33,286 bases of DNA from an uncultured Candidatus Saccharibacteria bacterium (GTDB lineage Bacteria; Patescibacteriota; Saccharimonadia; Saccharimonadales; Saccharimonadaceae): assembly GCA_947367565.1 (NCBI GenBank), contig CANBEI010000008.1:1-33286 (forward strand), in the 5' to 3' direction. Shown one piece after another: positions 1-33,286 of this stretch. The notes under the pieces are model-generated. The model worked only from the letters and a program-made list of their open reading frames with translations, searched no databases and was not told where the DNA came from. The position numbers were made by a program, and so were the translations under genes. How positions within the stretch are numbered: the stretch's first letter is position 1; each line of letters begins with the position of its first letter.

Positions 1-2
1 AT

Positions 3-965
3 TTTACTATTCTAGTTAAGATTTGTGTCTGGCCTCTCGTAAAGCGCCAGCTCCACCAAACTCGCCTAATGCGCAAAATCCAACCCGAGCTTGCCGAAAT
101 CAAAAAGAACTGTAACGGTAACCGTCAGCTTGAATCGCTCCAGATGATGGACCTCTACAAACGCAATAACATCAAGCCTTTCCGTTCGATGTTGACTATA
201 TTTATTCAACTACCTATTTTCATCGCTCTCTACACCGCCGTGCGCGTCATGGTTCAGCCGACTTTGTCTGATAATCTCGACAAGCGTGCTTATGGGTTCG
301 TCCGCGAAATTGACAGTGTGAACGAAGTCATTGAGCTTCAAGAGCCATATCTCGCTTATCAAGAAACAGTACAAAATATTCGTAACGATAGTAATCTGAG
401 TGAAGAAGAGAAAACTCAAAAAATCAACGACACGCCAGTCTCGACTTACGATTTTCATCCCAAGCTCTTTCATCTCCTAGATCTTGATGCTCGCCCTGGG
501 TTTGGTTCAGTTAATGCCTTTATTATCCTGCTCTTCGCAGTCGCCTCCGCTTTCTCTCAGTACTGGGTCTCCCGCCAGCAGCTCCCATCAAAGAAGTCTC
601 AGAAATCTAAATCTTTCCGTCAAATTATGAAAGAGGCTGCCGACGGCAAAGAGCCTGATCAGACCGAGCTAAACGCCGTGATGTCTGGTCAAATGTCCAA
701 GATGATGCCAATCATGATGTTCTTAATTATGATTAATCTTCCTGGCGCCCTAGTATTCTATTATTTCATTAGTAATATTATGACTGGAATTCAGCAAAAA
801 TACATCCTCGGCAAAAAGACTGAAGAAATGGAGATTTCTGCCGATAAGAAAATTATTCGTGAGCTTAACAAAATTGAAGAAGGTCAAGTTGTTAAGGAGA
901 AGCGTGACGGTGCTAAGATTACCAAAATCACCGCCAAGAGCAAAAAACGTGGGCATAGGAAGTAA
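3..965 (+). CDS. yidC: Membrane protein insertase YidC/Oxa1 family (5' end outside window)
   Basis: YidC inserts and folds inner-membrane proteins, alone or with SecYEG. The frame is open from the first bases of the window, and residues before the first ATG (VKICVWPLVKRQLHQTRLMR) continue the family pattern of a hydrophobic helix followed by a basic loop ending in MRKIQPEL. The ATG at 69 is therefore internal and the true start lies upstream. Hydrophobic segments follow at about 38-62, 149-170 and 208-245, counted from that Met, and the last contains the family-typical MMPIMMFLIMINLPGALVFY. A charged insertion of about 60 residues lies between the first two, and the C-terminal tail is very basic (KSKKRGHRK), as in YidC forms that contact ribosomes. 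It is followed after 14 bases by khpB, the usual yidC-jag order. Identification is firm; only the N-terminus is missing. Confidence 0.95.
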   Translation, partial: FTILVKICVWPLVKRQLHQTRLMRKIQPELAEIKKNCNGNRQLESLQMMDLYKRNNIKPFRSMLTIFIQLPIFIALYTAVRVMVQPTLSDNLDKRAYGFVREIDSVNEVIELQEPYLAYQETVQNIRNDSNLSEEEKTQKINDTPVSTYDFHPKLFHLLDLDARPGFGSVNAFIILLFAVASAFSQYWVSRQQLPSKKSQKSKSFRQIMKEAADGKEPDQTELNAVMSGQMSKMMPIMMFLIMINLPGALVFYYFISNIMTGIQQKYILGKKTEEMEISADKKIIRELNKIEEGQVVKEKRDGAKITKITAKSKKRGHRK

Positions 966-979
966 ATAGGAGAAAATAC

Positions 980-1447
980 ATGAACAAAGACGAATCAATC
1001 CGTTTTGCCACTAAATACCTCGAAGATTTGTTGTCCTTTTTCGGGATTAACGTTGCGGTAGACTCTACCCTCGATGATGAGGTGATTCAACTTGCTATCC
1101 CATCAACTTCAATGAACTCGTTATTAATTGGCCGTGAAGCTAATAATCTTCGTGCCCTCCAACATATCGTCTCCATGGCTCTAACTAGTCGCGATGCTGA
1201 CCTGACTCGCGTCAATGTCGACGTTGCCGATTATAAGCGACAGCGGGCTGAACACATTGCCGAGCAGGCTGAAGAATGGATTCGTACTGTTCGTCAGACT
1301 GGGGAATCACGCCGCCTTAACCTTAATGCCGCTGACCGCCGTATCGTTCATAAAGTCGCTCAAGATTACTCCGATATTGCTACTCATTCCGAGGGCGAAG
1401 GTCGCGAACGCCAACTTATTATCGAAAAAATCACGCCAAATCAATAA
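980..1447 (+). CDS. khpB: KH-R3H RNA-binding protein KhpB/Jag
   Basis: This 155-residue protein has the KH and R3H domains of KhpB (Jag/EloR), an RNA-binding protein linked in Firmicutes to cell elongation and division. The KH core is visible at about residues 35-75, with the loop LLIGREANNLRALQHIV in place of the usual IGREGRTLRAL. The R3H domain is C-terminal, with RRIVH carrying the R-x3-H signature. The separate Jag-N domain of Firmicutes is absent, giving a short form. An AGGAGA ribosome binding site at 968-973 fixes the start at 980. It is probably cotranscribed with yidC. The gene ends next to a perfect palindrome that separates it from a convergent gene. Confidence 0.93.
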   Translation: MNKDESIRFATKYLEDLLSFFGINVAVDSTLDDEVIQLAIPSTSMNSLLIGREANNLRALQHIVSMALTSRDADLTRVNVDVADYKRQRAEHIAEQAEEWIRTVRQTGESRRLNLNAADRRIVHKVAQDYSDIATHSEGEGRERQLIIEKITPNQ

Positions 1448-1472
1448 ATTGTACATACATTGTATGTACAAT
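1448..1472. repeat. 25-bp palindrome between convergent genes
   Basis: Arms ATTGTACATACA and TGTATGTACAAT are 12-bp perfect complements around one central T. The palindrome begins one base after the khpB stop and lies 15 bases before the end of the convergent LexA-like gene. No T-run follows on either strand, so it is not a standard intrinsic terminator, though it could serve as a bidirectional stop or a protein-binding site. Seventeen bases (1460-1476) are repeated exactly in the nusA leader (22811-22827, other strand). Confidence 0.7.
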
Positions 1473-1486
1473 GTACTGCAGATGTC

Positions 1487-1810
1487 TTACAATTCTAATC
1501 CTAAGATTTCTGCTGCTTCACGTAAAACTTGAGATTCTTCTGGCGTTGCTGTAATCAAATAATGCTGAAACAACTCCACTGTCTCTGGATGAGTCAAGTC
1601 AACTACTTCTAATGAGCGCGCCGCTCCTGGCACTTTCTTCAAAGCTCGTTTTTTCACCAGATTATCAATATGTTCCGCCACCGCCGATACCGAGGATAAC
1701 CCTAATGCAGTCATAATTTCACGATAAGTCGGAGAAACCCCGTGTGACCCCGTATAATCACTAATAAATTCAATAATAAGCGCTTGTTTTTTGGTTAATT
1801 TAGTCGTCAT
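1487..1810 (-). CDS. LexA-type winged-helix DNA-binding protein lacking the S24 protease domain
   Basis: The 107-residue product matches the LexA N-terminal winged helix: LTKKQALIIEFISDY, then GVSPTYREIMTALGLSS and VAEHIDNLVKKRALKK. These correspond to the helix-turn-helix and wing that bind SOS operators. After about residue 70 the sequence is short and helical (HPETVELFQHYLIT). There is no Ala-Gly cleavage site and no Ser/Lys catalytic region, so RecA-stimulated self-cleavage cannot occur in this chain. It may be a constitutive or partner-dependent repressor. The ATG at 1810 has no Shine-Dalgarno; a TATAAT box (1828-1823, minus strand) lies 12 bases upstream, giving a very short leader. It is divergent from the LCP gene. 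DNA binding is inferred from the fold; the targets are unknown. Confidence 0.8.
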   Translation of the reverse strand: MTTKLTKKQALIIEFISDYTGSHGVSPTYREIMTALGLSSVSAVAEHIDNLVKKRALKKVPGAARSLEVVDLTHPETVELFQHYLITATPEESQVLREAAEILGLEL

Positions 1811-1861
1811 ATGTTAAAATAGATTATAGATTATAAGCATAATTAGGTCAACGGGAGTAAA

Positions 1862-3580
1862 ATGGGTAGAACCTCAATTGATGGATTGACTGTGCGTTCC
1901 GCGCGCTCATCGAAGCCGAGTGGCACTGCTGCGCCACGTCCAAGGACTAAGACCACCGTACATACTCGTCGTACGACCGATATCACAAGACCGACTGCTA
2001 CCCGCAAGCGTAAGGTTGCGGCTGACGAGGATTTTCTCAGCCCGGTCGAAGGTCTAGATCTATCAGAAGTAAATGATAATGATTTCACTGACGCAAGTAA
2101 TGACGATTGGTCGGAATTGCTTAATGAATTTGGCGACAAAAAGTCGGATGACGGCGACGATTTGGGCTTGGTGCAAGAAAACTCGTTACTTGATGAAGCA
2201 ATAGAAGAGCTGCCGAAAAAATCCAAAAAGGATAAGAAAGGTAAAAAAGGAAAAGACGGTAAACCGAAGAAGAAACACAAAATTCGCCGCCGCATCCTCA
2301 TAACCCTGTTTTTACTACTAGTAGTTGCTGGAGTCGTGTTCTTTATCTGGGGCGACAGTATTATCGCACGTCTCACGAATGGTAATTCGGGCCTTTGGGA
2401 TGTAATCGGTTCTATGATGTCGGAAACCGTGCCGTTTGAGACCGACGAGCACGGCCGTACGAATGTCTTGGTTTTTGGTACTGAGGGCTATAATATGAAT
2501 GGTGACGTTGGCAACACGCAGCACGAAGGTGCTGACTTGACTGATTCGATTATGGTGATCAGCTTCGATCAGGAGACCAAGGATGTTGCATTACTTAGCA
2601 TTCCGCGCGACCTGAAAGTTTCACAGGCTTGTTTCGCGGGCAAGGTGAATGAAGTATATACTTGTAATAATGCTGACGGTGCCGATGAGACCGCTGGTGC
2701 CGAAGCCCTAGAGGAGCAACTTGGGGAAGTTTTAGGTATCGATTTTCAATATTGGGCACATGTCAACTGGGGCTCATTGGTACAAATTATTGATGCACTC
2801 GGCGGTATTACAGTTACACTCGATGAGGATATTGCTGATTACTGGAATACTGGCGTCGTGATGCAGGCTGGCGTACCAGCTCAAGTTGATGGTGAGACGG
2901 CACTTGGTATCGCTCGTGCCCGCTATGGCACCCAGGGTGGCGACTTTACTCGCGGCAACAGCCAACAAAAAATCGTCGAAGGTATCGTCCAGAAAATGAT
3001 TGACAATGGCGTCGGTCTCACTGAGGCCTTTAACCTCCTAAACATCCTTGGGGATAACCTCCGTACTAACTTCTCCTCCGATAACATCAAGGCAGGCCTC
3101 AGTCTTATGGCTGGGTTTAATCCAGCCGATATTCGCAATGTCTCGCTTGTCGACTACGATAACAATATATATTATGTTAAAACCGCAGAAATTGGTGGAA
3201 TTTCATATGTTATTCCAGATCTCGGTGCTGGCATGTATCGTGAAATTCATGCTTATGTCGACAAGATGTTTAGTAGCAATCCGGCAGTCCGCGAAGGGGC
3301 TACGATTGCAATTTACAACGCTACAGAAACTCCTGGCGTTGCTGGCGCCGAACAAACCCGCCTCGAAGACGAGGGTTATACGATTAGCGAGATTGATGAC
3401 GCGGCGGTCGGTGACTGTACTGAAAAATACTGTGTCTTTGTTATGGACGAAGCTATGTCTGCTACCAAAGCTGCTCTTGAAGAACGTTACGGAATCTCGG
3501 CTCAGTCTGCCGCTGAGTTGCCTGGGGATATCTATCCAGGCGATGCTAGTATTGTCATTGTCATTGGGGCTGCAGAGTAA
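1862..3580 (+). CDS. LytR-CpsA-Psr (LCP) family envelope protein with LytR_C domain
   Basis: LCP proteins transfer lipid-linked anionic or capsular polymers to peptidoglycan on the outer face of the membrane. Residues 1-140 are an acidic/basic, probably disordered cytoplasmic region ending in a Lys-rich stretch. A single membrane helix lies at about 143-165 (ILITLFLLLVVAGVVFFIW). The LCP domain runs from about 198 to 400 and includes TDSIMVISFD, LLSIPRDLKV, INALGG-type IIDALGGITV and the Arg-rich ARARYGTQGGDFTRGNSQQ. A C-terminal LytR_C-like domain (from about 478, IAIYNATETPGVA, ending VIVIG) follows. A GGGAG site at 1853-1857 supports the ATG at 1862. The gene stands alone, but its likely substrate is the polysaccharide made by the locus at 6487-18818. 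Confidence 0.93.
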   Translation: MGRTSIDGLTVRSARSSKPSGTAAPRPRTKTTVHTRRTTDITRPTATRKRKVAADEDFLSPVEGLDLSEVNDNDFTDASNDDWSELLNEFGDKKSDDGDDLGLVQENSLLDEAIEELPKKSKKDKKGKKGKDGKPKKKHKIRRRILITLFLLLVVAGVVFFIWGDSIIARLTNGNSGLWDVIGSMMSETVPFETDEHGRTNVLVFGTEGYNMNGDVGNTQHEGADLTDSIMVISFDQETKDVALLSIPRDLKVSQACFAGKVNEVYTCNNADGADETAGAEALEEQLGEVLGIDFQYWAHVNWGSLVQIIDALGGITVTLDEDIADYWNTGVVMQAGVPAQVDGETALGIARARYGTQGGDFTRGNSQQKIVEGIVQKMIDNGVGLTEAFNLLNILGDNLRTNFSSDNIKAGLSLMAGFNPADIRNVSLVDYDNNIYYVKTAEIGGISYVIPDLGAGMYREIHAYVDKMFSSNPAVREGATIAIYNATETPGVAGAEQTRLEDEGYTISEIDDAAVGDCTEKYCVFVMDEAMSATKAALEERYGISAQSAAELPGDIYPGDASIVIVIGAAE

Positions 3581-3686
3581 TTAAAACGAAAACATCATGC
3601 TATTGCTTGCTTTTTTGTCGTCTCTTCTGCTATACTCTGGACAACAGGGAAGAATGTATATTTTCTGTTACTAAAACTAAAGGAGG

Positions 3687-3714
3687 TTGACATTATAAAG
3701 GTCTTTGTTAAAAT
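3687..3714 (+). promoter_or_regulatory. Sigma-70-type promoter for the 3736 operon
   Basis: TTGACA (3687-3692), a 16-base spacer and TAAAAT (3709-3714) preceded by TGT form a good promoter. The predicted start is near 3721, where an AGGAG ribosome binding site (3721-3725) precedes the ATG at 3736. The rest of the intergenic stretch 3581-3686 holds an AT-rich region with a second possible extended -10 (TGCTATACT) and no gene. Confidence 0.6.
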
Positions 3715-3735
3715 TAAGCCAGGAGAAAACAGGTT

Positions 3736-4305
3736 ATGACAAAAACAAAAAAACAAAATTCAACTACTAATGCTCAGCACCGTTTACCGCTTTATCGCCG
3801 AGCCTGGTTTTTGATGCTAGTTATTATCGTGATTATCGCTGCTATTGTTTGTACTATTATTTTTCTAGTTAAACCTGGCCAGCAGCCAGACGCCATCAAA
3901 GATAGTGACGCCGCGCAAAATGATATTTCTGAGTCTCAAGCACCTATAGACGACGGCCAACATATTGATGAGGATGAACCTTATTCTGATCCCGACCAAG
4001 TTACCATCCAATACGAAGGCGAGAATCCTAATCGCTCTAACGAACTGAGCGGTAGTATCACTTACGCTTCACACGACGGTATTGGTACTATGATTAATCA
4101 ATACCTTAGCGAGGGCAGTTGTGAACTTAAGCTTACCGGCAGCAACGGTCAGATCTATACTGCTACGTCTAACATTTTTGCGGCTGCTTCAACCTCGGCT
4201 TGCGGTGACTTTAATATTGATGTTATACCTGGCGTCTATCAGATTGAAATTACTCTCATTAGTGGCGATAAGCAGGGAACTATTACGGGAGAGTATAGCC
4301 TATGA
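3736..4305 (+). CDS. Membrane-anchored extracytoplasmic protein of unknown function
   Basis: I do not recognise this 189-residue protein. A basic N-terminus is followed by one strong membrane helix (about residues 26-47, FLMLVIIVIIAAIVCTIIFL), then an acidic linker (DAIKDSDAAQNDIS...) and a C-terminal domain of about 95 residues. That domain is rich in beta-prone segments (GSITYAS, CELKLTGSNGQIYTA, YQIEITLISG) and has two cysteines, C132 and C153, that could form a disulfide outside the cell. It overlaps the next gene by ATGA (4302-4305), so the two are translationally coupled, which suggests it assists or accompanies the lectin protein. It could be a small beta-sandwich surface protein; the fold is inference only. 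Confidence 0.75.
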   Translation: MTKTKKQNSTTNAQHRLPLYRRAWFLMLVIIVIIAAIVCTIIFLVKPGQQPDAIKDSDAAQNDISESQAPIDDGQHIDEDEPYSDPDQVTIQYEGENPNRSNELSGSITYASHDGIGTMINQYLSEGSCELKLTGSNGQIYTATSNIFAAASTSACGDFNIDVIPGVYQIEITLISGDKQGTITGEYSL

Positions 4306-6470
4306 GTTTGAAATTAGATTATAAAGCATTAAAAAAGTATCGTCTTACGGTTTTTACTGTTTTCGTTTTCTGTATGATGGCGAGTTTTGGTTTTTTCGCA
4401 ATGCGTGGTATGCAAAAGACCTCTGCCGCTTCAACCGCCGGATTTAGTGCTGGCAACATTATTAGTGATGCCGTAATGTCAAATTATAACTCCATGTCGG
4501 TTAGCGATATTCAAAACTTTCTCACATCTAAGAATCCTTGCAACGATTACGACTATAATAAATACCTGCGCCTAAAGGCCGCTTATCCGAATAATAGTTG
4601 GCATTTTGAGAACGGTCACTTCATCTGTCTTTCCGAAGAGCGTTTCGGCGATGGCGAGGTAATTGGTTCTGGCCAAACGGCCGCTGAAATCATTCATCAG
4701 GCCGCCCAAGATTATAAGATCAACCCCCAGGTCCTCCTCGTATTACTCCAGAAAGAGCAAGGCTTAATTACGGATACCTACCCAAACCAGGTTCAGTATC
4801 GAGCCGCTACTGGTTTTGGTTGTCCCGACACTGCCGCTTGTAGCACCAAATATTATGGCTTCAAGAATCAGGTTCGCAATGCTGCTAGTATGTTCCGTGA
4901 AGTTTTAAATGGTGGCTGGTCTAATTACCCCGCCTATAAAACGGTTTATGTCCAGTATAATCCTAATCCTGGTTGCGGTGGTACGAATGTCTATATCGAG
5001 AACCGCGCCACCTCTGCCCTCTACCGCTATACGCCATATCAGCCAAACGCCTCCGCTTTGAACGCTGGTTATGGTACGGGCGACGTTTGTGGTGCTTATG
5101 GTAACCGTAATTTCTACCTTTATTTTATGGATTGGTTCGGCAGCACACAAGTATCCGTAGATGGCGTCGTAGCAGATATCCCAGAAGGAGTGTACAGTTT
5201 CGCCCCAATCTCTAACATTAAAGCCAGATTAGGTGTTCAGGGTAAAAATGTTCAGCTGACTGACTCCGATCAATGGAATGTTAAGCGCGAAAGTGATGGT
5301 TATTATACTTTAACCCACTTAGGTAGCGGTGAAGTTTTAGACGTGGACAATGCTAGTATGGAGCAGGGCACCAATATTCAGACCTGGTTTAGTAATGGTA
5401 CGTGTGCGCAGAAATGGAAGATTTTTCGTACATCTGGCGGCGGGTTGACTTTTGAGTCTGCCTGTATGCCTGGGATGGTTATTGACATGAGTAACGCCAG
5501 CTCATCTATAGGTACAAATATTCAGCTTTGGCTAACCAACAACACTAATGCTCAAAAATTCCAGTTATATACCGGTCAAACCGTTGCAGACGGATATTAC
5601 ACAATTCGTAGTATGAAGGATAGTGGACGTTCTATAGATGTTTCTGGCGGAAAGAACCAAAACAAAGACAACATTCAACTTTGGTTTAGTAACAATACAG
5701 AAGCTCAAAAGTGGCATGTGGAGTATCTCGCAAATACAGATTCCTATAGCATCCGTAATGCGGCGACCGGGCGAGCTATTGATCTTGACAATGCGAGTGT
5801 TCGTACCGGTGCTAATATTCAGCTATATGACTATAACGGCACATGCGCACAGCGTTGGAAATTCATTCCAAATAACGACGGGAGCTATACGATTGCCTCG
5901 GCTTGCGCCGTAGACTATACTATAGATCTCAGCAGTGGCATACCGTCTGATGGCGCCAACATTCAACTTTGGTTTAGTAACAATACGGAAGCTCAACATT
6001 GGAAATTCGTTCAGTGGGAACAAGCGATTCCTGACGGTGTCTATACAATTCATAGCGGATTACAATCTGGCCAAGTTCTTGACGTCGCCTCAGCCCAAGA
6101 CCGTAACGGTGCCAACATTCAACTTTGGTTTAGCAATGACACTGATGCTCAAAAATGGCAAATTACTTATAACCGCGCCACAGATAGTTACGCTATTCGT
6201 AATGTGATGTCGGGCAAAGCACTTGACCTAGTGAATAGCAGTACTTATAGCGGCAATAATATTCAGCTCTACGATCATAACCCCCAAGTTTGCGCTCAGG
6301 ACTGGAAGCTTACTCTCCGCACTACTGATTATTACAGTTTATCGTCAGCTTGCAATACGGGGTACGCTATCGATTCCCAAAACGGCGACAGCTATAGTGG
6401 CAACAATATTCAACTATGGTTTGACAACGGCACTAACGCTCAAATTTGGCAATTTGTTCCTAGTCACTAG
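4302..6470 (+). CDS. Large secreted ricin B-type lectin protein with N-terminal hydrolase-like domain
   Basis: This 722-residue protein begins with a basic stretch and a hydrophobic segment (about 14-36) followed by SAAS, a signal peptide or anchor. Residues about 48-285 form a domain I recall from Saccharibacteria and Actinobacteria secreted proteins (AGNIISDAVM, INPQVLLVLLQKEQGLIT, ATGFGCPDTA, YGTGDVCGAYGNRNF). It is often annotated as hemagglutinin- or muramidase-like, but its activity is unproven. From about 290 to the end are repeated ricin-type beta-trefoil units with QxW signatures (IQLWFSNNTEAQKW and variants, at least eight), making about three lectin domains. It probably binds glycans on the host or on the cell itself. 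It is translationally coupled to the preceding membrane protein. Confidence 0.9.
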   Translation: MSLKLDYKALKKYRLTVFTVFVFCMMASFGFFAMRGMQKTSAASTAGFSAGNIISDAVMSNYNSMSVSDIQNFLTSKNPCNDYDYNKYLRLKAAYPNNSWHFENGHFICLSEERFGDGEVIGSGQTAAEIIHQAAQDYKINPQVLLVLLQKEQGLITDTYPNQVQYRAATGFGCPDTAACSTKYYGFKNQVRNAASMFREVLNGGWSNYPAYKTVYVQYNPNPGCGGTNVYIENRATSALYRYTPYQPNASALNAGYGTGDVCGAYGNRNFYLYFMDWFGSTQVSVDGVVADIPEGVYSFAPISNIKARLGVQGKNVQLTDSDQWNVKRESDGYYTLTHLGSGEVLDVDNASMEQGTNIQTWFSNGTCAQKWKIFRTSGGGLTFESACMPGMVIDMSNASSSIGTNIQLWLTNNTNAQKFQLYTGQTVADGYYTIRSMKDSGRSIDVSGGKNQNKDNIQLWFSNNTEAQKWHVEYLANTDSYSIRNAATGRAIDLDNASVRTGANIQLYDYNGTCAQRWKFIPNNDGSYTIASACAVDYTIDLSSGIPSDGANIQLWFSNNTEAQHWKFVQWEQAIPDGVYTIHSGLQSGQVLDVASAQDRNGANIQLWFSNDTDAQKWQITYNRATDSYAIRNVMSGKALDLVNSSTYSGNNIQLYDHNPQVCAQDWKLTLRTTDYYSLSSACNTGYAIDSQNGDSYSGNNIQLWFDNGTNAQIWQFVPSH
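5370..6457 (+). repeat. Internal repeats encoding ricin QxW units
   Basis: The trefoil units are also repeated at DNA level. The 39 bases starting at 5670 and at 5958 differ at one position, and the copy starting at 6113 shares their first 20 bases. Such similarity, including third codon positions, points to recent duplication or gene conversion rather than old domain repeats. Confidence 0.85.
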
Positions 6471-6486
6471 TTCACATTATGAGAAA

Positions 6487-7737
6487 CTAATCCCCAGTCT
6501 TCCTAGTAATATCCCTAAACTTTCGTGCTAATTTCTGGGGATAAGTATCTTGTAATTCATGTATACGCTGGTTCAAGTCACGAATCTGCTCTTCTTTACT
6601 AGATAAAGTTCGCTCCAGTAAAACGCTTTTATAAAATTTTTCCCACCAGAACTCTATCATACTGTCACGCCCTAAATCTAGGGGAATATTTTTAACTATA
6701 TTCAAATATCCATCCCACAGCTGATCAGAATCCAAATATTTTTTGACTAATTCTTCTACATTATATTTTTTCGGTCGCTTTTGGACGTCTGCAATATTTC
6801 GCAATACTTCTTCTTCGCTCAGCGTCCTGTCATGACTAGAGAAATTCTGGGACAGCAAGCTCACAAAAGTCTCTTCGTGAACCGCCGGACCAAACCCATT
6901 AAATCCCAAAATCACTACCGGGAGACCGATCGCCATTGCCTCAATTGCCGCTCGATCCATACCAAAGAAACCCGTATAGCCGTTTGGTGCCAGTTCCTCT
7001 TGCAAATCTTGACACCAACCACGCAAATTAATTTTCAAACTTCCTTCAGGATGCTCCGCGATGTATTTCTCTATTTGACCCTTACATTCACCGTCTCCAA
7101 AAATATCTAGTTGTTTGACTCCTGAACGTTCTATGATTGGTAGGGAATCAAGCAGGGGCTTTGTTTTTTCGGGCGACAATCTTGAGGCGTAAGCCCATTT
7201 ATTGTTGTTGCCAATTTTTAATTTCGGTAAATTCGACAAAGATACCCCATTTCTCGCCACGTTTGTATTGCAATCTACGAATTTATCTTTATAATAGTCC
7301 AGCAAAAAATCTGACACTACAAAACACTGAGGACGTTTTAACTCTAGTAGGCTATAAAAAAATGGATTTAGTATGTCGTCAATTGAAGGTAGAGCGTAAA
7401 TACTATGAGCCGTGTAGCTTATCGGCAAATGCTGAATCCCGGATGCTAAAACTGCTGGAATAAAACAATGCCAAGGTTGACAATCGATCATATCAATTTC
7501 GTTAGTTTTGCAAAAATTAACTAATGCGTCTGTGTTTTGGACTATGGTATAAAAGCTAGTATCCAGCAATGGTAACTGCAATGTATCTTCAAATACGGCT
7601 TTATGCTCTGGAGCTAATACGTCACATGCCAAGAAAGATTCTATTCCATGCTTTTTGTAAAAACTAACTAACTCTAGGGTGCGCGTCTCTAGCCCTCCAT
7701 GCGTAAAATAATCAGATACAAACAAAACCCTTTTCAT
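6487..7737 (-). CDS. Glycosyltransferase family 4-like, with C-terminal coiled coil
   Basis: The 416-residue product has a GT-B architecture. The N-terminal Rossmann half starts MKRVLFVSDYFTHGGLETR, the typical donor/acceptor loop with Gly-Gly. The C-terminal half has WAYASRLSPEK and LDIFGDGECKGQIEKYI, then the region GFFGMDRAAIEAMAIGLPVV, which holds the E-x7-E-like nucleotide-sugar site. Residues about 370-416 are a charged coiled coil (SSKEEQIRDLNQRIHELQ) ending in a basic tail, a form common in capsule glycosyltransferases. It is convergent with the lectin gene, 16 bases apart, and divergent from the membrane protein at 7816. The start at 7737 has no Shine-Dalgarno but a TATAAT box 6 bases upstream, so the mRNA is probably leaderless. 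Sugar specificity cannot be read. Confidence 0.87.
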   Translation of the reverse strand: MKRVLFVSDYFTHGGLETRTLELVSFYKKHGIESFLACDVLAPEHKAVFEDTLQLPLLDTSFYTIVQNTDALVNFCKTNEIDMIDCQPWHCFIPAVLASGIQHLPISYTAHSIYALPSIDDILNPFFYSLLELKRPQCFVVSDFLLDYYKDKFVDCNTNVARNGVSLSNLPKLKIGNNNKWAYASRLSPEKTKPLLDSLPIIERSGVKQLDIFGDGECKGQIEKYIAEHPEGSLKINLRGWCQDLQEELAPNGYTGFFGMDRAAIEAMAIGLPVVILGFNGFGPAVHEETFVSLLSQNFSSHDRTLSEEEVLRNIADVQKRPKKYNVEELVKKYLDSDQLWDGYLNIVKNIPLDLGRDSMIEFWWEKFYKSVLLERTLSSKEEQIRDLNQRIHELQDTYPQKLARKFRDITRKTGD

Positions 7738-7743
7738 AGCTAT

Positions 7744-7752
7744 ATTATATCA
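7744..7752 (-). promoter_or_regulatory. Extended -10 promoter for a leaderless glycosyltransferase mRNA
   Basis: On the minus strand TGA-TATAAT (7752-7744) is followed by exactly 6 bases (7743-7738) and then the ATG at 7737. No Shine-Dalgarno is present. Confidence 0.65.
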
Positions 7753-7800
7753 CGCCATCTACACTTTTTGCGTTGTCCACCTTTGAAATCGAGGAACCTA

Positions 7801-7809
7801 TGATACAAT
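7801..7809 (+). promoter_or_regulatory. Extended -10 promoter for a leaderless membrane-protein mRNA
   Basis: TGA-TACAAT (7801-7809) is followed by 6 bases and the ATG at 7816. The 78-base intergenic space between the divergent starts holds both -10 boxes and no ribosome binding site. Confidence 0.65.
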
Positions 7810-7815
7810 AAACAT

Positions 7816-9282
7816 ATGACAGGAAAAGTATCTCCGACAACCCAGACTCACCACAAACAGCAAAAGGAACGCAATCTCACTCTTATAAAAATATTCTATA
7901 TTACGTGTTATGCTATCGTTCCGCTCTTTTTTGTTATATTCTACATCTTCATGACCAAAACTTATGAAGATATCCTCCATACTCGTTGGCACTATCATCA
8001 AGCACTGCCAGATATTTTTTCTCACGTTTATCATTTTATCCCGCGGCTTGGTGAGTTCTATCAGCGCATTGTTATGCAGTTTATGACCACTCAAGTTAGT
8101 TTTGGTTTTGATCTTTGTTTTCGTCTATTGACCGCAGCGATGTCCGCGGGTTTAATCTATGCATTAACCGCTTTTGTACTTCGCCGTCACCCAAAGCTTC
8201 AATGGAAAGACGTTATTATCTACCTCGGCCTCTTTATTGTATTGATGGGCTTCGAAATGGCAGAAGTTTTTCTCTATCGCTTTTCCTATGTTCATAACTA
8301 CATTCTTGCTACGCTCGTTTTCGTCGTCTTTCTTTTACCGTACCGTTTCGCCTCGCGTTCCAATAATCCCCTCGCTTACATCGGTATGCTAATTCTTGGC
8401 TTTCTTCTTGGTATTTCTACCGAGATTACGCCGATTGCTGTTCTAATTGTGCTGGTTGGTCTCGCCATCTATCTCAAAATCTCCAAAACTCTTACCTGGA
8501 AAGAGTTTTGGAGATGCTACCATCTCCAAATTACCGGAGTAATTGGTATCATTTTTGGCCTTCTCTTCTTTTATCTTGGGGCTGGATTGTCGGCTCGTAC
8601 AGGAGGTGCCTATAGTGAAATTTATGATTATATCTCGCTTGGAGGATTATTCTCAAACCCGATCAAAACTTTTGGCAAAATAATCTGGCATGCTTGGTAC
8701 AACATACGTTATCTAACATTTGGTTTGATTTTTGTACTTTTCATTCTTCTCCATGAGTTCGTTCAGGCAAATAAGACTCACAGCCATGGTCGTTTTGCTC
8801 TACAATGTAGCCTTTTCGCCTTTGATATTCTTTTTATTGGTGCCGCCTCATTAATCAAGGTTCACGACGATCTTTACCCGCGCTTCATGATGCCGGTGTA
8901 TACTGCCATCTTTGCTAGTATCGCGATCTTTTTCTATCAGAACTATCTCAACTTCAGTCAAAAGACCCCCAAAGTTTTCCGCTTCATAGGTATAGCTCTT
9001 GCTGTGATTTCTTTAATTATGACCGTCGATATGTCCTATGGTATAGTTTCGTACTTTAAGGCCATCCGTCCTATCGTCTCCGAGAATGTAAATATCGATG
9101 CGGACGAATTTATTCGTATCGATCCGACCAATACCTATGATATGACTCCATCGCCACTATTTAAATTTGTTCAGCTCACGCCTTTTGATTGGGGCCCGAC
9201 TCAGTCTAGTTATCTCAAATACGGAACGAAAGCAGGGCACTTTTGCCATAACCTCCCCTCTTGTGCTATAATGGAACAATGA
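7816..9282 (+). CDS. Polytopic membrane protein, GT-C / DUF6056-like
   Basis: This 488-residue protein has about ten hydrophobic helices, beginning at residues 26-48 (YITCYAIVPLFFVIFYIF). The first outer loop contains PRLGEF followed by a helix, a pattern resembling DUF6056-type GT-C membrane glycosyltransferases that use polyprenyl-phosphate sugars. I see no certain catalytic acidic motif, although a D-D pair (HDDLYPRFMM) sits near a membrane boundary. Its place in a polysaccharide locus, with ATGA overlap (9279-9282) to the UDP-GlcNAc epimerase, supports a role in glycan assembly or lipid-linked sugar transfer. It could instead be a flippase-like or polymerase-like protein. The leaderless start at 7816 is supported by the upstream -10 box. 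Confidence 0.75.
   Translation: MTGKVSPTTQTHHKQQKERNLTLIKIFYITCYAIVPLFFVIFYIFMTKTYEDILHTRWHYHQALPDIFSHVYHFIPRLGEFYQRIVMQFMTTQVSFGFDLCFRLLTAAMSAGLIYALTAFVLRRHPKLQWKDVIIYLGLFIVLMGFEMAEVFLYRFSYVHNYILATLVFVVFLLPYRFASRSNNPLAYIGMLILGFLLGISTEITPIAVLIVLVGLAIYLKISKTLTWKEFWRCYHLQITGVIGIIFGLLFFYLGAGLSARTGGAYSEIYDYISLGGLFSNPIKTFGKIIWHAWYNIRYLTFGLIFVLFILLHEFVQANKTHSHGRFALQCSLFAFDILFIGAASLIKVHDDLYPRFMMPVYTAIFASIAIFFYQNYLNFSQKTPKVFRFIGIALAVISLIMTVDMSYGIVSYFKAIRPIVSENVNIDADEFIRIDPTNTYDMTPSPLFKFVQLTPFDWGPTQSSYLKYGTKAGHFCHNLPSCAIMEQ
9264..9272 (+). promoter_or_regulatory. Extended -10 promoter inside the end of the preceding gene
   Basis: TGC-TATAAT (9264-9272) is followed by 6 bases and the ATG at 9279, so wecB can be started as a leaderless mRNA as well as by coupling to the upstream gene. 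A weak -35 (TTGCCA, 9243-9248) lies 18 bases upstream. Confidence 0.6.
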
Positions 9283-10388
9283 AAAAAGTTTTATCCATTT
9301 TCGGCACACGCCCTGAAGCAATTAAGATGGCGCCCGTAGTTAAGGAGCTCGAGCGACACCCAGAAATTACTTCCGTTGTCTGCGTAACGGCGCAACATCG
9401 CACTATGCTCGACCAAGTCCTCGAAATTTTTCAGATTACTCCAGATTATGATCTCGATATTATGAAGCAGGGTCAGACATTGACCCATATTACTGCATCG
9501 GTCCTCCGTGGCATTGAGGAGGTTATTATTAAAGAGCAGCCCGATCTCGTTCTAGTACATGGTGACACTACTACCGCTATGGCTGCCGCGCTTGCTGCTT
9601 TCTACCAGCAAGTTCCTGTTGGCCATGTTGAGGCTGGTCTACGTACGTACCAAAGGTATTCACCTTTCCCGGAAGAGATGAATCGCCAAATTATCGACCG
9701 TATTGCGGAGTATCTTTTTGCTCCGACTAATACTAGCGAACAACATCTTCGCAAAGATTTAAACCAGGATCAGCATATTTATGTTACGGGCAATACCGCG
9801 ATTGACGCTCTTAAGACTACTGTACGCCCAGAATACAAGCATGAAATATTAGATTGGGTAGGGAATGATCGTTTGATTTTGCTTACGGCTCATCGTCGGG
9901 AAAACCTTGGAGACCCTATGCGCCATATTTTTCGTGCCGTTAAACGACTCGTGGATGAATTTGATGACGTAAAGGTAGTTTATCCAGTACATCTAAATCC
10001 CAAGGTCCAAGAAGTTGCTCACGAAATCCTCGGAGACAATGATAAGGTACGCCTCATTGAACCGCTTGATGTCCTAGATTTTCATAATTTCATGGAGCGA
10101 GCTTATTTTATTATGTCCGATAGCGGAGGAGTACAGGAGGAAGCTCCATCGCTTGGTAAGCCAGTTCTTGTGCTGCGTGATACCACTGAGCGTCCCGAAG
10201 GCGTTGAAGCTGGCACCTTGAAACTTGTTGGTACCGATGAAGAGGATATATATAACGCCGCAAAGCAATTATTGAGCGATAAAGTTGAGTATGATAAAAT
10301 GTCTCAAGCAGCCAATCCGTACGGTGATGGTAACGCCAGTAGTCGTATTGTAAAAACTATTATTTCGGGAGGAAAGAATGTCCAGTGA
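9279..10388 (+). CDS. wecB: UDP-N-acetylglucosamine 2-epimerase (non-hydrolysing)
   Basis: The enzyme interconverts UDP-GlcNAc and UDP-ManNAc, a donor for teichoic-acid-like and capsular linkage units. The 369-residue protein has the family hallmarks: KKVLSIFGTRPEAIKMAPV at the N-terminus, VHGDTTT, GHVEAGLRTYQRYSPFPEE, TAHRREN, and the nucleotide site SDSGGVQEEAPSLGKPVLVL followed by RDTTERPEG. I chose the ATG at 9279 because the protein there begins exactly at the conserved MKKVLSIFGTRPE. An in-frame ATG at 9261 only adds six residues and overlaps the promoter. It overlaps the next gene by 11 bases (10378-10388). The product probably feeds the glycan assembled by the adjacent transferases. 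Confidence 0.97.
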   Translation: MKKVLSIFGTRPEAIKMAPVVKELERHPEITSVVCVTAQHRTMLDQVLEIFQITPDYDLDIMKQGQTLTHITASVLRGIEEVIIKEQPDLVLVHGDTTTAMAAALAAFYQQVPVGHVEAGLRTYQRYSPFPEEMNRQIIDRIAEYLFAPTNTSEQHLRKDLNQDQHIYVTGNTAIDALKTTVRPEYKHEILDWVGNDRLILLTAHRRENLGDPMRHIFRAVKRLVDEFDDVKVVYPVHLNPKVQEVAHEILGDNDKVRLIEPLDVLDFHNFMERAYFIMSDSGGVQEEAPSLGKPVLVLRDTTERPEGVEAGTLKLVGTDEEDIYNAAKQLLSDKVEYDKMSQAANPYGDGNASSRIVKTIISGGKNVQ

Positions 10389-11697
10389 AATTGATGAGTT
10401 GAAGAAACGCAACGAACAACTCCAGCGCGAAAATGAAGCTTTACGTCGCCTCGTTAACTCGCGCCGTTTTCGTGCCGCCGATCGATTAGGAAACCTATAC
10501 AACCAAGTCTTGCCAATAGAAACAAAACGACGAGAAGTCATTAATTCTACTATGCGTGGCGTACGTAAAATAGCCCACGGACGCAAGGATCGTTGGGTTA
10601 AGGAGAATGCTGCGCAGGTTGCCAAGCTTGCCGCTGGTCACGATCGTGTAATAGTCATCGATAGTATTGCGTATCACACAAAAATTAAACAGCGTCCACA
10701 TCACTTAGCGCAAAGTTTTGCCGATCTTGGATACCTTGTAATTTATCTAGAGCCCACAAATCTGACATGTTCCTATCGTAAGATTACGGACAACATAATT
10801 ACTATCAATAGTCACAAATATCTATCGCAGATCCGAGCAAAACACCGCTATTTCCTTCTTCCCAATACCATGAGTATGCCCTTCTCGGACTTAAAACAAG
10901 TTTTAGGATGGGGATATCGCTTAATCTACGACTATATTGACGACTTTCACGAAGATATTTCTGGCGATCTTACTGCTCAGCGTGAAATTTGGGAGCAATT
11001 GCCAAAACTCAATCCTGCCGTCTGCAGTGTAACCGCCAAGCAACTCCAAAAGGAAATTACCGAACATCTCAAGACCAAAAGCTGTCCAATCGTCATGGCT
11101 CCAAATGGGGTGATTATTGAGCATTTCGATTATCGCACCCAAAATGATGACGAGCCCAAAGATTTAAAGCCAATTATCCAAAAAAATCATCCTATTGTCG
11201 GCTTCTATGGTGCGCTTGCCCCTTGGATTGATTTTGATCTTATTCATCAGGTGGCAGTGAATCACCCAGAGTGGGAGATTGTTCTGGTTGGAATGGATTA
11301 CGGCGGTGCTCTTGCCGAGCTAAAGCCGGCAGATAACATTCATTGCCTGGGCGCTAAGCCATATGATAAGCTCATTGATTACGCTAAACATTTTGACTGT
11401 GCAATTATTCCATTCAAGAACGGCGAAATCGCTAAGGCTACCTCTCCAGTAAAGCTCTTTGAATATATGGCTACTGGATTACCTACGGTCTGCACCAGAG
11501 ACCTACAAGAGTGCCGCGGATATGATTATGTATATCTTGCGAAAGACAATGCTGATTTCGAGAACAAACTACAACAGGCCATTCTTGATCATGATAATCC
11601 AGATTGCCGAGCACGCTTAGTTGAACAGGCTACAGAAAACACTTGGCCTCAGCGCGCGACGGCAATCGACGAGGCTCTTCGCTCCACAGAGAAATAA
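10378..11697 (+). CDS. Glycosyltransferase (GT-B) with N-terminal coiled coil
   Basis: Residues 1-30 form a coiled coil (EIDELKKRNEQLQRENEAL) followed by RRLVNSRRFRAADRLG. This resembles the coiled coil plus S-R-x-R tail seen in many capsule proteins and mirrors the C-terminal tail of the transferase at 6487. The remaining 380 residues look like a GT-B transferase of the GumK/TuaH type: QRPHHLAQSFADLGY, MAPNGVIIEHFD, IVGFYGALAPWIDFDL, and TSPVKLFEYMATGLPTVCT near the C-terminus. A GGGAGG ribosome binding site just before 10378 and the 11-base overlap with wecB indicate one transcript. The acceptor and sugar are unknown. Confidence 0.85.
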   Translation: MSSEIDELKKRNEQLQRENEALRRLVNSRRFRAADRLGNLYNQVLPIETKRREVINSTMRGVRKIAHGRKDRWVKENAAQVAKLAAGHDRVIVIDSIAYHTKIKQRPHHLAQSFADLGYLVIYLEPTNLTCSYRKITDNIITINSHKYLSQIRAKHRYFLLPNTMSMPFSDLKQVLGWGYRLIYDYIDDFHEDISGDLTAQREIWEQLPKLNPAVCSVTAKQLQKEITEHLKTKSCPIVMAPNGVIIEHFDYRTQNDDEPKDLKPIIQKNHPIVGFYGALAPWIDFDLIHQVAVNHPEWEIVLVGMDYGGALAELKPADNIHCLGAKPYDKLIDYAKHFDCAIIPFKNGEIAKATSPVKLFEYMATGLPTVCTRDLQECRGYDYVYLAKDNADFENKLQQAILDHDNPDCRARLVEQATENTWPQRATAIDEALRSTEK

Positions 11698-11721
11698 AGC
11701 AGACGCATACGCATACGCCTC

Positions 11722-12588
11722 TTACTTAGACCTAGAGCGTCGTACGGAACGAATATGCGAAATCCTCCAGCGCAATCCAATCAGTAGTAATAATATGCTT
11801 GTTGAGAGCCTTATTCGCTGTCGATTGATGCGTCTCGCCCATTCCCGTAAATGCTGATAACTCTTTTGCCAATTACACCATTTTAACGCTGATGTTTTTA
11901 CGACGCTTGTTTCTGTCCCAAAATTATACCAGTATAGTGGTTCAAGTATAAACTCAATCTCACCCTTTGCCACTTCTAAGTATTCTAATACGAATTTCGT
12001 ATCTTCTGCGAAGTTCCAGTCCTCGGCGAATCTGAGATTATATTTACGTATTGGTTCGGCCTTGTAAATTTTACCAGTTACGTTATACATTCGCCCGTCC
12101 AACAGCATGAGCCAAATTATGTATGTCGCCAAACTCTCGTGCTCACGGCGTTTATGTCGCCTACTAACACAAGTCAATTTGACAGTATTATTAGTTAAAT
12201 TAGTATAGCGCTTCCCAGCCACTGCTAGAGCGGTCAAGGTGTTACTGACCATACTCGCCACTAGCTTTGTGATTAATTTATCGTCAAAATCATCATCTGA
12301 ATCTATAAAGCATATATACTCGCCCCTTACTTTTTCTAGTCCATGATTTCTCGCTGCACTCGGACCCGCATTCTCCTGATGAAATATTTTCAAGCGGTCG
12401 TCCCGCACGTCTTGCTGTAACTGCTTGAGTTTCTCCAGGCTATCATCAGTGGAACCGTCATCAATTACGATTATCTCAATATGCCTATATGCTTGGTTCA
12501 AAAGCTTTTTTATAATTTTTACGACAGAATCTCCCGTATTCCATACTGGGATTATAATTGAAACCAGAGGAGAGTGTGGCTCTTTCAT
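11722..12588 (-). CDS. Family 2 glycosyltransferase (GT-A)
   Basis: The 288-residue protein starts with the classic GT2 fold: VSIIIPVWNTGDSVVKII, IEIIVIDDGSTDDSLEKL, NAGPSAARNHGLEK and GEYICFIDSDDDFDD, where DSDDD supplies the metal-binding DxD. The C-terminal third is basic, with a hydrophobic patch (LSTSILLLLIGLRW), suggesting peripheral membrane contact. It is transcribed against the surrounding cluster and divergently from the ABC permease, with only 36 bases between the two ATGs. There is no Shine-Dalgarno; TAAAAT lies 6 bases before the ATG. The sugar transferred is not predictable from sequence. Confidence 0.92.
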   Translation of the reverse strand: MKEPHSPLVSIIIPVWNTGDSVVKIIKKLLNQAYRHIEIIVIDDGSTDDSLEKLKQLQQDVRDDRLKIFHQENAGPSAARNHGLEKVRGEYICFIDSDDDFDDKLITKLVASMVSNTLTALAVAGKRYTNLTNNTVKLTCVSRRHKRREHESLATYIIWLMLLDGRMYNVTGKIYKAEPIRKYNLRFAEDWNFAEDTKFVLEYLEVAKGEIEFILEPLYWYNFGTETSVVKTSALKWCNWQKSYQHLREWARRINRQRIRLSTSILLLLIGLRWRISHIRSVRRSRSK

Positions 12589-12594
12589 CTTACC

Positions 12595-12603
12595 ATTTTA
12601 CCA
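12595..12603 (-). promoter_or_regulatory. Extended -10 promoter for the leaderless GT2 gene
   Basis: Minus-strand TGG-TAAAAT (12603-12595), 6 bases, then ATG at 12588. It lies back to back with the promoter of the permease gene. Confidence 0.6.
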
Positions 12604-12609
12604 TACTTA

Positions 12610-12618
12610 TGATATAAT
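12610..12618 (+). promoter_or_regulatory. Extended -10 promoter for the leaderless ABC permease gene
   Basis: TGA-TATAAT (12610-12618), 6 bases, then ATG at 12625. The divergent -10 boxes are only six bases apart, so polymerase binding at one probably excludes the other. Confidence 0.65.
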
Positions 12619-12624
12619 TACCCC

Positions 12625-13434
12625 ATGAAGATCCCTCAAGTTTGGAATAAACGTAACCGCATTCTCCTCAAAGAATTAACGAAAACCGACTTTAAATTGC
12701 GCTATCAAGGTTCAGTTCTCGGGTACTTATGGGCTCTATTACGTCCACTGCTCCTTTTTGCTATTCTTTATATAGTTTTTGCGAAATTGCTACGCTTTGG
12801 TAACGATATCCCGCACTACCCAGTCTACCTCTTGACTGGTACCGTTCTCTGGAATTTTTTCACCGAATGCGCCAACCAGGGTATTCAAGCCATGGTTTCA
12901 CGCGGCGATCTGATTCGTAAAATCAGCTTCCCGAAATACATCATTGTTGTCGCGGCTACGTTAACTGCCGTCATCAATGTTAGCATTAATCTTGTCGTCA
13001 TCGTAATTTTTGCGCTATTAAACGGCGTCACTCCGAGCTTATCCTGGCTCTTAGTTCCGTTTCTTATTCTGGAATTATACCTCTTTGCTCTTGGTATCGC
13101 CTTTCTCCTTGGGGCTATCAACGTCAAATATCGTGATATCGGCTCGATCTGGGAGGTGATTTTGCAGGCACTATTCTATGCCATCCCGATTATTTATCCT
13201 ATTTCAATGATTGCCTCTACGAGTAGATTGGCAGCTAATGTTATCCTTATCGACCCTATTGCGCAGGTCATTCAAGATGTTCGTTTTTGCCTTATTACCC
13301 CAGAGACCGTGACATCTTGGAACTATATTGGTATTTGGGGTGGCCTAGTTGCGATTCTTATCGTCATGGTCGTATTATTGATCGGATCTCTCGTGTTTCG
13401 GAAAAAGTCTAAGTTTTTTGCGGAGGAAATCTAA
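12625..13434 (+). CDS. wzm: Polysaccharide ABC exporter, permease (Wzm/TagG type)
   Basis: This 269-residue ABC-2 family permease has six hydrophobic helices. It includes the N-terminal amphipathic region KTDFKLRYQGSVLGYLWALL, typical of O-antigen and teichoic acid exporters, and the later motif NVKYRDIGSIWEVILQALFY, also conserved in Wzm/TagG. It forms a dimeric channel that, with the ATPase encoded next, moves lipid-linked glycans across the membrane. It overlaps the ATPase gene by one base (TAATG at 13432-13436), indicating coupled translation. The start at 12625 is leaderless by promoter spacing. Whether the substrate is O-antigen-like, teichoic-acid-like or another glycan is open. Confidence 0.95.
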   Translation: MKIPQVWNKRNRILLKELTKTDFKLRYQGSVLGYLWALLRPLLLFAILYIVFAKLLRFGNDIPHYPVYLLTGTVLWNFFTECANQGIQAMVSRGDLIRKISFPKYIIVVAATLTAVINVSINLVVIVIFALLNGVTPSLSWLLVPFLILELYLFALGIAFLLGAINVKYRDIGSIWEVILQALFYAIPIIYPISMIASTSRLAANVILIDPIAQVIQDVRFCLITPETVTSWNYIGIWGGLVAILIVMVVLLIGSLVFRKKSKFFAEEI

Positions 13435-14213
13435 TGTCGAAACAATCTATCGGTAGTCGTCGAGAAGCAATTGATCCTAAGAGCGACATCGCTATCCAAG
13501 TTCGCGATTTGCATAAGACCTTCCAACTCCCCACTGAACGTGCTTGGGGGTTGAAGCAAGCGATATTTAATCGTCTTAAGGGGGTTAAAGGTTTTACTGA
13601 GCAAAAAGTCCTAGACGGCATTAATCTTGAAGTGAAAAAAGGCGAATTCGTTGGTATCGTCGGTCGTAATGGCTCAGGTAAATCAACTTTGCTCAAGATT
13701 ATTGCTGGAATTTATTATCCTAGCGCTGGCGATGTTTGGATTAACGGTCGACTAGTCCCTTTTATTGAGCTAGGTGTCGGCTTCAATTTTGAACTTACTG
13801 GGCGCGAGAATGTTTATCTGAACGGCGCCATGCTCGGATTTAGCAATGCTGAAATTGACGCTATGTATGATGACATCGTTGAATTTGCCGAGCTAAAAGA
13901 TTTCATGGATCAGAAATTAAAAAATTACTCATCTGGCATGCAGGTTCGACTCGCTTTTTCGATTGCTATCCGAGCCAAGGGTGATATATTGATTCTTGAT
14001 GAAGTTCTAGCTGTTGGTGATGCTGATTTTCAGAAAAAATGTAATGATTATTTCGAGTCTCTACATGGTAAGCAGACCGTCATCTTAGTCACGCATTCAA
14101 TGGAAAACGTCTTAAAGTTTTGTGACCGAGCAGTCATGATTGAGGGCGGTAAAATAGTAAGTGAAGGCTCGCCAAGCAAGGTGGCAAAGGCTTACGAGGG
14201 GCTCTGGAAGTAG
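13434..14213 (+). CDS. wzt: Polysaccharide ABC exporter, ATPase (Wzt/TagH type)
   Basis: The 259-residue ATPase has Walker A GRNGSGKST (from residue 77), the signature YSSGMQVRLAFS (from 165), Walker B ILILDEVLAVGD (from about 185) and the switch VTHSMENV. The insertion before the signature (LVPFIELGVGFNFELTGREN) is diagnostic of the Wzt/TagH/KpsT group. It lacks the C-terminal carbohydrate-binding domain of E. coli O9a-type Wzt, so export may not require recognition of a capped non-reducing end. It shares one base with the permease gene, its certain partner. Confidence 0.95.
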   Translation: MSKQSIGSRREAIDPKSDIAIQVRDLHKTFQLPTERAWGLKQAIFNRLKGVKGFTEQKVLDGINLEVKKGEFVGIVGRNGSGKSTLLKIIAGIYYPSAGDVWINGRLVPFIELGVGFNFELTGRENVYLNGAMLGFSNAEIDAMYDDIVEFAELKDFMDQKLKNYSSGMQVRLAFSIAIRAKGDILILDEVLAVGDADFQKKCNDYFESLHGKQTVILVTHSMENVLKFCDRAVMIEGGKIVSEGSPSKVAKAYEGLWK

Positions 14214-14269
14214 GCGCTATACTATACCTAGTTGTACTTTCAATACAGTAGGTTATTATAGATAAAATA

Positions 14270-14278
14270 TGTTATAAT
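14270..14278 (+). promoter_or_regulatory. Extended -10 promoter for the leaderless phosphoglycosyltransferase operon
   Basis: TGT-TATAAT (14270-14278), 6 bases, then ATG at 14285, with no Shine-Dalgarno. This would start a new transcript for the genes at 14285-18818. Confidence 0.65.
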
Positions 14279-14284
14279 AGGTCT

Positions 14285-15709
14285 ATGAAAAAGGATTTTG
14301 GCCTTATTTTCCATGTTTTTCTAGTTCTGGGCGATGCTTTTGCTGTTCTCTTATCTTTCTTGGTTGCTTATCTCGTCCGCACCCACCTCGATCAGCGTCC
14401 GTTTTACTTTGAATCCGAGCCTCTTGAATTCGCTATTTCGATGCTCTGGCTTCTCCCTCTATACATTATCGTCATTGCGGCTTTCGGTCTCTATCGTAAG
14501 TCGATTTTTATAAAAAGGAATCGCTGGTCCGAAATTTGCCGCCTCTTTCTCGCCTCGGTCGTCGGTATGATGACAATTATCAGCTACGACTTCTTTTTCC
14601 AAATTGACATTTTCCCAGTCCGCACAATGGCATTTTACGCCGTTTTTTCTTGCTTCATTTTCTTAGTTATCTTCCGCGGCCTCGTCCGCTTGATTCGCAA
14701 TCTTACTCTCAAATCCCGCCGCGCTACTCTTCGCGCCGTCATCATTGGTAGCACGAAAAACACCGAGTATCTCGCAAATTATATCGCTGCTTTTCCTGAA
14801 TCTGGTTTTACGCTCGCTGGGGTTGTCGCTTCATCGAAATATATCCCTAGAGACCTCCGTCGCAAGCAATATTCCTCGCTCAAAGAGGCTTTGAAACGCG
14901 CCAAACCCGACGTGATTTTCCAGACCGACGATCGTAATACGGAGTACGTTTACCGTCAGGCAGTTAATCGTCACCTCCTCTATTATTTTGTGCCTTCCAG
15001 CGCCATGTTGACCGCTCAGATGGGGGAACTTGAATTGGTCGGTGATACTCCTGCGATTCTCGTTCAAGTCACACCGCTTGCCGGCTCTGCCCGTGCCGCG
15101 AAACGCGCTTGCGATATTATACTCAGTCTAATCGCGCTCGCTATCGCTGCTATCCCGATGCTCATCATCTGGATTCTCGAGAAGGCCTCCGATCCAAAAG
15201 CCCCTGCGATCTATGCTGACACTCGCCTCTCGCGCTATAACCGCCGCGTGAAGATCTATAAATTCCGCTCCATGAAGCCCGAATATTCCGGCATGACACC
15301 CGAAGCCGCTTTCGAGAAAATGGGCAAACCTCAGCTGATTAAAAAATACCGTGCGAATGGCGACATGATTGCAGACGACCCCCGGATTACGAAACTCGGT
15401 CATTTTCTCCGCTCTAGTTCTCTCGATGAGCTACCTCAGCTTTTTAATGTACTTAAAGGCGACATTTCTTTCGTCGGCCCACGCGCCCTTGTCCCCGGAG
15501 AGTTGCGCCATTATGGCGATCGCTCTATGCTTCTCTCGGTCAAATCTGGCCTCACCGGTCTCGCCCAGGTCTCTGGTCGCCGCGATATTAGTTTCGAAGA
15601 GCGTCGCGCTCTCGATATCTACTATATCCAAAATTGGTCGCTCGCTCTCGATTTTCGTATCATGCTTCGCACTATCGGCGCTGTTTTGTTTAGAAAAGGA
15701 GCAAAATAG
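14285..15709 (+). CDS. Polyprenyl glycosylphosphotransferase (WbaP/WcaJ type)
   Basis: This enzyme starts glycan synthesis by moving a sugar-1-phosphate from a nucleotide sugar to undecaprenyl phosphate. The 474-residue protein has four N-terminal hydrophobic helices (to about residue 135) and a CoA-binding/NAD-like domain (about 150-260, RAVIIGSTKNTEYLAN). After a membrane re-entrant helix (CDIILSLIALAIAAIPMLII) comes the catalytic domain, with KIYKFRSM, LRSSSLDELPQLFNVLKGDI and SFVGPRALVPGE. The C-terminal VSGRRDISFEERRALDIYYI completes the family pattern. Length and order are those of full-size WbaP-like proteins. It heads an operon with the next two genes (spacings of 2 bases each). Confidence 0.96.
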   Translation: MKKDFGLIFHVFLVLGDAFAVLLSFLVAYLVRTHLDQRPFYFESEPLEFAISMLWLLPLYIIVIAAFGLYRKSIFIKRNRWSEICRLFLASVVGMMTIISYDFFFQIDIFPVRTMAFYAVFSCFIFLVIFRGLVRLIRNLTLKSRRATLRAVIIGSTKNTEYLANYIAAFPESGFTLAGVVASSKYIPRDLRRKQYSSLKEALKRAKPDVIFQTDDRNTEYVYRQAVNRHLLYYFVPSSAMLTAQMGELELVGDTPAILVQVTPLAGSARAAKRACDIILSLIALAIAAIPMLIIWILEKASDPKAPAIYADTRLSRYNRRVKIYKFRSMKPEYSGMTPEAAFEKMGKPQLIKKYRANGDMIADDPRITKLGHFLRSSSLDELPQLFNVLKGDISFVGPRALVPGELRHYGDRSMLLSVKSGLTGLAQVSGRRDISFEERRALDIYYIQNWSLALDFRIMLRTIGAVLFRKGAK

Positions 15710-15711
15710 CC

Positions 15712-16938
15712 ATGAAAGTTGCTCTCGTTTGTGATTGGTTGACCACGCCTGGCGGCGCTGAAAAAGTTTTGCTTGAGCTCCATCGTATGTATCCGAGCGC
15801 TCCGATTTACACCTCGCAGTACCGTAAGAAGGGAATTAACTGGTTTAATGACGCTACAGTCAAAACCGGTTGGCTCAACATCTTTCCCGCCGGTCTACGC
15901 AAATTCCTCGGTCCTCTGCGTCAACTTTATTTCTCGCACCTCGACCTCTCGGGTTATGACCTCGTAATTTCCGTTACCGGCGCCGAAGCCAAGAGTATTA
16001 AAACCCGTAAAAAGCCACGCCGACAGCGAACTTGTACAGCGCGTACAAGTTCAACCGCATTCCACCTCTGTTATTGTCATGTTCCGACTCAGTATTATTG
16101 GCAAATGTATGATAAGTATCTCGAACACCCTGGCTTTGGCCTCCTCGATCCGCTCGCCCGCCTTGGGATTAAACTCCTTGTGAAACCTTTACGCAAGGCT
16201 GATTTCCGTGCCGCTCGCCGCCCAGACCAGTTTGTTACGATTTCGAGCTACGCCGCTGAACAGATTGAGCATTATTATCACCGTGTCGCCGAAGTCGTCG
16301 CTCCGCCAGTCGAAGTCGGGAAATTCTCCCAGACTCATCGCCGCCCGAAGTTATCCACAGACTTTTCCACAGGCTACTATGTGATTTCTTGTCGCCAAGC
16401 CCCCTGGAAGCGTGTCGATCTCGCGATTAAAGCTTGCATGGAACTTAAAAAACCTCTACTCGTGATTGGTGACGGCGCTGAACATGCCAATCTTATCAAG
16501 CTCGCCAAGGATTCGCCCTATATCCAATTCATCCCTTGGATCAACGCTACCGAACTTTCCGCCTACCTCGAATATGCTAGCGCTTATATTTTCCCCAGTA
16601 TGGAGCCTTTCGGCATTGCCGCCGTCGAGGCCTTGGCCGCTGGATGTCCGGTAATTGCCTATGCTGAGGGCGGTAGTCGTGACATCGTCCAGCCAGGGAA
16701 GAACGGCATGCTTTTCGACGAGCAGACCGTTGATTCGCTAGTCGCTGCTATTAAGGATTTCGAGACGCAGAAATTTAAACGCTCTGTTATTAAGCAGACT
16801 GCTCAAGTTTTTAAGGCGCAAAATTTCCAAAAAGGTATCAAGAAGCTCGTCGCGACTGCCCTGTCCGAGCAACCCAAGCCAGCCAAATTGCAAAATCCTG
16901 AAGCTGACGAAACCTCTAATTCCGAGCCGAGCGCATAA
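15712..16938 (+). CDS. Family 4 glycosyltransferase with palindromic inserts
   Basis: The 408-residue GT-B enzyme begins MKVALVCDWLTTPGGAEKVL and has LCYCHVPTQYYW, RRPDQFVTISSYAAEQI, the Rossmann start YYVISCRQAPWKRVDLAIKA, LLVIGDGAEHANLIK and the nucleotide-sugar site FPSMEPFGIAAVEALAAGCPVI. Two stretches interrupt the usual spacing. One, before LCYCH, is basic and Thr/Ser-rich (KKPRRQRTCTARTSSTA) and is encoded over a 10-bp inverted repeat (16028-16052). The other, just before YYVIS, is KLSTDFSTG, encoded by DnaA-box-like DNA (16351-16373). Both lie in likely surface loops, so the enzyme is probably active. It has a Pro/Glu-rich C-terminal tail. It is cotranscribed with the genes on either side. 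Confidence 0.92.
   Translation: MKVALVCDWLTTPGGAEKVLLELHRMYPSAPIYTSQYRKKGINWFNDATVKTGWLNIFPAGLRKFLGPLRQLYFSHLDLSGYDLVISVTGAEAKSIKTRKKPRRQRTCTARTSSTAFHLCYCHVPTQYYWQMYDKYLEHPGFGLLDPLARLGIKLLVKPLRKADFRAARRPDQFVTISSYAAEQIEHYYHRVAEVVAPPVEVGKFSQTHRRPKLSTDFSTGYYVISCRQAPWKRVDLAIKACMELKKPLLVIGDGAEHANLIKLAKDSPYIQFIPWINATELSAYLEYASAYIFPSMEPFGIAAVEALAAGCPVIAYAEGGSRDIVQPGKNGMLFDEQTVDSLVAAIKDFETQKFKRSVIKQTAQVFKAQNFQKGIKKLVATALSEQPKPAKLQNPEADETSNSEPSA
16028..16052. repeat. 10-bp inverted repeat within the glycosyltransferase coding region
   Basis: GAACTTGTAC (16028-16037) and GTACAAGTTC (16043-16052) are perfect complements around AGCGC. It lies in an insertion absent from the usual family spacing, suggesting a small palindromic element was inserted and kept in frame. 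Confidence 0.6.
16351..16373. repeat. DnaA-box-like direct repeats within the glycosyltransferase coding region
   Basis: TTATCCACA (16351-16359, the exact DnaA-box consensus) and TTTTCCACA (16363-16371) are spaced by 12 bases. The reverse complement shares CCTGTGGAAAAGT with the repeat block at 31429. The encoded peptide falls in a loop of the enzyme. Confidence 0.55.
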
Positions 16939-16940
16939 CC

Positions 16941-18818
16941 ATGAAATACCTCAAGCGTTTTCTCATCGTCCTCGTCTACCTCTTGCCGGCCGCCCTCTAT
17001 TGTAGCTACTATCCTATTATCAAGCTCGGCGAAACCAACTCCATGAACTTCGAACTCTCCCTCCCCCTGATTTGGCTTGTATTGTTTGACATCGTCTCCT
17101 TCATTAGCCTGATAGGGATAGGGAAGAAACGTCGGTCGCATACGTCTTCTAAGAAACTCTCCGCGACCAACGGGGAGCGGGCGAAGCAAGGAGTCCCCGT
17201 AACGACGGGCGACGACGAAGCGGGTTTCGTAAAGACGCATGCGACCGACGTTTCTTTAGCTATTTCCGATCGGCGTTTTTTCCTCTTCTCCCTTTTCCCA
17301 TTTTTCGCCACCCTTTCCATCTTCTGGTCCGCAAACCCTACTCGTGCCATCCTTACCGCCGGCATTATTTGGCTAGTTTTCTTTGCCGTATTCTCTTTAA
17401 TCTACGTTTTGCCCCTCCTAGAATTACCGGGGAATTTTAAACGCAATTGCCTCCGCAGTTTTTTCATCGCCTCGGTCATTGCCTGTTTGATTTGCTGGAT
17501 TCAATGCCTCCTCGACATCGCCGGCCTCGCTCGCGAGACCACCCTCATGTGCCGCGGCTGTACCTATCTCTCTTTTGGCTTTCCGCACCCTTCCGGCCTC
17601 GCCATCGAACCTCAATTCATGGGCAACCTCCTCCTCGCCCCTACTCTAACCTCCCTCTATCTCCTGATTTTTAATGTGCAAAGTGGAGGAGAAAAGAAGA
17701 GTCTTGTCATGTTGTGTATTCTTTTCTCCTCCACCCTCTTCCTTACCTTCTCCCGCGGCGCCATTTACGCTTACGCTGTCGCGCTTGTAATCATGCTTAT
17801 TTTTGCCATTCGCCGCCATGTTTTCCGCGCCAGCCTAGTTGCTATCCCGATTGCGACCTTCCTCGCGATTACCGGCATCCAAGGTATTTTTACTGTCATT
17901 GGCCCCACTCACGGCAGCTTCATCGATGGCGTTTCTAAATCAATCCACCAGCTCTCTCTTGGCATTATCGACATTCGCCCCAAATCTCCGTCAGTAAGCG
18001 TTGAAGACTCCTCAGAATCCACCCCTGTTAGCTCCCCAGAAGCCCCAGAGTCGCCCTCTGATTCCGGACCTTCCACGGATCAAGCCTCAACGGAAGCTAC
18101 CCCAGAAGAGCCCGAAAATGCCGAAAATCAGCCCTATTTCGAGGGTTATGTCGCCGAATCCACCACCGCTCGCCTTAATCTTAATAGAGCGGCCCTCGAC
18201 ACCTGGCTTTCCGCCCCCGGACACGCCGAATCTAGCCTGAGTATTGGCCTCCATTGTCATTTCTTCTTGCCTGGAACGGGGCCCGCCTGCACCGCTTCCG
18301 TTCCGCTTACTCCGACTAGCGTTCTCTTTGGCGTCGGTCTCGGAGGCGCTGGTACCGCTATGTATCTTAATTCTTTCATCACAGATATCAACAGTCCGAA
18401 AGAAATTGTCCAACATCAAGGCTTCTCCCTACTCCTTGAGCTCGGTCTCGTTGGCATCGCTCTGGCCATTTTCTCTCTGTTAATTGCCTTCTTCCCGCAG
18501 TTTTTCTCTCGTCGCTTCCTCGACGGCAAAGCTGCCAAAGTTCCTGAAAGTACCCAGAAGTCTGAAAAAATCTCCGAAACCGCCAAAAATCCTGCCCAAA
18601 AAGCTCCACCCAGCCCTTTTTGGCGACACCCCGCCCTGCCTCTGCTCGCTGCCCTGATTATTGCCTATCTCGTCACGCTCAATTTCTTCTCCGGTCTCCC
18701 CAATGCTCTCCAAATATACCTCATGCCACCTCTGTTGTACTATATATTCGTCGACGACTCTGCTTCACGAGATGTCAAAAAGCCCAAAAAAGCCCTTGCG
18801 CGAAGCTCCAATGCGTGA
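16941..18818 (+). CDS. O-antigen ligase/polymerase-like (Wzy/WaaL) membrane protein, with a repeat-element insertion
   Basis: The 625-residue protein has many hydrophobic helices and a large extracytoplasmic loop, the layout of Wzy polymerases and O-antigen ligases. FLTFSRGAIYAYAVALVIML matches the Wzy_C-like signature (S-R-G/S). The extended loop (about 350-490) contains a Ser/Pro/Glu-rich low-complexity stretch and several cysteines (LHCHFFLPGTGPACTAS), then GVGLGGAGTAMYL and HQGFSLLLELGLVGIAL, as expected for the family. Two hydrophilic insertions stand out: residues about 62-105, encoded by a 129-base hairpin element, and a Lys/Pro-rich loop at about 534-560. Function is likely polymerisation or transfer of the lipid-linked glycan; the two cannot be separated by sequence. 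Its last codons overlap the tRNA promoter. Confidence 0.85.
   Translation: MKYLKRFLIVLVYLLPAALYCSYYPIIKLGETNSMNFELSLPLIWLVLFDIVSFISLIGIGKKRRSHTSSKKLSATNGERAKQGVPVTTGDDEAGFVKTHATDVSLAISDRRFFLFSLFPFFATLSIFWSANPTRAILTAGIIWLVFFAVFSLIYVLPLLELPGNFKRNCLRSFFIASVIACLICWIQCLLDIAGLARETTLMCRGCTYLSFGFPHPSGLAIEPQFMGNLLLAPTLTSLYLLIFNVQSGGEKKSLVMLCILFSSTLFLTFSRGAIYAYAVALVIMLIFAIRRHVFRASLVAIPIATFLAITGIQGIFTVIGPTHGSFIDGVSKSIHQLSLGIIDIRPKSPSVSVEDSSESTPVSSPEAPESPSDSGPSTDQASTEATPEEPENAENQPYFEGYVAESTTARLNLNRAALDTWLSAPGHAESSLSIGLHCHFFLPGTGPACTASVPLTPTSVLFGVGLGGAGTAMYLNSFITDINSPKEIVQHQGFSLLLELGLVGIALAIFSLLIAFFPQFFSRRFLDGKAAKVPESTQKSEKISETAKNPAQKAPPSPFWRHPALPLLAALIIAYLVTLNFFSGLPNALQIYLMPPLLYYIFVDDSASRDVKKPKKALARSSNA
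17124..17256. repeat. Hairpin repeat element, copy 1 (inside coding sequence)
   Basis: The arms at 17126-17148 and 17232-17254 are complementary over 23 bases with one mismatch, and pairing continues two bases outward. Inside, GAAACTC pairs with GGGTTTC. The apex carries GCGACCAACGGGGAGCG, the mini-hairpin GCGAAGC and the hairpin CCCGT-AACG-ACGGG, all of which recur in copy 2 (26557-26706). The 129-base core is exactly 43 codons and keeps the host frame open. Confidence 0.8.
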
Positions 18819-18824
18819 TAAAAT
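18796..18824 (+). promoter_or_regulatory. Promoter for tRNA-fMet, inside the end of the preceding gene
   Basis: TTGCGC (18796-18801), 17 bases, TGA-TAAAAT (-10 at 18819-18824). The predicted start, near 18831, is a few bases before the tRNA 5' end. The TGA of the extended -10 is the stop codon of the upstream gene. Confidence 0.55.
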
Positions 18825-18834
18825 AAAACTACGT

Positions 18835-18911
18835 CGCGGGATAGAGCAGCCTGGTAGCTCGTTTGGCTCATAACCAAAAGGTCGTTGGTTCAAATCCAAC
18901 TCCCGCAACCA
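18835..18911 (+). tRNA. Initiator tRNA-Met (anticodon CAU), CCA encoded
   Basis: The 77 bases fold as a complete cloverleaf: acceptor CGCGGGA/TCCCGCA, D arm GAGC/GCTC, anticodon arm TTTGG-CTCATAA-CCAAA, T arm GTTGG-TTCAAAT-CCAAC, then ACCA. Initiator identity is shown by the C1-A72 mismatch and the A11-U24 pair. The usual three G-C pairs next to the anticodon loop are reduced to two, because pair 29-41 is U-A. The CCA tail is encoded and shared with the left arm of the following hairpin. Confidence 0.95.
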
Positions 18912-18955
18912 AAATGGCGTACATACTGTCCCCCCACAGATGTGCGCCATTTTGG
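18909..18955. other. Long hairpin sharing the tRNA CCA end
   Basis: CCAAAATGGCG (18909-18919) pairs with CGCCATTTTGG (18945-18955). Pairing continues through TACAT/ATGTG and CTGT/ACAG with one bulged A, giving about 20 bp around a CCCCCC loop. The left arm begins in the tRNA CCA. No T-run follows on the plus strand, so it is not a standard terminator. It could protect or end the tRNA precursor, or mark an insertion boundary at the tRNA 3' end. Confidence 0.65.
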
Positions 18956-18978
18956 TATTGATGTATATTCCTACTATC

Positions 18979-19025
18979 AAAAAGAAGGCACTCTATTGTC
19001 CCAATACAGGGACGCAAATGCCTTC
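18979..19025 (-). terminator. Intrinsic terminator of the nuclease/winged-helix operon
   Basis: Read on the minus strand, GAAGGCA (19025-19019) pairs with TGCCTTC (18990-18984), with an inner GTCCC/GGGAC stem, and is followed by TTTTT (18983-18979). It lies 22 bases after the nuclease gene. An outer GGTATTGA/TCAATACC pair (18954-18961 with 19024-19031) extends the structure. Confidence 0.7.
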
Positions 19026-19046
19026 AATACCATAATTCTATCATAC

Positions 19047-19460
19047 CTAGGAGTACACGTCAATAATCTTTTGATTTTTTGTGATTAATATAATCCGCCT
19101 AATCCCGGTAGAGTTATGAGCCAAATAATACTTGATTCTAGCTAACGCCTGAGCTGTGCCCATGCTCCCTGGTTTCAATAAACTAATAATAATTTTGTCG
19201 GATTGCTTCTTTGCCTTTCGTAGATTATCCTCAATTGTATGCTTGCCTCTTCCTCTGATATTCTTAATTTCCCATAAATCGCCCCCATTGACGACCTTAA
19301 TATCAGGCGTAGAGCTGATACTACGTGGCACAAACTCCACGTTACTATGAAATAGCTTCGTACATAGTTCTGCGACGGTCAGTTCATATTTGTCTGGTTT
19401 TGGCCTAAGGCTACTCGGTACGATTAGTTTATATTTATTCGTCTTCATTGGCCGCCTCAT
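19047..19460 (-). CDS. PD-(D/E)xK nuclease-like protein (CdiA-CT tRNase-like)
   Basis: The 137-residue protein has the order E31 in a helix (ELTVAELCTKLF), a strand, P52-D53-I in SSTPDIKVV, then E64-I-K66 in DLWEIKNI, and a following helix with AKKQSD before a strand (KIIISLL). This is the PD-(D/E)xK active-site layout, and the ...EIK...A-x-KQS-x-x-III spacing resembles CdiA C-terminal tRNA nucleases and related phage or ICE proteins. It may cut RNA or DNA; the substrate is inference. Its ATG at 19460 overlaps the upstream gene by 26 bases. A second ATG at 19448 (MKTNKY) follows a GAGG and may be the real start, giving 133 residues. Translation is coupled to the winged-helix gene. Confidence 0.7.
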   Translation of the reverse strand: MRRPMKTNKYKLIVPSSLRPKPDKYELTVAELCTKLFHSNVEFVPRSISSTPDIKVVNGGDLWEIKNIRGRGKHTIEDNLRKAKKQSDKIIISLLKPGSMGTAQALARIKYYLAHNSTGIRRIILITKNQKIIDVYS

Positions 19461-20265
19461 TACTCTTGAGATTCAATTCGCTTAGCATATCGATAATATC
19501 GTCAGCCATCTCCAAAAATTGATTAATCTTCTTTCGCACATCTCGTGGTAGTACAGAGCTATATTTACACGAAGCGCTTAACTCCCAACCGTCGCCAGAC
19601 TCAAAGACCCCTCGCTCTTTCTCAAAACTTTTGCTGCCTGTATCTCTAGACGTTAAGGCTTTTGGTTTATCTTGAGGTGGCTGCTCGTTTTTCGATGGGG
19701 ATTCCTCCTGCGTAACATCCGCAGCACTCTCTGTTTCTGAATTCATTAGAATCGAATCTGTCCGAATAACTCCATGCTCAAGACGGCCCGCGAAAGCTGC
19801 TGATTCGCGAAATACCCTTGCTGCGGTCTCCGCAGCCCTGCTTGAAATGCCATAATTTCTTGAAAGAATATTCTCGAGCATTTGCGGTAGCGCCTGTTCA
19901 GCATAAGACTGTAATAGCTTATTGTACAGTGCAGGGGTCTCACAAGCTTCGACGATTGCTTTATTTTTTTCTTCATTGCTAGTGTAGTTAAGGATCCTTT
20001 CGGCTAATTCTGACATGGAATAGGTGCTTCCAGAACGAGACAATAAACCGAAATATCCACAAGACGCAATTCTACTAGCAGAAATCCCATTTACACCCTT
20101 ATAACCTAGGGCTTGCGCCGCCTCTTCGCGCGAATAAGGCCCTTTACCTAGTCTCTCGCGTAGCGTCGCCACGTCCTCGATCGCCGTTTCAAGGTTGCTG
20201 CTCGGATACGGGGAACTACGCTCGGTGTGTTTCTTATTCACGGTGTTTTCTGTTGCATTCGCCAT
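19435..20265 (-). CDS. Winged-helix protein paired with the nuclease; function unknown
   Basis: The 276-residue protein has a likely winged-helix domain at about 25-90. Its sequence (REEAAQALGYKGVNGISASR, then GYFGLLSRSGSTYSMSELAE) follows the pattern 'A..LGY....G.S.R.I.....YGLL...G..Y.MS.LA..IL'. A helical segment follows at 90-155 (CETPALYNKLLQSYAEQALP; GISSRAAETAARVFRESAAF), as in uncharacterised mobile-element proteins. Residues 165-215 are low-complexity and polar, and the C-terminus has an acidic helix (FLEMADDIIDMLSELN). It has its own strong promoter and an AGGAGGT ribosome binding site, and its end overlaps the nuclease start. It could be a regulator, a targeting partner or an immunity protein. 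I know of no assigned function. Confidence 0.8.
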   Translation of the reverse strand: MANATENTVNKKHTERSSPYPSSNLETAIEDVATLRERLGKGPYSREEAAQALGYKGVNGISASRIASCGYFGLLSRSGSTYSMSELAERILNYTSNEEKNKAIVEACETPALYNKLLQSYAEQALPQMLENILSRNYGISSRAAETAARVFRESAAFAGRLEHGVIRTDSILMNSETESAADVTQEESPSKNEQPPQDKPKALTSRDTGSKSFEKERGVFESGDGWELSASCKYSSVLPRDVRKKINQFLEMADDIIDMLSELNLKSNEAANEDE

Positions 20266-20300
20266 ATGATACCTCCTGTTCGTTATTTATCTATAATTAC

Positions 20301-20329
20301 AGTATAGCCAGCGATTCAGTGAATGTCAA
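20301..20329 (-). promoter_or_regulatory. Promoter of the winged-helix/nuclease operon
   Basis: Minus-strand TTGACA (20329-20324), 17 bases, TATACT (20306-20301), followed by a leader of about 30 bases with AGGAGGT before the ATG at 20265. A strong consensus promoter for an accessory operon. Confidence 0.75.
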
Positions 20330-20611
20330 GAACGAAATGGTGAATAAAATGAAACAAAAACTAACGCTCCAAAATTATCTCTGTAAAATAGCCAAGAGCT
20401 TGAGATAGAACATGTACATTCGATTCATTAGCTATCATGAAAAGTAGTTTACGCTCCATGCGACTTGGAAACTGTGCCCGTTTTCTTGAAGTTAGCTCAG
20501 CTACGCTGACGATTACTTTTCCACACCTGCGCAAAACCGCCCCATTGACACAAAGCTAGAACGTTATATACTCTAACTTGCTTCTATCCCAAGAAATAAC
20601 CATAATAAGTA
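20330..20611. other. Gene-free stretch upstream of the unknown secreted protein
   Basis: I find no gene longer than about 35 codons. There is a plausible plus-strand promoter: TTGACA (20545-20550), 16 bases, TATACT (20567-20572). A 23-codon open frame from 20337 has no convincing ribosome binding site and no recognisable product. The rest shows no repeat or strong hairpin. Confidence 0.4.
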
Positions 20612-20640
20612 TTGACTTTTTCGCCAATCTGTGCTACAAT
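20612..20640 (+). promoter_or_regulatory. Promoter of the conserved-spacer family, copy P1
   Basis: TTGACT (20612-20617), 17-base spacer ending CTGTGC, TACAAT (20635-20640). The spacer resembles those of the promoters at 24116, 24430 and 32708. The following leader (to 20726) has AGGGG/CCCCCT pairing around an AGGC/GCCT stem, a 10-codon open frame at 20655-20687, and ends in a GGAGGAG ribosome binding site. Confidence 0.75.
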
Positions 20641-20726
20641 GAAAGAATAAGCACATGAGGGGAGTACTTAGGCATATTAACAGATAGCCTTCTACCCCCT
20701 CCGACATAAAAAGGAGGAGAATAAAA

Positions 20727-21473
20727 ATGAAGAAAAATGTAGTATTGACGGTAGCAATGACCATGGTAGCGGTTCTGATTTGTGTGGGGTTTGGTTTTCA
20801 TCTTGGCGCGAAGCAGGCGGCCAACGTAGATTATCTAAAGAACCCTGCACTTGATGCAGCCTGGTCTTCAGATTATCCCGTAGGCGTCGGCACCAACAGC
20901 CCCGAGGATGCGCCAAAAGAGCCTTTTGTTACTGCTGGCGAGCTAATTGAAGAAACCGACGATTTCGGTTGGCTATTATTGCCTGCCGTGTCACTGTCCT
21001 TAGACGGTATAGCTGTGAAAGCTGCGCTTTCGACCAACACAGAGTGGAAAACTGCAACCAGCTATCAGGCAACCCTTCAGTTACCTGACGAAGTCTTTAT
21101 TGACGGCTCAGATTGTAAGGCAGACGTCTACTATCCGACATCGCTAAAAGCCGGTGAAACCGGCACGATTATTGTAATTGTGTCGTCTGATAACGGTTAT
21201 ACTTATTGTGGCTATTGTCAGTTCACGGCTGCCGACAATCTGCAGATTGTTTATGGCAGTGATCACCCGCAGGTAACGTCTGGCGGAGATTTTGACACGT
21301 CGCTTGATGGTTACCGGTTAGATGTTAATTTCTACACCGCCGCTACTCCCGAGCATCGCAGTAATCGTGACGGTTCAGCCGGTCATTATGGAGCATGGGG
21401 AGACATGACCATAGAGTTTATCGACATTACTGATACTACTGATCCGCGGGTTTCATTGCTCGACAACATCTAA
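20727..21473 (+). CDS. Secreted or membrane-anchored protein of unknown function
   Basis: I do not recognise this 248-residue protein. It starts with a signal-like segment (MKKNVVLTVAMTMVAVLICVGFGFHLG, about 27 residues) and no clear cleavage site, so it may stay anchored. The exported part is acidic and beta-prone, with segments such as ATSYQATLQLPDEVF and GTIIVIVSSDNGYTYCGYCQF. Three cysteines (one in DGSDCKADVYY, two in the CGYC pair) could form disulfides or bind a ligand. GGAGGAG at 20712-20718 supports the ATG at 20727. It is a single-gene unit with a strong promoter, a structured leader and a terminator, suggesting high expression. It could be a surface or pilus-associated protein; nothing in sequence proves that. 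Confidence 0.8.
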   Translation: MKKNVVLTVAMTMVAVLICVGFGFHLGAKQAANVDYLKNPALDAAWSSDYPVGVGTNSPEDAPKEPFVTAGELIEETDDFGWLLLPAVSLSLDGIAVKAALSTNTEWKTATSYQATLQLPDEVFIDGSDCKADVYYPTSLKAGETGTIIVIVSSDNGYTYCGYCQFTAADNLQIVYGSDHPQVTSGGDFDTSLDGYRLDVNFYTAATPEHRSNRDGSAGHYGAWGDMTIEFIDITDTTDPRVSLLDNI

Positions 21474-21504
21474 ACTATTTTTCTGAAAGGAGGCCGTCTT
21501 ATCA

Positions 21505-21529
21505 AAAAGCGCCACTTAGTGGCGCTTTT
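21505..21529. terminator. Bidirectional intrinsic terminator
   Basis: AAAAGCGCCAC and GTGGCGCTTTT are perfect 11-bp arms around TTA, with A- and T-runs on both sides. It serves the secreted-protein gene on the plus strand and nusA on the minus strand. Confidence 0.88.
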
Positions 21530-21582
21530 CTCATGTCAAATTTACTTCCTACTCCACCCCGCCGCTCGTCTCTTCGGTATCA

Positions 21583-22785
21583 TCAACCTTGACTTCTTCG
21601 TTCAAGCCTTTCATTGGTTTTTTCACGTTCTGCATCAACCAAGCCTTCAGTGTCCGCATCCTCTACCGCGCCGTCCTCGTCCGTCTCGCTCAGCGCATTT
21701 AACAGGGAATCTTCCGCATTCTTGCGCTTCTTCTTTTCTGGTGCCTTGGCTAGTTCAATATCAAGGTCATACCCCGTCAACTTCGACGCCAGCCGCACGT
21801 TTTGCCCCTGACGACCAATCGCAATCGACTGTTGGTCCTCGGTGACATAAACTTTCGCTTTCTTTCCGTCGATCTCGACTTTCATAATCTCCGCTGGGCT
21901 CAATGCCTCGCGAATATACTCCGACGGATTATCGCTCCAGTTAATAATGTCGATTTTCTCGCGGTCGCCAATCTCGTTCATAATCGCCTGCACGCGAATC
22001 CCGCGCCCGCCAACGAACGTCCCGACCGGATCCACCCCTGGCACGGTCGACATGACGGCAATCTTCGTCCGGCGACCCGCCTCGCGCGCAATTCCGCGAA
22101 TCTCGACCGAGCCATTTTCAAGCTCTGGCACTTCCTGGCGGAACAGATACTCGATGAATTCCGCACTCCCGCGCGACAAAATCAGCTGCGCCCGCGCATC
22201 ATCATGCTCGACGCCCTTAATATAGACCTTTAATCGCTCGCCGACCGTGTAATATTCACCATCAATTTGTTCACTGCGCGGCATAATCCCGGTCGCCTTA
22301 CCGAGGTCAACCCGTACCACTCGCGGCTCAACTCGCGCCACCACCCCAGTCATAACCGTACCGATTTTATCCTCAAACTCCGACAAAACCGCATCGCGTT
22401 CTGCCTCGCGTAGTCTCTGGACAACTACTTGTTTCGCCGTCATCGCTGCTACGCGTCCGAAATCCTTCACCTCTTCTTTTTCTTCAATCAGATCGCCAAT
22501 CTGCGCATCTGCCTTGATTTTCTGAGCCTCTGCTAGCGGAATCTCCGTCGCCGGGTTATAAGCGACATCATCTTCAATCACTTCGCGCTCAATATACACG
22601 ACCGCTTCGCCGGTCTTCGTATTCAACATTGCGCGCACGTTCATGTCTTTGTCGCCATTATCCTTGCGCCATGCCGCCGCAATCGCCATCTGGACGACGT
22701 CCAAGACCGCCTCTTCCGGCAAACCTTTTTCTTCCGCAATGACGTTCACCATCGCGCCTAACTGTTTGAGATCCAAACCTTCCAT
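21583..22785 (-). CDS. nusA: Transcription termination/antitermination factor NusA
   Basis: NusA binds RNA polymerase and nascent RNA, controlling pausing, termination and antitermination. The 400-residue form has the N-terminal RNAP-binding domain (QLGAMVNVIAEEKGLPEEAV), an S1 domain (about 135-200, VMTGVVARVEPRVVRVDL), and KH1 and KH2 with VPGVDPVGTFVGGRGIRVQA and SIAIGRQGQNVRLASKLTG. A short acidic tail replaces the C-terminal repeats of E. coli NusA, as is normal outside Proteobacteria. I place the start at 22785 because GGAG lies just upstream and the family sequence begins there; the open frame extends 49 codons further but covers the leader. It has its own promoter and a leader with terminator-like and palindromic structures. 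Confidence 0.95.
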   Translation of the reverse strand: MEGLDLKQLGAMVNVIAEEKGLPEEAVLDVVQMAIAAAWRKDNGDKDMNVRAMLNTKTGEAVVYIEREVIEDDVAYNPATEIPLAEAQKIKADAQIGDLIEEKEEVKDFGRVAAMTAKQVVVQRLREAERDAVLSEFEDKIGTVMTGVVARVEPRVVRVDLGKATGIMPRSEQIDGEYYTVGERLKVYIKGVEHDDARAQLILSRGSAEFIEYLFRQEVPELENGSVEIRGIAREAGRRTKIAVMSTVPGVDPVGTFVGGRGIRVQAIMNEIGDREKIDIINWSDNPSEYIREALSPAEIMKVEIDGKKAKVYVTEDQQSIAIGRQGQNVRLASKLTGYDLDIELAKAPEKKKRKNAEDSLLNALSETDEDGAVEDADTEGLVDAEREKTNERLERRSQG

Positions 22786-22809
22786 TTTACTCCTTTGTCT
22801 TACATTTGC

Positions 22810-22827
22810 TGTACATTGTACATACAA
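22810..22827. repeat. Palindrome in the nusA leader, matching the one at 1448-1472
   Basis: TGTACA-T-TGTACA (22810-22822) is a perfect palindrome, and the 17 bases 22811-22827 are the exact reverse complement of 1460-1476. It sits 25-40 bases upstream of the nusA start codon, within the transcribed leader. Confidence 0.65.
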
Positions 22828-22877
22828 CTGATATACATCTGCAATACATCTCCGCAGCCCCCGCGCAAGCTCCACGC

Positions 22878-22902
22878 AAAAACCGCCCCTCTTCGGGTCG
22901 GT
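22878..22902 (-). terminator. Terminator-like hairpin in the nusA leader (possible attenuator)
   Basis: On the minus strand ACCG-A-CCC and GGG-G-CGGT pair (7 bp around one A-G mismatch) with a GAAGA loop and are followed by TTTTT. It lies just after the predicted nusA transcription start and before the coding region. It could end transcripts early and let NusA control its own level. Confidence 0.5.
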
Positions 22903-22920
22903 CAATATCAGTATACCTCC

Positions 22921-22948
22921 ATTGTACCGCAAATCTCCACTCTGTCAA
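22921..22948 (-). promoter_or_regulatory. nusA promoter
   Basis: Minus-strand TTGACA (22948-22943), 16 bases, TACAAT (22926-22921). It starts right after the terminator of the upstream gene and predicts a leader of about 130 bases. Confidence 0.7.
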
Positions 22949-22950
22949 GC

Positions 22951-22980
22951 AAAAAGGCCCCACCGTACTCGGCGAAGCCT
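22951..22980 (-). terminator. Intrinsic terminator of the repeat-protein gene
   Basis: Minus strand: an 11-bp stem (AGGCTTCGCCG with CGGTGGGGCCT, including G-U pairs), loop AGTA, then TTTTT. It lies 5 bases after the stop of the gene ending at 22986. Confidence 0.75.
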
Positions 22981-22985
22981 CTAAC

Positions 22986-24026
22986 TTATCCCTTTGGTCG
23001 GATGGTGACTTCGTAATCTTTATGCTCAAACATCATCTCGCAATTCACCGGTTGATTGCGCGTCGCATCCTTCAGCTTTGCCGCCAGATCTTCCAGTCGC
23101 AGCTTCTCCTCTGGTGTCGCCACCTGTAGCATTCGCTCAAACAGGGAACTTAAATTCACTGTCTTGGTGACTTCCAGCTCATTGTAGGTCGCTAGGAAAC
23201 TATCAATCGCCTTCTTCTCGCGGTAAGCGACCAGCATCGGCCCCCAGTTCTCCTTCTTCCCGAGCACCCGATAAATCGCCTTCTTGCCCGGCGTGCCAAT
23301 CTCTTTCGTGCACTGACCGACCTGTGCCATCGACGGCAAATCATTCGGCCCCAGACCCAGGTGAGCTTGCATGCGCACAATCCCCTCTAGGCAATCGTCC
23401 GCATCATATTCTTTCTTGTCTGGTCGCACCTCTGCCCCGCTAGCCCGTAGCTCCGCTTTTGTTGTCTGTCGCTTCGCTACTTTCTGCGCCTCGAGCTCCA
23501 GCTCCATTTCCTCTAAAACCCGCGGTCGTTCCTCCAGGCTAGTCTCGAGATAGCGGTCCAGGCAAATTGCCCAGTTTTCCTTCTTCAGGAAACGCCGCTG
23601 ATACGACTCTCCATGCGGAATTGCCAATATGCGCGCATATTGGCTGACCTCACGTAGCGAGGGCAGCCGTTTAATCTTTAGATGCTCCTGGACTTTGATA
23701 ATCCCTTTCAGATAATCTTCCAGAGAATAGGTCATGAGATGTTCCGCCACTCTCAAACTTCGGCGTTCCGCCGACTCCTTTTCGTTCTTCGCCTGTTCGC
23801 GCAGTTCATATGCCTGTTTCAGACGTATCCTGACGCTCTCCCAAGCTCCAAACTCCTGCAAAATCCGCTGATACTCATCGGGCCAGCTTTTCTTTACGGT
23901 AATCCAGCTCGGCTCACGCCCGCTTTCATCCCAGATTTTTAGCAGCCATGCCAACCATTTCTTTTCTCTTAGAATTTTCTCCTGCTTAGAAGCCTCCAAT
24001 TTCTCGATTTCTATCGCTGTCTGCAT
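22986..24026 (-). CDS. Protein with homing-endonuclease-associated (HNH_repeat-like) helical repeats
   Basis: The 346-residue protein contains three units resembling the helix-turn-helix repeat found next to HNH homing endonucleases. They lie at about 24-75 (LLKIWDESGREPSWITVKK...FGAWESVRIRL), 105-160 (RLPSLREVSQYARILAIPHG...KKENWAICLDRYL) and 213-272 (DLPSMAQVGQCTKEIGTPGK...KKENWGPMLVAYR). No HNH, GIY-YIG or LAGLIDADG catalytic motif is present, so it is not an endonuclease by itself. DNA binding or regulation is more likely. Long charged helices connect the units. It has a promoter and terminator of its own and lies upstream of, but separate from, nusA. The start codon at 24026 lies within an inverted repeat that may control translation. 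Confidence 0.75.
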   Translation of the reverse strand: MQTAIEIEKLEASKQEKILREKKWLAWLLKIWDESGREPSWITVKKSWPDEYQRILQEFGAWESVRIRLKQAYELREQAKNEKESAERRSLRVAEHLMTYSLEDYLKGIIKVQEHLKIKRLPSLREVSQYARILAIPHGESYQRRFLKKENWAICLDRYLETSLEERPRVLEEMELELEAQKVAKRQTTKAELRASGAEVRPDKKEYDADDCLEGIVRMQAHLGLGPNDLPSMAQVGQCTKEIGTPGKKAIYRVLGKKENWGPMLVAYREKKAIDSFLATYNELEVTKTVNLSSLFERMLQVATPEEKLRLEDLAAKLKDATRNQPVNCEMMFEHKDYEVTIRPKG

Positions 24027-24054
24027 TTTACCACCCCTTCCATCTCGTGCAGAC
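24019..24054 (-). promoter_or_regulatory. Inverted repeat enclosing the ribosome binding site of the repeat-protein gene
   Basis: GTCTGCA (24054-24048, minus strand) and TGCAGAC (24025-24019) are perfect 7-base complements. The AAGGGG ribosome binding site lies in the loop and the last two bases of the ATG lie in the 3' arm. Formation of the stem would hide the start codon, suggesting translational control. Confidence 0.5.
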
Positions 24055-24067
24055 TTTCTTTACTGGG

Positions 24068-24109
24068 TCACTTTTTGTGGGATAATACTGACAAAGTACT
24101 CCACCCCAT
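24068..24109 (-). CDS. Possible leaderless 13-codon upstream ORF
   Basis: The frame MGWSTLSVLSHKK ends in TGA. Its ATG is exactly 6 bases after the TATAAT of the promoter at 24116, the spacing seen for the leaderless genes of this window. It may be a leader peptide affecting the gene at 22986-24026. Expression is unproven. Confidence 0.3.
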   Translation of the reverse strand: MGWSTLSVLSHKK

Positions 24110-24115
24110 CTCCTA

Positions 24116-24144
24116 ATTATAGCACACATTGCCAAAAAAGTCAA
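24116..24144 (-). promoter_or_regulatory. Promoter of the conserved-spacer family, copy P4
   Basis: Minus-strand TTGACT (24144-24139), 17-base spacer ending TGTGTGC, TATAAT (24121-24116). It drives the repeat-protein gene with a leader of about 85 bases. Confidence 0.75.
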
Positions 24145-24429
24145 TACTATTTATGCTTTTTAGCTAATAAAGTCAAGTCATTCCAGCGGCGACGCGCTTG
24201 ACGTTCCGATTTAAAATTGATAAGATAGAAATGTATTTTGTTGGAGTTAGCCTTGCTTCTTTGGAGCGAGGCTAACTTTAGCTTCTAAGCTAAGGCTGAG
24301 ACATAGACGTCCAATTTTCACCACCATACTCAACACTCCTTTCTCCCGCCTTGTGACCAATTTGGTTTGTTAAGGCGCCGCCTACGCGGCAGTATATAAC
24401 AAAACGTCGCAAAATTACAACCCCTACCA
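24145..24429. other. Intergenic stretch with hairpins between divergent promoters
   Basis: No convincing gene. AGTTAGCCT (24245-24253) pairs with AGGCTAACT (24269-24277), and TTAGCTT-CT-AAGCTAA (24278-24293) forms a second stem directly after it. A third hairpin, GCCGC-CTAC-GCGGC, is at 24377-24390. A candidate plus-strand promoter (TTGACG 24198-24203, 17 bases, TAAGAT 24221-24226) would transcribe the first two stems. A 14-codon open frame begins at 24231. A small RNA is possible. Confidence 0.4.
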
Positions 24430-24458
24430 TTGACATTTTCACTAATCCGTGCTACAAT
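24430..24458 (+). promoter_or_regulatory. Promoter of the conserved-spacer family, copy P2
   Basis: TTGACA (24430-24435), 17-base spacer ending CCGTGC, TACAAT (24453-24458). It starts the structured leader of the Nudix operon. Confidence 0.78.
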
Positions 24459-24464
24459 AATAGC

Positions 24465-24606
24465 AATCCTCTAGGAGGATTTGATTTTGATGACGTCTCG
24501 CCAGATATGTAGTCGTCATCTCAAAATAGCACATTGACAGGGAGAGCAGTTATCTAACAATGTGCCAGTCATATAGTTGGCGTAAGCCAGAAAGGGGGAC
24601 TATATT
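24465..24606 (+). promoter_or_regulatory. Structured 5' leader of the Nudix operon (candidate cis-regulatory RNA)
   Basis: Four stems occur in a row: AATCCTC-TAG-GAGGATT (24465-24481); GATGACG (24489-24495) with CGTCATC (24514-24520), extended by TTTT/AAAA; GCACATTG (24529-24536) with CAATGTGC (24558-24565); and TGGC-GTAA-GCCA (24578-24589), with a GNRA loop. An AGGAGG at 24473-24478 precedes a 15-codon frame (24490-24537, MTSRQICSRHLKIAH) that ends inside the third stem. The Nudix ribosome binding site (AAGGGGG) follows the fourth stem. I do not recognise it as a known riboswitch class. Confidence 0.6.
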
Positions 24607-25206
24607 ATGTCCAATGTAATCAAAAAACGCACTGAAGCCAAACTACCTAACACTCTCAGCGAAAAGGGTAAACACAAAGTCGAAAAATACGGCTGGCCCT
24701 ATTTTAAAGCTGGAATCATCTTTACTAATGGTCGCGGCGAATTTCTCTTAGTAAGAGAAGCCAAAGAACAGCAGTTGCAGGAGAATGGCGAAAAGGAATG
24801 GGTGCCGACCGAGAACGGCAAGTGGAATTTACCATGTGGTCGTCTTCGGAAATGGGAAGATTTCGATATGGCTGCCAGCCGTGAAGGCTCAGAGGAAAGT
24901 GGGTATGATTTTGACATGGGTTGTATCCGGCATATCGGGTTTAGATTTGATATTGATAACCCGTATATTATCGTAATCTATCACGCCGATCATCCTTACG
25001 ACATCAGCATCACCAATCCGCCGAATCCTGAAGAAATTGCTGAAGTTGGCTGGTTTGACTACCAAGAAATCTTAGATCTACATGCTGCTGGGCAGTTACG
25101 CAACCCGGAGTTAACCTTGAGTGCCGTTCATAATGAGCGTGCAAATGTTGTTATTCCGGAAGAAGCTATCACAGTTTATACGTCTAAGTTTTCGAGAGGA
25201 GAATAG
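24607..25206 (+). CDS. Nudix hydrolase
   Basis: Nudix enzymes hydrolyse nucleoside diphosphates linked to another moiety. The 199-residue protein has a perfect Nudix box: G78-x5-E84-x7-R92-E93-x2-E96-E97-x-G99 (GRLRKWEDF...SREGSEESGY), which binds the catalytic metals. The strand before it (YFKAGIIFTNGRGEFLLVRE) and the later IIVIYHADHP and EEIAEVGWFDYQEIL are also typical. A 30-residue basic N-terminus precedes the domain. Substrate cannot be told; candidates include ADP-ribose, NADH, oxidised nucleotides or nucleotide sugars. It is followed after one base by a gene of unknown function, so the two probably act together, and the leader suggests RNA-level control. Confidence 0.92.
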   Translation: MSNVIKKRTEAKLPNTLSEKGKHKVEKYGWPYFKAGIIFTNGRGEFLLVREAKEQQLQENGEKEWVPTENGKWNLPCGRLRKWEDFDMAASREGSEESGYDFDMGCIRHIGFRFDIDNPYIIVIYHADHPYDISITNPPNPEEIAEVGWFDYQEILDLHAAGQLRNPELTLSAVHNERANVVIPEEAITVYTSKFSRGE

Positions 25207-25207
25207 T

Positions 25208-25750
25208 ATGCCAAGAAAATATCAAAATCCTATTACTCGGCAACGCGGTAGAACAATTAGACTACTGGAGACAGCAAAACGCTTGAACAAGAAGTGCTAT
25301 GTACTGCTGGATGTCACGCATGGTCAAAGTCATGATGATATCTTAGATGACGCAATGGATTTACTTGGCGGACGAGCTCTACTGAATCAGTCGTTTGAAG
25401 TAGCAGAAATAGCAGACAGCGTATGTGTTCGTTCAGAACGGAGTTGGATTATCAGGCCAGAGGACGCTATGTTCGTCGAGGGGCAACCTTTTAGTTTGTC
25501 GACAGCACAGAGACCAGAGGAACCTGCCGAACAGGGAAGCTCACAGCTTTGGCATTTCGCAGGGGGACTTTCTATCGGTAGAGATGAAGTAGGCTTTTGC
25601 GAGTACGATGCTGTTCAACGGCACGGTAATATCATCATCGCCTTCAATGGCAGTCTCATTCCGTCGCTCACTGCTAAATTCCCGCATCTGGAGCAAAAAA
25701 TCAAGGTATTTAAGCCCGAAGAATATGATTGGCTGCTCAGTAACTGGTAA
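25208..25750 (+). CDS. Hypothetical protein cotranscribed with the Nudix hydrolase
   Basis: I do not recognise this 180-residue protein. The start at 25208 is preceded by GAGGAG (25196-25201), which overlaps the end of the Nudix gene; a longer open frame upstream would overlap Nudix by 86 bases and is unlikely. The N-terminus is basic (RKYQNPITRQRGRTIRLLET). There is a possible Rossmann-like strand-loop (KCYVLLDVTHGQSHDDIL) and a central beta-prone part (SVCVRSERSWIIRPEDAMFV). The end is KPEEYDWLLSNW. No membrane helix or metal motif is evident. A role linked to the Nudix substrate is inferred from context only. Confidence 0.75.
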   Translation: MPRKYQNPITRQRGRTIRLLETAKRLNKKCYVLLDVTHGQSHDDILDDAMDLLGGRALLNQSFEVAEIADSVCVRSERSWIIRPEDAMFVEGQPFSLSTAQRPEEPAEQGSSQLWHFAGGLSIGRDEVGFCEYDAVQRHGNIIIAFNGSLIPSLTAKFPHLEQKIKVFKPEEYDWLLSNW

Positions 25751-25768
25751 AACAAGCATATGCTTGTT
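25751..25768. repeat. 18-bp perfect palindrome before the terminator
   Basis: AACAAGCATATGCTTGTT begins right after the stop codon of the preceding gene. With no loop it is a better protein-binding site than an RNA hairpin. Confidence 0.5.
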
Positions 25769-25771
25769 ACG

Positions 25772-25799
25772 ATAACCTCCACGCCGTGGAGGTTATTTT
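25772..25799 (+). terminator. Intrinsic terminator of the Nudix operon
   Basis: ATAACCTCCAC and GTGGAGGTTAT form an 11-bp perfect stem around GCC, followed by TTT. Confidence 0.85.
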
Positions 25800-25808
25800 C
25801 AGCTTTTG

Positions 25809-25817
25809 TGCTAAAAT
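25809..25817 (+). promoter_or_regulatory. Extended -10 promoter for a leaderless YjdF-like gene
   Basis: TGC-TAAAAT (25809-25817), 6 bases, then ATG at 25824; no Shine-Dalgarno. Confidence 0.6.
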
Positions 25818-25823
25818 TAACCC

Positions 25824-26453
25824 ATGAAGCGTCTTGAATTTCTTAGTAATGTCCTGAAAGCCGCAATTTCCGTGACCGGCGTACTCATGCTCATCGGTTG
25901 GCTCATTGCGCCAACTTTTTGGTCTAAACCTTTGAGTTATGTCGCGACTATTATCTTGCCTTATGTCCCGGACCTCTTTAAGCTACTGAAGGTTGAGTTT
26001 AGTACTCCGCTGACGCTTGCTTACGAAGCATTCTTAGTAATTGCAATGGTGCTGGGAATCGACCTAAACTGGTACAGTCAAATATTCGTGACGGCGAGCG
26101 ACGACTCCTATTATGATAAAATCGTTCATTTTTTCTCCGGAATTCTCGTAGCCCTCGCTGGCCAAGAACTTTTTGCACTCTATATGCGACAAATCCACAA
26201 TCAGAAGCCTGCCCGTTGGTTCCAGACCCTCTTCCTTATCGGCGCCGTCGCGCTCGTTGCGGCCGGCTGGGAATGTTATGAGTTTTTTTATGACACATTC
26301 TGTGATGGAAATATGCAAGAATTAGTCAAATCTGGCGTCGCCGATACGATGTGGGATATGATTGCTTCGCTCATCGGCGGATTGCTCTGTATTATCTGTC
26401 TTATCAAGCCCAAAACTCACCCCAAACCCCAAAAATCAGCCAAAATCAATTAG
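25824..26453 (+). CDS. DUF2238 / YjdF-like integral membrane protein
   Basis: The 209-residue protein has about five hydrophobic helices, and the conserved polar residues of DUF2238 (VanZ-like) membrane proteins are visible. These are YDKIVHFFSGILVAL (D and H at the start of a helix), GQELFALY, GWECYEFFYDTF, and GVADTMWDMIASLIGGLL near the C-terminus, where D-T-x-x-D-M lies before the last helix. The function of the family is not established. It is translated from a leaderless start, and its stop codon is inside the first CIRCE operator of dnaK, so heat-shock repressor binding covers the end of this gene. Confidence 0.82.
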   Translation: MKRLEFLSNVLKAAISVTGVLMLIGWLIAPTFWSKPLSYVATIILPYVPDLFKLLKVEFSTPLTLAYEAFLVIAMVLGIDLNWYSQIFVTASDDSYYDKIVHFFSGILVALAGQELFALYMRQIHNQKPARWFQTLFLIGAVALVAAGWECYEFFYDTFCDGNMQELVKSGVADTMWDMIASLIGGLLCIICLIKPKTHPKPQKSAKIN

Positions 26454-26476
26454 CACTCTTGCCAAACGACTGCTAA
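26450..26476. promoter_or_regulatory. CIRCE operator 1 upstream of dnaK
   Basis: TTAGCACTC, nine bases, GACTGCTAA: one mismatch from the CIRCE consensus TTAGCACTC-N9-GAGTGCTAA bound by the heat-shock repressor HrcA. It covers the -35 box of the dnaK promoter. Confidence 0.93.
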
Positions 26477-26487
26477 TTTGCTATAAT
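26459..26487 (+). promoter_or_regulatory. dnaK promoter
   Basis: TTGCCA (26459-26464, inside CIRCE 1), 17 bases, TGC-TATAAT (-10 at 26482-26487). The start near 26494 lies just before CIRCE 2, so both operators would block initiation. Confidence 0.8.
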
Positions 26488-26495
26488 CAGGGTAA

Positions 26496-26522
26496 TTAGC
26501 ACTGTTGACACATGAGTGCTAA
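26496..26522. promoter_or_regulatory. CIRCE operator 2 upstream of dnaK
   Basis: TTAGCACTG, nine bases, GAGTGCTAA: one mismatch from consensus. It lies at the predicted transcription start and would also be at the 5' end of the mRNA. Confidence 0.93.
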
Positions 26523-26556
26523 TGATATATTATTGTGAATAGAATCTGTTATTTAA

Positions 26557-26706
26557 AAATACAGTCGTCGGTGACTGGACTACGGTTCTTTTCAGGACTC
26601 TTCGCGACCAACGGGGAGCGAGCGAAGCGCAGGCCCGCCCGTAACGACGGGACGGGTCAAGCGGGTCCTGAAAAGGATGGTAGTCCAGCTACCTCCGTCT
26701 GTATTT
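26557..26706. repeat. Hairpin repeat element, copy 2 (dnaK 5' UTR)
   Basis: Arms 26557-26600 and 26663-26706 are 44 bases each and complementary apart from about nine positions, including the unbroken blocks CTGGACTAC and CTTTTCAGGAC. The apex shares GCGACCAACGGGGAGCG, GCGAAGC, CCCGTAACGACGGG and AAGCGGGT with copy 1 at 17124-17256, while the arms differ. It fills most of the dnaK leader and ends 8 bases before the ribosome binding site. Confidence 0.82.
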
Positions 26707-26725
26707 ATTAAAGAAAGGAAATCAT

Positions 26726-28627
<1,902 letters not shown>

Positions 28628-28643
28628 CCTAGTCGCTAACCCG

Positions 28644-28671
28644 AAAATAGCCCCACCCAGGGGCTATTTTA
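28644..28671 (+). terminator. Intrinsic terminator of dnaK
   Basis: AAAATAGCCCC (28644-28654), loop of five bases, GGGGCTATTTT (28660-28670), with T-rich flanks on both strands; it may also serve the convergent gene ending at 28712. Confidence 0.88.
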
Positions 28672-28711
28672 TTTTCTAAATCTGTCGTCAATAAATCGAC
28701 TACAACGCTCT

Positions 28712-29992
28712 CTATTTCCGATTCACCCACTCATACTCCTCCGGCGAATATTCTCCCGTTTCCCGCTCCTTAATCTGGAAGTACGACTCATACTCCTGCA
28801 TTGCCTCGCGCATCGCTGAGCTATATGTCCGCCGCCTATCCGGCAACTCCATTATCGTCTCGCCCAAGCTGTCATATATTTCTTCATTCTTCCAATCGTC
28901 GTCCGGCTGATAGGTAAAATCATCACACTTATCTTTTGCTCTGCGCGCTAGCAACAGCGGCCGACCCTGATAGTAATCAGGCACTACCCCAGATTCAACC
29001 AAAGCTTTAACGAATTCTTGTGTTACCTCTGCTCCTTGACTCATCGCCCTGTTTAGTGCTGGTGCAATATTGGGCGCCCCCAATCGCAAATCCTCTCCCT
29101 CACGCACGCGCTCCGCCATTTCCTCATTTATCTGTCCCATTCCAAATTCCTCCAGCGTCGCAGATACGCCTGCCGCCGCAAGCATCGCCTTCATCATCAG
29201 CGCTTTTAGGAATAACTTTTCGCTAATCGGCGTCTCGGCATTCGGTTGTGTATCATACGACGGTCGGATGATATTTTCTTGCAAATCATCATATGCCGCC
29301 CGCGTCAACATTAATTTATCCTGATAAATCAGACATTGATTCATCGTAAAATCTCGTGTCAAGAAATAATTTTCCAACTCTTCCGTCTGGATTCCACGTC
29401 CATACATATAGTCATCCGGCATATACTCCTTCGATAGATCATCCAGCTCCGCACTACTCAACTTAGTATCATCGTTGCCGAGTTCCGGTATATATACTAG
29501 GTCCAAATCCCGCACCAGCTCTGTGTCCCCCGCCACGATTCGTCTCGCCACGCTCCGTGCCGTTCCGCCCATAATTGCTAGGCTTTCCGGTAACTCCGGT
29601 AAATCGTATTCTTCCAGAATCTCTCGCGGTATCGTTAGCACCTCAAACTGCTTCTCTCGCTCCAATTCCTCTGTCCGCTCGTCGCCCTCATCCCAGCTAG
29701 TCCCATCCTTCCAATTATTCTCACTCCAGTCATCACCCTCTTCATCATATGCCTCATACTCATCGGATTCGTCAATATCGTTGCTTTCGTAGACCTCGTC
29801 GCTTTCACCGCTTCCAGCCTCCCCAAATTCCTCAAACTCTTCCCATGGCTGATATTCCATCAGGCTATCCCAGCCAGTCATCTCGTCTGCCGCACCTGCC
29901 TCACTCTCGTCAATCGCCTCAAATTCTGCCACCAGATCATCCGCCGAGTCTTCCTTCTCCGTCCAAGTCTCGCGTCCGCTTATGCTTTCCAT
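28712..29992 (-). CDS. Divergent nucleotidyltransferase-like protein (poly(A) polymerase / CCA-adding head type) with acidic N-terminus
   Basis: The 426-residue protein begins with about 110 residues rich in Asp, Glu and Trp, probably disordered. The following domain resembles the head of class II tRNA nucleotidyltransferases. LAIMGGTARSVARRIV corresponds to the G-G helix, VRDLDLVYIPE to the metal-binding D-x-D strand, and YFLTRDFTMNQCLIYQDKLML to the RDFTxN motif, followed by AAYDDLQENIIRPSY where CCA enzymes have G-x-x-DL...R-x-I-R. The C-terminal part is helical but I cannot match it to the neck/body domains. It could add nucleotides to RNA or protein, or be an inactive relative. A TATAAT box lies 8 bases before the start. 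Confidence 0.7.
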   Translation of the reverse strand: MESISGRETWTEKEDSADDLVAEFEAIDESEAGAADEMTGWDSLMEYQPWEEFEEFGEAGSGESDEVYESNDIDESDEYEAYDEEGDDWSENNWKDGTSWDEGDERTEELEREKQFEVLTIPREILEEYDLPELPESLAIMGGTARSVARRIVAGDTELVRDLDLVYIPELGNDDTKLSSAELDDLSKEYMPDDYMYGRGIQTEELENYFLTRDFTMNQCLIYQDKLMLTRAAYDDLQENIIRPSYDTQPNAETPISEKLFLKALMMKAMLAAAGVSATLEEFGMGQINEEMAERVREGEDLRLGAPNIAPALNRAMSQGAEVTQEFVKALVESGVVPDYYQGRPLLLARRAKDKCDDFTYQPDDDWKNEEIYDSLGETIMELPDRRRTYSSAMREAMQEYESYFQIKERETGEYSPEEYEWVNRK

Positions 29993-30000
29993 ACGTTTAT

Positions 30001-30009
30001 ATTATAGCA
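30001..30009 (-). promoter_or_regulatory. Extended -10 promoter of the nucleotidyltransferase-like gene
   Basis: Minus-strand TGC-TATAAT (30009-30001), 8 bases, then ATG at 29992. Near-leaderless. Confidence 0.55.
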
Positions 30010-30045
30010 CGAGCGCCGCATACTTATCTGTAACAGGCTTTCTCA

Positions 30046-30054
30046 TGTTATAAT
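30046..30054 (+). promoter_or_regulatory. Extended -10 promoter of the ackA operon
   Basis: TGT-TATAAT (30046-30054) leads into a short leader with AAAGGAG before the ATG at 30073. Confidence 0.6.
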
Positions 30055-30072
30055 ATCAAAAAGGAGTTAATT

Positions 30073-31266
30073 ATGGAAAAGTTGTATCTAGTCACTAACC
30101 CCGGTTCGTCCTCGCGCAAGTACGCCCTCTATCGCGACGATGAGCTACTCTGCTCGCTGCATTTCGAGACCGAAGACAAACAACTGATCTGTACTTTTCG
30201 TCGCGCTGATGGCTCACGGAAGAAAATCACCGAAGGTTTTAAGCGCATTGGCGACACTATCCGCTATACTTATAACATTCTCGACCAGGAGGGCTATCTT
30301 GGTGACAGCGTGAAAATTAGCGCCGTCCTCGCCCGCGTTGCTGCGACTGGCGAATACTTTTCCGATGATCATATCGTCGACGCCGAATGTCTGCGCCGCC
30401 TCGAAGAGGAAAAGCGCCGCGCTCCGCTTCACGTTCCAGTGATTGCCGCCGAAATTTCCAAATGTGTCGAAACTTTTCCTGACACCCCAGTGATTACGAT
30501 TTCCGACTCGCATTTCCATCACACTCGCGATAATGTTCATAAATATTACGCGATCGACACTGAACTTGCTGACCGCGCCGAGATTAAACGTTACGGTTAT
30601 CACGGCCTCTCCATGGGCGCCGTCCGTAACTATATGCGCGATACCGAAATTCTCGAGCCGCGCGTCGTCGCTTGCCACCTCGGTTCTGGCGCTTCGCTCA
30701 CTGCGATTAAAGACGGTTATTCTTATGATACAACCATGGGCTACACGCCGCTCGAGGGCGTCATGATGGCAACTCGTTGTGGCGACATTGACCCCGCCGC
30801 TGCTAGCGCTATCCAGCGCGAAATGGGCTTCAACGAAGAAGCCGTCGAGGAATACCTGAACCGTCAATGTGGTCTTCTCGGTGTTAGTGGCGCGACCGGC
30901 GATATGCGCGAGATTCTTGATCTACGCGCTGATGGCGATCCGCGTGCGAAGTTGGCCTATGATATGTATATTTATCGCATCCAGCGTGCCGTCGGCGAAA
31001 TGGTTGCTGCAATGCAGGGCGTTGACGCGCTCGTCTTCACCGCCACGATTGGCGAACGCAACGCCGAGATTCGCCGCGACATCGTCTCTGGCCTCGGCTA
31101 TCTTGGATTTAAGATTAATGACACGAAGAATGACAACGGCCTTGGTGACGACCAACATTGCTTGATTTCTGCTCCTAGCTCGAAACCGATTTACGTCATC
31201 GCGACCGACGAAACTGCCGCTATGATTCGCCGCGCGAAAATCCTCCTCGGCGAAGAGGTGAAATAA
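30073..31266 (+). CDS. ackA: Acetate kinase
   Basis: Acetate kinase converts acetyl phosphate and ADP to acetate and ATP, a main ATP source in fermenters. The 397-residue protein has the ASKHA-fold signatures of the family: VTNPGSSSRKYALY near the start, RYGYHGLSMGAV, VACHLGSGASLTAI, TTMGYTPLEGVMMATRCGDI with DP, and FTATIGERNAEIRRDI. Length is normal (about 400). The usual N-terminal NxGSSSxK is changed to NPGSSSRK. AAAGGAG supports the start. No phosphotransacetylase gene is nearby. The next gene begins 9 bases later, so a three-gene transcript with the methyltransferase and DUF3800 genes is likely, although their functions seem unrelated. Confidence 0.95.
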   Translation: MEKLYLVTNPGSSSRKYALYRDDELLCSLHFETEDKQLICTFRRADGSRKKITEGFKRIGDTIRYTYNILDQEGYLGDSVKISAVLARVAATGEYFSDDHIVDAECLRRLEEEKRRAPLHVPVIAAEISKCVETFPDTPVITISDSHFHHTRDNVHKYYAIDTELADRAEIKRYGYHGLSMGAVRNYMRDTEILEPRVVACHLGSGASLTAIKDGYSYDTTMGYTPLEGVMMATRCGDIDPAAASAIQREMGFNEEAVEEYLNRQCGLLGVSGATGDMREILDLRADGDPRAKLAYDMYIYRIQRAVGEMVAAMQGVDALVFTATIGERNAEIRRDIVSGLGYLGFKINDTKNDNGLGDDQHCLISAPSSKPIYVIATDETAAMIRRAKILLGEEVK

Positions 31267-31275
31267 TTCATTCTA

Positions 31276-32016
31276 ATGAATCAGCCTGTCAACGACCAAG
31301 TCACCCCCGCTGAAACCGCCGAAATCCTGCGCCTTGCCGAGCAGAGTCTAGAAGTCGAAGGTGATTTTGTTGAACTAGGTTGCTATCGTGGCGACACTTC
31401 GGTTCTACTCGGAAAGTTACTCCAAAAACCTGTGGAAAAGTTGTGCAAAAATCACGACAAATCAGTGGAAAACTTGTGTAAAACTCCCCAGAACTTGTGT
31501 AAAAACCTGTGGATTTATGATTCATTCGCTGGATTACCAGATAAAACCTCAGAAGATAGCTCCGGCGCTGGTCAAAATTTCCAAAAAGGTGAACTTCTAG
31601 TCTCGAAACGTGAAGTCGTCGAGAAATTGCGCAAACACGGCCTTAAAACCGCCAGCCACCTCAGCCCAGACAACCGTTCTAGTCAGGCTACCAGCCCCGA
31701 TTCAAACCTTAGCACCGTCATCGTCAAAAAGGCCTGGTTTGATGATCTTACGCCGCAAGACCTCCCGGACATTATCGCTTTCGCCTTCCTTGACGGTGAC
31801 CTCTATGAGTCTATCCGCGTTAGCCTAAAACTTGTCGTGCCGCGTCTCTCCGAACAGGGAATTATCATCGTTCACGACTATAATAACCCCGAGCTTCCCG
31901 GTTCTGCTCGCGCCGTCGACGAATTCCTGCGGTCACACTCAGAATTCCGTCTCCAAGTTCGCTATACGCTAGCAATCCTGACCAGAGTCAGCGCTAAGGG
32001 CACACCTCAAGCATGA
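31276..32016 (+). CDS. TylF/MycF-like SAM-dependent methyltransferase with a repeat-derived insertion
   Basis: The 246-residue protein resembles TylF-type methyltransferases: VEGDFVELGCYRGDTSVLL is the SAM-binding motif I, WIYDSFAGLPD follows, then AFAFLDGDLYESIRVSLKLV (metal-binding D-x-D type) and GIIIVHDYNNPELPGSARAV near the end. Between motif I and IYDSFAGLP, where relatives have a few residues, lie about 30 extra residues (KPVEKLCKNHDKSVENL, then CKTPQNLCKNL). They are encoded by short DNA repeats at 31427-31514. The insertion is in frame and falls in a loop, so activity may survive. No Shine-Dalgarno is visible. It overlaps the DUF3800 gene by ATGA. The methyl acceptor is unknown; a sugar hydroxyl is possible. 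Confidence 0.85.
   Translation: MNQPVNDQVTPAETAEILRLAEQSLEVEGDFVELGCYRGDTSVLLGKLLQKPVEKLCKNHDKSVENLCKTPQNLCKNLWIYDSFAGLPDKTSEDSSGAGQNFQKGELLVSKREVVEKLRKHGLKTASHLSPDNRSSQATSPDSNLSTVIVKKAWFDDLTPQDLPDIIAFAFLDGDLYESIRVSLKLVVPRLSEQGIIIVHDYNNPELPGSARAVDEFLRSHSEFRLQVRYTLAILTRVSAKGTPQA
31427..31514. repeat. CTGTGGAAAA / CTTGTGTAAAA repeat block inside the methyltransferase gene
   Basis: CCTGTGGAAAAGTTGTGCAA (31429), CAGTGGAAAACTTGTGTAAA (31463), GAACTTGTGTAAAAA (31491) and CCTGTGGAT (31506) are diverged copies of one motif. The reverse complement resembles tandem DnaA boxes (TTTTCCACA, ATCCACA) and matches the block at 16351-16373. Confidence 0.65.
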
Positions 32017-32672
32017 TTCGAGTTTTTATTGACGAATCCGGTAATCTAGGTCGCGGCGGTCAATATTTTGTCCTCGCCGCCGCGGTTTTTGACACGCCAC
32101 AAGGCATCAAGCGCGCCGCTCGCCTCATCCGTAAGACTCAAATCATGCTCGCCAAAGATAAGCCTATCCCAATTATCGAAGAGATCAAATCTTGTCGCCT
32201 CTCTGTTCCGCAGCGCCAGCGTATCCTTAATAAGCTCGTCGCGAAGGCCGATATCGACATCTTCTATCTCGTCGTCGACAAGGGAAAAGTCGAACTTTTG
32301 CGCCAGAGCAAGCCTAAAAACCTCGTCTATAATTATTTCGCTAAACTCCTTACTGACCAGATTTTTAGCCGCTACAACGACGATTTTATTGTCACGTTCG
32401 ACCAGCGCTCGACTGCAGTCAAATCCATGAATTCACTCATCGACTATATCACGATTAACGCCTACACTTCGCATCAGCACGTCAATCATACCGTTCAGGT
32501 TGAGCAAAAGGACTCAAAGACTCATAATAATCTCCAAACCGCTGACATTCTGGCCGGAACTATTGCACAAGCCTATTGTCAACAAAATCGCCATTTTCTC
32601 AGTCTGATCGAAGAACGCATCGTCAAGGGCGACGAGTTCCCGCGTGCGACCTTTAGAGGCGGGTTGTTGTAA
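32013..32672 (+). CDS. DUF3800 domain protein
   Basis: The 219-residue protein starts FIDESGNLGRGGQYFVLAAA, the defining Asp-Glu-Ser-Gly strand of DUF3800, an RNase H-like domain found in phage, mobile and defence-related contexts. DDFIVTFDQRST supplies a second acidic strand, and NNLQTADILAGTIAQAY near the C-terminus is the conserved Q-x-A-D segment. These acidic residues (D7, E8, and the later Asp residues) could form a metal site. Activity has not been established for most members. It overlaps the methyltransferase gene by ATGA and shares its transcript. Confidence 0.88.
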   Translation: MIRVFIDESGNLGRGGQYFVLAAAVFDTPQGIKRAARLIRKTQIMLAKDKPIPIIEEIKSCRLSVPQRQRILNKLVAKADIDIFYLVVDKGKVELLRQSKPKNLVYNYFAKLLTDQIFSRYNDDFIVTFDQRSTAVKSMNSLIDYITINAYTSHQHVNHTVQVEQKDSKTHNNLQTADILAGTIAQAYCQQNRHFLSLIEERIVKGDEFPRATFRGGLL

Positions 32673-32707
32673 GGCCTGCTCCGCGTCATGGCTCTAACTC
32701 GCGAATC

Positions 32708-32736
32708 TTGACATTTTCATCAACCTGTGCTACAAT
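32708..32736 (+). promoter_or_regulatory. Promoter of the conserved-spacer family, copy P3
   Basis: TTGACA (32708-32713), 17-base spacer ending CTGTGC, TACAAT (32731-32736). It drives the short terminated transcript at 32743-32837. Confidence 0.8.
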
Positions 32737-32742
32737 AAAACT

Positions 32743-32837
32743 ATGGCGTCAGCCGTATGGTGAGCTTTGGTTAGTAAGTGTCGTTTTTCCGGCACCGAGC
32801 CATACGCAGCCTTGAGCACTCTTCGGGGTGCTTTTTG
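32743..32837 (+). ncRNA. Candidate small RNA (about 95 nt) with own promoter and terminator
   Basis: A consensus promoter, a structured body and an intrinsic terminator occur within 130 bases with no long ORF. CGTATGG pairs with CCATACG to close a stem, and GTGTCG pairs with CGGCAC inside it. The predicted 5' end coincides with an ATG that opens a six-codon frame (MASAVW, TGA at 32761-32763), 6 bases after the -10 box. It could therefore be an independent sRNA or a leader with a leaderless mini-ORF. It is not recognisable as SRP, 6S, tmRNA or RNase P RNA. Confidence 0.6.
32815..32837 (+). terminator. Intrinsic terminator with UUCG tetraloop
   Basis: AGCACTC-TTCG-GGGTGCT followed by TTTTG ends the small transcript before the dnaJ promoter. 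Confidence 0.85.
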
Positions 32838-32882
32838 TTATGGAATCTAATTCTGGTAGAACTTGAATCCCCATAGAAAACC

Positions 32883-32909
32883 CTAGCACTCTACGCGAAA
32901 GTGTGCTAA
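32883..32909. promoter_or_regulatory. Imperfect CIRCE operator and -10 region of dnaJ
   Basis: CTAGCACTC, nine bases, GTGTGCTAA: two mismatches from the CIRCE consensus. The right half overlaps TGC-TAAAAT (32904-32912), a likely extended -10 box, so HrcA binding would block dnaJ transcription. The leader would be only a few bases long. Confidence 0.8.
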
Positions 32910-32923
32910 AATATCCCTATACT

Positions 32924-33286
32924 ATGGCGAAAAAAGATTATTATGAGGTTTTAGGAGTTTCCAAAAACGCTTCCGACGACGAAATTAAGAAAGCGTATCG
33001 CAAACTCGCAGTCAAATACCACCCGGACAAAAATCCGGGCGACAAGGCTGCCGAAGAAAAATTCAAAGAGATTTCCGAAGCTCACGAAGTATTAGCTGAC
33101 AAGCAGAAGCGCGCCCGCTATGACCAATTCGGTCACGCTGGCGTCGGTGGTGCGGGTAGCGCCGGCGGCAATCCTTTCCAGAACGGCAGTTTCAACTTCA
33201 ATGGTCAGAACTTCAACTTCGATTTTGGCGGTGGCGGCGGTCTTGATGACATTTTGGGTTCAATCTTCGGTTTTGGCGGCGGGCAG
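32924..33286 (+). CDS. dnaJ: Hsp40 co-chaperone DnaJ (3' end outside window)
   Basis: DnaJ stimulates DnaK ATP hydrolysis and delivers substrates. The 121 visible codons contain the complete J domain: [37 protein letters not shown] with the catalytic HPD, and [19 protein letters not shown] Gly/Phe-rich region (from about 85) rich in Asn follows. The zinc-finger and C-terminal domains lie beyond the window. No Shine-Dalgarno precedes the ATG, so initiation on a very short leader is likely. The CIRCE-like site upstream puts it in the same HrcA regulon as dnaK. Confidence 0.97.

Follow-up and report, generated by a model that had tools for sequence, protein, structure and literature searches.

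Does a long palindrome lying inside the reading frame of a membrane-protein gene belong to that protein, or is it a copy of an element that moves? Descriptions of protein-coding palindromes come mostly from Rickettsia and Wolbachia, and the 33,286-nt stretch of Saccharibacteria DNA analysed here (the window) carries one at 17124..17256, on the forward strand, as are its host gene, dnaK and the second copy described below. The host gene (16941..18818 in the ORF list) encodes a multi-spanning membrane protein of 625 residues in a polysaccharide locus; it matched no Pfam or NCBIfam family, and the label 'Wzy/WaaL-like' is a putative one, based on membrane character and on its place in the polysaccharide gene cluster. 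An inverted-repeat search of the window returned a 5′ arm (17124..17148) and a 3′ arm (17232..17256) of 25 nt, complementary at 24 of 25 positions (96%) and spaced by 83 nt. Folded as RNA, the element had an energy of −80.6 kcal/mol, where shuffled sequences averaged −49.3 kcal/mol (z = −8.1), and 0 of 200 shuffles were as stable. The ORF stays in frame throughout, and the element falls in a loop between hydrophobic segments. An earlier note, made from the sequence alone, had described a hairpin inserted in frame at these positions, and arms, fold and uninterrupted ORF bear this out. Its size needs amending: the insert measures about 133 nt with the arms included, rather than a 129-base core.

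A second copy (26552..26711, arms 26552-26598 and 26665-26711) occupies the 5′ leader of dnaK (26726..28627 in the ORF list, the start read from the sequence). It was recognised by its inverted repeat, its apex and its fold, and is likewise a long hairpin (z = −9.6). The earlier note had also claimed that the two copies share an apex, and they do, at 94% over 32 nt in one comparison and 85% over 55 nt in another. The leader copy is placed between the ribosome-binding site of dnaK and a CIRCE-like operator, read from the sequence as TTAGCACT-N10-GAGTGCTAA at 26496-26522. Elsewhere in the window, near-identical TTGACNTTTTC..GTGCTACAAT sequences occur three times (20612, 24430 and 32708), apparently a common strong promoter sequence, and two similar palindromes of the TTGTACATACATTGTATGTACAA type (1442-1478 and 22795-22837) form a candidate regulator site, one of them adjoining a lexA-like gene at 1487-1810.

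Some ten further places came to light in a DNA search of this 914-kb genome. All intact copies have a conserved core set between long complementary arms whose sequence varies from copy to copy; the element is a hairpin of about 115-135 nt, with arms of ~22-30 bp and a conserved core of ~60-65 nt. An alignment of 19 sequences contained an invariant block, CCGTAACGACGGG, and supported three short core helices and a basal stem, with covariation over the whole structure higher than in each of 500 shuffles and in every slid version; for the core, the covariation score likewise surpassed every shuffle. In copy 1, invariant columns, consensus fold and covariation define the conserved core, or apex, at 17149..17231, and within it a UCCGC/GCGGG helix (about 17160-17164 with 17177-17181) and a hairpin, GUCCCCGU-AACG-ACGGGCGAC (about 17193-17213). 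The covariance model that the earlier note had proposed was built from the copies; it matched copy 1 at 17149-17233 (85.7 bits) and copy 2 at 26590-26674 (93.1 bits), and counted 17 copies in this genome; of 147 congeners, 135 also carried the element. Across 286 genomes of the phylum, with E-values that are rough, it matched in 3 members of the same genus and gave 1 weak match among the other 283. An exact scan of genome contigs with a 23-mer from the core gave, among the matches listed, Candidatus Saccharibacteria only, mainly from ruminant gut and in some cases from termite gut. The family is limited to one genus of Saccharibacteria from the ruminant and termite gut. The element matched none of the covariance models of Rfam 15. 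Viral carriers were considered and set aside, as all 14 matches to a 16-mer in viral contigs had weak model scores. One copy, in the linker of der (L017, in G000 C11, 1047-1079), has a partial core next to a CCCTGCGACGGCAGG hairpin and is perhaps a chimera of two families.

If the palindrome were a native part of the membrane protein, its orthologs should all carry a conserved loop at this point. They do not: orthologs are present in 135 of 147 congeners, and the insert is missing in 24 of the 28 that could be read at the site, while three others (L377-L379) have a different hydrophilic stretch there. The second observation that the earlier note said would count against its reading, a genome with no further copies, was likewise not made. 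Copy 1 would be a single recent, lineage-specific insertion into a loop of the polysaccharide-locus protein. We compared filled and empty sites between a near-complete relative (793 kb) and parts of three others, and then between 247 copies and all fetched loci; the genomes are mostly metagenome-assembled, and the copy sets of different species overlap. For 105 copies an empty ortholog was found. Close pairs were inspected by eye, and in them the empty allele lacked the core and both arms; as judged from these alleles, the element is therefore gained and lost as one complete hairpin. Since neither arm is present in the empty alleles, an origin of the arms by inverted duplication of target sequence is rejected. 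Junctions looked blunt in the clearest pairs, with a possible target-site duplication upstream of glmM. Copies lie in either orientation, in genes and between them; their positions differ across the genus, and their presence is polymorphic. A single site in tsaD is empty in some species, carries the family in sense in one and in antisense in others, and elsewhere holds other hairpin families, always in frame. Core deletion that leaves a scar is not the usual fate of a copy, since stems are rare in empty alleles and only one clear case was seen: the tsaD allele of L058 has a palindrome that matches the arms of L045 and L050 with no core between them, and resembles such a scar.

Long ORFs spanned the entire element in 208 of 250 copies (144 sense, 64 antisense), and of the 144, 1 used the sense frame in which the core has a stop codon. 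Relative to the empty ortholog, the net length was divisible by three in 92 of 93 genic pairs and in 6 of 12 intergenic ones. To the extent that sequence comparison can tell, genic copies are present only where the frame is kept and is free of stops. The commonest hosts were valS (35), mnmA (16), obgE (16), tsaD (12) and argS (10); others were a methyltransferase, lepA, miaA, queA, gyrA, uvrB, a FemAB protein, der, alaS and an amidase (gatA by context). From the reading frames, translation by the host is predicted to turn the element into a hydrophilic loop some 40 residues long, and because the hosts are mostly universal genes, the altered proteins are presumably functional. A hairpin this long and stable, with its conserved core, might also be an intron-like sequence, or one bypassed by the ribosome, and so remain untranslated. 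Lengths in multiples of three and stop-free frames argue against this, and the antisense copies would offer such a mechanism the complementary RNA, their orientation to the mRNA not being fixed; we regard it as extremely improbable.

We conclude, with a probability of roughly 0.78, that the element is a non-autonomous mobile palindrome, similar in its working to the Rickettsia palindromic elements (RPEs), which is gained as a whole hairpin and filtered by reading frame within genes. A recombinase acting in trans would recognise the folded single strand, that is, the conserved apex together with a paired stem whose sequence is free, and would then insert the hairpin whole. Selection would purge the insertions that break genes; those in frame and without stops, in permissive surface loops, would stay, and such loops would be hit repeatedly by several hairpin families. 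Searches for genes of two kinds, Y1 transposases and reverse transcriptases, did not identify a mobilising gene. The palindromic form and the likely recognition of a folded strand would also suit a REP-like element mobilised by a Y1 transposase of the RAYT type. In a sample of 151 genomes of the family, however, the domain of that transposase (PF01797) occurred in 0 genomes of the same genus and in 26 others, which makes this origin very improbable. REPs are extragenic, short and tied to that transposase.

We next consider which strand folds and how the arms change. Pairing between the arms was 0.62-0.86 per position, compared with 0.25-0.36 when partners were shuffled among copies, and the arm termini had a weak consensus across copies. 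Departures from Watson-Crick pairing on the element's own strand were more often G.U than A.C (131 vs. 74; the copies are related, and a p-value is a guide only). In antisense copies the same strand was again biased (22 vs. 7), which disfavours folding of the host mRNA as the source of the excess. Because the G.U bias persists when the gene runs the opposite way, what matters appears to be the folding of the element's own strand, either as RNA or as single-stranded DNA, and not of the host mRNA. At unrelated sites, arms were only ~58% identical (median) even between copies whose cores matched at 98% or more. Where the cores at unrelated sites differed at 0-1 of about 70 nt (51 pairs), arm changes were compensated in 391 cases and single in 116, whereas same-site pairs at equal core distance (9 pairs) had 0 compensated and 8 single changes. 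Capture of the arms from other parts of the genome is rejected for 12 copies of one near-complete genome, in which the longest matches of the arms (11-14 nt) were like those of flank and shuffled controls. Either each jump brings a fresh pair of mutually complementary arms, or the copies are old, with strongly constrained cores and slow compensation.

Renewal at the jump would be expected of a retro-element, in which a reverse transcriptase copies the RNA and fold-back priming makes complementary arms anew each time. The excess of G.U on the element's own strand and the compensated arms beside near-identical cores are both in its favour, but older same-site pairs also have some compensated changes, and compensation in place could give the same pattern if the jump pairs are old. 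Reverse transcriptase is, moreover, patchy in the genus and was undetected in two near-complete genomes that bear the element (G062 and G042). A retro-element is, in our judgement, distinctly unlikely. A broader proposal, that of a new class of hairpin in which the apex is the mobile identity and the arms are remade by fold-back copying at each jump, after which a copy inside a translated essential gene is near-immutable or is swapped for another hairpin at its site, is rather unlikely, and we put it forward only tentatively.

The second part of that proposal arises from the copies at shared sites, which are nearly frozen. In most close pairs, same-site copies differed by 0.008-0.03 per site, compared with 0.08-0.36 at third codon positions of the host; in gyrA, the two copies differed at 2 of 119 positions, the two changes being themselves a compensated pair, while third positions differed by 0.47. 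At 85-93% flank identity, in a tally that left the second allele unconditioned, the ortholog carried the same element (at least 0.95 identical) in 19 cases, a sequence below 0.85 in 22, an intermediate in 1 and an empty site in 0. Those of the divergent alleles that were read by eye were other hairpins, and one was the element inverted in place. Ascertainment bias does not account for the low divergence, as the pattern stays when the second allele is unconditioned, and neither does local horizontal transfer, as flank identity was no higher near the element and there was no gradient of co-conversion. The constancy may come from selection acting on every copy or from replacement that happens often. 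Conservation far beyond that expected of dead selfish DNA hints at continuing selection, which lies outside an account in terms of a mobile element. One could then suppose a structured site, in RNA or DNA, that serves the host (as a regulatory hairpin or in chromosome organisation or processing), happens to spread and has its copies kept by purifying selection. The low same-site divergence, the flanks without co-conversion and the alleles that are either the same or quite different, never empty, speak for such a site. On the other hand, copies do not occupy the same positions throughout the genus; they are polymorphic, occur in either orientation and lie mostly within unrelated genes, and a function at the DNA level would need to be indifferent to orientation and place. 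We therefore think a host-function site unlikely.

Several sites document other hairpins and rearrangements. At one intergenic site (L112, L121 and L126, in G072, G080 and G120), G120 carries this family, G080 another hairpin of 161-166 nt with ATAATTCATTA-like arms, and G072 is empty. Another family, with GGGTGACGGC..GCCGGCAGGACCCG, was found in G117_C19 (L115), G072_C4 (L113) and L128/L129; its loop contains a mini-hairpin of 37 nt that is present or absent between close species. In G120_C3 (L184) and G072_C4 (L113), a hairpin was inserted exactly within the loop of a pre-existing hairpin, between CCTTCTTC and GGAAGG. Insertions within hairpin loops suggest a preference for single-stranded loops. 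Finally, L317 and L358 share a site with flanks ~91% identical and homologous arms, and the core is inverted between them: by recombination between its arms, an element can be turned round where it lies.

Among known systems, the mobile palindrome proposed here most calls for comparison with RPEs and their Wolbachia analogue, which are dispersed hairpins of 100-150 nt, intergenic and in frame in conserved genes (PMC10969869; PMC2229807). Our element is also a dispersed palindrome of 100-150 nt, found in frame in conserved genes and between genes. The earlier note's reading of an RPE-like insertion is upheld by the dispersed copies, the empty orthologous sites, the kept frame and the stem covariation, and its suggestion of novelty is consistent with the literature searched, which lay outside most subscription papers and gave no account of such an element in Saccharibacteria. 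The host phylum is different, and the likeness is drawn by analogy. The arrangement here also differs, with a conserved apex and arms kept by base pairing while their sequence is free, and many copies here are antisense to the gene. The repeats of RPEs are reported to become less alike as time passes (PMC6649704, citing Claverie and Ogata 2003), unlike the same-site copies here, which are nearly unchanged or replaced. By this analogy we call the element RPE-like, not an RPE, as its evolutionary behaviour differs.

Bacterial MITEs (ERIC, YPAL, Correia/NEMIS, RUP) are likewise short and non-autonomous, with hairpin transcripts and some ORFs fused in frame, and YPAL has empty and filled sites, with targets near dyad symmetry (PMC2229807). 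Our element resembles them in its size, its lack of autonomy, its hairpin and its YPAL-like empty and filled sites. In MITEs, however, the terminal repeats are conserved and the target is often duplicated at TA, whereas in the present element it is the ends that vary, with a weak consensus. The long inverted repeats of nematomorph mitochondria also lie within translated genes and are apparently actively maintained (PMC6649704), but they are native coding sequence, with no common core and no inserted family. The likeness to REPs is that of palindromes probably recognised as folded DNA.

Coding palindromes are now found in a distant lineage with reduced genomes, with copies in more than 130 species. 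The hundreds of natural filled and empty alleles open to study how a selfish hairpin rewrites essential proteins, and loops of ~40 residues in tRNA synthetases and tRNA-modifying enzymes matter for annotation and structure prediction. The compensated changes in the arms, set against near-frozen copies at the same site, amount to a testable statement on how such hairpins jump and persist.

Follow-up and report, generated by a model that had tools for sequence, protein, structure and literature searches.

CdiA-CT toxins of CDI systems are the closest described relatives of the nuclease studied here. In CDI and other polymorphic toxin systems, such a domain ends a large secreted carrier, CdiA in the case of CDI, and an immunity gene follows directly. 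The two solved toxins most similar to our nuclease, 4G6V (CdiA-CT of B. pseudomallei 1026b) and 5j4a, are both tRNases, whereas the CdiA-CT of E. coli TA271 is a Zn-dependent DNase with Asp198, Ser209 and Lys211 (PMC9086364). A domain about 36% identical to our nuclease is found at the C-terminus of the MuF polymorphic toxins of Streptococcus phages; there, it ends a phage head protein, and two small genes follow. For the partner protein encoded beside the nuclease, the closest described structures are BrxA of BREX systems, the recognition domains of the type IIS enzyme FokI, and SspB; BrxA binds dsDNA, and structural neighbours of the FokI/SspB type have been reported for it (PMC9240713; PMC12839542). 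Distant profile relatives of the partner, retrieved with a partner alignment (L124, L125, L126), are DUF5343 proteins (PDC-M34A) and wHTH-TIR fusions (PF10137). Our literature search on DUF5343 and PDC-M34 returned nothing on function. Finally, type II toxin-antitoxin systems are small overlapping two-gene operons with a DNA-binding first gene, whose toxin is not kept without its antitoxin and in which exchange of toxins is common.

The locus described here, in a window of 33,286 nucleotides (the whole stretch of DNA analysed) from G000, a genome of the Saccharibacteria type with 914 kb in 70 contigs, resembles each of these systems in part. It shares with CdiA-CT 1026b a family match above the cut-off, the fold (Z 12.5) and an E-D-ExK active site, but the nuclease is a standalone chromosomal gene of 133 aa rather than the terminal part of a large, secreted CdiA protein or the tail of a phage protein, it has no CdiB, and its 3' neighbours are a terminator and a tRNA-fMet gene instead of an immunity gene. 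The partner has the dual-HTH fold of BrxA (Z 8.2), FokI (Z 9.4) and SspB (Z 6.8), over about 155 residues, but gives no detectable sequence match to them and has a linker and a C-terminal hairpin-helix in addition. The unit is not flanked by BREX, Ssp or methyltransferase genes, and inspection of the window's ORF list by eye revealed neither BrxC, PglZ or PglX nor a nearby DNA methyltransferase that might be cognate to a FokI-like enzyme. Compared with DUF5343 and wHTH-TIR proteins, the window partner falls below the Pfam threshold (no match to PF17278 at E up to 1) and is paired with a separate CdiA_C gene as effector instead of carrying a TIR domain. The small overlapping operon whose first gene is predicted from its fold to bind DNA is that of a type II toxin-antitoxin system; intact relatives of the nuclease are, however, kept without the partner.

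Layout and chromosomal site of the unit

The ORF list places two overlapping minus-strand genes, as originally predicted, between the tRNA-fMet gene (18835-18911, plus strand) and nusA (21583-22932, minus strand). The first gene of the operon (19435-20265) encodes the partner of 276 aa and the second (19047-19460) the nuclease, listed with 137 aa. The true start of the latter is probably Met5 (19448), which leaves a gene overlap of 14 nt, because a GAGGCGG ribosome-binding site lies ahead of this codon and the relatives start at the same position. A promoter-like site, TTGACA-17-TATACT (20301-20329, minus strand), scored 11/12 in a consensus scan and is followed by AGGAGG ahead of the partner's ATG; as the scan returned 8 sites in the region versus 4.4 expected from shuffles, the match is good, yet no proof. 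Downstream of the nuclease gene, RNA folding predicted a hairpin terminator (18985-19026, minus strand) with arms GAAGGCA and TGCCTTC followed by TTCTTTTTG (-25.4 kcal/mol for 19046-18975). The signals claimed to flank the operon could both be located in this way.

The tRNA gene bordering this variable site was identified by ARAGORN with anticodon CAT, and the C1/A72 mismatch read in its sequence marks it as the initiator tRNA. It has its own terminator hairpin at 18908-18956 (inverted repeat I1; -31.7 kcal/mol for 18905-18965). The unit lies 135 bp past its 3' end and is encoded on the other strand. The ORFs listed for the window include no integrase, and a search for repeats of the tRNA-fMet 3' end gave none, so tRNA-mediated integration was not retained and the original placement of the module at a tRNA 3' end holds as a position only. 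A 13-nt stretch of the tRNA anticodon arm (TTTGGCTCATAAC, 18862-18874) recurs exactly in the coding strand of the nuclease gene (19113-19125); relatives do not conserve the match in their proteins, and it is probably due to chance.

The pair was detected in 2 of about 100 genomes of the genus, G000 and G050; the tRNA-fMet gene was located in 92 of 100. G050 keeps both genes at the same tRNA-fMet site, co-oriented and with the same order and overlap, and both proteins are about 50% identical to those of the window. The closest relatives also have the O-antigen-ligase-like gene ahead of the tRNA and differ in the gene content of the interval between tRNA-fMet and nusA; in G040, alignment of the flanks showed that it holds only a homologue of the window gene at 20727-21473, i.e. 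an empty site for the pair. The pair is accessory and not core, as the original prediction had it. The variable site (18912-20727 in the window, and L128-L139 and L145) is occupied in close relatives by a NUDIX-like gene, surface-protein fragments and other genes. Several units of the partner family adjoin a tRNA gene (fMet twice, Glu, Leu and Gln). At other places in the window, we noted a secreted-looking protein of 722 aa (4302-6470) with many DVxxGxxxNGxNIQLWxxNxTxAQKW repeats, like ricin-type lectin repeats, and a protein of 219 aa (32013-32672) that is DUF3800-like by eye, DUF3800 being often found near mobile or defence genes.

The nuclease and its family

The nuclease matches Pfam PF18451 (CdiA_C) with an E-value of 3.8e-10 and 40.3 bits against a cut-off of 26.6, over profile positions 2-81 of 81. 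The original prediction could match the system to no named family; this match settles the question for the nuclease, while the partner remains without one. The AlphaFold model (pLDDT 94.5, 38 family rows) has the fold that had been proposed. In the PDB it comes closest to 4g6v_A (Foldseek E 1.1e-5; VIA Z 12.5 over 119 residues, rmsd 3.0), followed by 5j4a, the CdiA-CT of E479 (Z 8.3); weaker matches are PaqCI (Z 7.6) and 2p14, the small subunit of R.BspD6I (Foldseek E 0.74). The PD...E-x-K and Q-S motifs recognised earlier are real, corresponding to P52-D53, E64-x-K66 and A83-x-x-Q86-S87, and E26 can be added to the active site. D53, E64 and K66 are invariant in 61 nuclease loci, E26 and Q86 nearly so. 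Judged from its sequence and its model, the protein is a CdiA_C-family PD-(D/E)xK nuclease of the CdiA-CT kind. A sequence search of the PDB gave nothing meaningful for either protein. The D53-E64-x-K66 spacing is that of Asp198-Ser209-x-Lys211 in CdiA-CT TA271 (D-11-(E/S)-x-K); since this DNase has the same spacing while the solved matches are tRNases, the fold does not give the substrate class of the nuclease.

Nuclease genes of this family are numerous. Matches were obtained in 67 genomes of 150 relatives, with up to eight copies each, and G000 itself has six; outside this group they are rare in the phylum (9/287 genomes). Near-identical types occupying different loci (e.g. L063-L066) and internal stop codons in some copies point to mobile, short-lived genes. 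In L056 and L067, from two other families of the order, nearly identical nuclease genes each follow a Replic_Relax winged-helix gene (PF13814 in L056) at a distance of 8 bp, a likeness that suggests recent transfer on a mobile element. Searching plasmids with the nuclease yielded no match, and viral contigs searched with the partner, the NYN gene described below and the nuclease yielded no relative.

Most nuclease copies are solo, without this partner. In the nuclease tree, the clade of the window nuclease comprises the window and G050 pairs together with five solo copies, and its branching leaves open whether the nucleases of the two pairs group together. Intact members of the clade (L040, L041, L042 and L044), 46-55% identical to the window nuclease, have no adjacent partner; L042, 55% identical by BLAST, lies in the same genome as the window. 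In G040, G014 and G024 no partner was found anywhere in the (incomplete) assemblies, and no small conserved antitoxin or partner ORF was found beside the solo nucleases. As the family is mobile, multi-copy and mostly without partner, strict dependence of the nuclease on an antitoxin is unlikely, and the toxin-antitoxin option raised by the original prediction is weakened.

The partner and the genes beside its relatives

The AlphaFold model of the partner (10 rows; pLDDT about 95 in the N-domain, at residues 20-170) predicts a dual-HTH, FokI/BrxA-like DNA-binding domain (residues ~17-172), a disordered linker (174-215) and a C-terminal hairpin with a long helix (216-274). The N-domain aligned with FokI (2fok_B, VIA Z 9.4, 150 residues, rmsd 3.4 A), with two BrxA entries including 7zge (Z 8.2), with the nickase N.BspD6I (Z 8.1) and with SspB (Z 6.8). 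VIA-align warns that Z values below 8 are common by chance, and Foldseek alone gave no significant match. We nevertheless counted the likeness, because the top rows form one known dual-HTH group, as in PMC9240713, and the match spans the whole N-domain. The model places the N-domain with the dual-HTH DNA-binding domains of FokI and BrxA, in line with the winged-helix partner first proposed, and the protein is thereby predicted to bind DNA. Pfam, NCBIfam, PADLOC and PHROGs gave no significant match to the partner, and PADLOC none to either window protein.

Relatives of the partner are rare: 4/150 relatives, 7/380 genomes in the phylum, 4/394 in the family and 6/393 in the class; the scan of genome contigs gave four. 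A plasmid search with the partner returned a single match, in Tistrella, and a phage search none. The gene in the second position varies. It is a CdiA_C nuclease in G000 and G050. In G547 the partner overlaps an NYN nuclease gene by 23 nt (PF01936, E 4.6e-17), and in a Zambryskibacteria genome (L118) the partner is followed after 80 bp by an NYN gene (E 9.9e-12). The partner of G875 overlaps by 26 nt a 307-aa gene without family match, and that of G359 overlaps a 308-aa gene without family assignment. No effector gene adjoins the partners of G119 and G135. Farther from the window partner, the relatives in G363, G426 and G640 carry a fused CAP12/Pycsar TIR domain. One of the distant relatives is a DUF5343 protein that matches the PADLOC candidate PDC-M34A. 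These data show that the effector gene beside the partner has been exchanged (CdiA_C and NYN, with TIR as fusions in distant relatives). By eye, the effector-position gene of G875 (L168, 4098-5021) carries a C-terminal HDFHDRW and looks PLD-like; Pfam, NCBIfam and the PDB gave no confirmation of such a fold.

Type II/IIG restriction-modification genes were found near three of the partner genes: an MmeI-type enzyme precedes the Zambryskibacteria partner, a type II methyltransferase and a restriction enzyme adjoin the G875 unit, and a type IIG enzyme is found about 700 bp on from the Tistrella partner. The kinship with conflict systems suspected at the outset is supported. The C-terminal region of the partner is common to G000, G050, G547 and G135, and G875 and G119 do not share it; its likeness across CdiA_C-linked, NYN-linked and solo relatives gave shuffle z values of 31.7, 17.2 and 12.2. 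A region common to partners in all three situations is not specific to one effector.

Possible functions of the pair and of the solo nucleases

We read the unit, tentatively and with a little less than even confidence, as an accessory, probably anti-mobile-element (defence) operon that combines a DNA-binding sensor or regulator with a toxic effector. The first gene would produce a FokI/BrxA-like dual-HTH protein that binds DNA, and the overlapping second gene, translated together with it, would supply the CdiA-CT-type nuclease as the effector, the two proteins presumably forming a complex. Contact with foreign or abnormal DNA, or the loss of an inhibitory contact, might then cause the partner to direct or release the nuclease, which would cut either tRNA, like its closest solved relative, or DNA, so that the infected cell or the invader is stopped. 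We counted in favour of this reading the matches to FokI D1-D2, BrxA, N.BspD6I and SspB, taken as one group; the CdiA_C match, with its structural likeness to a tRNase toxin and its near-invariant catalytic residues; and the conservation of pair and site in G050, the exchange of effectors and the restriction genes nearby. Against it, the two CdiA_C-linked partners known both belong to one genus, partners also occur without effector (G119 and G135), and no Pfam, NCBIfam or PADLOC model recognises the partner. No experimental work on a member of the pair turned up in our literature search.

A type II antitoxin would give much the same layout. The partner would then hold a nuclease toxin inactive, the N-domain autoregulating through DNA and the linker or C-terminal helix binding the toxin. 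Such an arrangement, which we consider rather unlikely, agrees with the predicted DNA-binding first gene, the disordered linker and C-terminal helix, the overlap and the single promoter, with the toxin family of the nuclease, and with the exchange of effectors, which fits such systems. We prefer a sensor with its effector because the intact same-clade solo nucleases are tolerated, even in genomes where no partner or other small conserved partner ORF was found; because the C-terminal region of the partner, present also in an NYN-linked and a solo relative, does not track effector type; because partner relatives adjoin restriction enzymes or carry a fused TIR domain, or stand alone; and because the fold of the partner is that of defence DNA readers.

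A split type IIS-like restriction or homing-type DNA nuclease, in which the partner reads a sequence and the nuclease cuts DNA beside it like the domains of FokI or the subunits of BspD6I, appears improbable. The likeness of the partner to the recognition parts of FokI and N.BspD6I, the PD-(D/E)xK fold and the weaker matches to PaqCI and 2p14 would suit it, but the closest structural relatives of the nuclease are tRNases and not restriction enzymes, a kinship that it has to explain, no DNA methyltransferase adjoins the unit, and exchange for NYN or TIR effectors is ill-suited to site-directed DNA cutting. Since most nuclease genes lack such a partner, the two might also be independent modules in a chance operon, a mobile solo nuclease, of a family reaching 5-8 copies in some genomes, having landed behind an unrelated DNA-binding gene whose relatives also occur alone; this is very doubtful, as two species, whose versions of both proteins are about 50% identical, keep overlap and order at the same site, and in other genera too partner relatives overlap an effector gene.

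Beyond this locus, the defence operon that we favour could represent an undescribed two-gene anti-mobile-element family, so far mostly in Patescibacteria, in which a dual-HTH protein is joined to exchanged toxic enzymes (CdiA-CT-type, NYN and possibly others), with TIR-fused distant relatives; we regard this as conceivable, with confidence short of even. If true, this combination of a defence-type sensor and exchangeable effectors would offer a testable candidate for phage resistance in Saccharibacteria. Major lineages of uncultured bacteria are reportedly essentially devoid of CRISPR-Cas (PMC4742961, where Saccharibacteria are mentioned too), which makes phage resistance in Saccharibacteria an open question.

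How a cell tolerates a CdiA-CT-type toxin nuclease that occurs as a standalone, mobile, multi-copy gene with no evident immunity gene is a further question raised by these data. Solo nucleases lie directly behind a same-strand gene for a FISUMP-type surface protein in 11 of the 55 loci with a callable upstream neighbour, compared with 3 of 328 control genes from the same stretches (Fisher p 5e-8, a value that treats loci as independent and is inflated by related loci). FISUMP-type fragments lie at most 350 bp away in 23 of 61 nuclease loci (for example L050, L055, L073 and L082), and many of these genomes are rich in FISUMP-type proteins. This link is absent at the window and may bear on the role of the solo nucleases. 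Adjoining another nuclease copy of G000 is a reverse transcriptase resembling the diversity-generating retroelement type (L005, 1-960 and 1172-1408; L098), accompanied by an Asn-rich template-like repeat of a FISUMP C-terminus.

Follow-up and report, generated by a model that had tools for sequence, protein, structure and literature searches.

The window, that is, the whole stretch of 33,286 nucleotides that was analysed, belongs to an uncultured Candidatus Saccharibacteria bacterium and carries the gene dnaK. The following features are located at and upstream of this gene:

26496..26522, plus strand: presumed CIRCE-like HrcA operator, TTAGCACTG-N9-GAGTGCTAA, overlapping the promoter (sequence)
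26505..26533, plus strand: predicted sigma-70-type promoter, TTGACA-17-TATTAT (consensus match only)
26552..26598, plus strand: left arm of the hairpin, P1 (inverted-repeat search, RNA fold, covariation)
26603..26620, plus strand: tip hairpin P2 (fold and alignment of copies; stem variants with two-sided changes)
26632..26658, plus strand: tip hairpin P3, limits approximate (fold and alignment of copies)
26665..26711, plus strand: right arm of the hairpin, P1 (inverted-repeat search, RNA fold, covariation)
26710..26719, plus strand: Shine-Dalgarno region AAAGAAAGGA, outside the main stem (sequence, fold)
26726..28627, plus strand: dnaK (NCBIfam TIGR02350, E 6e-287; NF001413, E 1e-294)

The inverted repeat at 26496..26522 resembles the CIRCE operator of HrcA, and relatives have an inverted repeat of this kind ahead of their dnaK as well (by eye). 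Transcription of dnaK probably starts near 26540. With such a start the hairpin, which extends from 26552 to 26711, would make up about 86% and thus nearly all of the predicted leader, in agreement with an earlier note that had described a copy of an element forming most of the dnaK 5′ UTR. Elsewhere in the window, a 33-nt promoter-like repeat (TTGACATTTTC...TGTGCTACAATA) is found three times ahead of genes (20612-20644, 24430-24462 and 32708-32740).

The analysis confirmed that the inverted repeat at dnaK is a real hairpin, slightly longer than first stated. The same note had given it paired arms of 44 bases; the inverted repeat is present, with ungapped arms of 47 nt according to the inverted-repeat search, and its pairing is imperfect (79% complementary). 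The RNA fold of 26545-26725 has a predicted energy of -94.1 kcal/mol compared to -52.2 +/- 4.6 for shuffled sequences (z -9.2), and none of 200 shuffles folded as well. P2 is built from CGC, a tandem G.A, CC, the loop AACG, GG, a second tandem G.A and GCG. All three apex motifs named before are located in the tip: the 17-mer GCGACCAACGGGGAGCG at 26604-26620, GCGAAGC at 26622-26628 and CCCGTAACGACGGG at 26638-26651, the latter being the conserved end of P3. GCGAAGC is not conserved among the copies of relatives.

A second copy of the element lies inside a long reading frame of the window:

16941..18818, plus strand: open reading frame of 625 amino acids, host of the other copy (ORF listing)
17124..17256, plus strand: other copy of the element, in frame in the host reading frame (inverted-repeat and motif search)

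Its arms (17124-17148 and 17232-17256) are 25 nt long and 96% complementary, its 17-mer is located at 17163-17179, and no Pfam family matches the host reading frame at E <= 1e-6. Another repeat in the window, at 5367-6447, consists of six degenerate 49-nt units within the reading frame 4302-6470 and codes for a repeated motif resembling NIQLWFSNNTxAQ.

With up to three mismatches the 17-mer matches twice in the window, where 0.12 matches are expected; nine exact copies occur in the 914-kb genome, compared to none for the reversed control. The covariance model R1, built from 50 of 87 cores that were aligned, detects the element 16 times in the window genome and matches 109 of 118 genomes from the same genus. 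When a sample of the order was searched, the model matched 21 of 197 genomes, which belong to three of 122 genera, all from one family. A longer form of the 17-mer (up to two mismatches) was found in 14 of 99 genomes including the window genome, all from the same genus. A search of 84,980 GTDB species with a strict tip pattern returned 91 stretches; the 80 listed by name come from Candidatus Saccharibacteria, often sampled in ruminant gut, except for three chance matches without a hairpin (L040 in Bacteroidales, L047 and L100 in Geomonas). The element has a core of about 90 nt plus arms, altogether 120-160 nt, and it was absent from the phages, plasmids and viral contigs searched, which speaks against an origin from a phage or plasmid. 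In the preferred reading, which has a probability of roughly two in three, the dnaK hairpin is one of many copies of a palindromic DNA element that is dispersed in gut Saccharibacteria, specific to this lineage, and similar in its way of life to the palindromic elements found in coding sequence of Rickettsia.

For the analyses below, 98 copies were used, namely the 102 found minus the three chance matches and L017, which has an enlarged P3; copies that shared the same 120-nt core counted as one, and eight with short recovered arms were kept. These 98 were picked by a fixed tip pattern, and the invariance of the tip in this set is therefore partly by construction. In the window genome, three copies (L001, L009 and L235) are located between apparently convergent copies of one gene family, and part of their very long stem may derive from the flanking genes. 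The gap between groES and groEL contains, in another genus of the family, two of the element's hairpins, inverted relative to each other (L228, 4229-4675; L229, 4189-4636); the identity of groES and groEL at L228 was confirmed by models, making this a second heat-shock locus with the element.

Most copies are located in frame inside genes. Altogether, 72 of the 98 lie in reading frames that stay open for 180 codons or more (47 in the direction of the host gene and 25 against it), and 57 have at least 40 codons on either side; frames of both strands are used (by eye). Host proteins identified by model are AlaS, TsaD, TypA, ArgS, TruB, UvrB, RecX, PriA, a TatD-family nuclease, Tgt, PheT, ValS, TsaE and LepA; in GyrA and MiaA, likewise identified by model, the insert precedes the domain, and in Fmt it sits at the start. 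Names of host genes beyond those confirmed by model are our assumption. Since the frames stay open across copies, translational bypass or splicing is unlikely.

Comparison with relatives reveals empty sites. The relevant alaS segment is 234 nt long in the window genome and 108-111 nt in seven relatives, and the empty site contains neither arm, which rules out that the arms were copied from the target at alaS. At fmt of genome G040 the right arm holds a possible fmt start codon (by eye), so that this arm may be host-derived. The tsaD segment measures 96-135 nt in 20 fetched relatives; 33 other loci, including two duplicates, have 168-285 nt here. This site is filled by several hairpin families and is a shared hot spot, because in other species (L168, L178, L180, L182 and L185) the position is taken by an in-frame hairpin from another family (GGACTTGAATTTTCAAGCAC...). 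A short stem remnant is present in tsaD of L206, which suggests loss of the hairpin by deletion within the stem.

No mobilising enzyme was found, and a target-site duplication was neither recognised at alaS nor certain at dnaK (by eye). Hairpins with mismatch motifs and the inverted pairs in another genus are reminiscent of REP/BIME-type palindromes moved by a RAYT (Y1) transposase. A Y1_Tnp match was obtained in only five of the 118 genus genomes and not in the window genome (G000), whereas the control matched five of 14 genomes, and the conserved part of the element is the tip. Y1 transposases are thus nearly absent from the genus, the Y1 enzyme was rejected as the mover, and a REP/RAYT system is a highly improbable source of the element.

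The dnaK site differs from the other sites in how well it is retained. DnaK is present in 111 of the 118 genus genomes, and the leaders of the best 30 loci were read. The hairpin is present in nine of these 30, which are the nine closest including the window genome itself, and absent from the other 21; model R1 gives the same nine of 30. In all nine it sits between the promoter and the Shine-Dalgarno region, and the nearest empty leader among the 30 is L138. The expectation that dnaK leaders of relatives retain the element is thus borne out for the closest ones: the copy is kept in eight of eight clade relatives. Most of the nearest relatives are empty at other sites of the window genome (filled in none of seven read for alaS, one of eight for fmt, one of eight for dnaG, a count from model R1 alone, and two of eight for tsaD). 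This contrast may reflect a useful role at dnaK, or merely an older insertion. A useful role could be that of a cis-acting RNA of the dnaK messenger, acting on mRNA stability or ribosome access, with the element captured and domesticated there. Besides the retention and the constant position in the leader, the related hairpin pair between groES and groEL in another genus and the strong covariation described below favour such a role; the 21 leaders without hairpin, the different tip subfamilies that species carry at dnaK and the coding location of most copies elsewhere speak against it.

Arms of different copies differ in sequence and are still paired, as the earlier note had stated: among nine copies of the window genome the arm identity is 0.56 and 0.55 (0.51 for random 24-mers), compared to 0.85 for the tip. 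Compensatory change had been claimed from the two window copies, which are insufficient by themselves; it is seen in 50 aligned copies, where 17 of 24 pairs show two-sided changes, and in the nine dnaK orthologues. In the latter, 30 of 43 pairs have changed on both sides (26 of 34 in the P1 helix alone). The covariation score at dnaK is 0.48 compared to 0.21 for shuffled alignments (0 of 500 as high), with the structure taken from the same alignment, which favours the score; slid versions reach only 0.16. The covariation that the note asked for is thus strong.

If an RNA were under selection, G-U pairs should greatly outnumber A-C mismatches. The arms of the 98 copies, in a scoring that treats G-T and A-C alike, contain 2286 Watson-Crick pairs, 62 G-T and 53 A-C; this count supersedes one from a looser arm alignment, which ran past the stem ends (191 G-T to 187 A-C). 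On the messenger strand of the 72 coding copies the ratio of G-T to A-C is 31:48, and for the nine leaders of dnaK it is 13:16. When these leaders were counted from their alignment, the ratio was 20:11 under a structure predicted by RNA rules and 24:21 under the fold of the window. In contrast, 21 tRNAs from the same loci show 28:0, a difference that is somewhat inflated, as ARAGORN may disfavour A-C pairs. An excess of G-U over A-C was thus found neither in the 98 copies nor in the 72 coding copies nor in the nine dnaK leaders; of the two marks of a structured RNA, covariation and a preference of G-U over A-C, the element has the first and lacks the second. With 13:16 at dnaK against 28:0 for tRNAs, a role as messenger element becomes rather unlikely.

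Because G-T is not in excess of A-C among the mismatches of the arms, their pairing looks to be kept at the DNA rather than at the RNA level. The reading of paired but different arms as selection on structure, of DNA or RNA, survives in part: the hairpin is dispersed, its arms are compensatory and DNA is favoured; the step to selection on RNA does not follow from this, since DNA-level processes leave the same trace. Upkeep at the DNA level could come about in two ways: a DNA hairpin or cruciform may be under selection, or one arm may serve to repair the other. The second of these two options is part of the best explanation and can be taken further, to arms that are paired by mutation alone, through template switching in quasi-palindromes, with a functionless hairpin and tips homogenised by conversion. 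Symmetric G-T and A-C counts fit such a process, as do the many two-sided P3 changes without G-U intermediates (two pairs of lower P3 vary between GC, CG, UA and AU among the 50 copies, with no G-U cell). In the part of the source available, template switching is proposed for coding palindromes elsewhere (PMC6649704). Mismatches in the dnaK stem persist across species (by eye) and the tandem G.A pairs are kept, both of which speak against arm-to-arm repair as a pervasive process. At alaS there is a weak hint that the stem has grown outward into host codons (0.0135 of shuffles); tsaD gives no such sign (p 0.09 and 0.32). Close pairs of copies have too few changes to tell repair from selection. 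Altogether, purely mutational pairing is conceivable but doubtful.

The earlier note had also suggested that the hairpin could act as an mRNA stabiliser, which it may do, or as an RNA thermometer for dnaK. In favour of a thermometer, the hairpin does lie in a heat-shock leader, and the start codon is predicted to open on warming (openness 0.26 at 25 C and 0.90 at 50 C). The main stem, on the other hand, leaves the Shine-Dalgarno region uncovered, and the predicted openness of that region shows no sharp melting (0.45, 0.46, 0.47 and 0.52 at 25, 37, 42 and 50 C); at 60 C the fold still has -55.9 kcal/mol. Rfam identified only a tRNA in the window and no family at E <= 1 for 26480-26760, and the CIRCE-like operator upstream already offers heat-shock control. 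Together with the G-T to A-C ratio at dnaK, these predictions led us to reject the thermometer; translational control of dnaK by a thermometer is very unlikely, and the copy probably has no specific thermosensing role.

Tips and arms of the element seem to have different histories. Copies in one genome have a tip identity of 0.83 (0.77 for unrelated pairs) and an arm identity of 0.55 (compared to 0.54), whereas copies in the same gene of different genomes reach 0.85 for the tip and 0.66 for the arms, in a comparison that covered copies with neither short arms nor long tips. Among the dnaK copies, similarity of the arms shows no correlation with similarity of the tips (rho -0.14, p 0.41, 36 non-independent pairs). 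Two dnaK copies, L132 and L135, have similar arms (0.87) and less similar tips (0.69), and each of these tips is nearest to a copy at another locus (0.93 and 0.87). The tip of the window's dnaK copy is nearest to that of L009 from the same genome (0.98), compared to 0.82 for the best dnaK orthologue, in a pool of 103 non-dnaK copies and eight orthologues that favours the former and leaves out 13 (three chance matches, three dnaK duplicates and seven odd tips). In two of the nine dnaK copies, L134 and L137, an orthologue still has the nearest tip. Tips of several subfamilies are thus found on related arms, and the disagreement between arm and tip identities at dnaK suggests an exchange of tips on stems that stay in place. 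Tentatively, and with less than even odds, the mobile or convertible unit might be the tip alone, swapped on locus-bound stems that are kept complementary at the DNA level, the body being partly local sequence. Extra short hairpins (e.g., CGCCCCTTGGGACGCGGACGACC), resembling nested insertions, are present inside the P3 loop of L087, L106, L118, L016 and L017.

For the dispersed DNA element as the preferred reading, the following course of events might apply. The element would have entered the leader of dnaK, behind the operator and the promoter, in an ancestor of the window's clade, and would have been kept by each of the nine descendants sampled. The stem would belong to the locus and be inherited with it, its arms drifting fast and staying complementary by a DNA-level process, that is, selection on a hairpin or cruciform or repair from arm to arm. 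The three-way tip (P2 with its tandem G.A and a loop that is mostly NACG, P3 with an end like CCCGTAACGACGGG) would be constrained or homogenised within a genome and could be exchanged on an existing stem.

Among known systems, the Rickettsia palindromic elements (RPE) are similar. The part of their description available reports stem-loops of 105-146 bp, located in frame in conserved genes and between genes (PMC2229807), and the accessible part of another account reports that RPE lose repeat identity over time (PMC6649704). Judged from these partial descriptions, the element shares with RPE its size, the strong stem-loop and the in-frame insertion into conserved protein genes. It is found in a different phylum, and the likeness, drawn from descriptions, is one of way of life. 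In addition, the arms of the Saccharibacteria element are unrelated between copies yet paired, its three-way tip, in which G.A pairs occur in tandem, seems to have an evolution separate from that of the arms, and the element lacks the similarity over the whole length by which RPE family copies are recognised. The coding palindromes of Wolbachia and Methanocaldococcus, as far as the sources at hand describe them, are among the closest known systems as well. In mitochondria of Nematomorpha, inverted repeats are also kept inside translated genes, and template switching has been proposed as their cause; there both arms encode conserved protein and, in the part of the text available, no repeated tip is described (PMC6649704). 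Unlike these palindromes, arms and tip of the Saccharibacteria element are inserted together. MITEs are likewise short, non-autonomous, palindromic and dispersed, but the ends of the element are specific to the locus and its least conserved part, and neither a transposase partner nor a target-site duplication was found. REP/BIME are also dispersed hairpins, sometimes in inverted pairs; the element differs in being mostly coding and in the near absence of a Y1 transposase. An earlier description of the element in Saccharibacteria was not found in the literature searched at the level of titles and beginnings of abstracts. By lifestyle and not by homology, the element may be filed as an addition to the protein-coding palindromic elements.

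Read in this way, the element would show that palindromic elements in coding sequence, for which Rickettsia is the best-known example, also occur in the host-dependent Saccharibacteria of the gut, whose reduced genomes carry it in genes for tRNA synthetases, tRNA modification and translation. The combination of free arms and a fixed tip separates two questions, how the pairing of a stem is kept up and how a palindrome spreads. Moreover, compensatory pairing alone is no proof of an RNA function, and the comparison of G-U with A-C provides a cheap discriminator.
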